The notes under the pieces were generated by a model. That model was not told where the DNA came from, searched no databases, and saw nothing but the letters and a program-made list of their open reading frames with translations. Positions 1 to 42,646 of a stretch of 42,646 nucleotides of DNA are shown piece after piece. The stretch covers positions 1 to 42,646 of IMG/VR virus record IMGVR_UViG_3300047320_000349; one strand, written 5' to 3'. Each line of letters opens with the position of its first letter. Position 1 is the stretch's first letter. Source of the stretch: a virus. A program made the translations under genes and the position numbers.

Positions 1-1191
1 TCAGCGCGCCGGCAGCGCCGGCACCGGCGCCCGTGCCAGCGCTTTCGGCACCGTGTGCTTTTTACGAAGATTGGCCTGGGCGAACAGGAACAGCATCCAC
101 ACCGGCGCCTCGTAGTAATACATGCGCGAATTCATCGGCATCGCAAAGATGACCATGGTGAGCAGGATGCCGTTGAAACAGGCGACGCGATAGAACAGCA
201 CCGCCAGCACGATCCCCACCAGCAGACCGCCGCCGCTGATCAGGTTGAAGGTGACGCCCAGGTCCTGGAAATGGCAATCGACGCAGGGTGGATGCTCGTA
301 GCCGAGCCCGATGATCTTGTCTTCCCAGCCGGTGTCCAGGTAACTAAACAGCCCGGTTTTCCAGATCGACAGGCTGCCGTCGTCGTTGTGGGCGAAGCGT
401 TCGTTCAGGTGGTCGATGATGTTCGAGGATGCCAGGAAAGCCAGGATGAACACGAACAGCGCCAGCACGTGCCAGATCCTGATGCGGTGGCTCCACAGTT
501 GCGGCAAGAGCAGCAGCATCACGCAGGTGAAATAGACGGAGGTGGCCGAACCTGTCAGCAGCAAGGTCAGCACCGTGAGGATCGCGATCCAGTACACCCG
601 CTTGCTGTAGCCTGAGGTGAACAGGAAGACGGCCAGCAGGAAAGCCGTGTTGTTGGCATAGGTACCCGGCTCCACCTGCAGGCCGGAAAAGCGGTTGATG
701 CCGACGAAATCGACCGCCGCCCGGCTCGGCGAATTGAACACCATCTCGTGCAGGTCGACGATCGGCCCGCCCAGCAGGTAGAACATGGCAACCTGCACGA
801 ACAGGGCCCCGATGCTGATCACCAATAGCCAGGTCACGGCGGTGTTGAACTCGCGCGGCCAGCGCTTGCCGGCTTCATACACCAGCACCGCACTCAGGAT
901 ATTGGCGCCGACGAAGAAGGGATAGATGAAGGACACGCGCCGGAACACGGTGGTGTGCAGGAAGATGATGCCCAGCCCCATCAGGATATAGACCGAAGGC
1001 TCGGTGATCCGGATCGGCCGCGCCAGCATGATGGGCAGCAGGCACAGCATGGTGACAGCCACCGCGAAGTAGCGCGGCCACATGGTGTTGGTGAGGCGGT
1101 CTTCGAAAGGTACGTAGAGCAGGAACACGGCGCCAAAAAAGGCGACCGCGACCGCAACGGAACGAACATTCCATGGTTGGGCGTGGCTCAT
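1..1191 (-). CDS. O-antigen ligase/polymerase-like polytopic membrane protein
   Basis: The 396-residue protein is almost entirely hydrophobic, with about ten membrane spans separated by short polar loops and one large outer loop near residues 260-310. That layout fits the Wzy/WaaL/exopolysaccharide polymerase class, which joins or ligates lipid-linked glycans in the inner membrane. The loop pattern, including a polar motif VEPGTYANN around residues 172-180 before a membrane span, resembles O-antigen ligase family proteins, but no decisive catalytic motif can be read. The stop codon is at the window edge and the ATG is at 1191, so the gene is complete. It reads away from the phage and has host-like GC content. 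It is probably part of a surface-polysaccharide locus continuing to the left. The exact sugar substrate cannot be judged. Confidence 0.6.
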   Translation of the reverse strand: MSHAQPWNVRSVAVAVAFFGAVFLLYVPFEDRLTNTMWPRYFAVAVTMLCLLPIMLARPIRITEPSVYILMGLGIIFLHTTVFRRVSFIYPFFVGANILSAVLVYEAGKRWPREFNTAVTWLLVISIGALFVQVAMFYLLGGPIVDLHEMVFNSPSRAAVDFVGINRFSGLQVEPGTYANNTAFLLAVFLFTSGYSKRVYWIAILTVLTLLLTGSATSVYFTCVMLLLLPQLWSHRIRIWHVLALFVFILAFLASSNIIDHLNERFAHNDDGSLSIWKTGLFSYLDTGWEDKIIGLGYEHPPCVDCHFQDLGVTFNLISGGGLLVGIVLAVLFYRVACFNGILLTMVIFAMPMNSRMYYYEAPVWMLFLFAQANLRKKHTVPKALARAPVPALPAR

Positions 1192-1418
1192 CGTCTGTGG
1201 AGTTGCCGCGGCCTGCGGGAGCGGATCGACGCGGTATGCCTACTATCGGGCGGCGGCGACGCGCGAGGTTTGCTCATCCTCAAAGCTCATCAGCTTTGGG
1301 TAAAGCACGCGAACGTCCAAGCAAGCAATTGCTCCAGCTCTTCTGTTTCATTGATGTCAACTAAATATGAAAAATACAAGCGCGCGAGTATTTCCCTACA
1401 CAACCTGGGAGAACTCGT

Positions 1419-1718
1419 ATGACCTTCATGCATATCCGTGATCAGGGCTTGCCGAAACATGCGCTGGGCGAGCGGCGCTTCGACGCCGCGACGGCGGACA
1501 AGGTCCGCGATGCGCTGCGGGCGCAGGGCTTGCAGACAGCGGCGCAGGCGATGGAACATCAGTGCGTCAGCCTGGCCGTTGCCCTGCGGGTACTGGGCGA
1601 GCCGGGGCGGCGCCGCGAAAAACAGGCGGCGCCGGCCGCAGCGCTTGCGCAGGCCGTCACGGAAGCGTGGTACGCCCACTTTGCCGACCTTGCCGAGTTC
1701 ACCGGCTTCCCAGCCTGA
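1419..1718 (+). CDS. Hypothetical protein, 99 aa, upstream of mutS
   Basis: This 99-residue soluble protein has an ATG at 1419 preceded by a good ribosome-binding sequence (GGGAGA, 1407-1412). I do not recognise the family. It is Ala- and Arg-rich and probably mostly helical, with an N-terminal part (residues 20-60) of two or three amphipathic helices and a C-terminal WYAHFADLAEF segment. It lies about 150 bases before the mutS start and points the same way. High GC and position suggest an ordinary host gene rather than phage cargo. Several overlapping opposite-strand reading frames here lack ribosome-binding sites and protein-like composition. Confidence 0.5.
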   Translation: MTFMHIRDQGLPKHALGERRFDAATADKVRDALRAQGLQTAAQAMEHQCVSLAVALRVLGEPGRRREKQAAPAAALAQAVTEAWYAHFADLAEFTGFPA

Positions 1719-1870
1719 CCGAGGCCACACGCCTTCTCGCAAACGGAAGGCGCACCCTGTCGGCGGCGATGCGTTGCCAAACGCGACCGTCCAGCCCTCC
1801 CGACCATTCCCGAACGCGGTAAAATGGCAACCCTGGCCGGCGCCCTGCCCGGCCTCTTGCCTACCTAGCC

Positions 1871-1963
1871 ATGAACGTCCCACGCGAAATCAATGCCGCC
1901 GCGGCCAAAAGCCTCGCGCCCGAAAAGCACACCCCGATGATGCATGGGCGTCTCCCCCTATAG
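1871..1963 (+). pseudogene. mutS: mutS, 5' stub only (about 25 codons)
   Basis: The ATG at 1871 begins a frame whose residues 17-24 read PEKHTPMM, the very conserved start of MutS in betaproteobacteria, where the next residues would normally be QQYLRIKA. Here the match stops at codon 25 (1943-1945); the frame then runs into unrelated sequence and a TAG at 1961-1963. MutS recognises mismatched bases and is normally about 860-890 residues, so more than 95% of the gene is absent from this side. A TAAAAT -10-like sequence at 1820-1825 suggests the native promoter survives. The break marks the left edge of inserted or rearranged DNA. The rest of mutS is not in the window; whether it exists to the right of the integrase is unknown. 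Identification rests on a short but distinctive motif. Confidence 0.7.
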
Positions 1964-2145
1964 AACATGGGGCGCTTTCGCAGAAGTTACGCCGAAACCT
2001 ACGCCACACGTTTCACCCCCTGCAGCAAAATCGTTTTAGCACTACACTGAGTGCAGAGGTTAAAAAGTAACTTTCTATCGCGCGACAGCAACGATGGCAG
2101 GAGCTTAAAATCGCCTCAACAATATTTCTGTTGGAAATTTCCTTA

Positions 2146-2172
2146 TGCTAAGGTACGATTCATACCTAAGCA
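2146..2172. promoter_or_regulatory. 27-bp imperfect palindrome upstream of the 2.2-3.0 kb cassette
   Basis: The arms are TGCT-A-AGGTA and TACCT-A-AGCA around a 7-bp centre, with only the A/A pair unmatched. It sits just before TTGACA (2185-2190), which is followed 17 bases later by an AT-rich ATATGG. The arrangement looks like an operator next to a promoter for the two genes that follow. A shorter hairpin (CAACA/TGTTG, 2117-2133) lies just upstream. The remainder of 1964-2145 shows no gene that I can support. Confidence 0.4.
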
Positions 2173-2184
2173 AAGAATTCGATA

Positions 2185-2790
2185 TTGACAAGACTAAGTA
2201 AGTGTGCATATGGACACTTGATATCGACAACAACGCCCCTATATACAGATCAAAGAGACGTGAAACAGTACGCTATTGCGCAGTTTGATGCGGCAAAATT
2301 TGAGGCTACAAAGGCCGCGTGGTTAGATTCAGCTGAGAGCTTGGGCATCCCTGATCTTGACTATGTGAAGCAGATCGATTGGGTAGCCCTTCATATGGAC
2401 TACGAGACTCAAGGAGACTCCTTCGCATACGGTCTGTTCGATGAAGAAAGCAATGTCGCAGTGGCAACTGTTGACATTGTCTACACTAAGCGATCCACGA
2501 ACGACGGATGGCTTAAGATGCTTCAGCTCTTTCTGGCACCTAAATATGCTCCATCGGTTGTTAGCGCTTCGCCTCAGGTGTTGACTGAAATTTTAGAGAT
2601 CTACGCTAGTTCCATTATCGGTACTGTTGAGTTGACCGGAATCCATCCGGCACGAACTGTGAAGTTGTATGCTCGCAACGACAATCTCATGTCGCTTCTA
2701 GCTGGCGTTCAACAGCGCATCAGTGCGAATGCATCAACCTCTACTACGTGCCGTTTCGAAGGTCGCTTTTTGGTCATTTCTGCAAAGTAA
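2185..2790 (+). CDS. Unknown protein, up to 201 aa, first gene of a low-GC two-gene cassette
   Basis: I do not recognise this protein. The frame is open from a TTG at 2185, but that TTG forms part of a TTGACA promoter-like box, so translation more likely begins at TTG 2218 or GTG 2260; none has a strong ribosome-binding site. The protein is soluble, acidic and mixed alpha/beta. A middle block (residues about 70-105) has the strand-rich look of an acyltransferase fold, and a C-terminal block is helical, but no catalytic motif is visible, so no function is assigned. Base composition is clearly more AT-rich than the host or phage core genes, suggesting recent acquisition. A 59-residue gene follows after 14 bases and is probably co-transcribed. 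The cassette is bounded by the mutS stub and the tRNA-His fragment. Confidence 0.55.
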   Translation: MTRLSKCAYGHLISTTTPLYTDQRDVKQYAIAQFDAAKFEATKAAWLDSAESLGIPDLDYVKQIDWVALHMDYETQGDSFAYGLFDEESNVAVATVDIVYTKRSTNDGWLKMLQLFLAPKYAPSVVSASPQVLTEILEIYASSIIGTVELTGIHPARTVKLYARNDNLMSLLAGVQQRISANASTSTTCRFEGRFLVISAK

Positions 2791-2804
2791 GCTAGGAGAA
2801 TTTC

Positions 2805-2984
2805 ATGAGTTCCAAAATCAATTTCATTACACTTGCTGCAGCTCGCAGCGTTGCTCCTGAATCTTTTGATGCAGCAATCAGGGAAGGCCTAGCTCAGGCC
2901 GCTACAAGTCTTGGAACTAAGGCCGCGCTTGAAGCACTCGGTCAGCAGCACGCATCGAACAAGGTATCTGAAAAAGCAGCTTAA
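2805..2984 (+). CDS. Small unknown protein, 59 aa, second gene of the cassette
   Basis: An ATG at 2805 has a strong ribosome-binding sequence (AGGAGAA, 2794-2800). The 59 residues are rich in alanine and serine, carry no membrane span or signal peptide, and should form one or two helices (around residues 20-48, ending ALEALGQQ). The gene begins 14 bases after the preceding stop, so the two are very likely one operon. A small partner after a larger protein is a layout seen in toxin-antitoxin, RiPP-precursor and defence modules, but nothing in the sequence chooses between them. The family is unrecognised. Confidence 0.5.
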   Translation: MSSKINFITLAAARSVAPESFDAAIREGLAQAATSLGTKAALEALGQQHASNKVSEKAA

Positions 2985-2991
2985 TTAAGGT

Positions 2992-3008
2992 AGCTCGTTA
3001 TGCGAGCT
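2992..3008 (+). terminator. Hairpin after the two-gene cassette
   Basis: AGCTCG pairs with CGAGCT around a TTATG loop, 8 bases after the stop of the small gene. The following bases (TCCCTCTT) are pyrimidine-rich but not a true U-run, so termination here would be weak. It might equally be an attachment-site feature because the tRNA-His fragment starts 16 bases further on. Confidence 0.3.
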
Positions 3009-3023
3009 TCCCTCTTGCGGGTT

Positions 3024-3073
3024 CAGGATTGTGATTCCTGTTGTCGTGGGTTCGAGTCCCATCAGCCACCCCA
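3024..3073 (+). tRNA. tRNA-His 3' half (partial; attachment-site core)
   Basis: The sequence begins exactly at the 5' side of the anticodon stem: CAGGA pairs with TCCTG around the loop TTGTGAT, giving anticodon GTG (His). The T-arm (GTGGG-TTCGAGT-CCCAT) and the acceptor 3' strand CAGCCAC followed by CCCA are intact. The acceptor 5' strand and the D-arm are missing; the bases before 3024 do not resemble them. Truncation at the anticodon stem is the classic product of an integrase that uses a tRNA 3' end as its site, and the integrase at the right end is of the P4 type, which commonly uses tRNA genes. The fragment cannot give a functional tRNA. Confidence 0.85.
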
Positions 3074-3092
3074 AGAATTCAGCAGTAAAAAC

Positions 3093-3132
3093 AACGGGTT
3101 ACAAGCTTTTCAGCTGTAACCCGTTTTTATTT
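3093..3132. terminator. Rho-independent terminator, likely bidirectional
   Basis: A long perfect stem (AACGGGTTACA with TGTAACCCGTT) encloses a loop that itself can pair AGC/GCT. On the plus strand it is followed by TTTTTATTTTT; on the minus strand the far side also gives a run of T after GTTG. It could close the tRNA-His transcript from the left and the gene pair at 3165-3692 from the right. Confidence 0.75.
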
Positions 3133-3164
3133 TTGGAAGATGAATTCCAAATTTTGGAAGATCG

Positions 3165-3401
3165 TCAATCAAGCTGTGATTGCTCCTGAATGACCGGTTC
3201 GTTCTTCAAGTCGCTGCGCAACCGGTCGGCCAGCAGCTGTGCACTGGACGATGTTGGCGTATGCCGTAGGTAGTCATGGGTGCGCAGGGTCAGCGCCCGC
3301 AAGCGAAACACCTCCCATAGGAGCGCGCGCACGTCGTCTGAAGCCCGTGCGCGGTCTTGGATCGCCAGAAGTTCTTCGCGGGTGAGAGGCGCTTTCATCA
3401 T
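3165..3401 (-). CDS. Hypothetical phage protein, 78 aa, in the SOS-boxed pair
   Basis: This small soluble protein is largely helical and charged (LTREELLAIQDRARA near the N-terminus). Two in-frame ATG codons (3399-3401 and 3396-3398) start it immediately after the stop of the upstream gene, with no gap, so it is probably translationally coupled. It shares the single promoter region carrying a LexA-type box at about 3680-3705. I recognise no family. As the last gene before the left attachment region it is in the usual place for phage accessory genes. Confidence 0.55.
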   Translation of the reverse strand: MMKAPLTREELLAIQDRARASDDVRALLWEVFRLRALTLRTHDYLRHTPTSSSAQLLADRLRSDLKNEPVIQEQSQLD

Positions 3402-3692
3402 TCAGTAGCCGATGATTTGGACCGACCATTCTTGCTCATAGCCGGCACCGGACTTATCCCGCTCGATGCCGCGGAATAACATCATGTCGACGCGCATGAG
3501 GGCGAGCTGGGCATGCTCTAGCTGTGGAATGATCGAACGCATATGCTCGTCGTCAGGCTCAACCAGAATCGCGGTCACGATCGAACCAACAGGGCCGACA
3601 CGGAGTTCACCCTCGAATCCGGGATCTTCTGTGATCTCAGCACTCTGCCGGCGGACACCAGCCTCTCGTAGGCATTTGACTATACTGTACAT
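3402..3692 (-). CDS. Hypothetical phage protein, 96 aa, with LexA box over its start
   Basis: The 96-residue protein has an alternating strand/helix pattern with an acidic middle (VEPDDEHMRSI). I cannot place it in a family; it is close to DinI-type SOS modulators in size but lacks their recognisable motifs. The ATG at 3692 lies inside a CTGT-N8-ACAG palindrome, an in-frame stop directly precedes it, and no ribosome-binding sequence is present. A TATACT box ends 6 bases before the ATG, so the mRNA may start at or very near the AUG (leaderless). It is predicted to be repressed by host LexA and induced by DNA damage together with the gene downstream. Confidence 0.6.
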   Translation of the reverse strand: MYSIVKCLREAGVRRQSAEITEDPGFEGELRVGPVGSIVTAILVEPDDEHMRSIIPQLEHAQLALMRVDMMLFRGIERDKSGAGYEQEWSVQIIGY

Positions 3693-3705
3693 TCATACAG
3701 TATAG
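3680..3705. promoter_or_regulatory. LexA (SOS) box
   Basis: CTGT (3685-3688), 8 bases, ACAG (3697-3700) matches the CTGT-N8-ACAG consensus of LexA in gamma- and betaproteobacteria, within a longer dyad TATACTGTA / TACAGTATA. It covers the start codon and the -10-like TATACT (minus strand, 3699-3704) of the leftward gene pair. The outer hexamers CTATAC and GTATAG also resemble the half-sites of the repressor operators at 32.8 and 34.7 kb, but in the opposite relative orientation. Confidence 0.75.
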
Positions 3706-3783
3706 CGCAGCAACATTCGACTGGCGCACCCCTCAGGTTTCCTCTTGCTCCTTTAAGCAGAAAAAGACGGGGACGGCATCAAC

Positions 3784-4572
3784 TTAAAACAATCCCGCAG
3801 GCTCCGCCTGACGATCCCAGCTGTAAATCACTACTTCCGATCGTTCGACCGCGCGGCCGCCTCCGCCAACAGTATAGGTAATGGGGACCGTGTCTATCTG
3901 GAAGCGCGCGAAGATCCTGCGGATTTCAGGATGGTCGTTCAGGCTTATGACAGCCTTACCCTTGAGCCGACTCAGCAAGTCGGCCATCTTCTCGTATTCT
4001 TGCAGCGGGAAATCGACACCGTATCCTTCCGTCTCCCAGTACGGCGGATCCAGGTAAAACAGCGTATGAGGACGATCATAGCGTTCCATCAATTTGAACC
4101 AGTCCATGTTCTCGATAAACGCACCGGACAGCCGCAAGTGCGCTGTCGATAGGTTCTCTTCGATCCGCAAGAGGTTGACTGGTGGCGTAGTTGTCGCTGT
4201 ACCCCAGGTTTGCCCATCGACCTTGCCACCAAATGCGTGCTGCTGGAGGTAGAAGAAACGCACGGCTCGCTGGATATCTGTCAGGGTGTCCGGCGGCGTT
4301 GCTTGGTGCCATTTGAACACCTCCCGACTGGCGAGCGCATACTTGAAGTGCCGCACGAACTCCTCAAGATGGTTTTGCACCACACGGTAGAGGCGGACCA
4401 ACTCGCCGTTGATGTCGTTGATGACCTCGACTTCAGCGGGTGGCCGCATGAAGTACAGTGCTGCCCCGCCCGCGAAGACCTCAACATAGCATTTGTGAGG
4501 CGGGAATTGTGGAATGATGTGGTTCGCCAGACGACGCTTACCGCCGATCCAGGGAATAATTGGGGTTGCCAT
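3784..4572 (-). CDS. Dam-family DNA adenine-N6 methyltransferase
   Basis: This 262-residue enzyme transfers a methyl group from S-adenosylmethionine to adenine in DNA. The order of motifs is that of D12/Dam class enzymes: PWIGGKRRL (residues 7-15) and VEVFAGGAAL (30-39) for cofactor binding, an acidic NDIN (52-55), and the catalytic DPPYW (175-179). Length is normal for the family and no motif is broken. No restriction endonuclease gene is adjacent, so it is an orphan methylase, as is frequent in temperate phages, where it may protect phage DNA or mark replication or packaging sites. The target sequence cannot be read from the protein. It lies beyond the lysis genes, in accessory-gene territory, separated from them by a strong hairpin. 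Confidence 0.9.
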   Translation of the reverse strand: MATPIIPWIGGKRRLANHIIPQFPPHKCYVEVFAGGAALYFMRPPAEVEVINDINGELVRLYRVVQNHLEEFVRHFKYALASREVFKWHQATPPDTLTDIQRAVRFFYLQQHAFGGKVDGQTWGTATTTPPVNLLRIEENLSTAHLRLSGAFIENMDWFKLMERYDRPHTLFYLDPPYWETEGYGVDFPLQEYEKMADLLSRLKGKAVISLNDHPEIRRIFARFQIDTVPITYTVGGGGRAVERSEVVIYSWDRQAEPAGLF

Positions 4573-4669
4573 TAGTAAACCTTAGCGTAGTGTTTAGTGT
4601 TAAACTTCCGCCGCCTCCCGGGAGGTGGCAGAGCTTTGCTTGGTTCACTGGCTGCGTCAGTGTATCGAG

Positions 4670-4703
4670 GCCGGCACGGGTTGTTAGCGCAACTCGTGCC
4701 GGC
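4670..4703. repeat. Strong 14-bp-stem hairpin between Dam and the 107-aa gene
   Basis: GCCGGCACGGGTTG and CAACTCGTGCCGGC form a 14-bp stem with one G.T-type mismatch and a 6-base loop. Neither side has a good T-run (plus strand: GCTCTGTCTTT), so it is at best a weak terminator; it may instead limit read-through or protect mRNA ends between the lysis genes and the methylase. Confidence 0.45.
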
Positions 4704-4712
4704 GCTCTGTCT

Positions 4713-5036
4713 TTATCCCACCATCATGCGAGATGACGGGAGGCCGGCGCTTGCCGACAAATCGTTTTCAAAAGCACGGCACTTGAGGTCGATGGTTTTC
4801 ATTTCCCCATGTCGCTCAAGCATTACGGTCATGACGCCCTGCTCTCTCAGCAGATCGAGCATCTTGGTCCAGGTCTCACGATCGACTTTCCCGACCGCGC
4901 CACATAAATAGACGACCTTATCGGTGAGATGCTTCACCTGGACGATGGCCAAGTACGGCAAACGATTTGCATAACCATTCGGCTGGTCGTAGGCGCGGAT
5001 GCTCGAGCCCTCAGTGGTCATCGTCAGATGTATCAT
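4713..5036 (-). CDS. Hypothetical phage protein, 107 aa, downstream of holin
   Basis: The protein carries the pattern VVYLCGAVGKVDRETW followed by a strand-rich MTVMLERHGEMKTID. I have seen this kind of small protein in other phages at the end of lysis or structural operons, always without a known role. There is no signal peptide or membrane span. Its ATG at 5036 comes 1 base after the holin stop, so it is translated as part of the lysis operon. A second ATG at residue 6 is possible. Its job is unknown; the position would suit a late accessory gene. Confidence 0.6.
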   Translation of the reverse strand: MIHLTMTTEGSSIRAYDQPNGYANRLPYLAIVQVKHLTDKVVYLCGAVGKVDRETWTKMLDLLREQGVMTVMLERHGEMKTIDLKCRAFENDLSASAGLPSSRMMVG

Positions 5037-5037
5037 G

Positions 5038-5559
5038 TCAGGCCACCAGTTTGCTGATCGTCGCGTCCTTCACCTGAGAGCTGCGCGAGCTGCCGAATTC
5101 GAACTGGTGTGCATCACGCAGGCACGCGCCGAAGATGCCGGAGATTGCGGACAGAAGGCCGACCACCTCACCAGGCAATTTCTCCCGGTAGACCACCAGG
5201 ACCACCAGGCAGGCGATCAGGCCAAGCACATCAAGCGCGACCATCACATCGGCGCGGCGGTTGCCGAATCCAGCCTTGTGCAGCTCCACGTCGCGCGCAC
5301 GCGCATCCTGCACGTCGACAAGGAACGCCCGCGTAAGGTCGGCGTCTTGCGCGAGCGCAGCTTGCTGGAATTCCAGAACCTTGTTCGGATCAGCCTTCAG
5401 CACCTCCAGCGCGGCGTCGCCGCTCGGCGCACCGGTGACCGTCTTGGCGATGTCGATCACCTTGCCGGCTACGTCGGCAGCCTTATCGCTGCCGGTAAAG
5501 AATTTAATTAGGGACGGCGCAAACTGCGCCAGGGTCAGGGCCAGGGTAACGGGTTCCAT
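5038..5559 (-). CDS. Holin, 3TM (GTA-type) family
   Basis: The 173-residue protein has a hydrophobic N-terminus (LALTLAQFAPSLIKFFTG), a long helical charged middle, and a C-terminal hydrophobic hairpin (residues about 105-150) with a short turn YREKLPGE. This pattern fits 3TM holins, which make lesions in the inner membrane and set the time of lysis. It sits directly after the endolysin gene with no gap. The C-terminus is polar and presumably cytoplasmic. Assignment rests on topology and gene order. Confidence 0.75.
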   Translation of the reverse strand: MEPVTLALTLAQFAPSLIKFFTGSDKAADVAGKVIDIAKTVTGAPSGDAALEVLKADPNKVLEFQQAALAQDADLTRAFLVDVQDARARDVELHKAGFGNRRADVMVALDVLGLIACLVVLVVYREKLPGEVVGLLSAISGIFGACLRDAHQFEFGSSRSSQVKDATISKLVA

Positions 5560-6120
5560 CTATGCGATCTCCACGCGGTTGAGCAGCCAGCCAAAATAGA
5601 AGTCCTCGTTTTGCAGCCTGGCCTCGGTGATGTCCAGGTAGCGCACGCCCTGCTGGCAATTGAGGGCGCGGAGGATTGCGGTTTCGCCATCGGGGCCGCG
5701 GCGGTCAAGGCAAGCGCGCAAGGCAGCCACAGTGGCCGGCCCGATGCGGCCGTCGACGCCAATGTCGGGATAATCCTTGCCTTGGCGGTTGAGCGCGTTG
5801 AGCACGCGCTGCAGCCATGGACCGGGCAGGCCTGCGCCCTGGTTCACGCCGGTGTCGAACATCTCCGCGGCGATCGGCTGCGACACCGCGTACACCTTGT
5901 CGAAGCCCGGCTTGACCAGATATTCGTTTCGGTAGATGGTCTCGGCTGTGGAGCGAGGCATCATCGACATGGCGCCCACATAGCCATTACGCCGAGCGGT
6001 GGCGGCAGTGATGCCCCACATCGTCTCCCCGCCGGCATCGTTGATGTTGAAGCTGTAGCGGCCCTCCCGGCCGATTAGCTCATCGATCATCTGCTCGATG
6101 CTCTTGCGCGAGGTGGTCAT
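5560..6120 (-). CDS. Endolysin, glycoside hydrolase family 108 type
   Basis: The 186-residue protein begins with a helix, then IGREGRYSFNINDAGGETMWG (broken here only by reading order): the Glu at residue 19 in the EGRYS stretch is the expected catalytic acid of GH108 N-acetylmuramidases, followed by the MWGIT motif at about 34-38. The C-terminal half (residues 90-185) matches the putative peptidoglycan-binding part of the family, with a DGRIGPATVAAL segment. It would cut the glycan backbone of the cell wall. No signal peptide or signal-anchor is seen, so release through the holin is expected. I chose the ATG at 6120 because it overlaps the stop of the upstream gene by four bases (ATGA). Confidence 0.88.
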   Translation of the reverse strand: MTTSRKSIEQMIDELIGREGRYSFNINDAGGETMWGITAATARRNGYVGAMSMMPRSTAETIYRNEYLVKPGFDKVYAVSQPIAAEMFDTGVNQGAGLPGPWLQRVLNALNRQGKDYPDIGVDGRIGPATVAALRACLDRRGPDGETAILRALNCQQGVRYLDITEARLQNEDFYFGWLLNRVEIA

Positions 6121-6464
6121 CGCGTCACCGTAGTCTTGAAGGCCTGCCAGATCGCCAGGGCCAGCCAGGCAGTGGCGGCCCAGGCACCGGCCTGCATCAT
6201 CTTGGCCAAGGTTTCCTTGACCATTTTGTTGCGCAGCTCGCGCCATTCAATCACCGATTCATGGTATCGGCGGTGCCCTTCAACATCTTTGGCAGGGAAG
6301 CCAGATAGCAGCAGCTCATTGGAAGCCTGCACGCTGACTACGCGCTGGGACAGTTGCTCGAAGTCGGCGCGCATGTCCAGCTGGTTGTCGCGCATTTCGG
6401 TAAGCAGAACGACGAGCGGCTGGCCACCCATTCGCTCAGCTTCGTGTTGCCATCTCTCGTTCAT
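6117..6464 (-). CDS. Small lysis-cassette membrane protein with helical N-domain
   Basis: The 115 residues form a long charged helix or coiled coil (residues 1-85) and a single C-terminal membrane segment (AGAWAATAWLALAIWQAF, about 90-107). Similar proteins occur at the head of lysis cassettes in other betaproteobacterial phages, where they are thought to act as holin partner or antiholin; that role is inference here. I chose the ATG at 6464, with GAGAG-type context after it, since the longer upstream frame runs through a conserved non-coding repeat. It overlaps the endolysin start by four bases and is the first gene after a terminator and the repeat element at 6496-6547. Confidence 0.6.
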   Translation of the reverse strand: MNERWQHEAERMGGQPLVVLLTEMRDNQLDMRADFEQLSQRVVSVQASNELLLSGFPAKDVEGHRRYHESVIEWRELRNKMVKETLAKMMQAGAWAATAWLALAIWQAFKTTVTR

Positions 6465-6495
6465 GTTTTCATGATCCCGGTTGTGGTAGGTATAT

Positions 6496-6547
6496 CCACA
6501 TGATCCGGATTTCCCTGTCTCAATTCTCGGAAAAGTGGAACAGTTTT
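6496..6547 (-). promoter_or_regulatory. Repeat element copy A (candidate late promoter/activator site)
   Basis: These 52 bases are identical at 48 positions to 19836-19887. The shared core TTCTCGGAAAAGTGGAAC also occurs at 24797-24814. Copy A lies between a leftward terminator (6565-6589) and the first lysis gene, just where a new promoter is needed. No clear sigma-70 -35/-10 pair with 17-bp spacing can be read in it, which fits an activator-dependent promoter. Confidence 0.55.
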
Positions 6548-6564
6548 GTGACGAGTGATTAGAC

Positions 6565-6589
6565 AAAAAAACCCGCTTAGTAGCGGGTC
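6565..6589 (-). terminator. Rho-independent terminator after the tail genes
   Basis: Read on the minus strand, ACCCGCT-ACTA-AGCGGGT is followed by seven T residues. It lies 25 bases beyond the last tail-region gene (stop at 6614) and so ends the structural transcript before the lysis genes. Confidence 0.85.
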
Positions 6590-6613
6590 ATTTGTTGCTA
6601 CGCTAGCTGCGCA

Positions 6614-6844
6614 TCAGCGGTATTCGGTTGGCAGCTGGGAGCCCAGGCGCTCAGAATCAAAGGCGGACTCACAGTGGTTTTTCTGCCAGAAGAAGATGCC
6701 ATCGATGATCGGCCGCAGAATCGAGTACGGTCGGCGACCGCGCAGGCGCCAGCAGCGCGCCGAAATGGTTTCGTCGGCCATGCCGCCCAGCAGTGCGTTC
6801 GCCAGCTGGTCGAGCGCGATCGCCACCTCGAGCAGGCGCGCCAC
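6614..6844 (-). CDS. Conserved phage protein, 76 aa, last gene of tail operon
   Basis: The protein has the pattern ALLGGMADETISARCWRLR then IDGIFFWQKNHCESAF and ends SQLPTEYR. I have seen this layout in small proteins after the tail genes of many proteobacterial phages; no function is known to me. It is soluble with two probable amphipathic helices. Translation starts at GTG 6844, overlapping the upstream stop (TAGTG arrangement), so it is coupled to the tail fibre chaperone gene. A rho-independent terminator follows at once. Confidence 0.65.
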   Translation of the reverse strand: MARLLEVAIALDQLANALLGGMADETISARCWRLRGRRPYSILRPIIDGIFFWQKNHCESAFDSERLGSQLPTEYR

Positions 6845-7290
6845 TACAGTGCCGCCGCAGCGACGAACAGCGCATCGAGCGCATCGTCGTCGAGTTCAAG
6901 CGCAACGCCCATCAGCGACACGATCGGGGAATTGCGCTCGACGTCCCGGGCGTAATCCCACTCTATGCGGGCGGCCTCGCGCTGCGGGGTGGCCAGCGAG
7001 TCGATTGCCGCGTCGACGCCAGCGTATTTGCCGGCGGCCAGCAGGGCGAGCCGAGCCTGGCGCATCGTCACTGTTTGCGGGATCAGCGCCGGTGCCGGCA
7101 GCGCCGGCGGCGCGGGTGGCGCGAGCTCTACGCCGTCGCGGGCCTCATTGGCGCGGTAGCTCCACCAAGACAAGCGCTCAGCGTCCGTTACTTCGATGCG
7201 GTGTTCGTGCGCCTCGGGCGGGATTTGGAGATACCCGCCGAAAAGGTCGCCGGTTTCGAGGTCGTATAAAACGTAGCTTACGGGTTCCAT
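6844..7290 (-). CDS. Tail fibre assembly/chaperone-like protein
   Basis: The 148-residue protein has an N-terminal beta-rich part (residues 1-45), a Pro/Ala-rich linker (58-70, PPAPPALPAPAL), and a helical C-terminal part with TMRQARLALLAAG and WDYARDVERNSPIV. That C-terminal signature is typical of phage tail fibre assembly chaperones and related small proteins encoded after the fibre gene. It would help fold or attach the product of the gene upstream, whose stop overlaps this start by one base. Assignment is by motif and location. Confidence 0.6.
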   Translation of the reverse strand: MEPVSYVLYDLETGDLFGGYLQIPPEAHEHRIEVTDAERLSWWSYRANEARDGVELAPPAPPALPAPALIPQTVTMRQARLALLAAGKYAGVDAAIDSLATPQREAARIEWDYARDVERNSPIVSLMGVALELDDDALDALFVAAAAL

Positions 7291-8294
7291 TAGTTCACCT
7301 TGGTAATTTTGATTTCAGCGTACGCTTCGGCTATCCCGTTATTTACGGCCAGACCGCCGACGAGCGCGGCGCCAGTAGCCGCGTTCGTTGCGAAATGATC
7401 GAGACGGAAAGTGCTTCCGGCATTTAGAGATATCACAGTGCTCAATTCAGCCGTCGAACCGTGGAAAGGCCCGGTCCCATCGTACTGGCCGAGATTTTCA
7501 TTAACCCCGACGTCATGAGTGGCCGACGAGGTCATGTTAAAAAGACGAATATTGTGGGCACGGAATCCAAAGCAGAGTGCGCGGGCATCAAGCTGATAAT
7601 TTCCCGCCGGAAGCGTAAATGTATTAGGTGCGGCTTGACCAAGGGCGGCCCCTGAAATCCCATTAAACACTACGGTGTTGAATCGGCGTACAGTCCACGT
7701 ATTGGCCGCCAATGCCTGCGATTGCTGCCCTGAAGCTACTTGGTCGCGGATCAACATGGTCGCCGCCACTCCGGATTCGCCCCGGTCGCCATTACGCGAG
7801 AGTTGCATAACGACCGCTTCATTAGGATTAATCGACGCCCCTGTTTGCGCTACAAAAGCTACCCCGAGAACCAGCCGGCTATTTACGTCATCGATCGAAT
7901 AGCCGATGACTCGGTAGGTGACGCGCTTCCCAAAATTTTGCGTTGAAATAAAAGTTACGTACCCCTTATTAGTGTTGCCATTAGCAAAAAGGTCTGAGAA
8001 CACGACCAGAACGTTATTCCCGGCTAGGTCTAAGGAGTTAAAAAACAGATTGCCGACTGAAGCTTGCGGGCCCGGAATGTTGAATCGCCCAACGCCGTCT
8101 TTTACAGTGGCGGGATTCTCCCATCCGACCATAGGGAAGGAGAGCGCCCCGCCGGCTGCGAGTGCATTCAAGTTGCCCTGCATTGCATTCGCTTCGCTGA
8201 CGAAAGCCGGCATGCGCGTGCGGAAGAATGCATCGACGTCAGCGCGGAAAGTCGGGCTGCTCGGGTCCAGCGGTGGGAGAGGTGTCATTGCCAT
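7290..8294 (-). CDS. Tail fibre / receptor-binding protein candidate
   Basis: The 334-residue protein starts with a short conserved-looking head (PLPPLDPSSPTFRADVDAFF) expected to dock on the tail, a helix rich in Ala/Asn (residues 38-52), then long glycine/asparagine-rich beta segments typical of trimeric fibre tips (for example a TLPAGNYQLDARALCFGF strand pair). Its base composition is less GC-rich than the neighbours, as is common in host-range genes that are exchanged between phages. It is followed by a chaperone-like gene. Binding target unknown. Confidence 0.6.
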   Translation of the reverse strand: MAMTPLPPLDPSSPTFRADVDAFFRTRMPAFVSEANAMQGNLNALAAGGALSFPMVGWENPATVKDGVGRFNIPGPQASVGNLFFNSLDLAGNNVLVVFSDLFANGNTNKGYVTFISTQNFGKRVTYRVIGYSIDDVNSRLVLGVAFVAQTGASINPNEAVVMQLSRNGDRGESGVAATMLIRDQVASGQQSQALAANTWTVRRFNTVVFNGISGAALGQAAPNTFTLPAGNYQLDARALCFGFRAHNIRLFNMTSSATHDVGVNENLGQYDGTGPFHGSTAELSTVISLNAGSTFRLDHFATNAATGAALVGGLAVNNGIAEAYAEIKITKVN

Positions 8295-9203
8295 TTACAG
8301 TCCTTCAAATTCAATGTTGAGCAAGTGGTGCTGGGGATAGGTCACGCTGATCCCGAAGTCCTTGTAGAAGCCGTAGCCGATCATCGGCTCGAAGCCGGCA
8401 GTGTCGGTGCCGATATAGATGAGTGGCGTGGCCCGCAGCGCAGCCAGCCGGCGGTAGAGCTTGTTGAAGTCGCCCTTCGCCGTAACCACCTGGAGCGTGC
8501 AGTGCTTGCTGTAATTGCGCTCGACCACATCCCAGTTGCCGAACTCGTCCTTTTCCTTGCGGCTGTAGTCGATGATCCCCACCGACGCGCCGTACTGCGC
8601 GTGCCCGACCTCGATCACCTGCCCTACCTGGAGCACGCCAACTGACACGCCGGCGGTACCGGTCAGCCGCACCGTCATTTCGCACGCGGCGTAATGCTGC
8701 GGCAGGTCCGTCAGCACGAAGTCAGTCAGCTGCTCGAAGTCCGCGTAGAACCATTCGTAGACGCTGGTGACCACTCGCCCATCGAGGTCGATCGTCTTCG
8801 AATAGACGACCGCACCGCCAGGCGTATCCTTCATCTGGACCAGTGCTTCTCGGCCGGTCAATTCGAGCATGCCCATTCCGGACACCCCACCGGGCCGCAT
8901 AACGAATGTCACGCTGCTGGCCGCCTCCGCGGCCGTGCCGACCTTCCGATCGAACGCCGCCCACCGGTTGGTCGGGCCGATTGCCTTCCAGTTCGTGGCA
9001 TCCGTCTCCGGCGCGCCGGCGGTTTTGCCGTCGACCTTCCGCATGTAGGTGGTGTGCGTCGAAACCCGAATTACCTTGTCCCCAACTTTGTAGGTGGCGT
9101 TCGCGTCCCATGGCACCTCACCTGGGCCAGGCTCCGGCAAGTCCGTGCTGGTCAGCATTGCGTCGGTGATCACCGTCGGCTTGATAATCTTCATACCGCT
9201 CAT
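8295..9203 (-). CDS. Phage tail protein with chitin/carbohydrate-binding-like N-domain
   Basis: The 302-residue protein contains a short N-terminal module (residues 30-75) with WDANATYKVGDKVIRVSTH, the aromatic/YKVGDKV pattern of carbohydrate-binding CBM5/12-like modules, and a longer C-terminal beta-rich part. The start overlaps the tape-measure stop by four bases. In this position lambda-like phages have tail-tip genes (M, L, K, I, J), none of which can be recognised here. The protein is therefore a candidate tail-tip or adsorption component, but that is inferred from order. Confidence 0.5.
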   Translation of the reverse strand: MSGMKIIKPTVITDAMLTSTDLPEPGPGEVPWDANATYKVGDKVIRVSTHTTYMRKVDGKTAGAPETDATNWKAIGPTNRWAAFDRKVGTAAEAASSVTFVMRPGGVSGMGMLELTGREALVQMKDTPGGAVVYSKTIDLDGRVVTSVYEWFYADFEQLTDFVLTDLPQHYAACEMTVRLTGTAGVSVGVLQVGQVIEVGHAQYGASVGIIDYSRKEKDEFGNWDVVERNYSKHCTLQVVTAKGDFNKLYRRLAALRATPLIYIGTDTAGFEPMIGYGFYKDFGISVTYPQHHLLNIEFEGL

Positions 9204-12200
9204 GCAGCCTCCGTAGTGAATTTCAGTTGGTCGCCATCTAAGGCGCGAACGATGCGCGATGTCCTCTCGGTATGCCCAGCAATAGCGCGTGTCTCGACGC
9301 GCAGGCCCTTCACCTCCTCACGCAGCGCTCTGTTCTCTTCGCGCATTGCCCGGAATTCGATCAACAGCGCCGCATTGCCCTGTGCGGGGCTGGCCAGTGC
9401 AGTGAACAACGCCCGGTTGTCGGCCGCCGGGATGATCCGCTCGCCCTTGTGCACCAGGGCGGGCATGTCTTCGGGGATGAAGTTCGTGCCGATCGCGAAC
9501 GGGTGCAGCTTCTTGTACTCGTCCGACTGCTTGATCGAACTGCGAATAGCGTCGATGGACTGGCCGGACTGCACCCAATATGAGAGGCCGGCGGCATCTG
9601 CCGAGCGCCCGCCCAGAAGCTCCTTGTAGAGCCCCTGAACCTGGGCTTCCATCGAGCCGCTGATCGATTGCACGATGCTGCCGAGCGACTGCCCGGCGGC
9701 AGCTTGGTTGGTCCAGTACTCCATGCCGGCCGCGTCAGGCGTGCGGCCCAGCGAGGTCTGGTAGGCATTGGTGATACCCGCCGTGGCTGCGTTGATCGGA
9801 TCCTTCTGGGCGCCGACCAGGGCAAGCTGGAAGCCGCTCAGCGCTTGGCTGATCGACAGCAGCGTGGTGCTCGACCCTTTCAGGATGTCGACCTGCGCCT
9901 GCGCAGAATTGACCATCAGGTCCAGCTGCTTCACCTGGGCATTCAGCGCGTCCAGCGACTTTTCCTCGACCGACAGCGAGTCGTCGGTGATGCCGGCGAG
10001 GCTCGCCACGTCGTTCTGGGTCTGGTACAGGTCGCGCAGGTAGTCGGTGTAGCTGCTGAATTTGGACGAAGCATCCTGCGTCACCGCGCTCAGTGCGTCC
10101 TTGAGGCTGTCCGCTGCCGGCAGTGGGCCGCCGGCTTTGGCGATTGCCAGCGCGGCGCGGATCTGCGCCTGGCCGACGGCGCGGTCGGCCAGCTTGTCAT
10201 CCGGAGACTTCAGGCTGTCGAGCGTGCTGTGCAGCGACTGGGACAGGCTTTGCAGCTTCGTCACCGATGCCGTGTGCACATCGATGCTGGTCTGGATTGC
10301 CGTCTTTTCGCGGGTCACCACCGACTGCAGGCTGGAGAGCGCCGTGTCGAGCGAATTCATTAGGCCGGACGCCTGGCTTTGCGCCTTGCTGATGGCTTCC
10401 GCTGCGGCTTGCGCCGCCCACAGTTCCTTGGTCGCGGCGGCCATCGCCGGGCTGATGCCTTGCAGGGCCAGCACGTGCTGTTTTTCCAGCACCGCGGCCG
10501 CGCCGGCCTTGTCGCCGAGCGCGTCATAGATCTGCCCCTGAATCTGCAGCAGGTCGCTGATGCTTTCGGCTGCCGGGTGCACTTGGGCGAAGGCATCCGC
10601 CAGCTGCATCATCGATGTGAACTGTTTCGCGCCGGCGTCAGTCGTCAAGTCCAGCGAGGTGACGACCTGCTTGAACTGGTCGCGCGTGGTCACCGACGCC
10701 AGGCCCAGGCTTGCCATCGCCTCCTCGACCGCCTTTTTCACGGGCGCCAATTTCTCGGCTTCGGTCAGGTAGCTCTGCGCATAGCTCGATGCCAGCGACG
10801 TCAGATTCGACGCGCTGCCGGCCAGGTCGACCAGGCGCTCGCGCGCCGCAGCTGATTCGATGCCGACGGCGCCGAACGCTTCCGCCGCGGTCTTGCCCAG
10901 CAGCTGGGCCATCTGCGTGGTCGCATCGAAGTCGCCGGCCAGGCGCTCCAGCGTGCTCGCCGCCGTTTCACCTGTCTTGGAGAACTGCAGGATGTTCGGC
11001 ACCAGCTTGGTCGCCAGCTCGTCGCCGACGCTGGTGAGCAGCTTGGTGATGCCGTCTTCGATCTTGCCGTCTTTGCCCAGGTCGATGCTGAAGGACTTAG
11101 CGTAATCCGAGATCGAGGCCGCGTCGACGCCCAAGCTGGCAGCGAAGGCTGAGGAAACACCCTTGATCTGGTTGAGGCCGTTCGTGACCAACGCCAGGGT
11201 GTCCGACGAAAAAGCCTTGCTGTCGGTGCCATCCTTGTCCGATCGGAACCAGCCTCCATCCTGATGCCACTTCGCGAAGCTCGATGCCGAGATGCTGTCG
11301 CCCGAAATGCTGCCGCTGATCCCGGTGGTCTGAGTCTCCTTATCGCCCATGCCGAACGCACGGTTGATCAGGCCCGACACCCCGCCGACGATTGCGCCAG
11401 CGATCGGGCTGAAGTACGAGGCGACCGCCGTGGCAATCTTCTCGGTCGTCATGAGGCCCGATCCGGTTTCGTACTTGCCGGAGATGGCCGAATTCAGCGC
11501 AGACCCCGCCATGTAACCACCGGCCATCCCTGCAGCGCGGCCAGCCATGCTGGCCAGCGGCGTGAGGGCCTGGCCCGATGCCGTCGCCAGACCCTGCGAC
11601 GCGAGCGGCGTGTGGCCCATGGACGTCATCGCAGACTGCACGCCACCGGCGACCGTATCGGACAGCCCGGCGAAACCACCGCTGATTGCCTTGTACACGC
11701 CCGAAGCGGCACTCACCGCACTCATCAGCGGGTTGCCCCCTATGGCGCCGGGCGCTGCAGTTACGCTGTCGCCAACACCTGAAATGGATGCGCCAGTCGA
11801 GCTGAAGGCAGCGCGGATGTCCAAATAGATCGGCTTGGCCGCCAGTTGCCACAGCCATTCGAATAACCCATTCCCGATCGCCTGCTTGATGCGATCGCGC
11901 GCCGACTTGGCGCCATTCTCCATACTCAGGAAGGCGTCGTGCGCGGCCGACTCGATACCGTCCCACGTCCTCTTCTGCTCATCCAGCATGGGCTTGGCGG
12001 ACTGATTCTGGTACCAGGAATCGAAGTTCTGCTGCAGGATCCGCTGCGCTTCGGTGCCATCGCCAGCAAGACGAATGCGCTCACGCCATATCTGGGCGTC
12101 ATACGACAGTGCGGCGGCAGCGCGCTGCTTGTCATCGGCAATGTAGTCGAGGCCGAACTTCTTGTTTTCTTCAGCCAGCTGGGAGGCGTACTGCAGCGCC

Positions 12201-14731
12201 TTTCCTTGGGCCAGCGTGGCCTGCTCGGCCAGCACACGGGCCGCCGTCTCGGCATTGATCTGGCTGATCATCTCCTCGGTGACCGGCTTGCCGGCCGCGC
12301 GCATCTCGTCGAGCTTTTTCTGCGCGTCAGCCTCGGCCCGCACCTGGACCATCGCGATCTCGCGCGCGTCGACGCTTTGGCCATAGAGCGCATATTCGAC
12401 GGCCAGGCCGGCAGCCGATGCCTTGCGGGCATCGGTGCTGGCAGCAATCCATTTGTTCAGGTCACGCTGGGCGTCGCGCAGCTTCAGTTCCTGCTCGGTC
12501 ACGCCAAGCGATTTAAGTGCCGAGCGCGACACGGCTTCGTGCGCGCTGGACAGGCTAAGCTTGCCGCTGGTCAGTTCCTGGGTGAGCTTGATCGACAGCT
12601 TCTGGCTTTCGGTCGCGTTTTCGCCGATTGCCAGCTCGAGGCGATTTTCCTCGGTCTTGGTGCGCACCGCCGTGATCAGCCGGGTGTAGGCACTTTCTTC
12701 CTTCTGCAGCGAAGACGTCGCGGCCTTTCCCGCGTCCGATTTTTTGTAGGTTTCGGTCGCCAGCTTGGACGCCAGGGCGACGTATTCCTTCTCGGTCAGC
12801 GTGACGCCCTTGATCTTTTCCGCATACTCGGTTGCAGTAATCGCGCCGCTGGCAAGCTGGGCACTCGCGTCCTTCTCGAGCGCGGCGCTTTTCTCGCGGG
12901 CCGCATGCAGTGTGGTCAGGTCCGCAAGGTACTGCTTGTCGACGCCGGACAGGCGTTCGCGTACCTTGATCAGGTCTTCCGTCGAGGTGCTGACGGAATC
13001 AATCTCTGTTTTCAGGCTCTTATTCTGCTGAACCGCCTGAGTGAGATTGCTGTACTGCAGGCCAAGCGCATACAGCTGAGCCTGATCACCAGCATCGAGC
13101 TCCCTGCCTTCCTTCTTGAGATTGTTGCTTTTCTCCGTCAAACCATTGATTTCGCCAAGGATCGAAGCCATCCGCTCCATTCCTGGGCTGTTGTCCTTCG
13201 CAGCGTCGGGTTGCCCCTGTTTGATCAGAGCGAGACGCTCGCGCAGCTTGACGTTCTGCTTTTCGAGGTTGGCGATGATTTCCGGGGTACTGGCTTCGGT
13301 GCTCTCGGCGGCTTTTCTGTTCGCCTCTTCGGACCGGTTGCCGTAGACGCTCCAGGCAGTGGCGGCCAAGCCAAGCACCGTGATGATGGCGCCGACTGGA
13401 CCGCCCAGCAGCCCAAGCGCACGGGTGGCCAGTCCAGTGCCGAGTGCACCAGCTGCGGTGCTCGCGTTCAGTGCATCTTGCGCCGTCTTCTCTGCCAGGC
13501 GCGCGGCCGTGACCTGGGCCGACACGCTGGCGGACTGGCGGCCCAGCATCGCGAGCTCGGCCAGCATGGCGGAGCGTGCTGCCTCGGCCACGGTCAGTTC
13601 CGCAGTGGCCAGGCGCAGCGTGCGCAGTGCAAAGCTTTGCGCGCCTGCGGCCGTCGCTGCGGCGATCGCGGTCTCGGCTGCGGCGATGTTGGCGTTGGAG
13701 GCAGCGAGCTTGGCCACCGTCTCTTCGCGCGCGACCGTAATCACCGCCTGTGTCGTGGTGAGCTGGCCGATCCGGGCCGAGACGCTGGCCACTTCCGATT
13801 CAGCCTGGGCGATGTTGGCAGCGCGCAGCGCGGCGCTGGCAGTGACCTGCTTGTAGGTGTCGGCCACCCAGGCCGCGGCCCACGATCCGACCTTGGCGGC
13901 CGTCATGGTGGCGATGCCGCGGGCGAGCAGGTCGACGTTGTTGGCCAGCAGGCTGATGCCGCCGGTCAGCACCGCAACCGTGCCGTTCGACTGCGCGCTG
14001 ACGGCCGTGAACTCCATCACGTTGTTCTTCAACACCTGCAGTGCACCGCTGATGGTCTGGACCTGGCTGGCCTCGTCGCGCAACGAGCTGAGTGCCTTTG
14101 GCAGAACCGTGGCCATTACGTCGGCGGTGATCTTGCCATTCGATGCCATGTCCTTGAGCGCGCCCACGGGCACGCCGATGCCATCGGCCAGCGCCTTCAT
14201 CAGGCGCGGAGCGGCTTCATTCACGGCGTTGTATTCCTCGCCGCGCAGGGTGCCGGAGGCGAACGCCTGCGACAACTGCAGCTGCGCACTGGCTGCTTCT
14301 TCCGCCGTCGCGCCGCTGGTCTTCAGGCTGAGGTTAACCACCTCGGTGATGTCGGCCACGGTCCGCTGGTTGATACCCAGCTCACGCGTGCCGTTGGCGA
14401 TGCGGGCGTACAGTACCCCGGTGCCGGCCAGATCCGACTGCGCCTCATTGCTGATGCGTTTGACGGCAGCGTAGGCGGCCACATATTCGTTTTGCGACTG
14501 GGTGGCAAGGTGCAGCTGGGAGGTAAGCTTGGTGTAGGCGTCGGAGGTCTCGACCACCTGCATCAATCCACCGCCGATGCCGATACCAGCAGCCAGGTTG
14601 CGCATAGCGCCCTGTACGGCATTCGACAAGCTGCCCATCGACTGAGCGATATTGTCGATTTGCCGTTGCGATGCAGCAGCGCCGTCGACGCTGAAGCTGA
14701 TCACCGCACCGGAGCTTGCCGTGTATGCCAT
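9200..14731 (-). CDS. Tail tape measure protein (with C-terminal DUF4214-like repeats)
   Basis: At 1843 residues this is the largest gene and sits where the tape measure gene belongs. The N-terminal 250 residues match the tape-measure N-domain (TSDAYTKLTSQLHLATQSQ region), followed by long Ala/Gln/Glu-rich coiled-coil helices, Gly/Ala/Ser-rich membrane-like stretches around residues 990-1100, and further coiled coils. Near residues 1690-1790 are two DUF4214-like repeats (YQTSLGRTPDAAGMEYW and YKELLGGRSADAAGLSYW). The C-terminus has the ALVHKGERIIPAADN motif of tape measures. It sets tail length and probably helps DNA entry. By the usual proportion of residues to tail length the tail would be long, an inference only. 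Confidence 0.93.
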   Translation of the reverse strand: MAYTASSGAVISFSVDGAAASQRQIDNIAQSMGSLSNAVQGAMRNLAAGIGIGGGLMQVVETSDAYTKLTSQLHLATQSQNEYVAAYAAVKRISNEAQSDLAGTGVLYARIANGTRELGINQRTVADITEVVNLSLKTSGATAEEAASAQLQLSQAFASGTLRGEEYNAVNEAAPRLMKALADGIGVPVGALKDMASNGKITADVMATVLPKALSSLRDEASQVQTISGALQVLKNNVMEFTAVSAQSNGTVAVLTGGISLLANNVDLLARGIATMTAAKVGSWAAAWVADTYKQVTASAALRAANIAQAESEVASVSARIGQLTTTQAVITVAREETVAKLAASNANIAAAETAIAAATAAGAQSFALRTLRLATAELTVAEAARSAMLAELAMLGRQSASVSAQVTAARLAEKTAQDALNASTAAGALGTGLATRALGLLGGPVGAIITVLGLAATAWSVYGNRSEEANRKAAESTEASTPEIIANLEKQNVKLRERLALIKQGQPDAAKDNSPGMERMASILGEINGLTEKSNNLKKEGRELDAGDQAQLYALGLQYSNLTQAVQQNKSLKTEIDSVSTSTEDLIKVRERLSGVDKQYLADLTTLHAAREKSAALEKDASAQLASGAITATEYAEKIKGVTLTEKEYVALASKLATETYKKSDAGKAATSSLQKEESAYTRLITAVRTKTEENRLELAIGENATESQKLSIKLTQELTSGKLSLSSAHEAVSRSALKSLGVTEQELKLRDAQRDLNKWIAASTDARKASAAGLAVEYALYGQSVDAREIAMVQVRAEADAQKKLDEMRAAGKPVTEEMISQINAETAARVLAEQATLAQGKALQYASQLAEENKKFGLDYIADDKQRAAAALSYDAQIWRERIRLAGDGTEAQRILQQNFDSWYQNQSAKPMLDEQKRTWDGIESAAHDAFLSMENGAKSARDRIKQAIGNGLFEWLWQLAAKPIYLDIRAAFSSTGASISGVGDSVTAAPGAIGGNPLMSAVSAASGVYKAISGGFAGLSDTVAGGVQSAMTSMGHTPLASQGLATASGQALTPLASMAGRAAGMAGGYMAGSALNSAISGKYETGSGLMTTEKIATAVASYFSPIAGAIVGGVSGLINRAFGMGDKETQTTGISGSISGDSISASSFAKWHQDGGWFRSDKDGTDSKAFSSDTLALVTNGLNQIKGVSSAFAASLGVDAASISDYAKSFSIDLGKDGKIEDGITKLLTSVGDELATKLVPNILQFSKTGETAASTLERLAGDFDATTQMAQLLGKTAAEAFGAVGIESAAARERLVDLAGSASNLTSLASSYAQSYLTEAEKLAPVKKAVEEAMASLGLASVTTRDQFKQVVTSLDLTTDAGAKQFTSMMQLADAFAQVHPAAESISDLLQIQGQIYDALGDKAGAAAVLEKQHVLALQGISPAMAAATKELWAAQAAAEAISKAQSQASGLMNSLDTALSSLQSVVTREKTAIQTSIDVHTASVTKLQSLSQSLHSTLDSLKSPDDKLADRAVGQAQIRAALAIAKAGGPLPAADSLKDALSAVTQDASSKFSSYTDYLRDLYQTQNDVASLAGITDDSLSVEEKSLDALNAQVKQLDLMVNSAQAQVDILKGSSTTLLSISQALSGFQLALVGAQKDPINAATAGITNAYQTSLGRTPDAAGMEYWTNQAAAGQSLGSIVQSISGSMEAQVQGLYKELLGGRSADAAGLSYWVQSGQSIDAIRSSIKQSDEYKKLHPFAIGTNFIPEDMPALVHKGERIIPAADNRALFTALASPAQGNAALLIEFRAMREENRALREEVKGLRVETRAIAGHTERTSRIVRALDGDQLKFTTEAA

Positions 14732-14743
14732 TTTGTTTTGCCT

Positions 14744-15091
14744 TTACCGTTTTGCTGCCCACTCGTCGAGCGCCACGCGCTCCATCGCCTGCACGGTGAG
14801 GAAGTATTCCCACCGCTGTTTTTTCGGGATCCCGAAGTTCTTGATACAGATCTCGACGCCCGAGTAGTCCAGGCCCGTCCGGTAGCCGTTGTCGCTGCGC
14901 CACTGGGTCTGGAGCGATAACCACAAGTTGAAGGACCGGACGTTTTCAGGCCAAAGCCTGTACTCCTCCTCAATTTCCAGTTCGTCTTCAAAGACCAGCC
15001 CGAATGCCTGAAATGCCTTGTTCAGGTAGGCCTCGGGCTCCGGCTCATCCGCATCCGGAATGCGAAGGTCGCCGCGCGCCCACAGGCGCAC
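14744..15091 (-). CDS. Tail assembly chaperone frameshift extension (DUF1799-like, gpT analogue)
   Basis: The 115-residue frame has the DUF1799-type core YRLWPENVRSFNLWLSLQTQW and GLDYSGVE. Its only possible initiator is a GTG at 15091 without ribosome-binding sequence. Its frame is open upstream across the stop of the preceding gene and joins it by a -1 shift at the heptamer at 15103-15109. It is therefore best read as the downstream half of a fusion protein, like lambda gpGT, that binds the tape measure during tail assembly. It ends 12 bases before the tape-measure start. Confidence 0.8.
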   Translation of the reverse strand: MRLWARGDLRIPDADEPEPEAYLNKAFQAFGLVFEDELEIEEEYRLWPENVRSFNLWLSLQTQWRSDNGYRTGLDYSGVEICIKNFGIPKKQRWEYFLTVQAMERVALDEWAAKR

Positions 15092-15099
15092 GGCTTCCG

Positions 15100-15453
15100 T
15101 CAGTTTTTTGCTTTGGCCCCGATCGCTTTCAAGTAACCGGTGAGGATCACATCGTTGATGCCAGGGGTCTGAAACATCGCTTCGAGTGACTCGGGGCAGA
15201 AATCAGCCGGACGGCCGTCCTCGCCCACCACCAGACCTTGGTCTTTCCAACCAGTGATGAGGCCAGCGAGCACGCCCTTGAGCTTGGCCGCTTGCTCACC
15301 CGGGACTGCGGCGACGCGATCGCGCCATTCCTGATCGGTCAGCCGCGTGCAGGTGAGCACGAAGTTGAATTCCTTTTCGGCGTCGCCGTCGAGCAGAGTG
15401 AGGCTCAGCGGGACGGTAACGAAGGATGCAATGAGTGCGAGTTTGTATTTCAT
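15100..15453 (-). CDS. Tail assembly chaperone (gpG analogue)
   Basis: This 117-residue protein sits between the tail tube gene and the tape measure, the fixed position of gpG. The central part has LTDQEWRDRVAAVPGEQ and the C-terminus ends in AIGAKAKN directly on a slippery heptamer and stop. I chose the ATG at 15453; no good ribosome-binding site is visible before it, and the hydrophobic N-terminus (ALIASFVTVPLSLTLLDG) is more likely a beta-rich core than a signal peptide. The frameshifted product adds about 119 residues. Confidence 0.75.
   Translation of the reverse strand: MKYKLALIASFVTVPLSLTLLDGDAEKEFNFVLTCTRLTDQEWRDRVAAVPGEQAAKLKGVLAGLITGWKDQGLVVGEDGRPADFCPESLEAMFQTPGINDVILTGYLKAIGAKAKN
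15103..15109 (-). promoter_or_regulatory. -1 programmed ribosomal frameshift site A AAA AAC
   Basis: On the coding strand the end of the chaperone gene reads GCA AAA AAC TGA. The heptamer A-AAA-AAC is in the correct zero-frame phasing for tandem -1 slippage, and the -1 frame continues as AAA AAA CTG ACG GAA GCC into the DUF1799-like frame without a stop. Location and phasing match the conserved G/GT frameshift in long-tailed phages. Confidence 0.85.
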
Positions 15454-15491
15454 CTGTGTTTGTGAATTGAAGTTGAGGTTGAGGAACTGCC

Positions 15492-16454
15492 TTACAGCAC
15501 GACGATGCGCCACTCGTCGTTGCCATTGACCGGCATGAAGCGCAGGTCGTAGCCGATGAGGCGCTTGCCGTTGCGCTCGACTTTTTTCGGCGCCAGAAGC
15601 TGGACGGCAGGTGCGAAGAAAATGATTTTGTTGCCGCCAACAGTGCCGATGACGATGCCCAGGCTCTGCGTGGTGTTGGCCTTGACCATCGCCATCAGCG
15701 CGATCTCCTGGGCGGCAGTCAGGTCGAATTCCAGGCTGCCGGTCGACTCGCGGTCGGTGACGTCCACCGTCTCGACGCTGAGCATTGCGTTGAAGCCGAC
15801 CTGGTTGCCGACCTTCATTTCGAGACCAGTGCTCGAATAGAGCGTGCCGCCAGTGAGCGCACCAGCGGCATACACGCAGCCCAAGGTGATGTCGATGACG
15901 TTCGCCTTGGTCATCGCCACAGGCTTCTTCCAGGCCGTATAGGTGCCGGTGTCGTTCGCTGCCGCCATGCCGCCGTCCAGTGCGGTCCAGTCGAACTTGA
16001 GCGTCGGGCGGTCCCCTGCTTTCGCCGACAGCGTGAAGTCGCCCATGGCGGCAAGCAGCTTGTGCAGGGCGCCATCGTCGTAGTAATACTGGGTCGCCGA
16101 TTTCAGGCCGGTCGAGACCGGGGTGTATTCCACGCGGGCGGGGCTGGCCAGCACGCCTTCAGCACATGCGCACGCCTGCAGCAGCTGGCCCCACGCCGGG
16201 GCCGTGCCTGCGGTACCGGAGCCGGCAAGCTCGACGGTGTAGCTCGCCTTGACGCTTGCCGAGCCGACCAGCTGCTCACTGGCGCCGAAAGTGCCGCGGA
16301 TCAGGTTGCGGTCGATGTTCTGGGCGTCCAGCGGGGTGATGTTTGCATCGCTGATCAGGATTGCATTGGCCGCGCCAGTCGGCACGGCGTCGGTACCCGT
16401 GGTGGCCTCGATCTTCGCGGCCACCATGGTGTTCTTGATATAACGTCCCGGCAT
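15492..16454 (-). CDS. Major tail tube protein
   Basis: The 320-residue protein has the start MPGRYIKNTMVAAKIEATTG, followed by a beta-rich body with repeated Gly/Thr turns and a C-terminal DLRFMPVNGNDEWRIVVL strand. This matches phage tail tube subunits of siphoviruses, which stack as hexamers around the tape measure. Length is larger than the common 140-250 residues, and the middle (residues 85-135, rich in Ala and Cys) may be an added surface domain. Position just before the G/GT chaperones supports the call. Confidence 0.75.
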   Translation of the reverse strand: MPGRYIKNTMVAAKIEATTGTDAVPTGAANAILISDANITPLDAQNIDRNLIRGTFGASEQLVGSASVKASYTVELAGSGTAGTAPAWGQLLQACACAEGVLASPARVEYTPVSTGLKSATQYYYDDGALHKLLAAMGDFTLSAKAGDRPTLKFDWTALDGGMAAANDTGTYTAWKKPVAMTKANVIDITLGCVYAAGALTGGTLYSSTGLEMKVGNQVGFNAMLSVETVDVTDRESTGSLEFDLTAAQEIALMAMVKANTTQSLGIVIGTVGGNKIIFFAPAVQLLAPKKVERNGKRLIGYDLRFMPVNGNDEWRIVVL

Positions 16455-16456
16455 GA

Positions 16457-16636
16457 TTACTGCTCCTGTTCGGTGTCGGTGTGGCCGGCTTCAGCAACTT
16501 CTGCTGCCGACTCGGTTGCGGGAGGTACTGGGTCGTTGGAAACCCATTCCGATTTGGCTTCGTCGAAGCGCCAGGAACCGCCACCAGGCGGCACCGGGAT
16601 ATCGCGCGCGGGGGCGCCGTTGTTTTCGGTGGTCAT
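16457..16636 (-). CDS. Small hypothetical phage protein, 59 aa, between tail terminator and tail tube
   Basis: An ATG at 16636 opens a 59-codon frame with stop at 16457-16459. It fills the gap between neighbours with only 1-2 bases on either side, which is typical of this operon. The sequence is proline-rich and acidic with no hydrophobic core: an N-terminal PARDIPVPPGGGSWRFD and a WVSNDPVPP turn, ending in Glu/Gln. It is probably flexible. Short tail-module proteins of the SWRFD/W type are frequent in betaproteobacterial phages; function unknown. Confidence 0.6.
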   Translation of the reverse strand: MTTENNGAPARDIPVPPGGGSWRFDEAKSEWVSNDPVPPATESAAEVAEAGHTDTEQEQ

Positions 16637-16637
16637 G

Positions 16638-17069
16638 TCAGTTCAGGGTGGAATTGGTGGTGCGGTGGTCTGCGATATAGGTGAGCCGAACCCACCCGGT
16701 TTTCTTGCCCTCAGCGGTGTTTTCCGCCTCCAGCCCGGCAATGCGCAGGTCGCCTACGAGGCCGCCAAGAGTGGTGTCCTGCGCCAGGCGATCGGCCACA
16801 GCGCCGAGCAGCGGGTCGACAGCCAGGTCACCGGACTGCTGCACGCTGCGCGCGAAGACCTCGACGGTGATCCGGCTTTGCCAGTCGATCGGCGCGCCGG
16901 AGATCGTTTCCCGCTCCGGCTGCGCGCCTTCCCACTGGATGCTCACAGCCTTGTCAGCCTGCTCGGGCACCACGGTCGAACGCGCTCGATCGATGACAGG
17001 GCAAACGGCAGGCGCAGCCTGGAGCACGGCGATCATGGCGCCGACGATCTGGGCGAACGAAGTGCTCAC
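16638..17069 (-). CDS. Tail terminator / minor tail protein (gpU-like)
   Basis: This 143-residue protein has a helical N-terminus (residues 1-25), beta strands through the middle (IDWQSRITVEVFAR), then the pattern DTTLGGLVGDLRIAGLEAEN and a final strand VRLTYIADHRT. That order is typical of small tail-completion proteins that cap the tail tube and join it to the head. It overlaps the upstream head-tail gene by four bases. The exact equivalence to gpU or gpZ is not certain. Confidence 0.6.
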   Translation of the reverse strand: MSTSFAQIVGAMIAVLQAAPAVCPVIDRARSTVVPEQADKAVSIQWEGAQPERETISGAPIDWQSRITVEVFARSVQQSGDLAVDPLLGAVADRLAQDTTLGGLVGDLRIAGLEAENTAEGKKTGWVRLTYIADHRTTNSTLN

Positions 17070-17362
17070 TGGGTCAGCCCCAACGTCAGGAGCGTCAAGC
17101 CGGTGCCGTCGGGCGCTGCGGCCAGGATGATGTAGGGCACGCCAGCAACCGCGATCTGCTGGTCGACGGGGCTGTCCATCACCGATCCCGATGCAACTAT
17201 CACGGTTGGCCCGGTGTCGGCCGCGCCCATGCCGAGGACAGCTACGGACGAGGGATTGCGGAAGACACCGGGGACCGTCGCGCCGTTGATATTGACCAGC
17301 ACATTACTGAGCTGGTTTAGGACAACGGCGTTGACAGCCACTTCGAGTTCGGCGAAGAACAT
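17066..17362 (-). CDS. Head-tail joining protein (gpFII-like)
   Basis: The 98-residue protein is strand-rich with the stretch VPGVFRNPSSV and a C-terminal AAAPDGTGLTLLTLGL. Order and length match lambda gpFII and related connectors, which fit between the head portal and the tail: a short N-terminal helix, a GVF-type loop and a beta sandwich. It follows the capsid-module gene and precedes the tail terminator, as expected. Similarity is by pattern only. Confidence 0.55.
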   Translation of the reverse strand: MFFAELEVAVNAVVLNQLSNVLVNINGATVPGVFRNPSSVAVLGMGAADTGPTVIVASGSVMDSPVDQQIAVAGVPYIILAAAPDGTGLTLLTLGLTQ

Positions 17363-17372
17363 GGCCGGATCC

Positions 17373-17705
17373 TTAGCGGACGACGCCGTCGAGCAGCACG
17401 GTCGCGGCGCTGACGCTGCCGCTCTTGTCGACCGTGACCGCGCCGACCAAGGTGTTGTTGGTGGCAGTCGTAGTGATCTTGCGGGCGGCGTCGTCCCAGT
17501 AAACTTTCGCGCCTGGGGCGGCGGTGTCGGCGGTCACGGCGGTGAGATCGAACACGCCTTCGCGCTTGATCTCGACTTGGGCGCCTTGAGCTGCGTTGTA
17601 GGCCGCGATGCCGAACAGCGTGCCGACTTTGACCCCTTGACCACTGGTCACGGCGTAAGGTGCAATCACCGTGATCATGGTGCCGGGTTGGATGAAGTTT
17701 TTCAT
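17373..17705 (-). CDS. DUF2190 capsid-associated protein
   Basis: The 110-residue protein starts MKNFIQPGTMITVIAP and has VTSGQGVKVGTLFGIA and EIKREGVFDLTAV, the signature of DUF2190 proteins. These lie next to capsid genes in many phages and are thought to decorate or stabilise the head, like lambda gpD. The ATG at 17705 was chosen over the longer frame that runs into the capsid gene, because the family begins here. It follows the capsid gene by 43 bases. Confidence 0.85.
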   Translation of the reverse strand: MKNFIQPGTMITVIAPYAVTSGQGVKVGTLFGIAAYNAAQGAQVEIKREGVFDLTAVTADTAAPGAKVYWDDAARKITTTATNNTLVGAVTVDKSGSVSAATVLLDGVVR

Positions 17706-17748
17706 TGGTCTCTTTCTTCGTAGATGAGCGATCAATCCAAGCCGAGGC

Positions 17749-19833
17749 TTACGCCCCCGCGTTCTTGTACATGCCGCGCCAGTCGATTGCCTTGGCTCCG
17801 AACACGTGACGGGCCTTGATCTGCAGACCGTCGACCTCGAATCCCTGGCGGGTCTCGGTGAACAAGCCCTCCTCGCCTTCCAGGAAGGCGTATTCGATTG
17901 TGTCGACCAGTGCCGGCGTAGCGGCCAGGTGCCAGGACTTGCCGTCGATGCGCGGGTCGACCACGACTTCCAGACTGGTGTTGTAGTTCGGGTTGATGTC
18001 ACTCGCCTTCGCGGCCACGAACGACGCCGAGGTGTATTTGTTTGCGGCGCTCTCGTTGTCCGGACCGACGATCAAGAAGGATGGAGTCAGGTTCAGCTTG
18101 CGGCCCTTCAGTCCGACCTGCTTGCGCATCGCCGCGCGACCATCGCCCAAGGTCAGATCGGTAATCGCGCTGTTGGCACCGGCCACGTTGCCGTGCGCGG
18201 CGTCGAACAGAGCAACACCGTCCGACATCAGGCCTGCGCCGGTCAGGATGCCGTAAACGATGTCGCCCTCGATCGCCGCAGCTTCCGCAGCCAGAGCCAG
18301 GGGAATACGGTCGAATGCGCTCAGGTCATCGTTGATGATCGTTTCCCAGGTCAGCGCGACAATACCGCCCCACTTACCCAGCGAATACTTCTCGGCCGAC
18401 TCGCCGAAAGCGATCATTTTGTACTCGCCACCCGGGTTAATCTGCTTGAACGCAGCCGATTCGGACAATTGGGTACGCGCCACTTCGCGGAAGTCCGGCG
18501 CCGTCGATTCGCGCGCCCAGCCGGTGAAGGTGCGTGCCTGAATCTCGTAGGCGGCGCGCAGTGTGCGGTTCACGGTCCCGGCAAGGATCTGCGGAAAGTC
18601 ACTGGTCGACATCATGCCGGAGCGGCCCTGCATGTCGCGGTCCAGGTTCATTGCCATCACCGCGATCTCGCGACGCGACAAACCGCGTGCGCTGCCGCCG
18701 CTCGACTCAATCGATTCGCGCGCCATATCCATCAGGTTCATGCCGCGGTACTGACGCGCAGCGCCCACGCGTTCGACATCGCCACGGAAAGACGCGCTTG
18801 GGTTTGCGCGCAGCACGATGGCGTCGCCGATCGCGTTACGGCGCCGTTCCGTCTCGTCGCTGACGGTATGAATGCGCACATTGCGGTGACCGCCAGCGCC
18901 GGCGTCGGCGCGAGCCAGTTCGTCCAGCACAGCAGCGCGCGCTTGGTCGACAGAATTACCGCTACGGATCAGGCCGGCGGCCAGCTGGCCGACGTTGTGG
19001 CGGGCGCACATTTCGGTGATCTCGGCGGCACGGTTTACCGCTTCTTGAGCGGCGCGGGCGGCAACGTCATCGCCGGCGGGCGGGTTCGCGGTCGCGGCAG
19101 GCGCTGCCGGAGCAACCGTCGGTGCGGCGCGGGTCTGGTCGGTGGGCGCATCGTTCGGTGCGCCCGTCTGGGTACCTGGCATCGGCATATTGGGTTCCTG
19201 TTGGGTTGGGGATAGGGCGGGCGCCCGGGTGATAAATTCGCAGGGGTGGCCGTTCTGCGGTGCGCTGCGCGTGCTTGCGCCTGCGTCGAACGGAACGGTC
19301 ACGAAACTGATTTCGTACGGCTCCCACGCGACGGCCCGATACAGCGGCACGTTGACGCCGTCGGTCCGGTCGATTGCGCGGGTGATTTCGTATCTGCTGA
19401 CGCGGTAGGTGAAGCTGATCGAGCGGATGATGCCGGCCCGGATGTCTGCGACGACTCCGGCCAGCTCAGGCCTGGTCGACAGGCGCAGCGTGGCTTGCCC
19501 TTCACCGTTTGAGATGCTGCCGCGAACGGCAACACCAATGATCGATTTGATGCCGCCTTGAATGTCGTGGTTGTCGATTACCTGTACCACGCCGGAGTCG
19601 AAGCGCGTCATGTCGACGGCCTCAGGGGTTACGAGCAGTTCCTCGTCGTACGGGGTGTCGTTATACCAGTCATAGCGCCGGCCCATCGCGCCGGTCGTCC
19701 AGACGACGTCGATGGTGTTATCGGCTTCGTTGAAAGTTGACGGCACCAGCGTTGCCGCGCGACTGAGCGGCGGCATATCTCGAGGATCGGTAGCGGAGCG
19801 GGCAGCGTTCTGCTGGGAGTTTGGCGTAGGCAT
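17749..19833 (-). CDS. Prohead protease / major capsid protein fusion
   Basis: The 694-residue protein (ATG at 19833; a TTG ten codons upstream lies within a repeat and is unlikely) has a protease-like first part (residues about 15-195) with VVQVIDNHD and, later, IIRSISFTYRVSRYE, consistent with the His and Ser of herpes/HK97-type prohead proteases. A Pro/Ala/Thr-rich linker follows (about 205-255), then a helical scaffold-like stretch and a capsid domain (about 300-694) with ETIINDDLSAFDRIP and ending AIDWRGMYKNAGA. One chain thus supplies protease, scaffold and shell, and must be cut during maturation. Such fusions are known in several phage groups. No separate protease or scaffold gene is present nearby. 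Confidence 0.88.
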   Translation of the reverse strand: MPTPNSQQNAARSATDPRDMPPLSRAATLVPSTFNEADNTIDVVWTTGAMGRRYDWYNDTPYDEELLVTPEAVDMTRFDSGVVQVIDNHDIQGGIKSIIGVAVRGSISNGEGQATLRLSTRPELAGVVADIRAGIIRSISFTYRVSRYEITRAIDRTDGVNVPLYRAVAWEPYEISFVTVPFDAGASTRSAPQNGHPCEFITRAPALSPTQQEPNMPMPGTQTGAPNDAPTDQTRAAPTVAPAAPAATANPPAGDDVAARAAQEAVNRAAEITEMCARHNVGQLAAGLIRSGNSVDQARAAVLDELARADAGAGGHRNVRIHTVSDETERRRNAIGDAIVLRANPSASFRGDVERVGAARQYRGMNLMDMARESIESSGGSARGLSRREIAVMAMNLDRDMQGRSGMMSTSDFPQILAGTVNRTLRAAYEIQARTFTGWARESTAPDFREVARTQLSESAAFKQINPGGEYKMIAFGESAEKYSLGKWGGIVALTWETIINDDLSAFDRIPLALAAEAAAIEGDIVYGILTGAGLMSDGVALFDAAHGNVAGANSAITDLTLGDGRAAMRKQVGLKGRKLNLTPSFLIVGPDNESAANKYTSASFVAAKASDINPNYNTSLEVVVDPRIDGKSWHLAATPALVDTIEYAFLEGEEGLFTETRQGFEVDGLQIKARHVFGAKAIDWRGMYKNAGA

Positions 19834-19835
19834 GA

Positions 19836-19887
19836 CCACATGATGCGGATTTCCCAGTACCAATTCTCGGAAAAGTGGAACAGTTTT
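19836..19887 (-). promoter_or_regulatory. Repeat element copy B, upstream of capsid gene
   Basis: Same 52-bp element as copy A (4 differences). It fills the space between the 63-aa gene and the capsid fusion, ending 3 bases before the ATG at 19833, so it must also serve as the leader of that gene. The conserved part nearest the gene (GAAATCCG..ATCATGTGG on the coding strand) may hold the ribosome-binding context. Confidence 0.5.
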
Positions 19888-19896
19888 ACGGCCGCG

Positions 19897-20088
19897 TTAT
19901 TTCTCGTGCTCGGCAACGTGGTAGCGCCCATCCCTCAAAACCAGGCTCTTCGCCGGATAGGCTGACGGAGCGGATGCCGGATCCAGCTCCGGCGTTACTG
20001 GCAGCTGGCCGACGGCACGCTGCGAATCCTCATTTGTCTTCGCGGCCACTCCGTCACGCAAGGCCAGCAGAGCGGTGATGTTCATCAT
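19897..20088 (-). CDS. Hypothetical protein, 63 aa
   Basis: This small soluble protein starts MMNITALLALRDG and contains a Pro/Ala-rich centre followed by SLVLRDGRYHVAEHEK. The start overlaps the upstream stop by four bases (20085-20088), so it is coupled to the large LamG-like gene. Similar short proteins with a final RDGRYHV-type strand occur in phage operons near structural genes; the role is unknown. Its stop is followed by repeat copy B. Confidence 0.5.
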   Translation of the reverse strand: MMNITALLALRDGVAAKTNEDSQRAVGQLPVTPELDPASAPSAYPAKSLVLRDGRYHVAEHEK

Positions 20089-21686
20089 GGGTCCACCTCG
20101 TTAAACCAGGTCGTTTTGTCGAACCGCTCGCCGTTGGCGCAGCGCACCCGCGCGATCCACTTCCAGCCCTCGGGCGGCGCGCCATCGATCCCGCCCAGGA
20201 ATGCCGCAATGAAGGTGCGCGACACCCCGTCGATCGTCACGACCTGGATTGTCGGCTCGGCCAGCTGGTCGACACCGAGCAGGACAAGCTCCACGCTTTT
20301 CGCTGTCGTGTTGCGATCGCGCAGTTCGGCGGTGATCTCCGCGCCGTACCAGCTTTCCTCATCCGGATCCCGGTCCACCTTCCATTTTTCGCCGTCCTTC
20401 GTTGGCATATTCAAGCTCATTTGAGCAATCCTCATCCTTGGGCCACTGCCCTCAAAAGTTACAATCCTGCTGCCGCTTCCTTCGAAGACGACAATGCGGG
20501 ATGGGTGGATTTTTGATACATCGATGCCGACCGGCGCTTGCTCGGACAGCCGCCCAACCGCCGCCGCGACAGCGGCAGCGATCCCTGTCAGCGCAATCCT
20601 CGTGGACAAGGCGCCGGTGGCGATCGCCGACGAGGCTGCGGTGCCAGCGAGGCCGGCTGCAGTCCCGCCAAGCGTCGCCGTCGCCGTGGACGTCGCTGCA
20701 GCAACGCCAGCCAGCCGGATCCCGGTGGACAGCACGCCCGCGCCAGACGACACCACGGCACCTACGCCCGCCAGGCGAATCGCCGAGTTGAGCGTTCCCG
20801 ATCCGACTGCCGCACTTGCCGCTCCGCCAGACATCCGGATTGCCGTGCTCAGCGCACCTGACGCCGAGGCCACGACAATTCCCGAGCCAGAAATCGATGT
20901 GTCCGCAACCACGGGCGAGTACGCGCTGACGGCCGCAAGCGCGGCGCGATCACGCGGAGCCTGCCACAGCGCCCACGGATTTTCCGAAAAGGCCTGAGTT
21001 TCAGCAGTGGTTGGCTCGATCGGTGTGAGCACCCGGCCGGCGAGAAGCGTGTCACTCTGGGAGGCCCAGTAGGACGCGCTGACGAAGGTACCGCAGTACA
21101 TCACGCTCGACGGATAGCTGATCGGGCTCTGTGCAATAAAGCGGATCAAGCGGCCGTTGCGCCAGAGTTCCATGCCGGACTGGCGGCGCACAATAACGAG
21201 GAGCGTCAATTCGCCCGGGGTCAGCACTTCGCCAGAAGGGTTCAGCGCATTGCTGCCGCCGGCACCCCAGTTGTAGACAGCGCCCCACTGGGTGGAAGAT
21301 CCGCTCGCCAAGTCACCGAGCGAGCCAGCGATACCGACCTGGGCGCTCTCCGAGCCCGTCAGGAATCCCGGCGATGTGTTCGATGAGTACAGGGTGGCTG
21401 ATGGGTACCCGTACCAAAATTCGACAAAGCTCTGCGTTCCGATCGCGGGCAGGGCCTCGGTCTGCACATAGAAATTTTTGCGGAATGCCCACGTGCGCCC
21501 GGCTGGCCGGACCATGCCGGCATAGCCCGTTCCGCCGCGGACCAGCTGCTTGCCAGTAGCGTGGTTGATGTCCTGTGATGCGGTGATGATCGCCAGCGCA
21601 TTCGCTGCAAACCGGTTAGATCGGTCGAGCTGGGCGCCCTGCTGCGGCTGCTGACGCAGGCGGCTCGGCAGTAAGAGCGCGCTCAT
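20085..21686 (-). CDS. LamG/concanavalin-like phage protein with Ala/Gly-rich internal repeats
   Basis: The 533-residue protein has three parts: an N-terminal beta-sandwich-like region (residues 30-240, with FVEFWYGYPSATLYSS and a GMELWRNGRLIRFI strand pair) resembling LamG/concanavalin lectin folds; a low-complexity repeat region (about 260-390) with units of roughly 20-22 residues such as GALSTAIRMSGGAAS and GTLNSAIRLAGVGAV; and a C-terminal domain (about 400-533). It may be a capsid-surface or adsorption protein. Its site between the portal and capsid genes is unusual for a fibre. Confidence 0.5.
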   Translation of the reverse strand: MSALLLPSRLRQQPQQGAQLDRSNRFAANALAIITASQDINHATGKQLVRGGTGYAGMVRPAGRTWAFRKNFYVQTEALPAIGTQSFVEFWYGYPSATLYSSNTSPGFLTGSESAQVGIAGSLGDLASGSSTQWGAVYNWGAGGSNALNPSGEVLTPGELTLLVIVRRQSGMELWRNGRLIRFIAQSPISYPSSVMYCGTFVSASYWASQSDTLLAGRVLTPIEPTTAETQAFSENPWALWQAPRDRAALAAVSAYSPVVADTSISGSGIVVASASGALSTAIRMSGGAASAAVGSGTLNSAIRLAGVGAVVSSGAGVLSTGIRLAGVAAATSTATATLGGTAAGLAGTAASSAIATGALSTRIALTGIAAAVAAAVGRLSEQAPVGIDVSKIHPSRIVVFEGSGSRIVTFEGSGPRMRIAQMSLNMPTKDGEKWKVDRDPDEESWYGAEITAELRDRNTTAKSVELVLLGVDQLAEPTIQVVTIDGVSRTFIAAFLGGIDGAPPEGWKWIARVRCANGERFDKTTWFNEVDP

Positions 21687-21689
21687 CCT

Positions 21690-22127
21690 TTAACCTACCG
21701 TCAGCGATACTTCCGACACATAAATCGCGCCGGCCGTGAAAGCGGCACCAGAATCGTTCTTGACCACGAATTTCACGTTGGGGGGCAGGACCCCACCGAA
21801 GGATGCTGCGACCGTGAACAAACCAGTCTGTGGCGTCCCTGCCGAAGGGAGTTGCAAAGAGCCGATCCGCGTCATGACAGCCTCGTCCGCGCTGTTCGCG
21901 CCGGTCTGGTAATTCAAGCCGTCGATGGAGCCGAGCGCGAATAGAACGGCCTGCTTGTTGCCGGACACGGCACCCGGGGTAATGTTTACCTCGACCAGCA
22001 GATCGGACGGCTGAGTTGTCGTGTTGTCCTTGGCGCCGGTGGTGACATAAGCGCCGGAGGCGAGCGTCCCCAGGAAGGGCGCGCTCACTCCTACTTTGCC
22101 GGTCACAGCTTGTTTCAGATTTGCCAT
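21690..22127 (-). CDS. Hypothetical structural protein, 145 aa
   Basis: The protein is beta-rich with many Gly, Thr and Ala residues, for example GTLASGAYVTTGAK near the N-terminus and FVVKNDSGAAFTAGAIYV at the C-terminus. That composition is typical of exposed virion proteins. It starts within the last codons of the gene upstream (13-base overlap) and is followed after 3 bases by the LamG-like gene. No family is recognised; virion decoration is a guess. Confidence 0.5.
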   Translation of the reverse strand: MANLKQAVTGKVGVSAPFLGTLASGAYVTTGAKDNTTTQPSDLLVEVNITPGAVSGNKQAVLFALGSIDGLNYQTGANSADEAVMTRIGSLQLPSAGTPQTGLFTVAASFGGVLPPNVKFVVKNDSGAAFTAGAIYVSEVSLTVG

Positions 22128-22552
22128 GCGGCCCTCACTTGTTCTTCGGTTACCACGCCCATGCCAAGCATTTCCGCGCGCGATGCCGACTGGATCGCCA
22201 GCGCCTTGAGTTGTTCAGCCAGCGCTTGCGGCATGGCGTCGGCGTCGACCAGGTTGTCGATCATTCCCTGCGTGCGCGCGTGCCCAACATCGATGCCGGA
22301 ATCTGTCGACAGGAAGGTCAGCGCCCACTTGACGGCGCTGATGCCGGATGCGGCAGCAGACAGCGCATCAAGGACATCGGCGCCGTCTTCGCACTCCGCG
22401 AGGATCGTGCGCGCCGTAATAAACCGCGGCTTAACCATGCTTTCTGTCAACGCATTTAGCAGCTCGACCACCTGGCCGGGCGCATCGGGCATCAGGTGCG
22501 CATAGCCCAGCCCTTTCGGGTCAGCGCGCAGCTCATCGGTCAGCGTCGTCAT
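22115..22552 (-). CDS. Hypothetical helical phage protein, 145 aa
   Basis: The ATG at 22552 was chosen because it lies just before the stop of the upstream gene and the coding signal begins there (MTTLTDELRADPKGLG). The protein is almost all helical, with LMPDAPGQVVELLNAL and an EEQVRAAW C-terminus. This layout (a DPxxxGYA/H segment and a helical body) recurs in small proteins coded near phage head genes. There is no membrane segment or known motif; function unknown. Confidence 0.5.
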   Translation of the reverse strand: MTTLTDELRADPKGLGYAHLMPDAPGQVVELLNALTESMVKPRFITARTILAECEDGADVLDALSAAASGISAVKWALTFLSTDSGIDVGHARTQGMIDNLVDADAMPQALAEQLKALAIQSASRAEMLGMGVVTEEQVRAAWQI

Positions 22553-22554
22553 GG

Positions 22555-23025
22555 TCAGTTGTCGATCTGGTAGGTCAGCTGGCCGGCGGCGAAGCTTGGG
22601 GCCGGGTCGCCGTTGTTGATGGTCTTCGGTGCGCCCAGCGCGGCGCGGATCAGCTCGGTGCCGCCGGTTAGAGCATCGAAAATGCCCCACTCGACCGCCT
22701 GCCCCCATGCGCCGGTCGGCGTCGGGAACGTGATTGCGTTGTTGTTCGAAGTAGTACCGCTCGAGCCGCTGGAGACGGCCGTGGTGCCGGCACCCTGCGT
22801 GCCCGCCCAGTTGGCCAGGTTGGCGGTGACCGCGACGCGCACATAGCCGCCGCCGCTCAGCTCGGTACCGACTGAGGCGTCGCTGCCGGCCGCGCCGATC
22901 AGGCCGACGTACAGCGTGGACGGGCCGGTGCCGGCGGCAGCGGTCGAGTTGGCCAGGCCCAGGGCTTGACCGCGGAACAAGAAGTCGATCAGCTTGTTTT
23001 CGAATGCGTCGGTATTGGCGCTCAT
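22555..23025 (-). CDS. Hypothetical phage structural protein, 156 aa (KLIDFLFRG type)
   Basis: The N-terminus reads FENKLIDFLFRGQALG, followed by STLYVGLIGAAGSD, GGGYVRVAV and ITFPTPTGAWGQAVEWGIFD. I know this arrangement from many phage genomes, where it is annotated only as a phage protein and lies near tail or fibre genes. It is Gly/Thr-rich and beta-structured, so a virion surface role is plausible. It is the first gene after the portal, 44 bases downstream. Confidence 0.55.
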   Translation of the reverse strand: MSANTDAFENKLIDFLFRGQALGLANSTAAAGTGPSTLYVGLIGAAGSDASVGTELSGGGYVRVAVTANLANWAGTQGAGTTAVSSGSSGTTSNNNAITFPTPTGAWGQAVEWGIFDALTGGTELIRAALGAPKTINNGDPAPSFAAGQLTYQIDN

Positions 23026-23068
23026 GGTTTCCTATCGTCTTGCGGTTGTGGTTACGTGACGCCGCTGA

Positions 23069-24553
23069 TCATGCGGCGGTCGCTCCGGTTGTTTTTTCAG
23101 CCTGGGGTTGGGTTGGAAGGTTGCCACGCTGCATAAAGAGCATGGTTTCCAGAATCCCAAGATCCGTGAGTTTGTCGAAGTCCGACTTCCACTCGGCGAA
23201 TACGACGTCGGGGTCATAACCGCGTTGCCGGAGCTTCTCGCTGATGGTGGACAGCCCGGCCCCGATCTCGGCCTGGTCCGCCTTCACGTCCTGCTCGGGA
23301 TTGACGTAATCCCATTTCGGAGGACTGAAGTCGACAGACACATCGCGCGAGCGGATCTTGCCAGCTAGGTAGGCCGCCTCGACGAAGGCTTCATGAATTG
23401 GAATCAGCAGTTTCGGGATCAAGGTCAGCCACTGCATTTGCTTCACATCGTCGCGGAAGTCCAGCAGGCGTACGCGGGCGCTGCTGAAGTTCACTTCATT
23501 CATGTCACCGGTGATCATTTCGTATGGGACACGAAGCCCGGCCGCAATCAGGTGCAAAGCAAACTTGACGTACGCCACATACCCTGGGACGGCCTTCGGT
23601 TCCACGACGGTGAAGTTCATCCCTGCCGGCATGCCGAAGATGCTGCCGCCGCCCAGCTCGCCCAGATCGCGCGTGCCTTGTCCTTGCGCGGCACCGCCGT
23701 CCCCGTGAGAGGCTGGGTTATCCATCTGGCTCATGTCGCCGCTGGCCAGGACGCTCAGCCTGCTTTCGAGGTTCTTGCGTGCCAGTTCAGCATCCTCGTA
23801 CAGCTGGAGGTCGCGCACGCGGGCGATCACCGACGCGAAGCGCGAGAAGCCGCGCCCCTGGCCCGGCCGCTCTGGGTTGTACAGGTGAATGATGTTCTTC
23901 GCGGGGACGCGCGAGCTTTGCGCCTTACGGCCACGCATGACCGACGCATCGCCTGGGTGCTGGTCCCATAGGTAGTAGGCAGCGACGGCGCCAAGCGCGT
24001 CGTACTCGATACCGTTGATGATCTGGTTGCCGCCATTCGTGCCAATCCGGTCGCTGTCGAGCCAATCGATTTCAAGTAGCTGCAGCTGTAGGGGCACGGG
24101 AAGGTTGTCGGCGGCGCGACGTGGACGGAGGCGGACAAGGACCTCGCCATCCTGTTCCATTGCCGCATACGCTGCTTTCTGCAGGCCGAAGAAGTCAAGA
24201 CGGCCGTCAGCGTCGCAGACCTTCATCCACAAAGCGAACAGCTTGTTCAGCACGTCCTTGTCGACACCGGTGGCACGCGGCACGATGCCGGTACCAATCG
24301 TTTTCGACACAAGACCGCCGAGGGCAGCCGTACAGTAGGGGACATTCTGCACCAGTGCGCGCGCTTTGTTGCGTAAGATTTTTGCATCGGCCTGGTGATC
24401 GGCATTTGCACTGGCACCGGCGCGGCGTGGACGCCATGAATCGCGTGGACTGGCTGCCTCGTATGCGCGCTCCAGGCGCTTGCGCGCGAAGTGCCGAGCG
24501 ATGCCTGCCTGGGGACTGACCCAGCCGACAACACGGTCCAGGAAATTCGGCAT
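23069..24553 (-). CDS. Portal protein, lambda gpB family
   Basis: The 494-residue protein makes the dodecameric ring at the head vertex through which DNA enters and leaves. Family features include LRNKARALVQNVPYCTAALGG in the N-terminal part, the LLEIDWLDSDRI strand around residue 165, PAKNIIHLYNPERPGQGRG (about 222-240) and VPYEMITGDMNEVNFSSARV near residue 345. Length is normal. The start overlaps the last base of gpW. Downstream of the portal there is no separate lambda-type gene C; the protease is fused to the capsid gene further along. Confidence 0.93.
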   Translation of the reverse strand: MPNFLDRVVGWVSPQAGIARHFARKRLERAYEAASPRDSWRPRRAGASANADHQADAKILRNKARALVQNVPYCTAALGGLVSKTIGTGIVPRATGVDKDVLNKLFALWMKVCDADGRLDFFGLQKAAYAAMEQDGEVLVRLRPRRAADNLPVPLQLQLLEIDWLDSDRIGTNGGNQIINGIEYDALGAVAAYYLWDQHPGDASVMRGRKAQSSRVPAKNIIHLYNPERPGQGRGFSRFASVIARVRDLQLYEDAELARKNLESRLSVLASGDMSQMDNPASHGDGGAAQGQGTRDLGELGGGSIFGMPAGMNFTVVEPKAVPGYVAYVKFALHLIAAGLRVPYEMITGDMNEVNFSSARVRLLDFRDDVKQMQWLTLIPKLLIPIHEAFVEAAYLAGKIRSRDVSVDFSPPKWDYVNPEQDVKADQAEIGAGLSTISEKLRQRGYDPDVVFAEWKSDFDKLTDLGILETMLFMQRGNLPTQPQAEKTTGATAA

Positions 24554-24765
24554 CAGTCGCCCCTAGTCGTGGTGAAGCGGAAGCTGAAGGCACGTGGGCC
24601 CCGGTTCTGCGAGCTGGCGTTGACAATGCGCGCCACGTGGTCGCGCGCGGCGATCAGCGCGCTTGTGGTCTGGTAGGTATGCTTACGGCCTTCGAACTCC
24701 ACGGACAGTGTGCCGCGGGCGATCGCCAGGTCGAGTGCTTCGAGATCGGTTTGGGAGAGGGCCAT
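24553..24765 (-). CDS. Head-to-tail joining protein, gpW family
   Basis: The 70-residue protein matches gpW in length and layout: an N-terminal helix (LSQTDLEALDLAIARG), a beta hairpin (VEFEGRKHTYQTT), and a second helix (ALIAARDHVARIV) before a basic tail. gpW is added to the filled head before the tail joins. It lies directly upstream of the portal gene, as in lambda, with a one-base overlap, and is preceded by the conserved core of the repeat element. Confidence 0.85.
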   Translation of the reverse strand: MALSQTDLEALDLAIARGTLSVEFEGRKHTYQTTSALIAARDHVARIVNASSQNRGPRAFSFRFTTTRGD

Positions 24766-24796
24766 GCCGCCAAGAGTAGCGATTGGCCCGTCCCAT

Positions 24797-24814
24797 TTCT
24801 CGGAAAAGTGGAAC
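24797..24814 (-). promoter_or_regulatory. Repeat element core copy C, upstream of gpW
   Basis: The 18-base core TTCTCGGAAAAGTGGAAC is identical to copies A and B, but the flanking 34 bases are not. It lies directly after the stop of the Mor-like gene (24816-24818) and 31 bases before the gpW start. The core, alone conserved in all three, is the likeliest protein-binding part. Confidence 0.5.
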
Positions 24815-24815
24815 G

Positions 24816-25172
24816 TTATTTCTTGGAGGCAGACTGTTTGATGATTCGGTAGACGGTGGTCCGGCCTATCCCCAGCCTACGCGCGATCTCGGTTGCATTG
24901 CGGCCGTTGAACAGCGTGAGCACCTCAGCTTCCATCTGTCGTCGGCGTGCCATCGACCGACGGGGAATATAAATCTCGATACCCCTGAACTCGTCCCGGA
25001 CCTCGTCCTGCAGCTTGCCCAGTCGCGGTGCCAGCTGGGGAAACTCTTCCACCAAATACCGGAAGATCGCCGCGACAAGGTCAGGATTGTCGAAGACCTC
25101 GGCGCTTACCACTGCCTCCCGGCGGGACGGCGTGGGGGTGTGGGGCTGGTCTGGGGTTTCGATGGTGTCCAT
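24816..25172 (-). CDS. Mor-family transcription activator-like protein
   Basis: The 118-residue protein resembles Mor/C activators of Mu-like phages: an N-terminal helical dimerisation part (residues 30-60, LVAAIFRYLVEEFPQLA), then VRDEFRGIEIYIPRRS, and a C-terminal helix-turn-helix (about 85-113) with NATEIARRLGIGRTTVYRI. Mor activates middle or late promoters that lack a good -35. The start at ATG 25172 lies 67 bases inside the terminase large-subunit gene, so the two genes overlap in different frames. It probably turns on the late operons; the repeat elements A-C are plausible targets. It could act instead as a DNA-binding packaging factor. Confidence 0.75.
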   Translation of the reverse strand: MDTIETPDQPHTPTPSRREAVVSAEVFDNPDLVAAIFRYLVEEFPQLAPRLGKLQDEVRDEFRGIEIYIPRRSMARRRQMEAEVLTLFNGRNATEIARRLGIGRTTVYRIIKQSASKK

Positions 25173-27103
25173 GGGTTGGTGTTTTCTTGAACGTGGTTTG
25201 CGGGTGCCTGCTGTGCGGTGTGTCGGGCTTCGGCCGGTTCCTCGGCTGCTGGTTCGGGTGGTGGTTCCTGGAAGAGGTCGCGTGTGTTCGGATCGACGAA
25301 GTCGCGCACCAGCTTCCACTGCGCCGCGGTCTTTTTATGCAGGCCCAGGTAGTGGGCGCAAGCCACGGCATAGACCATCAGATCGCCGGCTTCGTTGCGG
25401 TCGTTCTTTTTCTTCTCCCAGACGCGCACCTTGCGCCCGCGCTTGTAGACGGTGATGCAATATTCGGCGGTGAGCTGGTCGTAATACTCGGCCGGCAGAT
25501 CCGCCGGGAAGTGGATCGCGCCAGGCCCGGCGACCAGCCCGTAGCGCGCGGACAGGTAGTCCTTGGCCGTGTCAGTACCGATCAGCCAGAGCTTGGCGCC
25601 GTGCGGCATCGTTTTGCCCTGCCAGTTGACGTCGACCAGCGACGGCTTCGCACTCAGGATCGGCTTGTTCAGCGTCGACGCGCCCTTGATGGCGTACACG
25701 TGGCGGTGCTGGCGGGTGCGCGTGAAGTTGTACACATCGTGCGTGTTGGCGCCACCCGAGTCGATGAACGTGGCAGATACAGGTAGCTTGCGACCGCCCA
25801 CGTGCGGGTAGTGCGCCAGCAGCACCTCATTGTCGAGCCGATCCCACACCGCCTGTTCCGACGGCGATCCGGACAGCACCTGGTAGTCGACGATGAATCC
25901 TTCCATGCCCTCGCCCCATGCCGTGACCTTCGCCTCGAGGCGGTCGGGCTGGGTATCGACGGTGCACACCAGGATCAAGCCACCCTTCGGTACCGTGCCG
26001 AGCTTGTACGCTTCAGCGCGCGCCTGCAGCTCGCTTGCCTTGGTCTGTTCCTTCTTCCGCTCCCAGCAGCGCGCCAGGCGCGTGTTGTAGAACGTGATCA
26101 TCAGTTCCTGGTCGCCCTCTTCCAGTTTGGCCTTGGCGGCGCGGTACTCGCGCAACAGAGCGATCCACGGCAGCCAGCCGTATGGCGCGAACATCGCGTT
26201 GATGGTGAAGCTGACCGTCTCGCCATCACCGGGTACGCCTGTCGACCAGAGGCCCTTGGCGAACATCCGGTTCTTGTCCGTCTCGTACATCACCGCGCCG
26301 CAATCGATGCAGGGGTAGATGGCCTGACCGGCGTCGTCCTGATCCAGGCGTTCGAACACCAGCGGCTGGGCATGTCCGCAATGCACGCACTCTGCCAGTG
26401 CTTCCTGCTGGGTGCCCTGCTTGTACAGGTGCTCGATGATCGATTGGCCGACCACCGTCGGCGAGCTGGGGAAGTAGCTCTTCCGGTTCCGCTCGAAGGT
26501 GGTCTGGCGCGCCTTGGCCAGGGCCACGGGGTCACCCTCGCCGTTGACGTTGCTCTCGGCGCGGTCGACCTCATCGAACAACACGCGGCGCGCCGGGATC
26601 TCGGATAGGTTTGCGGCCGCGCCGGCGGTGACGATGTGCAGGGATCCGCCGATGTATTCCTTGGTGTCGAGCGTGTTCACCGAGTCCCTGGCGCGCGGGG
26701 CGGCGACACGCTCGCGCACTTCCGGTACCGCCGCAATCGTCTTGCTCACCCGCGCGCTGGTACGCTTGGCCAGCTTGCCGGTGGGGAGGATCCACAGGAA
26801 GTTCGCCGGCGACTGGTGGACGCTCGCGCAAAACCAGTTCAGGCCGACCTGCGTCTTCAGCATCTGCGAGGCGCCCATCAGCGCGACTACCTTGCACGGG
26901 TGCGAATCGGACAGCGCTTCCATCACCTCGCGCGCGTGCGGCGTGCGGCTGGTGCGGTACTTGCCCGATTCGTTGGCGCCCGACTCCTTTGGGATAATCA
27001 TGTAGCGATCGGCCCAGGCATCGACCGTCATGTTTGGATCGGGCTGCAGGCCGCGCGCGAACGCTGGCAGCACGACATCGACAGCTGGCACCATGCCGAT
27101 CAT
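25106..27103 (-). CDS. Terminase large subunit, GpA family
   Basis: This 665-residue ATPase/nuclease cuts concatemeric phage DNA and pumps it into the prohead. Motifs: Walker A-like MGASQMLKT (residues 76-84), Walker B-like VLFDEVDR (174-181), a CxxC-x(n)-CxxC zinc-like element (CVHCG and CIDCG, about 243-275), and acidic residues of the nuclease domain in CTVDTQPDRLEAKV and TFIDSGG. GpA-family enzymes make cohesive ends, so a cos site is expected but I could not identify it. The protein's Pro-rich C-tail (about 625-665) is coded by the stretch that overlaps the Mor-like gene. Confidence 0.95.
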   Translation of the reverse strand: MIGMVPAVDVVLPAFARGLQPDPNMTVDAWADRYMIIPKESGANESGKYRTSRTPHAREVMEALSDSHPCKVVALMGASQMLKTQVGLNWFCASVHQSPANFLWILPTGKLAKRTSARVSKTIAAVPEVRERVAAPRARDSVNTLDTKEYIGGSLHIVTAGAAANLSEIPARRVLFDEVDRAESNVNGEGDPVALAKARQTTFERNRKSYFPSSPTVVGQSIIEHLYKQGTQQEALAECVHCGHAQPLVFERLDQDDAGQAIYPCIDCGAVMYETDKNRMFAKGLWSTGVPGDGETVSFTINAMFAPYGWLPWIALLREYRAAKAKLEEGDQELMITFYNTRLARCWERKKEQTKASELQARAEAYKLGTVPKGGLILVCTVDTQPDRLEAKVTAWGEGMEGFIVDYQVLSGSPSEQAVWDRLDNEVLLAHYPHVGGRKLPVSATFIDSGGANTHDVYNFTRTRQHRHVYAIKGASTLNKPILSAKPSLVDVNWQGKTMPHGAKLWLIGTDTAKDYLSARYGLVAGPGAIHFPADLPAEYYDQLTAEYCITVYKRGRKVRVWEKKKNDRNEAGDLMVYAVACAHYLGLHKKTAAQWKLVRDFVDPNTRDLFQEPPPEPAAEEPAEARHTAQQAPANHVQENTNPWTPSKPQTSPTPPRRPAGRQW

Positions 27104-27666
27104 TCGCCGTACCCTTCCAGCTCCACATTCAGTTTTTCGCTGAAGGCATGCGCCATGCTCTCAAGCAGGATGCGGAGCTCGCGATCGATGACTTCCTCAC
27201 ACTCCTCGGCGGTACGCAACGGCGCCACGTCGGCGGCAATGCGGCGGGCACAGTTCATCATGCCGTCGCGGATCGCCCTGGCTGCTTCAAACACGGCTGA
27301 GTCGACGGCGGTCTTGAGCAGGAACTGCCCGGCCATCTCGGCCAGCTTGATCTCGGCGGTTGCCGCCTCCGCCGCCTCCCGGCGAGCACGACTGCTGTCG
27401 TACCCGGGCACTTTCGCCGGCGGTTCCGCACCTCCGGTTCCTCCCGAACCCGCCGCCCCAGCTGGCTGCGCCGCCATAGCCGAAGAGGCAGGGCGGTTGC
27501 CGTTCGCGCGCTGGCGGGTGTTCTTGCCATACAGGTGCGTCGCGTAATCGGGGTCGAGCTGGCCGTCCGTCACCGGGATCTCGCAGCGCTTCACCGCGTC
27601 GTATGCGGACTGGCGGGAGATCCCCACGATCTTGGCCCACTCGGCAATAGTTGTCAGGTTCGGCAT
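27100..27666 (-). CDS. Terminase small subunit, Nu1-like
   Basis: The 188-residue protein starts with a winged-helix-type domain (IAEWAKIVGISRQSAYDAVKR, residues 7-27), a flexible Gly/Ala/Pro linker (about 58-88) and a helical C-terminal half that should contact the large subunit. This matches lambda Nu1, which recognises cos DNA. The stop overlaps the large-subunit start by four bases. There is no strong ribosome-binding sequence before the ATG at 27666. Confidence 0.85.
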   Translation of the reverse strand: MPNLTTIAEWAKIVGISRQSAYDAVKRCEIPVTDGQLDPDYATHLYGKNTRQRANGNRPASSAMAAQPAGAAGSGGTGGAEPPAKVPGYDSSRARREAAEAATAEIKLAEMAGQFLLKTAVDSAVFEAARAIRDGMMNCARRIAADVAPLRTAEECEEVIDRELRILLESMAHAFSEKLNVELEGYGE

Positions 27667-27810
27667 GTGTTTTGGTACGCTGTCAGGATATCTGTAAGGA
27701 AATTGTTTTGGGTTCCGCTAGTGCGATGACGGGGCCTGAATTACCCTTGCTGCACCACCTCCGGGAAGAACCTAACCTGGGGGGGGTGGGGCCGGGCCGC
27801 CCGGCAGGGG

Positions 27811-28566
27811 CTACCGAAGCCGGGCGCCCGCCACCGCCTGGGCCCACTCGGTCTCGAAGCGACGCGGGAACTGGGCATAGACGGTAGCCGTGCCGACCTC
27901 GAAGAAGCGCAGGCGCGGACGGTACTGCACCGCCTGCACGAAGACGAACACCGGCTTCACCGCCGACCCATGAGCGAACTTGCGCTTGAGGTAGACGCCC
28001 GGCTGCAGGCCACGGTGCGGCTTGGCCAGCGCGAAGTACGTGACGCCCTGGCGTGCAATCGTCCGGTTCGAGCGGGCACTGCCGGTGGCGCGCGACTCGA
28101 AGCCGGCACCGCGCTGCAGCTTCAACTGCGACAGGATCTGGGTGATCTGGCTGCGCTTCACGTTGCCGTTGCCGTCCAGCTGTGCGCCGGCGGCAGGCAC
28201 CGCGTACCAGCCCGACTGCATCAGGCCCGAGCGCTGCAGCAGGCGCTCCATGCCTTTCTGGCCTCGGCTGCCGCCGTAAATCTGCGGCAGCAGGAAGCGG
28301 TCGGCGGGCGTGCCCTTGCCAAAGGGCTGGTCCTTGACCCACACGCGCGCCTCCAGGTCGGTCTTCTTCGCCGGCTTCAGGAAGGTGCCGTTCAACGCAT
28401 AGGTGGTCGGGCGGTCGAAGGTGCGCGCCATCTCGGACTTGATGGCCGCCTGGGCGTCCTGCATCGCGCGCGTCAGCGAGACCGCGGCCACGAACGGTGC
28501 TTGGTTGCCCAGCAGGCGCAGGCGCTGAGCCACTTCGGGGAAGTTGGTCTGGATGTTCATGCGCAT
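27811..28566 (-). CDS. Minor tail protein, gpZ-like
   Basis: The 251-residue protein begins with a helical stretch (FPEVAQRLRLLGNQAPFVAA), then ARTFDRPTTYALNGTFL and a basic C-terminal half with VTYFALAKPHRGLQPGVY. This pattern belongs to phage proteins commonly called minor tail protein Z, which closes the tail end in lambda. The gene lies before the terminase genes, away from the tail module. A 144-base gap follows; it holds a G-rich run and a GC hairpin but no gene I can see. Confidence 0.55.
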   Translation of the reverse strand: MRMNIQTNFPEVAQRLRLLGNQAPFVAAVSLTRAMQDAQAAIKSEMARTFDRPTTYALNGTFLKPAKKTDLEARVWVKDQPFGKGTPADRFLLPQIYGGSRGQKGMERLLQRSGLMQSGWYAVPAAGAQLDGNGNVKRSQITQILSQLKLQRGAGFESRATGSARSNRTIARQGVTYFALAKPHRGLQPGVYLKRKFAHGSAVKPVFVFVQAVQYRPRLRFFEVGTATVYAQFPRRFETEWAQAVAGARLR

Positions 28567-28606
28567 GATCAGGCTCCTTTACATGCCATAACAGCGTTGA
28601 GGTGAA

Positions 28607-28842
28607 ACCCTGTTACGATGAAACCCGCATGGATACTGGCTTTGTTCAGGGTTAACAGGGTTAACATTGTTTTCTCTACGCACACGGATAATTTATTAAG
28701 GCTGCGCTTGGGAAAGGGCGGCGACGAAGATTCCGACGTGTGCGCGCCTGCGACCCCTGTTAACCCTGTTAACCCTGTAGAACCCGCATGGTTGCTGGCT
28801 TTCAGGCTATCGGCCTTCGGCGCAACGTTGATAGACCCTGTT
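28607..28842. repeat. Cluster of CCCTGTTAAC repeats on both strands
   Basis: Within 240 bases, between the primase stop and the gpZ-like gene, at least six copies of CCCTGTTA(AC) or its complement occur: around 28608, 28646-28663 (two, reverse), 28754-28779 (two plus a partial) and 28835. A longer direct repeat (AACCCGCATGG..CTGGCTTT) occurs at 28622-28643 and 28781-28802. Opposed pairs could form a long stem. Such arrays are typical of replication origins or operators; it lies next to the primase gene. No gene of conviction lies in 28567-28861. Confidence 0.6.
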
Positions 28843-28861
28843 AAGCGATGGGCGAGCATGG

Positions 28862-31630
28862 TTATTCCTTGATGTCCGTCAGATCGCGGAAGCGCTTGCA
28901 CTGCTCGTTCAACGTGGGTTCTTTCTCAGGCTGGATCTTCGTGTGGTCGATGTCCTCGCCTTTCGGTGGAGGCGGAGGAGTCCAAGGCACGTGGAAAACC
29001 GTCAGCAGCTTCTTCGTGGCCGCGCCGATGGTGACCCACTGGCGGTCCTTCCTGACCCGCTGGGCGATCAGCTCCCCGAACTTCGTCATCGTCATCTGCC
29101 GGTACCCGTACTTGTTGCAGTAGCGGGCGTACAGCGTGTACAGGTCCGTCGACAGGCACGAGCAGTACGGCCCGGCCAGCTCGCCCGCCTTCCATGCCAG
29201 GTAGAAGATTTCCCAGTCAGGGCGCCCGAAGTTGATCATGCGTTCCTTCGAGGCCGTCATGATCGGCTTGGTGTGCGGCGTGAAGCCGTCTAGCGGATAA
29301 TCGAGCAGGTAGGCATAGAAGGCCTCGCTCAGCCCATTCCCCAGCGCCGCCTGGATCTCGCTCAAGAGTGAGGGGTCGAGGGAGTTGCGCGCCTCGACGA
29401 CTTCGAAGCGCCGGTCGTCGGGCTCGATCGGGACCGCCTGGAACTCGTTCGACAGCATCACCACGTTCATGTGGTTGGCTTCGGTGCGGTCGTCCTTGAA
29501 CTTCTGGGTCACCATCTGGTCCCGGCCGGTGATCATGTGCTTGATCAGGCCGAAGTGGCTGTACTTGTCCTGGCGCGACAGGATCTCTTCGAACAGCACA
29601 AACAGCTTCTGCGATCGCCAGTGCGTGTACTGGGCGTCCAGCTGATGTTGACCGCCGGTGGAGCCATGCGCGCCATAGATGGGCTTGATTATCCCCTCGA
29701 AGAACAGGCTCTTGCCGGTGCCCTGCTTCTCGCCGAAGAACAACAGCGCGGTCTGCATCTTGGCGCCCGGATGCTGCAGCGGGTACGCGAGCCAGCGCAG
29801 CACCCAGTGAAAGATTTCGTCGCAGTTCGGCTCGCTGCTGCACAGGCTGTACAGCAGGCCGAGGGCCAGCTGCGCCTTGGCGTCGTCCTTCTTGGGCTTG
29901 AGCGGGAAGCCCTCGAACATGTTGATGTGCGTCTCCAGGTCGACCTTCTGGGTCGGGTCGAACACCAGGTTGTCCAAGTCCACCTCGCGCCGCATCCGGT
30001 GCTCAAGCCAGCGCGTGGCCAGGTCGCTGCCGCGGGCCAGGGCCATTGCGTCGTATGCGATGACGGTGCGCTTCTCAGCGTCCCAGACGGTCTTGGTCCC
30101 GTAGAGCAACGTGTAGCGGCTCAGCATGTTGACGATGTTGTCCGCCCCGTCCCCCTCGTCGACTGCAAGGCCGCGGCGCATGGTGGGCAGGTTGCGCGGG
30201 CTGATGGAGCGCCGTTCGGCGTGTTCCAGCCAGGCTTTCGCCACCTCTTTGCCGACGGTGTCCTGGAAGCCGGCCTTCTTCATGCGATGCTTGTTCAGCG
30301 AATCCCAGACATCGGTAGTGCCCTGCACCAGGGCGCAGTGTGCGATCGCCCACTCCAGCGACAATGCGCCCAGGGTGACCGGCGCTGCTTCATCGTTCAA
30401 GGGGAGCGGGGAATCGTCATCCACGATAGGCGGGGCGTCGTCGAAGTGCGGCGGGACCTCGTCGTCCACCGGTGGCTGAATGACTGCACTGAGGGCGTGG
30501 GAGCGTGCCGCCAGCACCTGGACTCGCACAAGGTCCAGCGACTCTGCCAGATACAGATCGTTGAAGTCAGACCACTTGTCGTCGGCGCGGTCGACGAACA
30601 CAGGCGACACGACCGACGCGTTGCCCACCACCTTGGCGGCCGCCCGCGCGCGCGCGATGCCGGCATTCTCGAACTTGCGGGTCTTGACGCTGCGGCCGGC
30701 GCGGATATCGGCCTCGATGTAATCGGTACCGGTGGCATCCTGTCGCCAGGTGGCCCGGAAGTGCACGATGTCGCCGGACTTGGCCTCGATCTGATAATCC
30801 TTGCCGTCGATGGCTGGGTCCCATTCGACCTCGTAATCCTTCAGGAGCGCTTCGCGCAGGCGCGCCACCAGGCGGCTGTCGTCGTCGGCCAGGAACAGCA
30901 GGTGTGCACTGGGGAAGTCGCAGCGCAGCTGCTGCGCGACCGGCAGCAGGTTACCCGCGTTGAAGGCGACCATGGTGGGCGTGTCGAAGTTGGTCGCCAT
31001 GCGCACCGTCTCGCAGGTAGCATAGCCCTCGCCCACCTCGATCAGCGTCGTCGTGTCGTCTGCTTTCCCAAGCAGGCAGCACGCACCGATCATGTCCATG
31101 CCGGTGCTGAAGCGCTTGGCGCCGTCGGGCTCGATTCTCTGCAGTCCCGCCAGCACGGCGCCCGCGCGGCTGTACTTGCGCGCCGGGACCAGCAGCTGGC
31201 CGTTCTGCATTACGCGAGTGCATTCGGAGCTGACGCGCTTGCGCTCCAGGTAGGCATGCGGCCCTTCGACAGCTGGCGCCCAATCCGCACGTGCGCGGTT
31301 GGCCGCGAGCTCGGCGTCGCGCTGCTTTTGCTCTGCGACTGCCCGCTGGTGGTCGGCCTGCTTGCGCTCCGCCTCGGCGCGCTCTTCCGGGGTCACGCCC
31401 TCCCAGTCGATTTGCACTGGGACGGCGTTGTTGTCGTCGCCATGCCAGATGCCAAAGCCGCCAGTGATGACGCGGCGGCCGGAAGTCAGGTCCAGCTCGC
31501 GCAAGACGTACCAGGCCTTTTTCTTCGGGCCGAAGCGGTGCGTCTTCCCGTCCAACACAGGATGGCCGGAAGGCAGGCCCGGCAACCCGTACGCCGTCAT
31601 CTGGCCTATGACTTGATCAATTGTTGCCAT
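28862..31630 (-). CDS. Primase/helicase (toprim domain plus SF3-like helicase)
   Basis: The 922-residue protein combines a primase part and a helicase part. Residues about 200-260 contain a toprim-like core with EVGEGYATCETV and LLFLADDDSRLVA. A Pro/Asp-rich linker (about 400-440) leads to the ATPase, with Walker A GEKQGTGKS near residues 634-642, then LFVLFEEILSRQ (Walker B) and VVMLSNEF (sensor-like). It should prime and unwind phage DNA at the origin. It is the main replication protein in this phage; no polymerase is coded. The start ATG (31630) lies inside the end of the small gene upstream. Confidence 0.9.
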   Translation of the reverse strand: MATIDQVIGQMTAYGLPGLPSGHPVLDGKTHRFGPKKKAWYVLRELDLTSGRRVITGGFGIWHGDDNNAVPVQIDWEGVTPEERAEAERKQADHQRAVAEQKQRDAELAANRARADWAPAVEGPHAYLERKRVSSECTRVMQNGQLLVPARKYSRAGAVLAGLQRIEPDGAKRFSTGMDMIGACCLLGKADDTTTLIEVGEGYATCETVRMATNFDTPTMVAFNAGNLLPVAQQLRCDFPSAHLLFLADDDSRLVARLREALLKDYEVEWDPAIDGKDYQIEAKSGDIVHFRATWRQDATGTDYIEADIRAGRSVKTRKFENAGIARARAAAKVVGNASVVSPVFVDRADDKWSDFNDLYLAESLDLVRVQVLAARSHALSAVIQPPVDDEVPPHFDDAPPIVDDDSPLPLNDEAAPVTLGALSLEWAIAHCALVQGTTDVWDSLNKHRMKKAGFQDTVGKEVAKAWLEHAERRSISPRNLPTMRRGLAVDEGDGADNIVNMLSRYTLLYGTKTVWDAEKRTVIAYDAMALARGSDLATRWLEHRMRREVDLDNLVFDPTQKVDLETHINMFEGFPLKPKKDDAKAQLALGLLYSLCSSEPNCDEIFHWVLRWLAYPLQHPGAKMQTALLFFGEKQGTGKSLFFEGIIKPIYGAHGSTGGQHQLDAQYTHWRSQKLFVLFEEILSRQDKYSHFGLIKHMITGRDQMVTQKFKDDRTEANHMNVVMLSNEFQAVPIEPDDRRFEVVEARNSLDPSLLSEIQAALGNGLSEAFYAYLLDYPLDGFTPHTKPIMTASKERMINFGRPDWEIFYLAWKAGELAGPYCSCLSTDLYTLYARYCNKYGYRQMTMTKFGELIAQRVRKDRQWVTIGAATKKLLTVFHVPWTPPPPPKGEDIDHTKIQPEKEPTLNEQCKRFRDLTDIKE

Positions 31631-31802
31631 TGGCGTTCTGATCCTTATCTTTCAATTCTTCGGCCAAGAGCATGACCAGGTGCGCGAGGACACGCGTCCG
31701 GTTCACAACCCGACGATGTCTCTGCGATGCTTCATGATGCGGGCGGATGGAATGCGTCCGCGCCACGTCACCCTGCTCTATCAAATTCATCTCAGCGGTC
31801 AT
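31617..31802 (-). CDS. Small hypothetical protein, 61 aa, between CII-like gene and primase
   Basis: The frame overlaps the CII-like gene by 11 bases at its start and the primase by 14 bases at its end. Such overlaps with both neighbours support a real gene in a packed operon. The peptide is rich in His, Arg and Glu with a short helix LAHLVMLLAEELKDKD near the C-terminus. It has no recognised domain. Confidence 0.45.
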   Translation of the reverse strand: MTAEMNLIEQGDVARTHSIRPHHEASQRHRRVVNRTRVLAHLVMLLAEELKDKDQNANGNN

Positions 31803-32265
31803 CAGAACGGCACTGGTGGGATTGCTGGGCCGGGCGGCAGTAGACGTGGAACATCAAACCCATCAGCTCCTGCAGGGTCTTGTGCATCTGCTGAGCGATA
31901 CCTTCCAGGGCCGCACGCTCGCGCGCATCGATCTCGCCGTCCTTCTTGGCGTCGCCATAGGTTTTCGACAGATTGCCCAGCTCGCATACCAGTTCGTGGA
32001 ACTTGGCTTCGAGGTCTTCGCCATGCGAGCAATCGGCGGTCGGGAGGTCGATGTACACGCCGCCAGTGGCATGAGCAACGGCCTGGGCGAAGTGCTTGGT
32101 ACCGGCATGAGCCTGGATAAGCAACGCAGTGTCCACGCGCATGCTGGAACCTTTGATCTCGTAGACGCGTGCCTCCAGCGCAGACTTGGCCATGCCAAGT
32201 GTCGCGGCAGTGCCCGCCCAGCCGTGGACCTTGATCATTTCTTGGTAGGCCTTCAGCAGTTCCAT
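31792..32265 (-). CDS. CII/YmfL-like phage regulatory protein
   Basis: The 157-residue protein begins with a helix-turn-helix region (residues 15-35: GTAATLGMAKSALEARVYEIKG) and SMRVDTALLIQAHAG, a layout of the phage CII / YmfL-CP76 regulator family. The C-terminal half is helical (LSKTYGDAKKDGEI). It is the second leftward gene after the immunity promoter, as cII is in lambda. It could favour the lysogenic state or control replication. A good ribosome-binding sequence (GAAGGAAG) precedes the ATG. A dyad at 32283-32303 lies just upstream. Confidence 0.7.
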   Translation of the reverse strand: MELLKAYQEMIKVHGWAGTAATLGMAKSALEARVYEIKGSSMRVDTALLIQAHAGTKHFAQAVAHATGGVYIDLPTADCSHGEDLEAKFHELVCELGNLSKTYGDAKKDGEIDARERAALEGIAQQMHKTLQELMGLMFHVYCRPAQQSHQCRSDDR

Positions 32266-32282
32266 GGTTCTTCCTTCAAGTC

Positions 32283-32303
32283 CTAGGGTTTTGCCTAGAA
32301 AAC
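32283..32303. promoter_or_regulatory. Overlapping palindromes upstream of the CII-like gene
   Basis: CTAGG-GTTTTG-CCTAG (32283-32298) and GTTTT-GCCTAG-AAAAC (32288-32303) overlap 18-38 bases before the ATG. It may be an operator. The rest of 32304-32466 contains no gene I can support. Confidence 0.35.
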
Positions 32304-32466
32304 AACTTTGTTAAGATGCAGCCAAGAAAACATTCAGAAAGTAAATTTCCTATGTGCATCTTTTTGAACAAGCGACGTCAGCTAAAGAGAACCTTCAGCA
32401 CAAAATCGTTTGCTGTAATTGTGGTGCGTTACGGACGAGGCAAAGGGCTCGCCATGAGACTACGGC

Positions 32467-32751
32467 TCAACCGCTCTGGCGACGGTCTGGGCCGTGGATA
32501 CCTTGGTCGACTTTTGTCGCCGAGCTGCAGCGTACAATTGCCCAGTCCACGTCAGGCCTCAATTGCTCGCACCGCACTGCGCCGCCTGTGGCCCGCTCGA
32601 TAGCTGGGCAATGCTCAGCAGGAATGCGACGACCAGCAAGCTTCCACTGACCGACGGCCCCTTTAGTTACGCCAAGTCTTTCACCTAAAGCCTGCATCGA
32701 GCCGATGATGTCAGATGCCTCGTCGAGCGCTTCTTCTGGGGTCATTTTCAT
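32467..32751 (-). CDS. YdaS/Cro-like DNA-binding protein
   Basis: The 94-residue protein has a helix-turn-helix in residues 19-37 (MQALGERLGVTKGAVGQWK) followed by RRIPAEHCPAIERATGGAV, the characteristic pattern of YdaS/Cro-like proteins (also found as antitoxins). It is divergently coded from the CI-like repressor and is the first gene of the lytic leftward transcript. It should compete with CI for the operators between them. The ATG at 32751 is followed by a second ATG two codons later. Confidence 0.8.
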   Translation of the reverse strand: MKMTPEEALDEASDIIGSMQALGERLGVTKGAVGQWKLAGRRIPAEHCPAIERATGGAVRCEQLRPDVDWAIVRCSSATKVDQGIHGPDRRQSG

Positions 32752-32775
32752 GTGGGAATCAAAGTAATTGAGGTA

Positions 32776-32804
32776 AGTATAGTTACTCTATACCTCATAG
32801 TCAA
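32776..32804 (-). promoter_or_regulatory. Leftward lytic promoter (PR-type) with repressor operator
   Basis: On the minus strand TTGACT (32804-32799), a 17-base spacer and TATACT (32781-32776) form an excellent sigma-70 promoter for the Cro-like gene. The palindrome GTATAG-TTACT-CTATAC (32777-32793) covers the -10 and spacer, so a bound repressor would block it. A single half-site CTATAC lies further right at 32811-32816. Confidence 0.8.
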
Positions 32805-32834
32805 GGAATTCTATACCCCGCTGGTTTAGATTTC

Positions 32835-32849
32835 CTATACGATTGCAAA
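32835..32849 (+). promoter_or_regulatory. Repressor promoter -10 (leaderless cI mRNA)
   Basis: TATACG at 32836-32841, itself in a CTATAC half-site, ends 8 bases before the cI ATG at 32850. No ribosome-binding sequence lies before that ATG, so transcription probably starts at or next to the AUG, as lambda cI does from PRM. No good -35 is seen, which fits activation or autoregulation by the repressor. Confidence 0.5.
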
Positions 32850-33590
32850 ATGGAACTAAAATCTATGATTGCTGCATGGGTCAAAAGTGCGCGAACTGAG
32901 GCCGGGCTCTCTGGAGCGGCCCTTGGAGCCAAGCTTGCCCTCGAGCTGGGCACTGAACGTGGCAATACGAAGGCCAACATCTCACACTGGGAAACACAGA
33001 AGCACAGCCCTTCCCTTCACCAACTGATTGCAATTTCAAAGGTAACGGGCAAGGCCTTGCCAGATGAAATCCTCAGTGGGATGGGCGGCGCATCAGTCTC
33101 ACGTAAGCAATCAGTTCAGCCGGGTTTTACTGACGAGCTATCTGATGTCGAGGACGGCCCGAAAATCTTAGCAACTCCCCGGCTAATTCCCGTAGTCGGG
33201 CGTGTGCAAGCTGGAATCGATGGCCTGCTGCATATCGATGATTTTGGCCCTGATCATCCAGATGGCTACGTGATGTGGTACAGCTCTTGCACTGAATCGT
33301 ATGTTTTACGAATACGGGGAGAAAGCATGAGCCCACGATACCTTCCGGGCGAATATGTCGGGGTGGATCCCTGTGCAGAAGTCCTGCCAAGCGATGAGGC
33401 GATCATTTTGTTCAAGGACGGGCGACGGATGATCAAGCGTTTGCTGTGGGTTCGGGATATGCAGGCGTGCCTTGAATCCGTCAACAAAGATCACCCGAAC
33501 ATAATCATCGATTGTGAGGACGTGGATGCTATGCACCTTGTGCTGGGGCATATTCCAAAATCGGCGTTTCGACCAAACGTAGGGCATTAA
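32850..33590 (+). CDS. CI-like repressor with S24 (LexA-type) peptidase domain
   Basis: The 246-residue protein has an N-terminal helix-turn-helix (residues 10-70, with SGAALGAKLALEL and NISHWETQ) and a C-terminal S24 peptidase. The cleavage site is Ala121-Gly122 (RVQAG), the catalytic Ser is Ser159 in RGESMSP and the Lys is Lys196 in MIKRLL. All key residues are present, so RecA-stimulated self-cleavage and SOS induction are expected. It keeps the prophage silent by binding the GTATAG/CTATAC operators; this target is inferred from their location. It is divergent from the Cro-like gene. Confidence 0.92.
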   Translation: MELKSMIAAWVKSARTEAGLSGAALGAKLALELGTERGNTKANISHWETQKHSPSLHQLIAISKVTGKALPDEILSGMGGASVSRKQSVQPGFTDELSDVEDGPKILATPRLIPVVGRVQAGIDGLLHIDDFGPDHPDGYVMWYSSCTESYVLRIRGESMSPRYLPGEYVGVDPCAEVLPSDEAIILFKDGRRMIKRLLWVRDMQACLESVNKDHPNIIIDCEDVDAMHLVLGHIPKSAFRPNVGH

Positions 33591-33628
33591 CTATTAACAC
33601 ATTAGTTGACCTTACTCCCATACGGCGA

Positions 33629-34030
33629 GTGACCCTACGGTTACGTGCTGGCATCGCAAGCTATGAAGCCGAAACAGATCTCGGGGAGGCAGAGCCGCTT
33701 GGAATGCCAACTACAGCCATCCGAGCATTGAAAGCGGACCCACAGCGCCTGTTAGCTTTGCGGGTACGTGATCAAGGGATGGAACCGATGCTCTTCGAAG
33801 ACGACTGGATCGTAATCGATACCAGCGACACAGCAAGGCGTGACAGAGAGATATATGCAGTGAACTGGAACGGCGAGGCATGCGTGCAGCAGCTGGTAGA
33901 AAGAGGCGGTCAGTGGTATTTGAACTACGTAAATCCAGGATTTCATCCCCTCAATATACGCAGTGGTCAACTTAGCATTGTGGGAAGAGTGGTGTATCAG
34001 CCCGGGAGAATCATAACCGGAAGACTCTGA
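33629..34030 (+). CDS. Second S24-like protein lacking HTH and catalytic residues
   Basis: This 133-residue protein starts at GTG 33629, 38 bases after the repressor. It consists only of an S24-like fold: LRVRDQGMEPMLFEDDWIVID aligns with the active-site strand of LexA-like peptidases (this stretch split over residues 44-64), but the catalytic Ser is Gly50 and the Lys position is Gln87 in ACVQQL. It also has no DNA-binding domain. It therefore should neither cleave nor bind operators. Since it keeps the dimerisation surface, it may pair with CI and alter its activity; that is inference. It could also be a decaying duplicate, although the frame is intact. Confidence 0.7.
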   Translation: MTLRLRAGIASYEAETDLGEAEPLGMPTTAIRALKADPQRLLALRVRDQGMEPMLFEDDWIVIDTSDTARRDREIYAVNWNGEACVQQLVERGGQWYLNYVNPGFHPLNIRSGQLSIVGRVVYQPGRIITGRL

Positions 34031-34049
34031 GTCGCTACGACACGCCTGA

Positions 34050-34565
34050 ATGCCGGAACTGAGTTTTACGGAGAACAGATTGAGCAAAGTACGGACGAGC
34101 ATACTTGGCGTAGCCACTGTTGCAATAATCGGCACTGGAGTCTACTTCTGGAAATATCAAGAGTGGATTGCGATTCCCCGTGCCCGCGAACCTTGGATAA
34201 GTCACCTCCGTGACCCGGCTAATGCAGAATTTCGCAATGAACAGATTATGCAAACGGGCGCACTTTGCGGCGAAGTAAATGCGAAAAATGGCATCGGCGG
34301 TTATGTAGGATTTAAGAAGTACATTTCCAACGGTGCTACGTCGAATTACATTGAAGACGGTGGCGTAATCGGCGAGTGGCAACATGTTGATTTTATGGCG
34401 AAAATGCAAAAAGAGATTGATTTGCTTAAGATGTATCAGGAGTGGAAAAATCAAGGCCTACCAATCCCCAGTCATTCGGATAGCGAAATGCATGCCCGTG
34501 CAGCAAAGAGTTTCTTCCTTGATAAGTGGAATGAGTTGTGCGAGCCCGGCCATCCTAGGCGCTAA
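34050..34565 (+). CDS. Membrane-anchored moron protein
   Basis: The 171-residue protein has one N-terminal membrane span (residues about 17-34, ILGVATVAIIGTGVYFW) followed by a globular part with HLRDPANAEFRNEQI and ALCGEVNAKNGIGGYVGF. The latter motif occurs in small bacterial and prophage proteins of unknown role. The N-terminal ATG (34050) has no ribosome-binding sequence, while TTG at 34080 follows GGAGAA, so the protein may start ten residues later. It lies after the repressor genes and before a terminator, so it may be made in the lysogen and could change the cell surface or exclude other phages; this is inference. Low GC. Confidence 0.55.
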   Translation: MPELSFTENRLSKVRTSILGVATVAIIGTGVYFWKYQEWIAIPRAREPWISHLRDPANAEFRNEQIMQTGALCGEVNAKNGIGGYVGFKKYISNGATSNYIEDGGVIGEWQHVDFMAKMQKEIDLLKMYQEWKNQGLPIPSHSDSEMHARAAKSFFLDKWNELCEPGHPRR

Positions 34566-34623
34566 CGAGACGGCACCAAAGCCTCCCTGTTGCACTGTAG
34601 GGAAGTAGTCCGATTTGAAACAG

Positions 34624-34645
34624 TCCGCTTCATGCGGATTTTTTT
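34624..34645 (+). terminator. Rho-independent terminator after the repressor operon
   Basis: TCCGC-TTCAT-GCGGA followed by TTTTTTT, 59 bases after the stop at 34565. It separates the lysogeny transcript (32850-34565) from the early operon promoter just downstream. Confidence 0.85.
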
Positions 34646-34655
34646 CGCCCACGAT

Positions 34656-34697
34656 GTATAGTTTTTCTTTACTTCTAAAGTATAGCTGTTCTATACT
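34656..34697 (+). promoter_or_regulatory. Rightward early promoter with duplicate repressor operator
   Basis: TTACTT (34669-34674), 17 bases, TATACT (34692-34697) is a plausible sigma-70 promoter. The palindrome GTATAG-CTGTT-CTATAC (34680-34696) overlaps its -10 and has the same half-sites and spacing as the operator at 32777-32793. Another half-site GTATAG is at 34656-34661. CI and the Cro-like protein probably control the genes from 34730 through this site. Confidence 0.75.
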
Positions 34698-34729
34698 TGT
34701 TCCATCGAGACCTTTCTAGGAGTCACACG

Positions 34730-35005
34730 ATGGGCGCAGCCTTCCCTAATACCGAACTGAAACGCATCACCAGCGAGACCGCCGACCGGCTGCGTCAGGC
34801 CCTGCTTGCGGGCCAGCCGGTAACCACCAAGCTGGTTGTCGATAACCTGATTACCTACCTGCGCGATGAGGAAGTTGTCGCCGACATGGCGCGCCGTGCG
34901 CTGACCGGCGAAAACGTCTTCGGGCATCTGGTGCGTACGTTGATTCGTGATGAAGCCGAGCAGATCGCCCGCGCCACCCTGGCCGCCCAGCTGGAGGCCG
35001 CATGA
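34730..35005 (+). CDS. Hypothetical early phage protein, 91 aa
   Basis: The ATG at 34730 has a clear ribosome-binding sequence (TAGGAG, 34717-34722) and lies about 30 bases after the predicted transcription start, so it is the first early gene. The protein is helical and charged, with TELKRITSETADRLRQALLAG near the start (over residues 8-28) and VFGHLVRTLIRDEAEQIAR later. No family is recognised. Stop and next start overlap by ATGA. Confidence 0.6.
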   Translation: MGAAFPNTELKRITSETADRLRQALLAGQPVTTKLVVDNLITYLRDEEVVADMARRALTGENVFGHLVRTLIRDEAEQIARATLAAQLEAA

Positions 35006-35220
35006 CGTTCCTACGCCTCCCCGCCCGCATCGCACGCCGTCTGGCACGCAAGGCGGTAAAGCCGATTGCCCTGCGTTTTGTTGAACTCCAGATGCTCGCC
35101 AGCGAAGCCCGTGAATCGGACTGCATCACCGCGCGCGGCGTCACGGTGCCGATGAAGCGCTACGAGCAGCAGCGTCAGGTCGAGCTGATCGCGCGCCGCA
35201 ACGTCATTCGGGGGTGGTGA
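35002..35220 (+). CDS. Hypothetical early phage protein, 72 aa (basic)
   Basis: This small, strongly basic protein (FLRLPARIARRLARKAVK) has many arginines and a C-terminal QQRQVELIARRNVIRGW helix. It overlaps the gene before by four bases. A nucleic-acid-binding role would fit the charge, but no motif is known to me. It is part of the run of coupled early genes. Confidence 0.5.
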   Translation: MTFLRLPARIARRLARKAVKPIALRFVELQMLASEARESDCITARGVTVPMKRYEQQRQVELIARRNVIRGW

Positions 35221-35222
35221 GC

Positions 35223-35369
35223 ATGAAGCCCTTCCAAGTCACCGCGCGCACCGCCAGCGACACCGAGCACTTCACCCACTTTGCCGAATCGAGCGGCCGG
35301 GCCGCCGAGGATGTGGCCGCGATGTTCGATGAGCCGTGCGGCATTACCGTCATCGCGGAGGTGCGCTGA
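35223..35369 (+). CDS. Small early phage protein, 48 aa
   Basis: An ATG at 35223, two bases after the preceding stop, opens a 48-codon frame ending at 35367-35369. The peptide is MKPFQVTARTASDTEHFTHF followed by an alanine helix (SSGRAAEDVAAMF) and a final strand GITVIAEVR. Peptides of this shape (strand-helix-strand) are common in early regions of betaproteobacterial phages. The stop overlaps the next start (TGATG). Confidence 0.6.
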   Translation: MKPFQVTARTASDTEHFTHFAESSGRAAEDVAAMFDEPCGITVIAEVR

Positions 35370-36229
35370 TGGACCAATCGATCCGCCTGCGCAACCCATC
35401 TGATGCTGCCTCCGATGTGGCAGCGCCTGGAAGCGCACCTACTCCGGCCATGCTGCCTATCCAACCGCCGGCTGGCATTGCCGCGTGGGACAGCAAAAGC
35501 TGGCTGCCACGGCGCTTTGCGCGCCTTGCGATCAATGCCGCGCTTGAATTCCAGGGACTGCTGGACATCCAGCCAGTGAATGGTCTTCGCGATCCTGACT
35601 GCGCGAGCGATGCCCGTCACGGCCCGCGCTACGGCTTGGCCATGAACCTGTTGCTCAGCTCTGTCCGAACCAGTCATCGTCGACCGCCAACGCCTTGGAT
35701 GGAGCGTACTCCCGACATCGCCGGCATCTTCGCGGTGTTCGCGGCCCAGGAATTCAAATATTTGCTCGACGTCCAGCCGCCGGGGACCTTGTTCTTTCCT
35801 GGTGGCGCGCGCAAGGGTCGGCCAGATGCCCGCCAATCCCGCACTTACACGTTTGCTGATTCATTACTCAACCACGCGCTCTCGAATGTCCTGCATGGCA
35901 CCTCGAGCGATGACTCGGCAACCGACAACGCCATCGCGGTTCGTTGTGTCGTATCCGATGGATCCGCAGATGCCCCAGCGGACATACTCGAGCTCCACGC
36001 CTATGTCCAGTCCGCGCTCCTCAGTCTCGGCCTCGAGCAACTGGACCAGAACGGTAGTGGCGGCAAACACGGATGCTTTCTCGAATTCCGTCTCGGCACC
36101 CTCGGCCAAGTTGATCAAGCCCTCAAGGCGGTCAAGGGCGATGGCAATGCTGTTCATGGAACGGCTCCGGAAAAGGTTGATGGAATGCCATTGTGCCATG
36201 CAGCCGCGGTCTCCAAGGAGGTTCGCTGA
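35369..36229 (+). CDS. Hypothetical early phage protein, 286 aa
   Basis: The frame opens at the ATG in TGATG (35369) and closes in another TGATG at the next gene (36227-36231), so it is translationally coupled at both ends. I recognise no family. Two related stretches, NAALEFQGLLDIQPVN (about residues 60-75) and FAAQEFKYLLDVQPPG (about 130-145), suggest an internal duplication. The second half (from about residue 165) has less convincing composition and is overlapped by an opposite-strand frame (35864-36157). It is in the operon run from the promoter at 34669-34697. Confidence 0.5.
   Translation: MDQSIRLRNPSDAASDVAAPGSAPTPAMLPIQPPAGIAAWDSKSWLPRRFARLAINAALEFQGLLDIQPVNGLRDPDCASDARHGPRYGLAMNLLLSSVRTSHRRPPTPWMERTPDIAGIFAVFAAQEFKYLLDVQPPGTLFFPGGARKGRPDARQSRTYTFADSLLNHALSNVLHGTSSDDSATDNAIAVRCVVSDGSADAPADILELHAYVQSALLSLGLEQLDQNGSGGKHGCFLEFRLGTLGQVDQALKAVKGDGNAVHGTAPEKVDGMPLCHAAAVSKEVR
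35864..36157 (-). CDS. Possible antisense gene, 97 aa, inside the 286-aa gene
   Basis: On the minus strand an ATG at 36157 with GGAG nine bases before it opens a 97-codon frame with a very protein-like helical, acidic sequence (MNSIAIALDRLEGLINLAEG, then EFEKASVFAATTVLVQLLEA). Its codon third positions are GC-rich, but so are those of the plus-strand frame. It is opposite to the operon direction, with no promoter I can see. Either it is a real overlapping gene or a by-product of complementary codon bias. Confidence 0.3.
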   Translation of the reverse strand: MNSIAIALDRLEGLINLAEGAETEFEKASVFAATTVLVQLLEAETEERGLDIGVELEYVRWGICGSIGYDTTNRDGVVGCRVIARGAMQDIRERVVE

Positions 36230-36549
36230 TGGCCACTACGAACAGACCGATGGATGTCGCCGCATCCGTGTTACTCGTCGAGCGGCTGATGATCACTGCA
36301 TTCTGCAAATTGCGCGATCCACGCAGCGACGCGTACAAGCTCGGCGTACGTGAGCTTCTCAACTGCAGAAGCATGGGCCTGAAGCTCCGTTGCTGGTACA
36401 AGCCGGGAACTGCCGAAGCAGACGCCTTCTATTCGGGCGTCGACGAAGGAAATCGCATCTGGCGGGAGCACTTGGAAAGCGAGGCCGTTATGGCGCTCCG
36501 CCGCTCGCTCCACACTGGCAAGTCTGACCCTGGCACCGACGGAGCCTGA
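36229..36549 (+). CDS. Hypothetical early phage protein, 106 aa
   Basis: A strong ribosome-binding sequence (AAGGAGG) lies before the ATG at 36229, whose first base is also the last of the preceding stop. The protein contains VAASVLLVERLMITAFCKLR near the N-terminus, a polar helix (DAYKLGVRELLNCRSMG) and a W-rich stretch EGNRIWREHLE. No known domain. It is probably cytosolic. Confidence 0.5.
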   Translation: MATTNRPMDVAASVLLVERLMITAFCKLRDPRSDAYKLGVRELLNCRSMGLKLRCWYKPGTAEADAFYSGVDEGNRIWREHLESEAVMALRRSLHTGKSDPGTDGA

Positions 36550-36550
36550 C

Positions 36551-36739
36551 ATGCCCCGCGTTTCGCCAGACCGCGCCGCCCTCGAAGTCGCACACATAAA
36601 GCTGTGCACCACGGCGCCACTGGACGAAATGCTGAAGGACCCAAGCCTGAAAATCATTTTGGAGTCTCTCGCCCGCCGGCACATGCAGCGCCGCAGTTGG
36701 GTCGATGTGAAAAAGCTGCAGGCCAACGACAAAGAGTGA
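36551..36739 (+). CDS. Hypothetical early phage protein, 62 aa
   Basis: The ATG at 36551 follows the preceding stop by one base. The protein has LDEMLKDPSLKIILESLARR and a basic C-terminus HMQRRSWVDVKKLQ, mainly helical, and may bind another protein or DNA. I cannot assign a family. It precedes the ParB-like gene by 24 bases. Confidence 0.55.
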   Translation: MPRVSPDRAALEVAHIKLCTTAPLDEMLKDPSLKIILESLARRHMQRRSWVDVKKLQANDKE

Positions 36740-36763
36740 TTGCCTCGGCGTCACCCCAAAACA

Positions 36764-37687
36764 ATGATCAAAAACGATTTCGTCTCACTCAAGGTGGCTG
36801 CGGAGGATCGGAATAACGCCGCCGTATCGAAGGTCACCTCCTTCGCCGTCGATCCGCGCGTGCTGGAGGTTGAAGAAGGCTTCAACGCCCGCCCGTTGAA
36901 CAAGGACCACGTGGCCGAAATGTCGCTGGCCCTGCGCAACGGCGCGGTCTTCCCACCGCTCGAGGTGCGTGTCGAGGATGGCCACATCATCGTGGTCGAC
37001 GGCCACCACCGCCATGCAGCGGCACTGGACGCGATCGAACACGGCGTGGACATCAAATCCCTCGACTGCCGTCACTTCCGCGGGAACGACGCCGACCGCG
37101 TCGCCCACATGATCAGCAGCGCCGGCGGCCTGCCGCTGACACCGCTCCAGCTGGGCATCCAGTACCGCAAGCTGATCGGCTTCAGCTGGTCGGAGAAGCA
37201 GGTAGCTGACCGCGTCGGCAAGACGCTCCAGCACGTCAAGGACATGGTCCTGCTGGCCGAAGCCAACAGTGACGTGCATAAGGCAGTCAACGCCGGCGAA
37301 GTGTCGGGCAGCGTCGCTGTGGTCCTGGTGAAGCAGCACGGCAGCAAGGCCGGCCAGGTAATCCGTGAAGGGCTGGAAGAGGCCCAGGCCAGCGGCAAGA
37401 CAAAGGTCACTGCCGGCGTCCTGGCGAAGCAGCGCGCCGCCCGGGCGCCGAAGCTCAAGCTGACCATTGACTTGGTCCCTGTGGGCGCCAAGCTGCCGGA
37501 TGCTGACACAACCGTCTTCATCGTCGTTGCAGAAGGAGAGCTCTGGATGGGCTACCTCGACGGCGATACCTGGCGTGACACAGCAGGTACCCCGCTGGGC
37601 CATGGCCGGGTCGTCTATTGGGGCGCTGTCCCCGAAGTCCCGCAAGCACCGATCAACCCAACCACCCAGGAGAAAACTCCAGCATGA
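36764..37687 (+). CDS. ParB/sulfiredoxin-fold nuclease-like protein
   Basis: The protein (307 residues from the ATG at 36764) has the ParB N-terminal signature: FNARPLNKDHVAEMSLALR, then FPPLEVRVEDGHIIVVDGHH (about residues 70-89) and HRHAAA. The VDGHHRH motif is the core of ParB/Srx-type CTPase or nuclease domains. After it comes a helix-turn-helix-like part (FSWSEKQVADRVGKTLQHV). ParB-like phage proteins can act in partition, transcription or DNA cleavage. No ParA partner is next to it, which argues against partition. I rejected the TTG at 36740 as start. Confidence 0.8.
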   Translation: MIKNDFVSLKVAAEDRNNAAVSKVTSFAVDPRVLEVEEGFNARPLNKDHVAEMSLALRNGAVFPPLEVRVEDGHIIVVDGHHRHAAALDAIEHGVDIKSLDCRHFRGNDADRVAHMISSAGGLPLTPLQLGIQYRKLIGFSWSEKQVADRVGKTLQHVKDMVLLAEANSDVHKAVNAGEVSGSVAVVLVKQHGSKAGQVIREGLEEAQASGKTKVTAGVLAKQRAARAPKLKLTIDLVPVGAKLPDADTTVFIVVAEGELWMGYLDGDTWRDTAGTPLGHGRVVYWGAVPEVPQAPINPTTQEKTPA

Positions 37688-38028
37688 GTACCCAAGCATT
37701 TGCCCTGTTCCTGCAGGACCTGCGCGACGGCCGCGCCCATTCCGAGCTGTCGACCGGTCTGGCCGATCTGCTCGCTGCCGTGAAGGACACCGGAAAGGGC
37801 GGCTCCCTGACACTGCAGCTGAAGATCAAACCGGCCACGCGCGGCAAGGACATGGACAAGGTGGTCATCCTCGACAACGTCAAGGTCGATCTGCCGAAGC
37901 CTGAACGCGGCGAAGACTTCTTCTTCGTCACCGACGACAACGAGCTTTCCCGCAAACACCCCCGCCAGCAATCGCTCGAATTGCGCGAAGCGCCGGCACC
38001 TCAACCACTCCAATTCAAGGAAGCGTAA
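37684..38028 (+). CDS. Conserved early phage protein, 114 aa
   Basis: The gene starts in ATGA overlap with the ParB-like gene. The protein shows SELSTGLADLLAAVKDTGK then GSLTLQLKIKPATRGKD, followed by an Asp/Pro-rich segment with RGEDFFFVTDDNELSRKHPRQ. I recall this arrangement in early operons of proteobacterial phages, next to DUF2303 genes as here. Function unknown; it is small, soluble and beta-rich. Confidence 0.65.
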   Translation: MSTQAFALFLQDLRDGRAHSELSTGLADLLAAVKDTGKGGSLTLQLKIKPATRGKDMDKVVILDNVKVDLPKPERGEDFFFVTDDNELSRKHPRQQSLELREAPAPQPLQFKEA

Positions 38029-38924
38029 TGAACGAAACCCAAAACACGGCAGCATCCGGTACTGTCGCCGGCCAGCTGCTGGCCAGCACCGTCCAGCCGC
38101 AGGAACATCTGCAGATCAACGAATCCGCTATTCAGCAGCTGGGCGCCCTCACCGTGGCCGCCACCAGTGTCCGCTCGATCGGCGATGCGCACTTCCTGGT
38201 CCTGCCGCCGGAATACAGGCACTTCGACATCACCAAGGCGATCGAGGGCGCCCTGCCCGAGCCGCACCGCAAAAGCGGTACCGTCGTCCTGTCGGACCTG
38301 AACAGCTTCATGCAGTTTGTCGCCGACCAAGCGTCGCCCGACGACTGCTACATCTATGCCCATCCCGACACGCGCACGCTGGTCGCCGTACTGAACGACC
38401 ACGGCAAGGGCCATGGAGGCATGCCAGCCTGGCGTGACTTCCGCGTGAGCTATACCGCAGAACTCAGCCGCGAATTCACCGGCTGGTACCAGAACGACCG
38501 CAAAGCGATGGAGCAGGAGGCGTTCGCGGTCTTCCTCGAGGACAACGTGGCCGACATCAGCGAGCCGAGCGGCGAAACGATGCTGCAGGTCGCCCTGACC
38601 CTCCAGGCCAAGACCGAAGTCGCGTTCAGCTCGCACCGCCGCCTCGACAACGGCCAGGTGCAGCTGGCGTACACCGAAAACATCGACGCCCGGGCCGGCG
38701 CGGGCGACATCATGATCCCGCGCGAGTTCGCGCTCGGCCTGCGCCTGTTCAAGAATGGCGACGGCTACAAGGTGCGCGCCCGCCTGAAGTATCGCCTGGG
38801 CGGCGGCAAGGTCAAGTTCTGGTACGAGCTGGACCGCGTCGAGAACGCGATCGAGGATGCGTTCAAGGCCTACGTCGACCAGGCGCGCAGCAGCGGCTTC
38901 ACGGTCCTCATCGGCAAGCCGTAA
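38028..38924 (+). CDS. DUF2303 (YfdQ-like) protein
   Basis: The 298-residue protein matches the DUF2303/YfdQ family: an N-terminal HFLVLPPEYRHFDI region, FMQFVADQASPDDCYIYA, then AVLNDHGKGHGGMPAWRDFR, and WYQNDRKAMEQEAFAVFLED, with the C-terminal VKFWYELDRVENAIEDAF. The family is common in cryptic prophages and temperate phages; its biochemical role is not known to me. It shares one base with the gene before. The partner pair (37684 and 38028 genes) is kept together in related phages, which suggests that they act together. Confidence 0.85.
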   Translation: MNETQNTAASGTVAGQLLASTVQPQEHLQINESAIQQLGALTVAATSVRSIGDAHFLVLPPEYRHFDITKAIEGALPEPHRKSGTVVLSDLNSFMQFVADQASPDDCYIYAHPDTRTLVAVLNDHGKGHGGMPAWRDFRVSYTAELSREFTGWYQNDRKAMEQEAFAVFLEDNVADISEPSGETMLQVALTLQAKTEVAFSSHRRLDNGQVQLAYTENIDARAGAGDIMIPREFALGLRLFKNGDGYKVRARLKYRLGGGKVKFWYELDRVENAIEDAFKAYVDQARSSGFTVLIGKP

Positions 38925-38940
38925 GCAAGGGATTCCCGCC

Positions 38941-39354
38941 ATGCCGCGCTATCACCACCGCCAGCAGTTCCAGTCCAAGGCCAACGTCCCGATGGTGGCC
39001 GAGACACGCGACCGGCTCGCGCTCGAGATACGCATGGCGGGCGAATACCTAATCGGGCACCCGTCCATCGAGTCCTACAACACCCTGTCGAAGATGTTCG
39101 CCGCGCTGAATCGCGGCGGCATGGGCGCCAACCTGGTCGATCCCGGCGCCAACGTGCTGAATGGCGTCTGCGATCGCTTCGAGCAGACTGGTGGCATCAC
39201 GGTGGAGCCCGAGGAAGCCGCGCGACTACGCCAGGTGATTGCCGATATAGACGCCGGCCTGCACCGAATCCCGCTGCAACGCTTTGCCCACGCCGTTGCC
39301 GAGGTGGAGGTGTTTGCGGCCGTTACCGAACTCCCCTGCCGGAAAAACGCATGA
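38941..39354 (+). CDS. Hypothetical early phage protein, 137 aa
   Basis: An ATG at 38941 (preceded by AAGGGATT, a moderate ribosome-binding sequence) starts a soluble helical protein with HHRQQFQSKANVPMVAETRD near the start, then ALNRGGMGANLVDPG and a helix RLRQVIADIDAG. The C-terminus has the paired cysteine ELPCRKNA. No known motif. Overlaps the next gene by four bases. Confidence 0.55.
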   Translation: MPRYHHRQQFQSKANVPMVAETRDRLALEIRMAGEYLIGHPSIESYNTLSKMFAALNRGGMGANLVDPGANVLNGVCDRFEQTGGITVEPEEAARLRQVIADIDAGLHRIPLQRFAHAVAEVEVFAAVTELPCRKNA

Positions 39355-39767
39355 CTACCATCCTTATTCAGTCTACCCCGGGCAAGCTGGCCGCGATTTA
39401 CGAGGCAGCTGCACTCATCAAGGAAAAGGGCCCGATGCGGCGCTTGGAGCTATTCGCCGCGATGGACTTCGGCCCCGAGCGAACCCGCGAACTGAAGCTG
39501 CGCGAAGCGTTCCAGACGAGCTGGTTGCGAGAGGCGTCGTCTGGCCACATTGAGTTGACCGAATACTCCCAGCAACACTTCGACCGCCAGAAGTCCGCCA
39601 GCACCTATGTCGGCGAAGTTACGCCACCGCAATACCGAGGAAACTGGCGCACCGGCACGCTGAGCCGCCAGCACATCCCGAACCGCCGCGGTACGCGCGC
39701 AGACGTCCCGGAATGGTCGGTGCGCGAGACCGTATCCATCAAGACCATCGGCGGGAGAGAGACATGA
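39351..39767 (+). CDS. Hypothetical early phage protein, 138 aa
   Basis: The start overlaps the stop before it (ATGA). The N-terminal 70 residues (AAALIKEKGPMRRLELFAAM and REAFQTSWLREAS) could make a winged-helix-like fold; the C-terminal part is basic and Arg/Thr-rich (RQHIPNRRGTRADV). It may bind DNA but no motif is decisive. Followed by an ATGA overlap with the next gene. Confidence 0.5.
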   Translation: MTTILIQSTPGKLAAIYEAAALIKEKGPMRRLELFAAMDFGPERTRELKLREAFQTSWLREASSGHIELTEYSQQHFDRQKSASTYVGEVTPPQYRGNWRTGTLSRQHIPNRRGTRADVPEWSVRETVSIKTIGGRET

Positions 39768-40033
39768 CCGACGGCCCAGTTTCTGATAGCCAGAACGAAC
39801 CGCTCGATCCAGCGGCGTTCGCACACCAGCTGCGGTTGCTGAAATCCGCGCACTGCTGCCGTCCAGTCATCTACCGCGGCCGTCACCAGTTCATCAACGG
39901 GCTGACGCTGTACCAGAACGGCGGACGGGTTGCCATGACCGTATACTTGGGTGGTATTGCCGGCGGCCTCGACAGCACTGAAATTCAAATCAAAAGCGAA
40001 AAGCCCCAAAACCGTGAAACCAATCTACCTTGA
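39764..40033 (+). CDS. Hypothetical early phage protein, 89 aa
   Basis: The protein is short and soluble, with LKSAHCCRPVIYRGRHQFI in the middle and a Gly-rich AMTVYLGGIAGGL segment. The paired cysteines (CC) could bind metal. It starts by ATGA overlap and itself overlaps the AlpA-like gene by 20 bases. No family known to me. Confidence 0.5.
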   Translation: MTDGPVSDSQNEPLDPAAFAHQLRLLKSAHCCRPVIYRGRHQFINGLTLYQNGGRVAMTVYLGGIAGGLDSTEIQIKSEKPQNRETNLP

Positions 40034-40259
40034 ACTTGAAGCCGTTGCATCCGCCGTAGCGCTGGCGGCGACAACTGTGCAGCGCTTGGTCCGGGACGGC
40101 GCGTTTCCGCGGCCGCGCCAGTTGTCAGGGCGACGGGTGGGGTGGCTAACCCGAGAGATTGAAGAGTGGGCGGAAACTAGACCCGTTTCGGATCTGCTTC
40201 CGCCAAAGAATACCAGCCGGCACAAACAGAAAATAGAAAAACCTGGCTTAGGCAGTTAA
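40014..40259 (+). CDS. AlpA-like regulator / excisionase
   Basis: The 81-residue protein starts at GTG 40014. It holds an AlpA-type winged-helix: LEAVASAVALAATTVQRLVR, then DGAFPRPRQLSGRRVGWLTR and EIEEWAETRP. AlpA proteins activate integrase genes or act as excision factors, bending DNA at attachment sites. Here it ends the early operon and lies next to the integrase region, so excision control is likely. Its end overlaps the convergent accessory gene by 12 bases. Confidence 0.82.
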   Translation: MKPIYLELEAVASAVALAATTVQRLVRDGAFPRPRQLSGRRVGWLTREIEEWAETRPVSDLLPPKNTSRHKQKIEKPGLGS

Positions 40260-41288
40260 GCTTACCTGATTCTCAAATTCGATTCCATTATCGTTAAATC
40301 TAATGACATCTGCCAGCTTGACAGAATACCCCATGGAAATAATTTTCTTCCCAACTGCCGTTAAATAATCAATATTAGCCGAGAAACTTCCCAAGTTGAG
40401 CAGCTCCGCACCTAGCTTTGTTATTTTGAAGATTGGAAGCTCAAGCATGTGCTCTCCTTCCCGCTCAATAATTAATAACTTTTTGTGACATACAAGCACT
40501 TGAAGAAACTTATCATTATCTAACGACGGATATCTGTTTGACAATCCCACTGCATCTACACCGGTGATAATCCCAAGCTCCTGCAGCTGCAAAAGATCTC
40601 CAAACGTAAATATTTCAAATTTAGAAAAAGGTTCAACTTCGCGTACAATCCCTCCTTGAATATTATATTCAGCGATTCGCGATATTTGTTCTGCCTCGGC
40701 TTTCGATAACGTGCGTAAGAAATCCAAGGTACGGATAGAATAGGTTCCTGGAGTCTTCACCTCACCGGCGAGCACGCTTGCCCAAAGATTCTGCAACTGT
40801 TCAGAAGATACCTTGGCAACGTGGTCACGCCAAGTTGACAGCCAATCGTCTTCAATATTCTGGCTGGAGGGTTCCTGAGTTTCCTGCCCAAGCATTTGCT
40901 CCGCGATAACTATCGTACGCGCAACATTAACTTCAGATTGAATAATGTTTGCAGCATTGTGAGCGCTGACAGTTAGTATTAACTGACCCATGTCGAGTGT
41001 CGGTTCAATCCTACTGTCGGAAGCAGGAATTAAAAGCATGTGTGAATTGGAAGCATCAATCAATGGCACAAGTGTTCCGTCTTGAAGAAACCGCTTTTTC
41101 CCGGCTTTTACTTCTGCAGCATCGGCCTCCGCTTGGGCTAGAGCAAGTAATTCATGACGCCGGACCTCCGTTTGCGCTCTGCCTTCGCGTACAGTTTGCC
41201 AAGGCTTGAGGAGAGAGCCGACTCCTTTGTCCGTCAAAGTGTCCCACATCTTTTCAATCAGTTTTTCGCCCGGCCACTTAAATTCCAT
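40248..41288 (-). CDS. DUF2806-like accessory protein
   Basis: The 346-residue protein has the DUF2806-type core DDWLSTWRDHVAKVSSEQL, LQNLWASVLAGEVKTPGTY and RTLDFLRTLSKAEAEQI (about residues 147-205), an N-terminal helical part rich in Glu/Ala (EVRRHELLALAQAEADAAEV) and a C-terminal beta-containing domain. Codon use is much more AT-rich than in the phage core, pointing to separate acquisition. The gene has its own promoter (TATAAT on the minus strand, 41313-41318) and ribosome-binding sequence GGAG, so it can be expressed in the lysogen. A role in superinfection exclusion or defence is a guess from context; no catalytic motif is visible. Confidence 0.7.
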   Translation of the reverse strand: MEFKWPGEKLIEKMWDTLTDKGVGSLLKPWQTVREGRAQTEVRRHELLALAQAEADAAEVKAGKKRFLQDGTLVPLIDASNSHMLLIPASDSRIEPTLDMGQLILTVSAHNAANIIQSEVNVARTIVIAEQMLGQETQEPSSQNIEDDWLSTWRDHVAKVSSEQLQNLWASVLAGEVKTPGTYSIRTLDFLRTLSKAEAEQISRIAEYNIQGGIVREVEPFSKFEIFTFGDLLQLQELGIITGVDAVGLSNRYPSLDNDKFLQVLVCHKKLLIIEREGEHMLELPIFKITKLGAELLNLGSFSANIDYLTAVGKKIISMGYSVKLADVIRFNDNGIEFENQVSLTA

Positions 41289-41312
41289 AAAATACGCTCC
41301 ACACTATAACGC

Positions 41313-41318
41313 ATTATA
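41313..41318 (-). promoter_or_regulatory. Promoter -10 (TATAAT) of the DUF2806-like gene
   Basis: A perfect TATAAT on the minus strand lies 25 bases before the ATG at 41288. The -35 is weak (TAGATT at 17-base spacing). The surrounding 56-base gap between integrase stop and this gene is very AT-rich. It indicates independent transcription of the accessory gene. Confidence 0.6.
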
Positions 41319-41344
41319 AAAAACCAACTATTCACAATCTATCT

Positions 41345-42646
41345 TTACTTGGCATTCGACGCTGCTAATTTCTCATAGTGCGCCGAAAGTCTTGAAAGCC
41401 ATTCAAGCCGCTCGTGGTCATAGCGGTGTAAATTGTAAATTCCCGTTATCCCTGTTGGCATGTGTCCCAACACGGCCTCTGCCACTTCATCAGGACAGCC
41501 AAGCGCGGCCAACTGCGTACGCCCTGTGCGCCGTAGATCGTGCACCGACCAATGCGTCACCGGCAGTCGCGGGCGCTCATATTGGGGACGAGTCTTCGCG
41601 TACGGCTGATGCATCCAAACCATTGCGCTGACGGTCTTCTGCTCGACGTGGCCGCTGCGCCCGTCTGACGGGAACAGATAGCCCGACTTCACCAAGTTGA
41701 GGCGCCGCTGTACGATGGCCTCGGCCCGGCCAACTAGGGGCACGCGCAAGTCCGTCGCGTTGTCACGCCAAGAGTTCTTTGTCTTGGCCTTCGGCACCGT
41801 CCACCATAGACCATCGTTTTCGCGCGTAACGTCGTCAACTTCCATATCGAGGATCTCGCTACCCCGGGTGCAGGTCCACATATAGAGCGTGACCACATCT
41901 TCGACCATCCGCGAAAAATTCGGCAGCCAGCGAATAAGCGTGCCAATTTCATCCGGTGACAGCACACGCTTGGCAGTGCCGATCGACTCGCCCTCGCGCA
42001 CGCGGCCCTTACTGCGCAGCTTGCCACGCATGATCTGGCGCCACCAGTTCGGAACTTCCTCGTCCAACTTTCCGGCGTCATGCCCATAGTCCCATGTGGC
42101 GCCAAGCTCAGCGCGCAGCCGACTCGCCTGGACTGGTGTGTCAAGATAGCTCTCGAGCAGACCGAACGCCCTGGCACGTGTCACCTGCACCGGGTCAAGA
42201 TTGGCGAACTCCGGGTGGTCATCTAGTGCGCGGGCGATGGTGCGGCGAGCCTCGGCGGCGCTCTTTTCGTTACGATTGCGATCAATGTGGCCCTCCAAGT
42301 ACATCGTGCACAGCGATCGCACGCTAAGCCGACGCGAGGCCGCCTCCCGCGCCTTGGCCATCGCTTCCTTTTCCTCCTGTCGCCCAGCGCGGCGCTCGGC
42401 CGCAGGGTCGCGGCCTTCAGCGCGTATGTCCCTCAGCTTTTCCCACTCGGCAGTTGCAGCCGAGATCGACAGCTTTGGCCAAGTGCCAATCTTTACCTGA
42501 CGCATGCGATCGTCGACAGGGCTCTTGTAGCGGTAGATCCACGAGCGTGCCGATGCTGACGCCTCCAATCGGAGTCCGGGACTCTCGGAGATGGTAAAGT
42601 GTTGGCCTGGCTCGAGTAGCTTGGCCGCACGGGCATCGAATGGCAT
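41345..42646 (-). CDS. int: Tyrosine integrase, P4-type
   Basis: The 433-residue protein has an arm-type DNA-binding N-domain (residues 1-90; SPGLRLEASASARSWIYRYK is the typical GLxLxV..W..RY pattern), a core-binding domain (about 110-215) and a catalytic domain. The catalytic residues are Arg261 (CTRGSEIL), Lys near 288, His369 and Arg372 (HDLRRTG), His395 (GHMPTG) and the nucleophile Tyr404 (GIYNLHRY). All are intact, so it should be active. P4-type enzymes usually recombine at tRNA 3' ends, in line with the tRNA-His fragment at the other end. The start codon is the last base triplet of the window, so the attachment site and promoter are outside. Confidence 0.93.
   Translation of the reverse strand: MPFDARAAKLLEPGQHFTISESPGLRLEASASARSWIYRYKSPVDDRMRQVKIGTWPKLSISAATAEWEKLRDIRAEGRDPAAERRAGRQEEKEAMAKAREAASRRLSVRSLCTMYLEGHIDRNRNEKSAAEARRTIARALDDHPEFANLDPVQVTRARAFGLLESYLDTPVQASRLRAELGATWDYGHDAGKLDEEVPNWWRQIMRGKLRSKGRVREGESIGTAKRVLSPDEIGTLIRWLPNFSRMVEDVVTLYMWTCTRGSEILDMEVDDVTRENDGLWWTVPKAKTKNSWRDNATDLRVPLVGRAEAIVQRRLNLVKSGYLFPSDGRSGHVEQKTVSAMVWMHQPYAKTRPQYERPRLPVTHWSVHDLRRTGRTQLAALGCPDEVAEAVLGHMPTGITGIYNLHRYDHERLEWLSRLSAHYEKLAASNAK

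Follow-up and report, generated by a model that had tools for sequence, protein, structure and literature searches.

The stretch of DNA analyzed here (the window), an IMG/VR virus record of 42,646 bases, most likely contains a temperate tailed phage that lies within mutS and exchanges the promoter and N-terminus of this gene rather than abolishing it, a reading to which we assign a probability of about 0.9. In the proposed model, a mutS-specific tyrosine integrase would insert the phage at an attB site within the HTPMMQQ codons of mutS. The host promoter region and the first 24 to 25 mutS codons (1871-1944) would then remain on the left side. On the right side, outside the record, the phage attP arm would be joined in frame to ATGATGCAGCAG and the rest of mutS, so that a near full-length MutS would still be encoded. 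The phage arm would supply mutS with a new upstream region, start codon and N-terminal leader, and excision would rejoin the native start to mutS in frame; together, these two steps would make the event an exchange of mutS promoter and N-terminus. The stub of mutS, the exact break, the phage end with its arm motifs and the integrase were observed directly in the window. The phage-supplied start, the intact sole mutS and the attP junction were observed in relatives, from which we infer the same right junction, and mutS expression, in this host.

Both ends of the record coincide with gene ends: a host stop codon starts at base 1, and the integrase start codon ends at base 42646. The record thus looks trimmed at gene borders, and both prophage junctions need not be inside it; since it is cut at the integrase start codon, the right junction falls outside. 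An ATG at 1871 opens a frame reading MNVPREINAAAAKSLAPEKHTPMM followed by HGRLPL-stop, and this host-derived mutS frame closes 30 codons past its start (stop at 1961-1963). BLASTN of window positions 1-6000 against the intact mutS locus of Herbaspirillum sp. SJZ107 (NZ_VFNH01000002, here L002) gave a single colinear match at 1-1944 (78.4% identity over 1954 columns, E=0). This match stops exactly at ATGATGCA, the codons of the HTPMMQQ motif, whereas L002 itself runs on as an 898-aa mutS; its native start reads MNVPREINADAAKRLATEKHTPMM, compared to MNVPREINAAAAKSLAPEKHTPMM in the window. Among 62 genomes of the same genus that were searched, many matched the window as far as 1942-1944. The unbroken alignment ending at ATGATGCA identifies 1871-1944, at the level of sequence, as the true 5' end of mutS and 1944/1945 as the left junction. 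Chance is ruled out, since the stub has the start, the frame and the upstream neighbors of a real mutS. An earlier note on this DNA had proposed that mutS is cut after about 25 codons beside a prophage, leaving a MutS N-terminus, and this was borne out; the unrelated DNA that it reported past the break proved to be the phage end, with arm-type motifs at positions conserved in the relatives. The stub is best read as the attL site of the prophage and not as a dead gene, and it is no evidence of a mutator. The features are collected in Table 1.

Table 1. Coordinates of host and phage features in the window
Feature	Position	Strand	Basis
Host chromosome left of prophage	1-1870	.	Colinear with L002 (alignment 1-1944), 78% identity
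O-antigen-ligase-like gene, host	1-1191	-	Pfam Wzy_C below cut-off
99-aa ORF, host, upstream of mutS	1419-1718	+	
mutS upstream region, host	within 1-1870		
Host-derived mutS 5' end, start codon to ATGATGCA, orphaned by insertion	1871-1944	+	L002 alignment
att core ATGATGCA, left junction attL	1937-1944	+	Core at both ends of eight relatives with both ends read
Phage left end (attP arm)	1945-2010	+	Aligned with 10 other left ends
Putative arm-type integrase motif 1, AGTTACGCCGAAA	1988-1992	+	Offset +51 from core, kept in relatives
Putative arm-type integrase motif 2, ACCTACGCCACAC	2000-2004	+	Offset +63 from core
Tailed-phage body (DNA methylase, lysis, tape measure, portal, large terminase, primase, CII-like regulator)	3170-40259	.	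PHROGs/Pfam
Tyrosine integrase, mutS-specific clade; start codon is the record's last codon	41345-42646	-	Pfam Arm-DNA-bind_3, Phage_integrase

We then compared the phage end with those of the relatives. Window positions 1925-2005 were 78% identical to the attP of a circular record (G001, L015). Most left ends, including that of the window, carried the motif (C/T)TACGC at offsets of about +51 and +63 relative to the core, and a pair at this spacing was unique within the window. On the integrase side, similar arm motifs recurred in the relatives near -158, -189, -231 and -243 from the core. Letters before the core follow the left partner and letters after it follow the right partner, indicating that crossover takes place in or beside ATGATGCA. 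The IHF consensus WATCAANNNNTTR was found, with at most 1 mismatch, at exactly -42 in 15 of the 16 phage-supplied leaders, and an IHF-like site was also present at -72/-73 in many of them. A perfect consensus within 80 nt was seen in 7/16 leaders, compared to a mean of 0.036 in shuffles, although these leaders are related to each other and do not count as 16 independent ones. Given these sites within the leader, the apparently conserved codons of the new N-terminus (DQ.LT, NQEV) may reflect DNA sites and not protein function. A LexA box was absent from the 13 leaders examined, and scanning the left end for consensus promoters yielded no excess over chance. The idea that the phage leader alters the conserved His of HTPMMQQ was dropped, since native starts of the relatives also carry V or I at this position.

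The rest of mutS had been suggested to lie directly right of the prophage. This was the case in relatives, where it follows just beyond the integrase; the right junction of the window itself is outside the record. L004 encodes a 76% identical integrase, and past the start of this gene comes mutS, in the opposite orientation, with the new start MDLPKDMPLDQRLTDTGKNKITPMMQQYLRIK and the element-supplied leader MDLPKDMPLDQRLTDTGKNKI. The mutS frame was open for 864-896 codons after the core in all 14 lysogens with a complete gene, each with the FYELF and Walker A motifs, and the gene after the core was the only MutS_I gene of each genome. Its start was element-supplied in 13 of the 14, roughly 8-26 codons before TPMM depending on the start candidate. 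Several phage leaders had a weak Shine-Dalgarno sequence or none, and those of G297 and G236 had only a GTG at the usual start position. Values of dN/dS for mutS in the lysogens (0.06-0.45) are consistent with purifying selection; this is weak evidence, since they also cover the time before integration. The element of the exception, G294 (L095), has decayed and its integrase is broken; here mutS is preceded by a 192-bp copy of the host upstream region and start (89% identical), and this duplication again gives mutS a host-type start. The two copies lie one at each end (reverse complement 349-540 and 9026-9217). Another decayed element (G264, L096) carries a phage-type MutS leader joined to its left end in place of a host-type stub (reverse complement about 560-620), which suggests a trace of a former tandem array.

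Simulated excision, in which the flanks were joined, restored an in-frame native mutS in 8/8 lysogens. The attP junction was found in three relatives. Such a junction requires either a circle formed by excision or copies arranged in tandem, and the latter could also account for it in these relatives, to which its observation is confined. G001 is a circular metagenome record with overlapping ends, an attP and an integrase 84% identical to that of the window. In the isolate G201, the junction was on contig C62, and G203 had two tandem 36,756-bp copies together with a separate 36,844-base contig with overlapping ends. Excision is not clean in every case, since it leaves a 2-bp deletion in Vibrio splendidus 12B01 (PMC5296598).

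A reading compatible with the exchange of promoter and N-terminus, such that both can hold, is that integration and excision actively regulate MutS level or function and produce a controlled mutator state, as in SpyCI or 12B01. This would fit a single gene with two alternative upstream regions and N-termini, the attP forms in three relatives, the overlap of the phage leader with integrase-arm and IHF-like sites, and two precedents (PMC5296598 and PMC3430984). However, excision gave an intact native gene in 8/8 relatives, so that both states encode MutS, and the 13 leaders lacked a LexA box; we consider such regulation improbable. The earlier note had likewise proposed that excision turns repair on or off, and neither of the two states is clearly off. 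Alternation of mutS between a host and a phage promoter is possible. It is doubtful, though conceivable, that the phage leader has a dual use, as MutS N-terminus and as attP arm, with binding of the intasome or IHF setting mutS expression; the two IHF-like sites of the leader (-42 and about -73 relative to the core) adjoin integrase arm sites.

The note had also raised loss of mismatch repair. A constitutive mutator, in which insertion simply destroys mutS, would agree with the host-derived frame stopping 30 codons in, but it is very hard to reconcile with the open, sole mutS after the core in 14/14 lysogens and is highly improbable. With an intact sole mutS in relatives, an element-supplied start and in-frame excision, loss of mismatch repair appears unlikely, and the host very probably keeps a functional mutS. 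An assembly chimera joining a phage end to a host mutS fragment could be envisaged for an IMG/VR record of which the assembly quality is not given, but its likelihood is negligible, as independent relatives, several represented by multi-megabase contigs, have their junction at the identical 8 bases, and the arm motifs are at conserved offsets.

The exchange of promoter and N-terminus assumes an integrase specific for mutS, and the window carries this integrase together with terminase, portal and tape measure genes (PHROGs/Pfam), as is typical of temperate tailed phages. Integrase neighborhoods were counted in family and order genome samples. In the family, 20 of 295 genomes had an integrase match at E<=1e-60, and 15 of the 20 were mutS-type; mutS-type elements were thus present in about 5% of the sampled Oxalobacteraceae genomes (15/295). 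All genome integrases at least 59% identical to that of the window (13/13) were at the same mutS site: 12/12 with flanks present adjoined mutS by tblastn, and G201 was assigned via its att contigs. By this comparison with genome integrases, the window integrase belongs to a mutS-associated family. At 51-56% identity, five integrases adjoined mutS and that of G578 did not; among phages in this range, Aval carries the core, whereas KS9 does not. Below 51%, none adjoined mutS in the genomes sampled. Thus, mutS adjacency tracks integrase identity, and target specificity follows the integrase clade.

Further elements were seen in the left part of the phage. Window positions 3021-3131 contain the 3' half of a tRNA-His with following bases and a terminator-like hairpin; the half tRNA with its following bases (60 bp) is 98% identical to the tRNA-His of G007. 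The decayed mutS element of G264 also contains this half-tRNA, as does Burkholderia phage Magia (MT701587), where it lies beside a tyrosine integrase. It resembles a vestigial attP from an ancestor with tRNA-His as its target, which would imply that the integration module was exchanged. We considered the tRNA-His half (3021-3080) as a candidate attachment site of this prophage but discarded it, given that host sequence gives way to phage sequence at 1944 and that the element is delimited by mutS in the relatives. ARAGORN predicted no tRNA in the window. Two plus-strand ORFs of no known family (201 and 59 aa; 2185-2984) immediately follow the orphaned mutS start and may be transcribed in the lysogen from the host mutS promoter; profile and homology searches found no relatives of the ORF at 2185-2790. 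A perfect LexA-type box, TACTGTACATTCATACAGTA, is present at 3683-3702, at the start of a minus-strand 96-aa ORF (3402-3692) that has distant relatives in L016 and L094.

Mobile-element insertion at this spot of mutS, with an element-supplied start, has been known since 2017 (PMC5296598). Chu et al. reported that mobile elements occupy the HTPMMQQ motif of mutS in members of the Beta- and Gammaproteobacteria and that these elements, which include prophages such as that of B. multivorans CF2, supply the mutS promoter and start (PMC5296598). Excision was shown by PCR in four strains, a 2-bp scar with hypermutation being found only in V. splendidus 12B01 (PMC5296598). The element described here resembles theirs in its site inside the HTPMMQQ codons, found in the window and its relatives, in an integrase adjoining mutS, in an orphaned host start far from the integrase (1871-1944 matching the L002 native start), and, judging from the relatives, in a start and upstream region probably supplied by the element (seen there except in the decayed G294) and in the possibility of scarless excision. 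It differs in belonging to tailed phages of Oxalobacteraceae with the core ATGATGCA, and the 2-bp deletion of 12B01 is not predicted by the eight relatives. In our literature search, integration within mutS was named only in PMC5296598. The parallel that the earlier note drew with the S. pyogenes mutL island stands as a functional analogy, but the nearest precedent is instead the work of Chu et al. (PMC5296598). SpyCI likewise is phage-like and occupies the 5' end of a mismatch-repair gene, but its integration separates mutL from its promoter and yields a mutator (PMC3430984, PMC4689407), whereas the present element provides its own start. The intact frame of the sole mutS in relatives argues against SpyCI-type silencing. 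SXT/R391 elements similarly integrate site-specifically at the 5' end of prfC and replace the start of the gene; they differ in being conjugative and in using another gene and another integrase. The isolated Acidovorax phage Aval (OP131589), from another host, has a 55% identical integrase and an attP with the ATGATGCA core that encodes a MutS-like leader ending SEHTPMMH; the paper describing it does not mention mutS (PMC11619371).

The present analysis adds the Oxalobacteraceae phage clade, its core and arm sites, and IHF-like sites within the phage-supplied mutS leader. It also corrects an easy error, since a truncated mutS next to a prophage should not be taken as a mutator, and it identifies isolates, and circular phages from metagenomes, that would allow a promoter swap at a repair gene to be measured. 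If the leader indeed had a dual use, it could couple mutation rate to prophage state.
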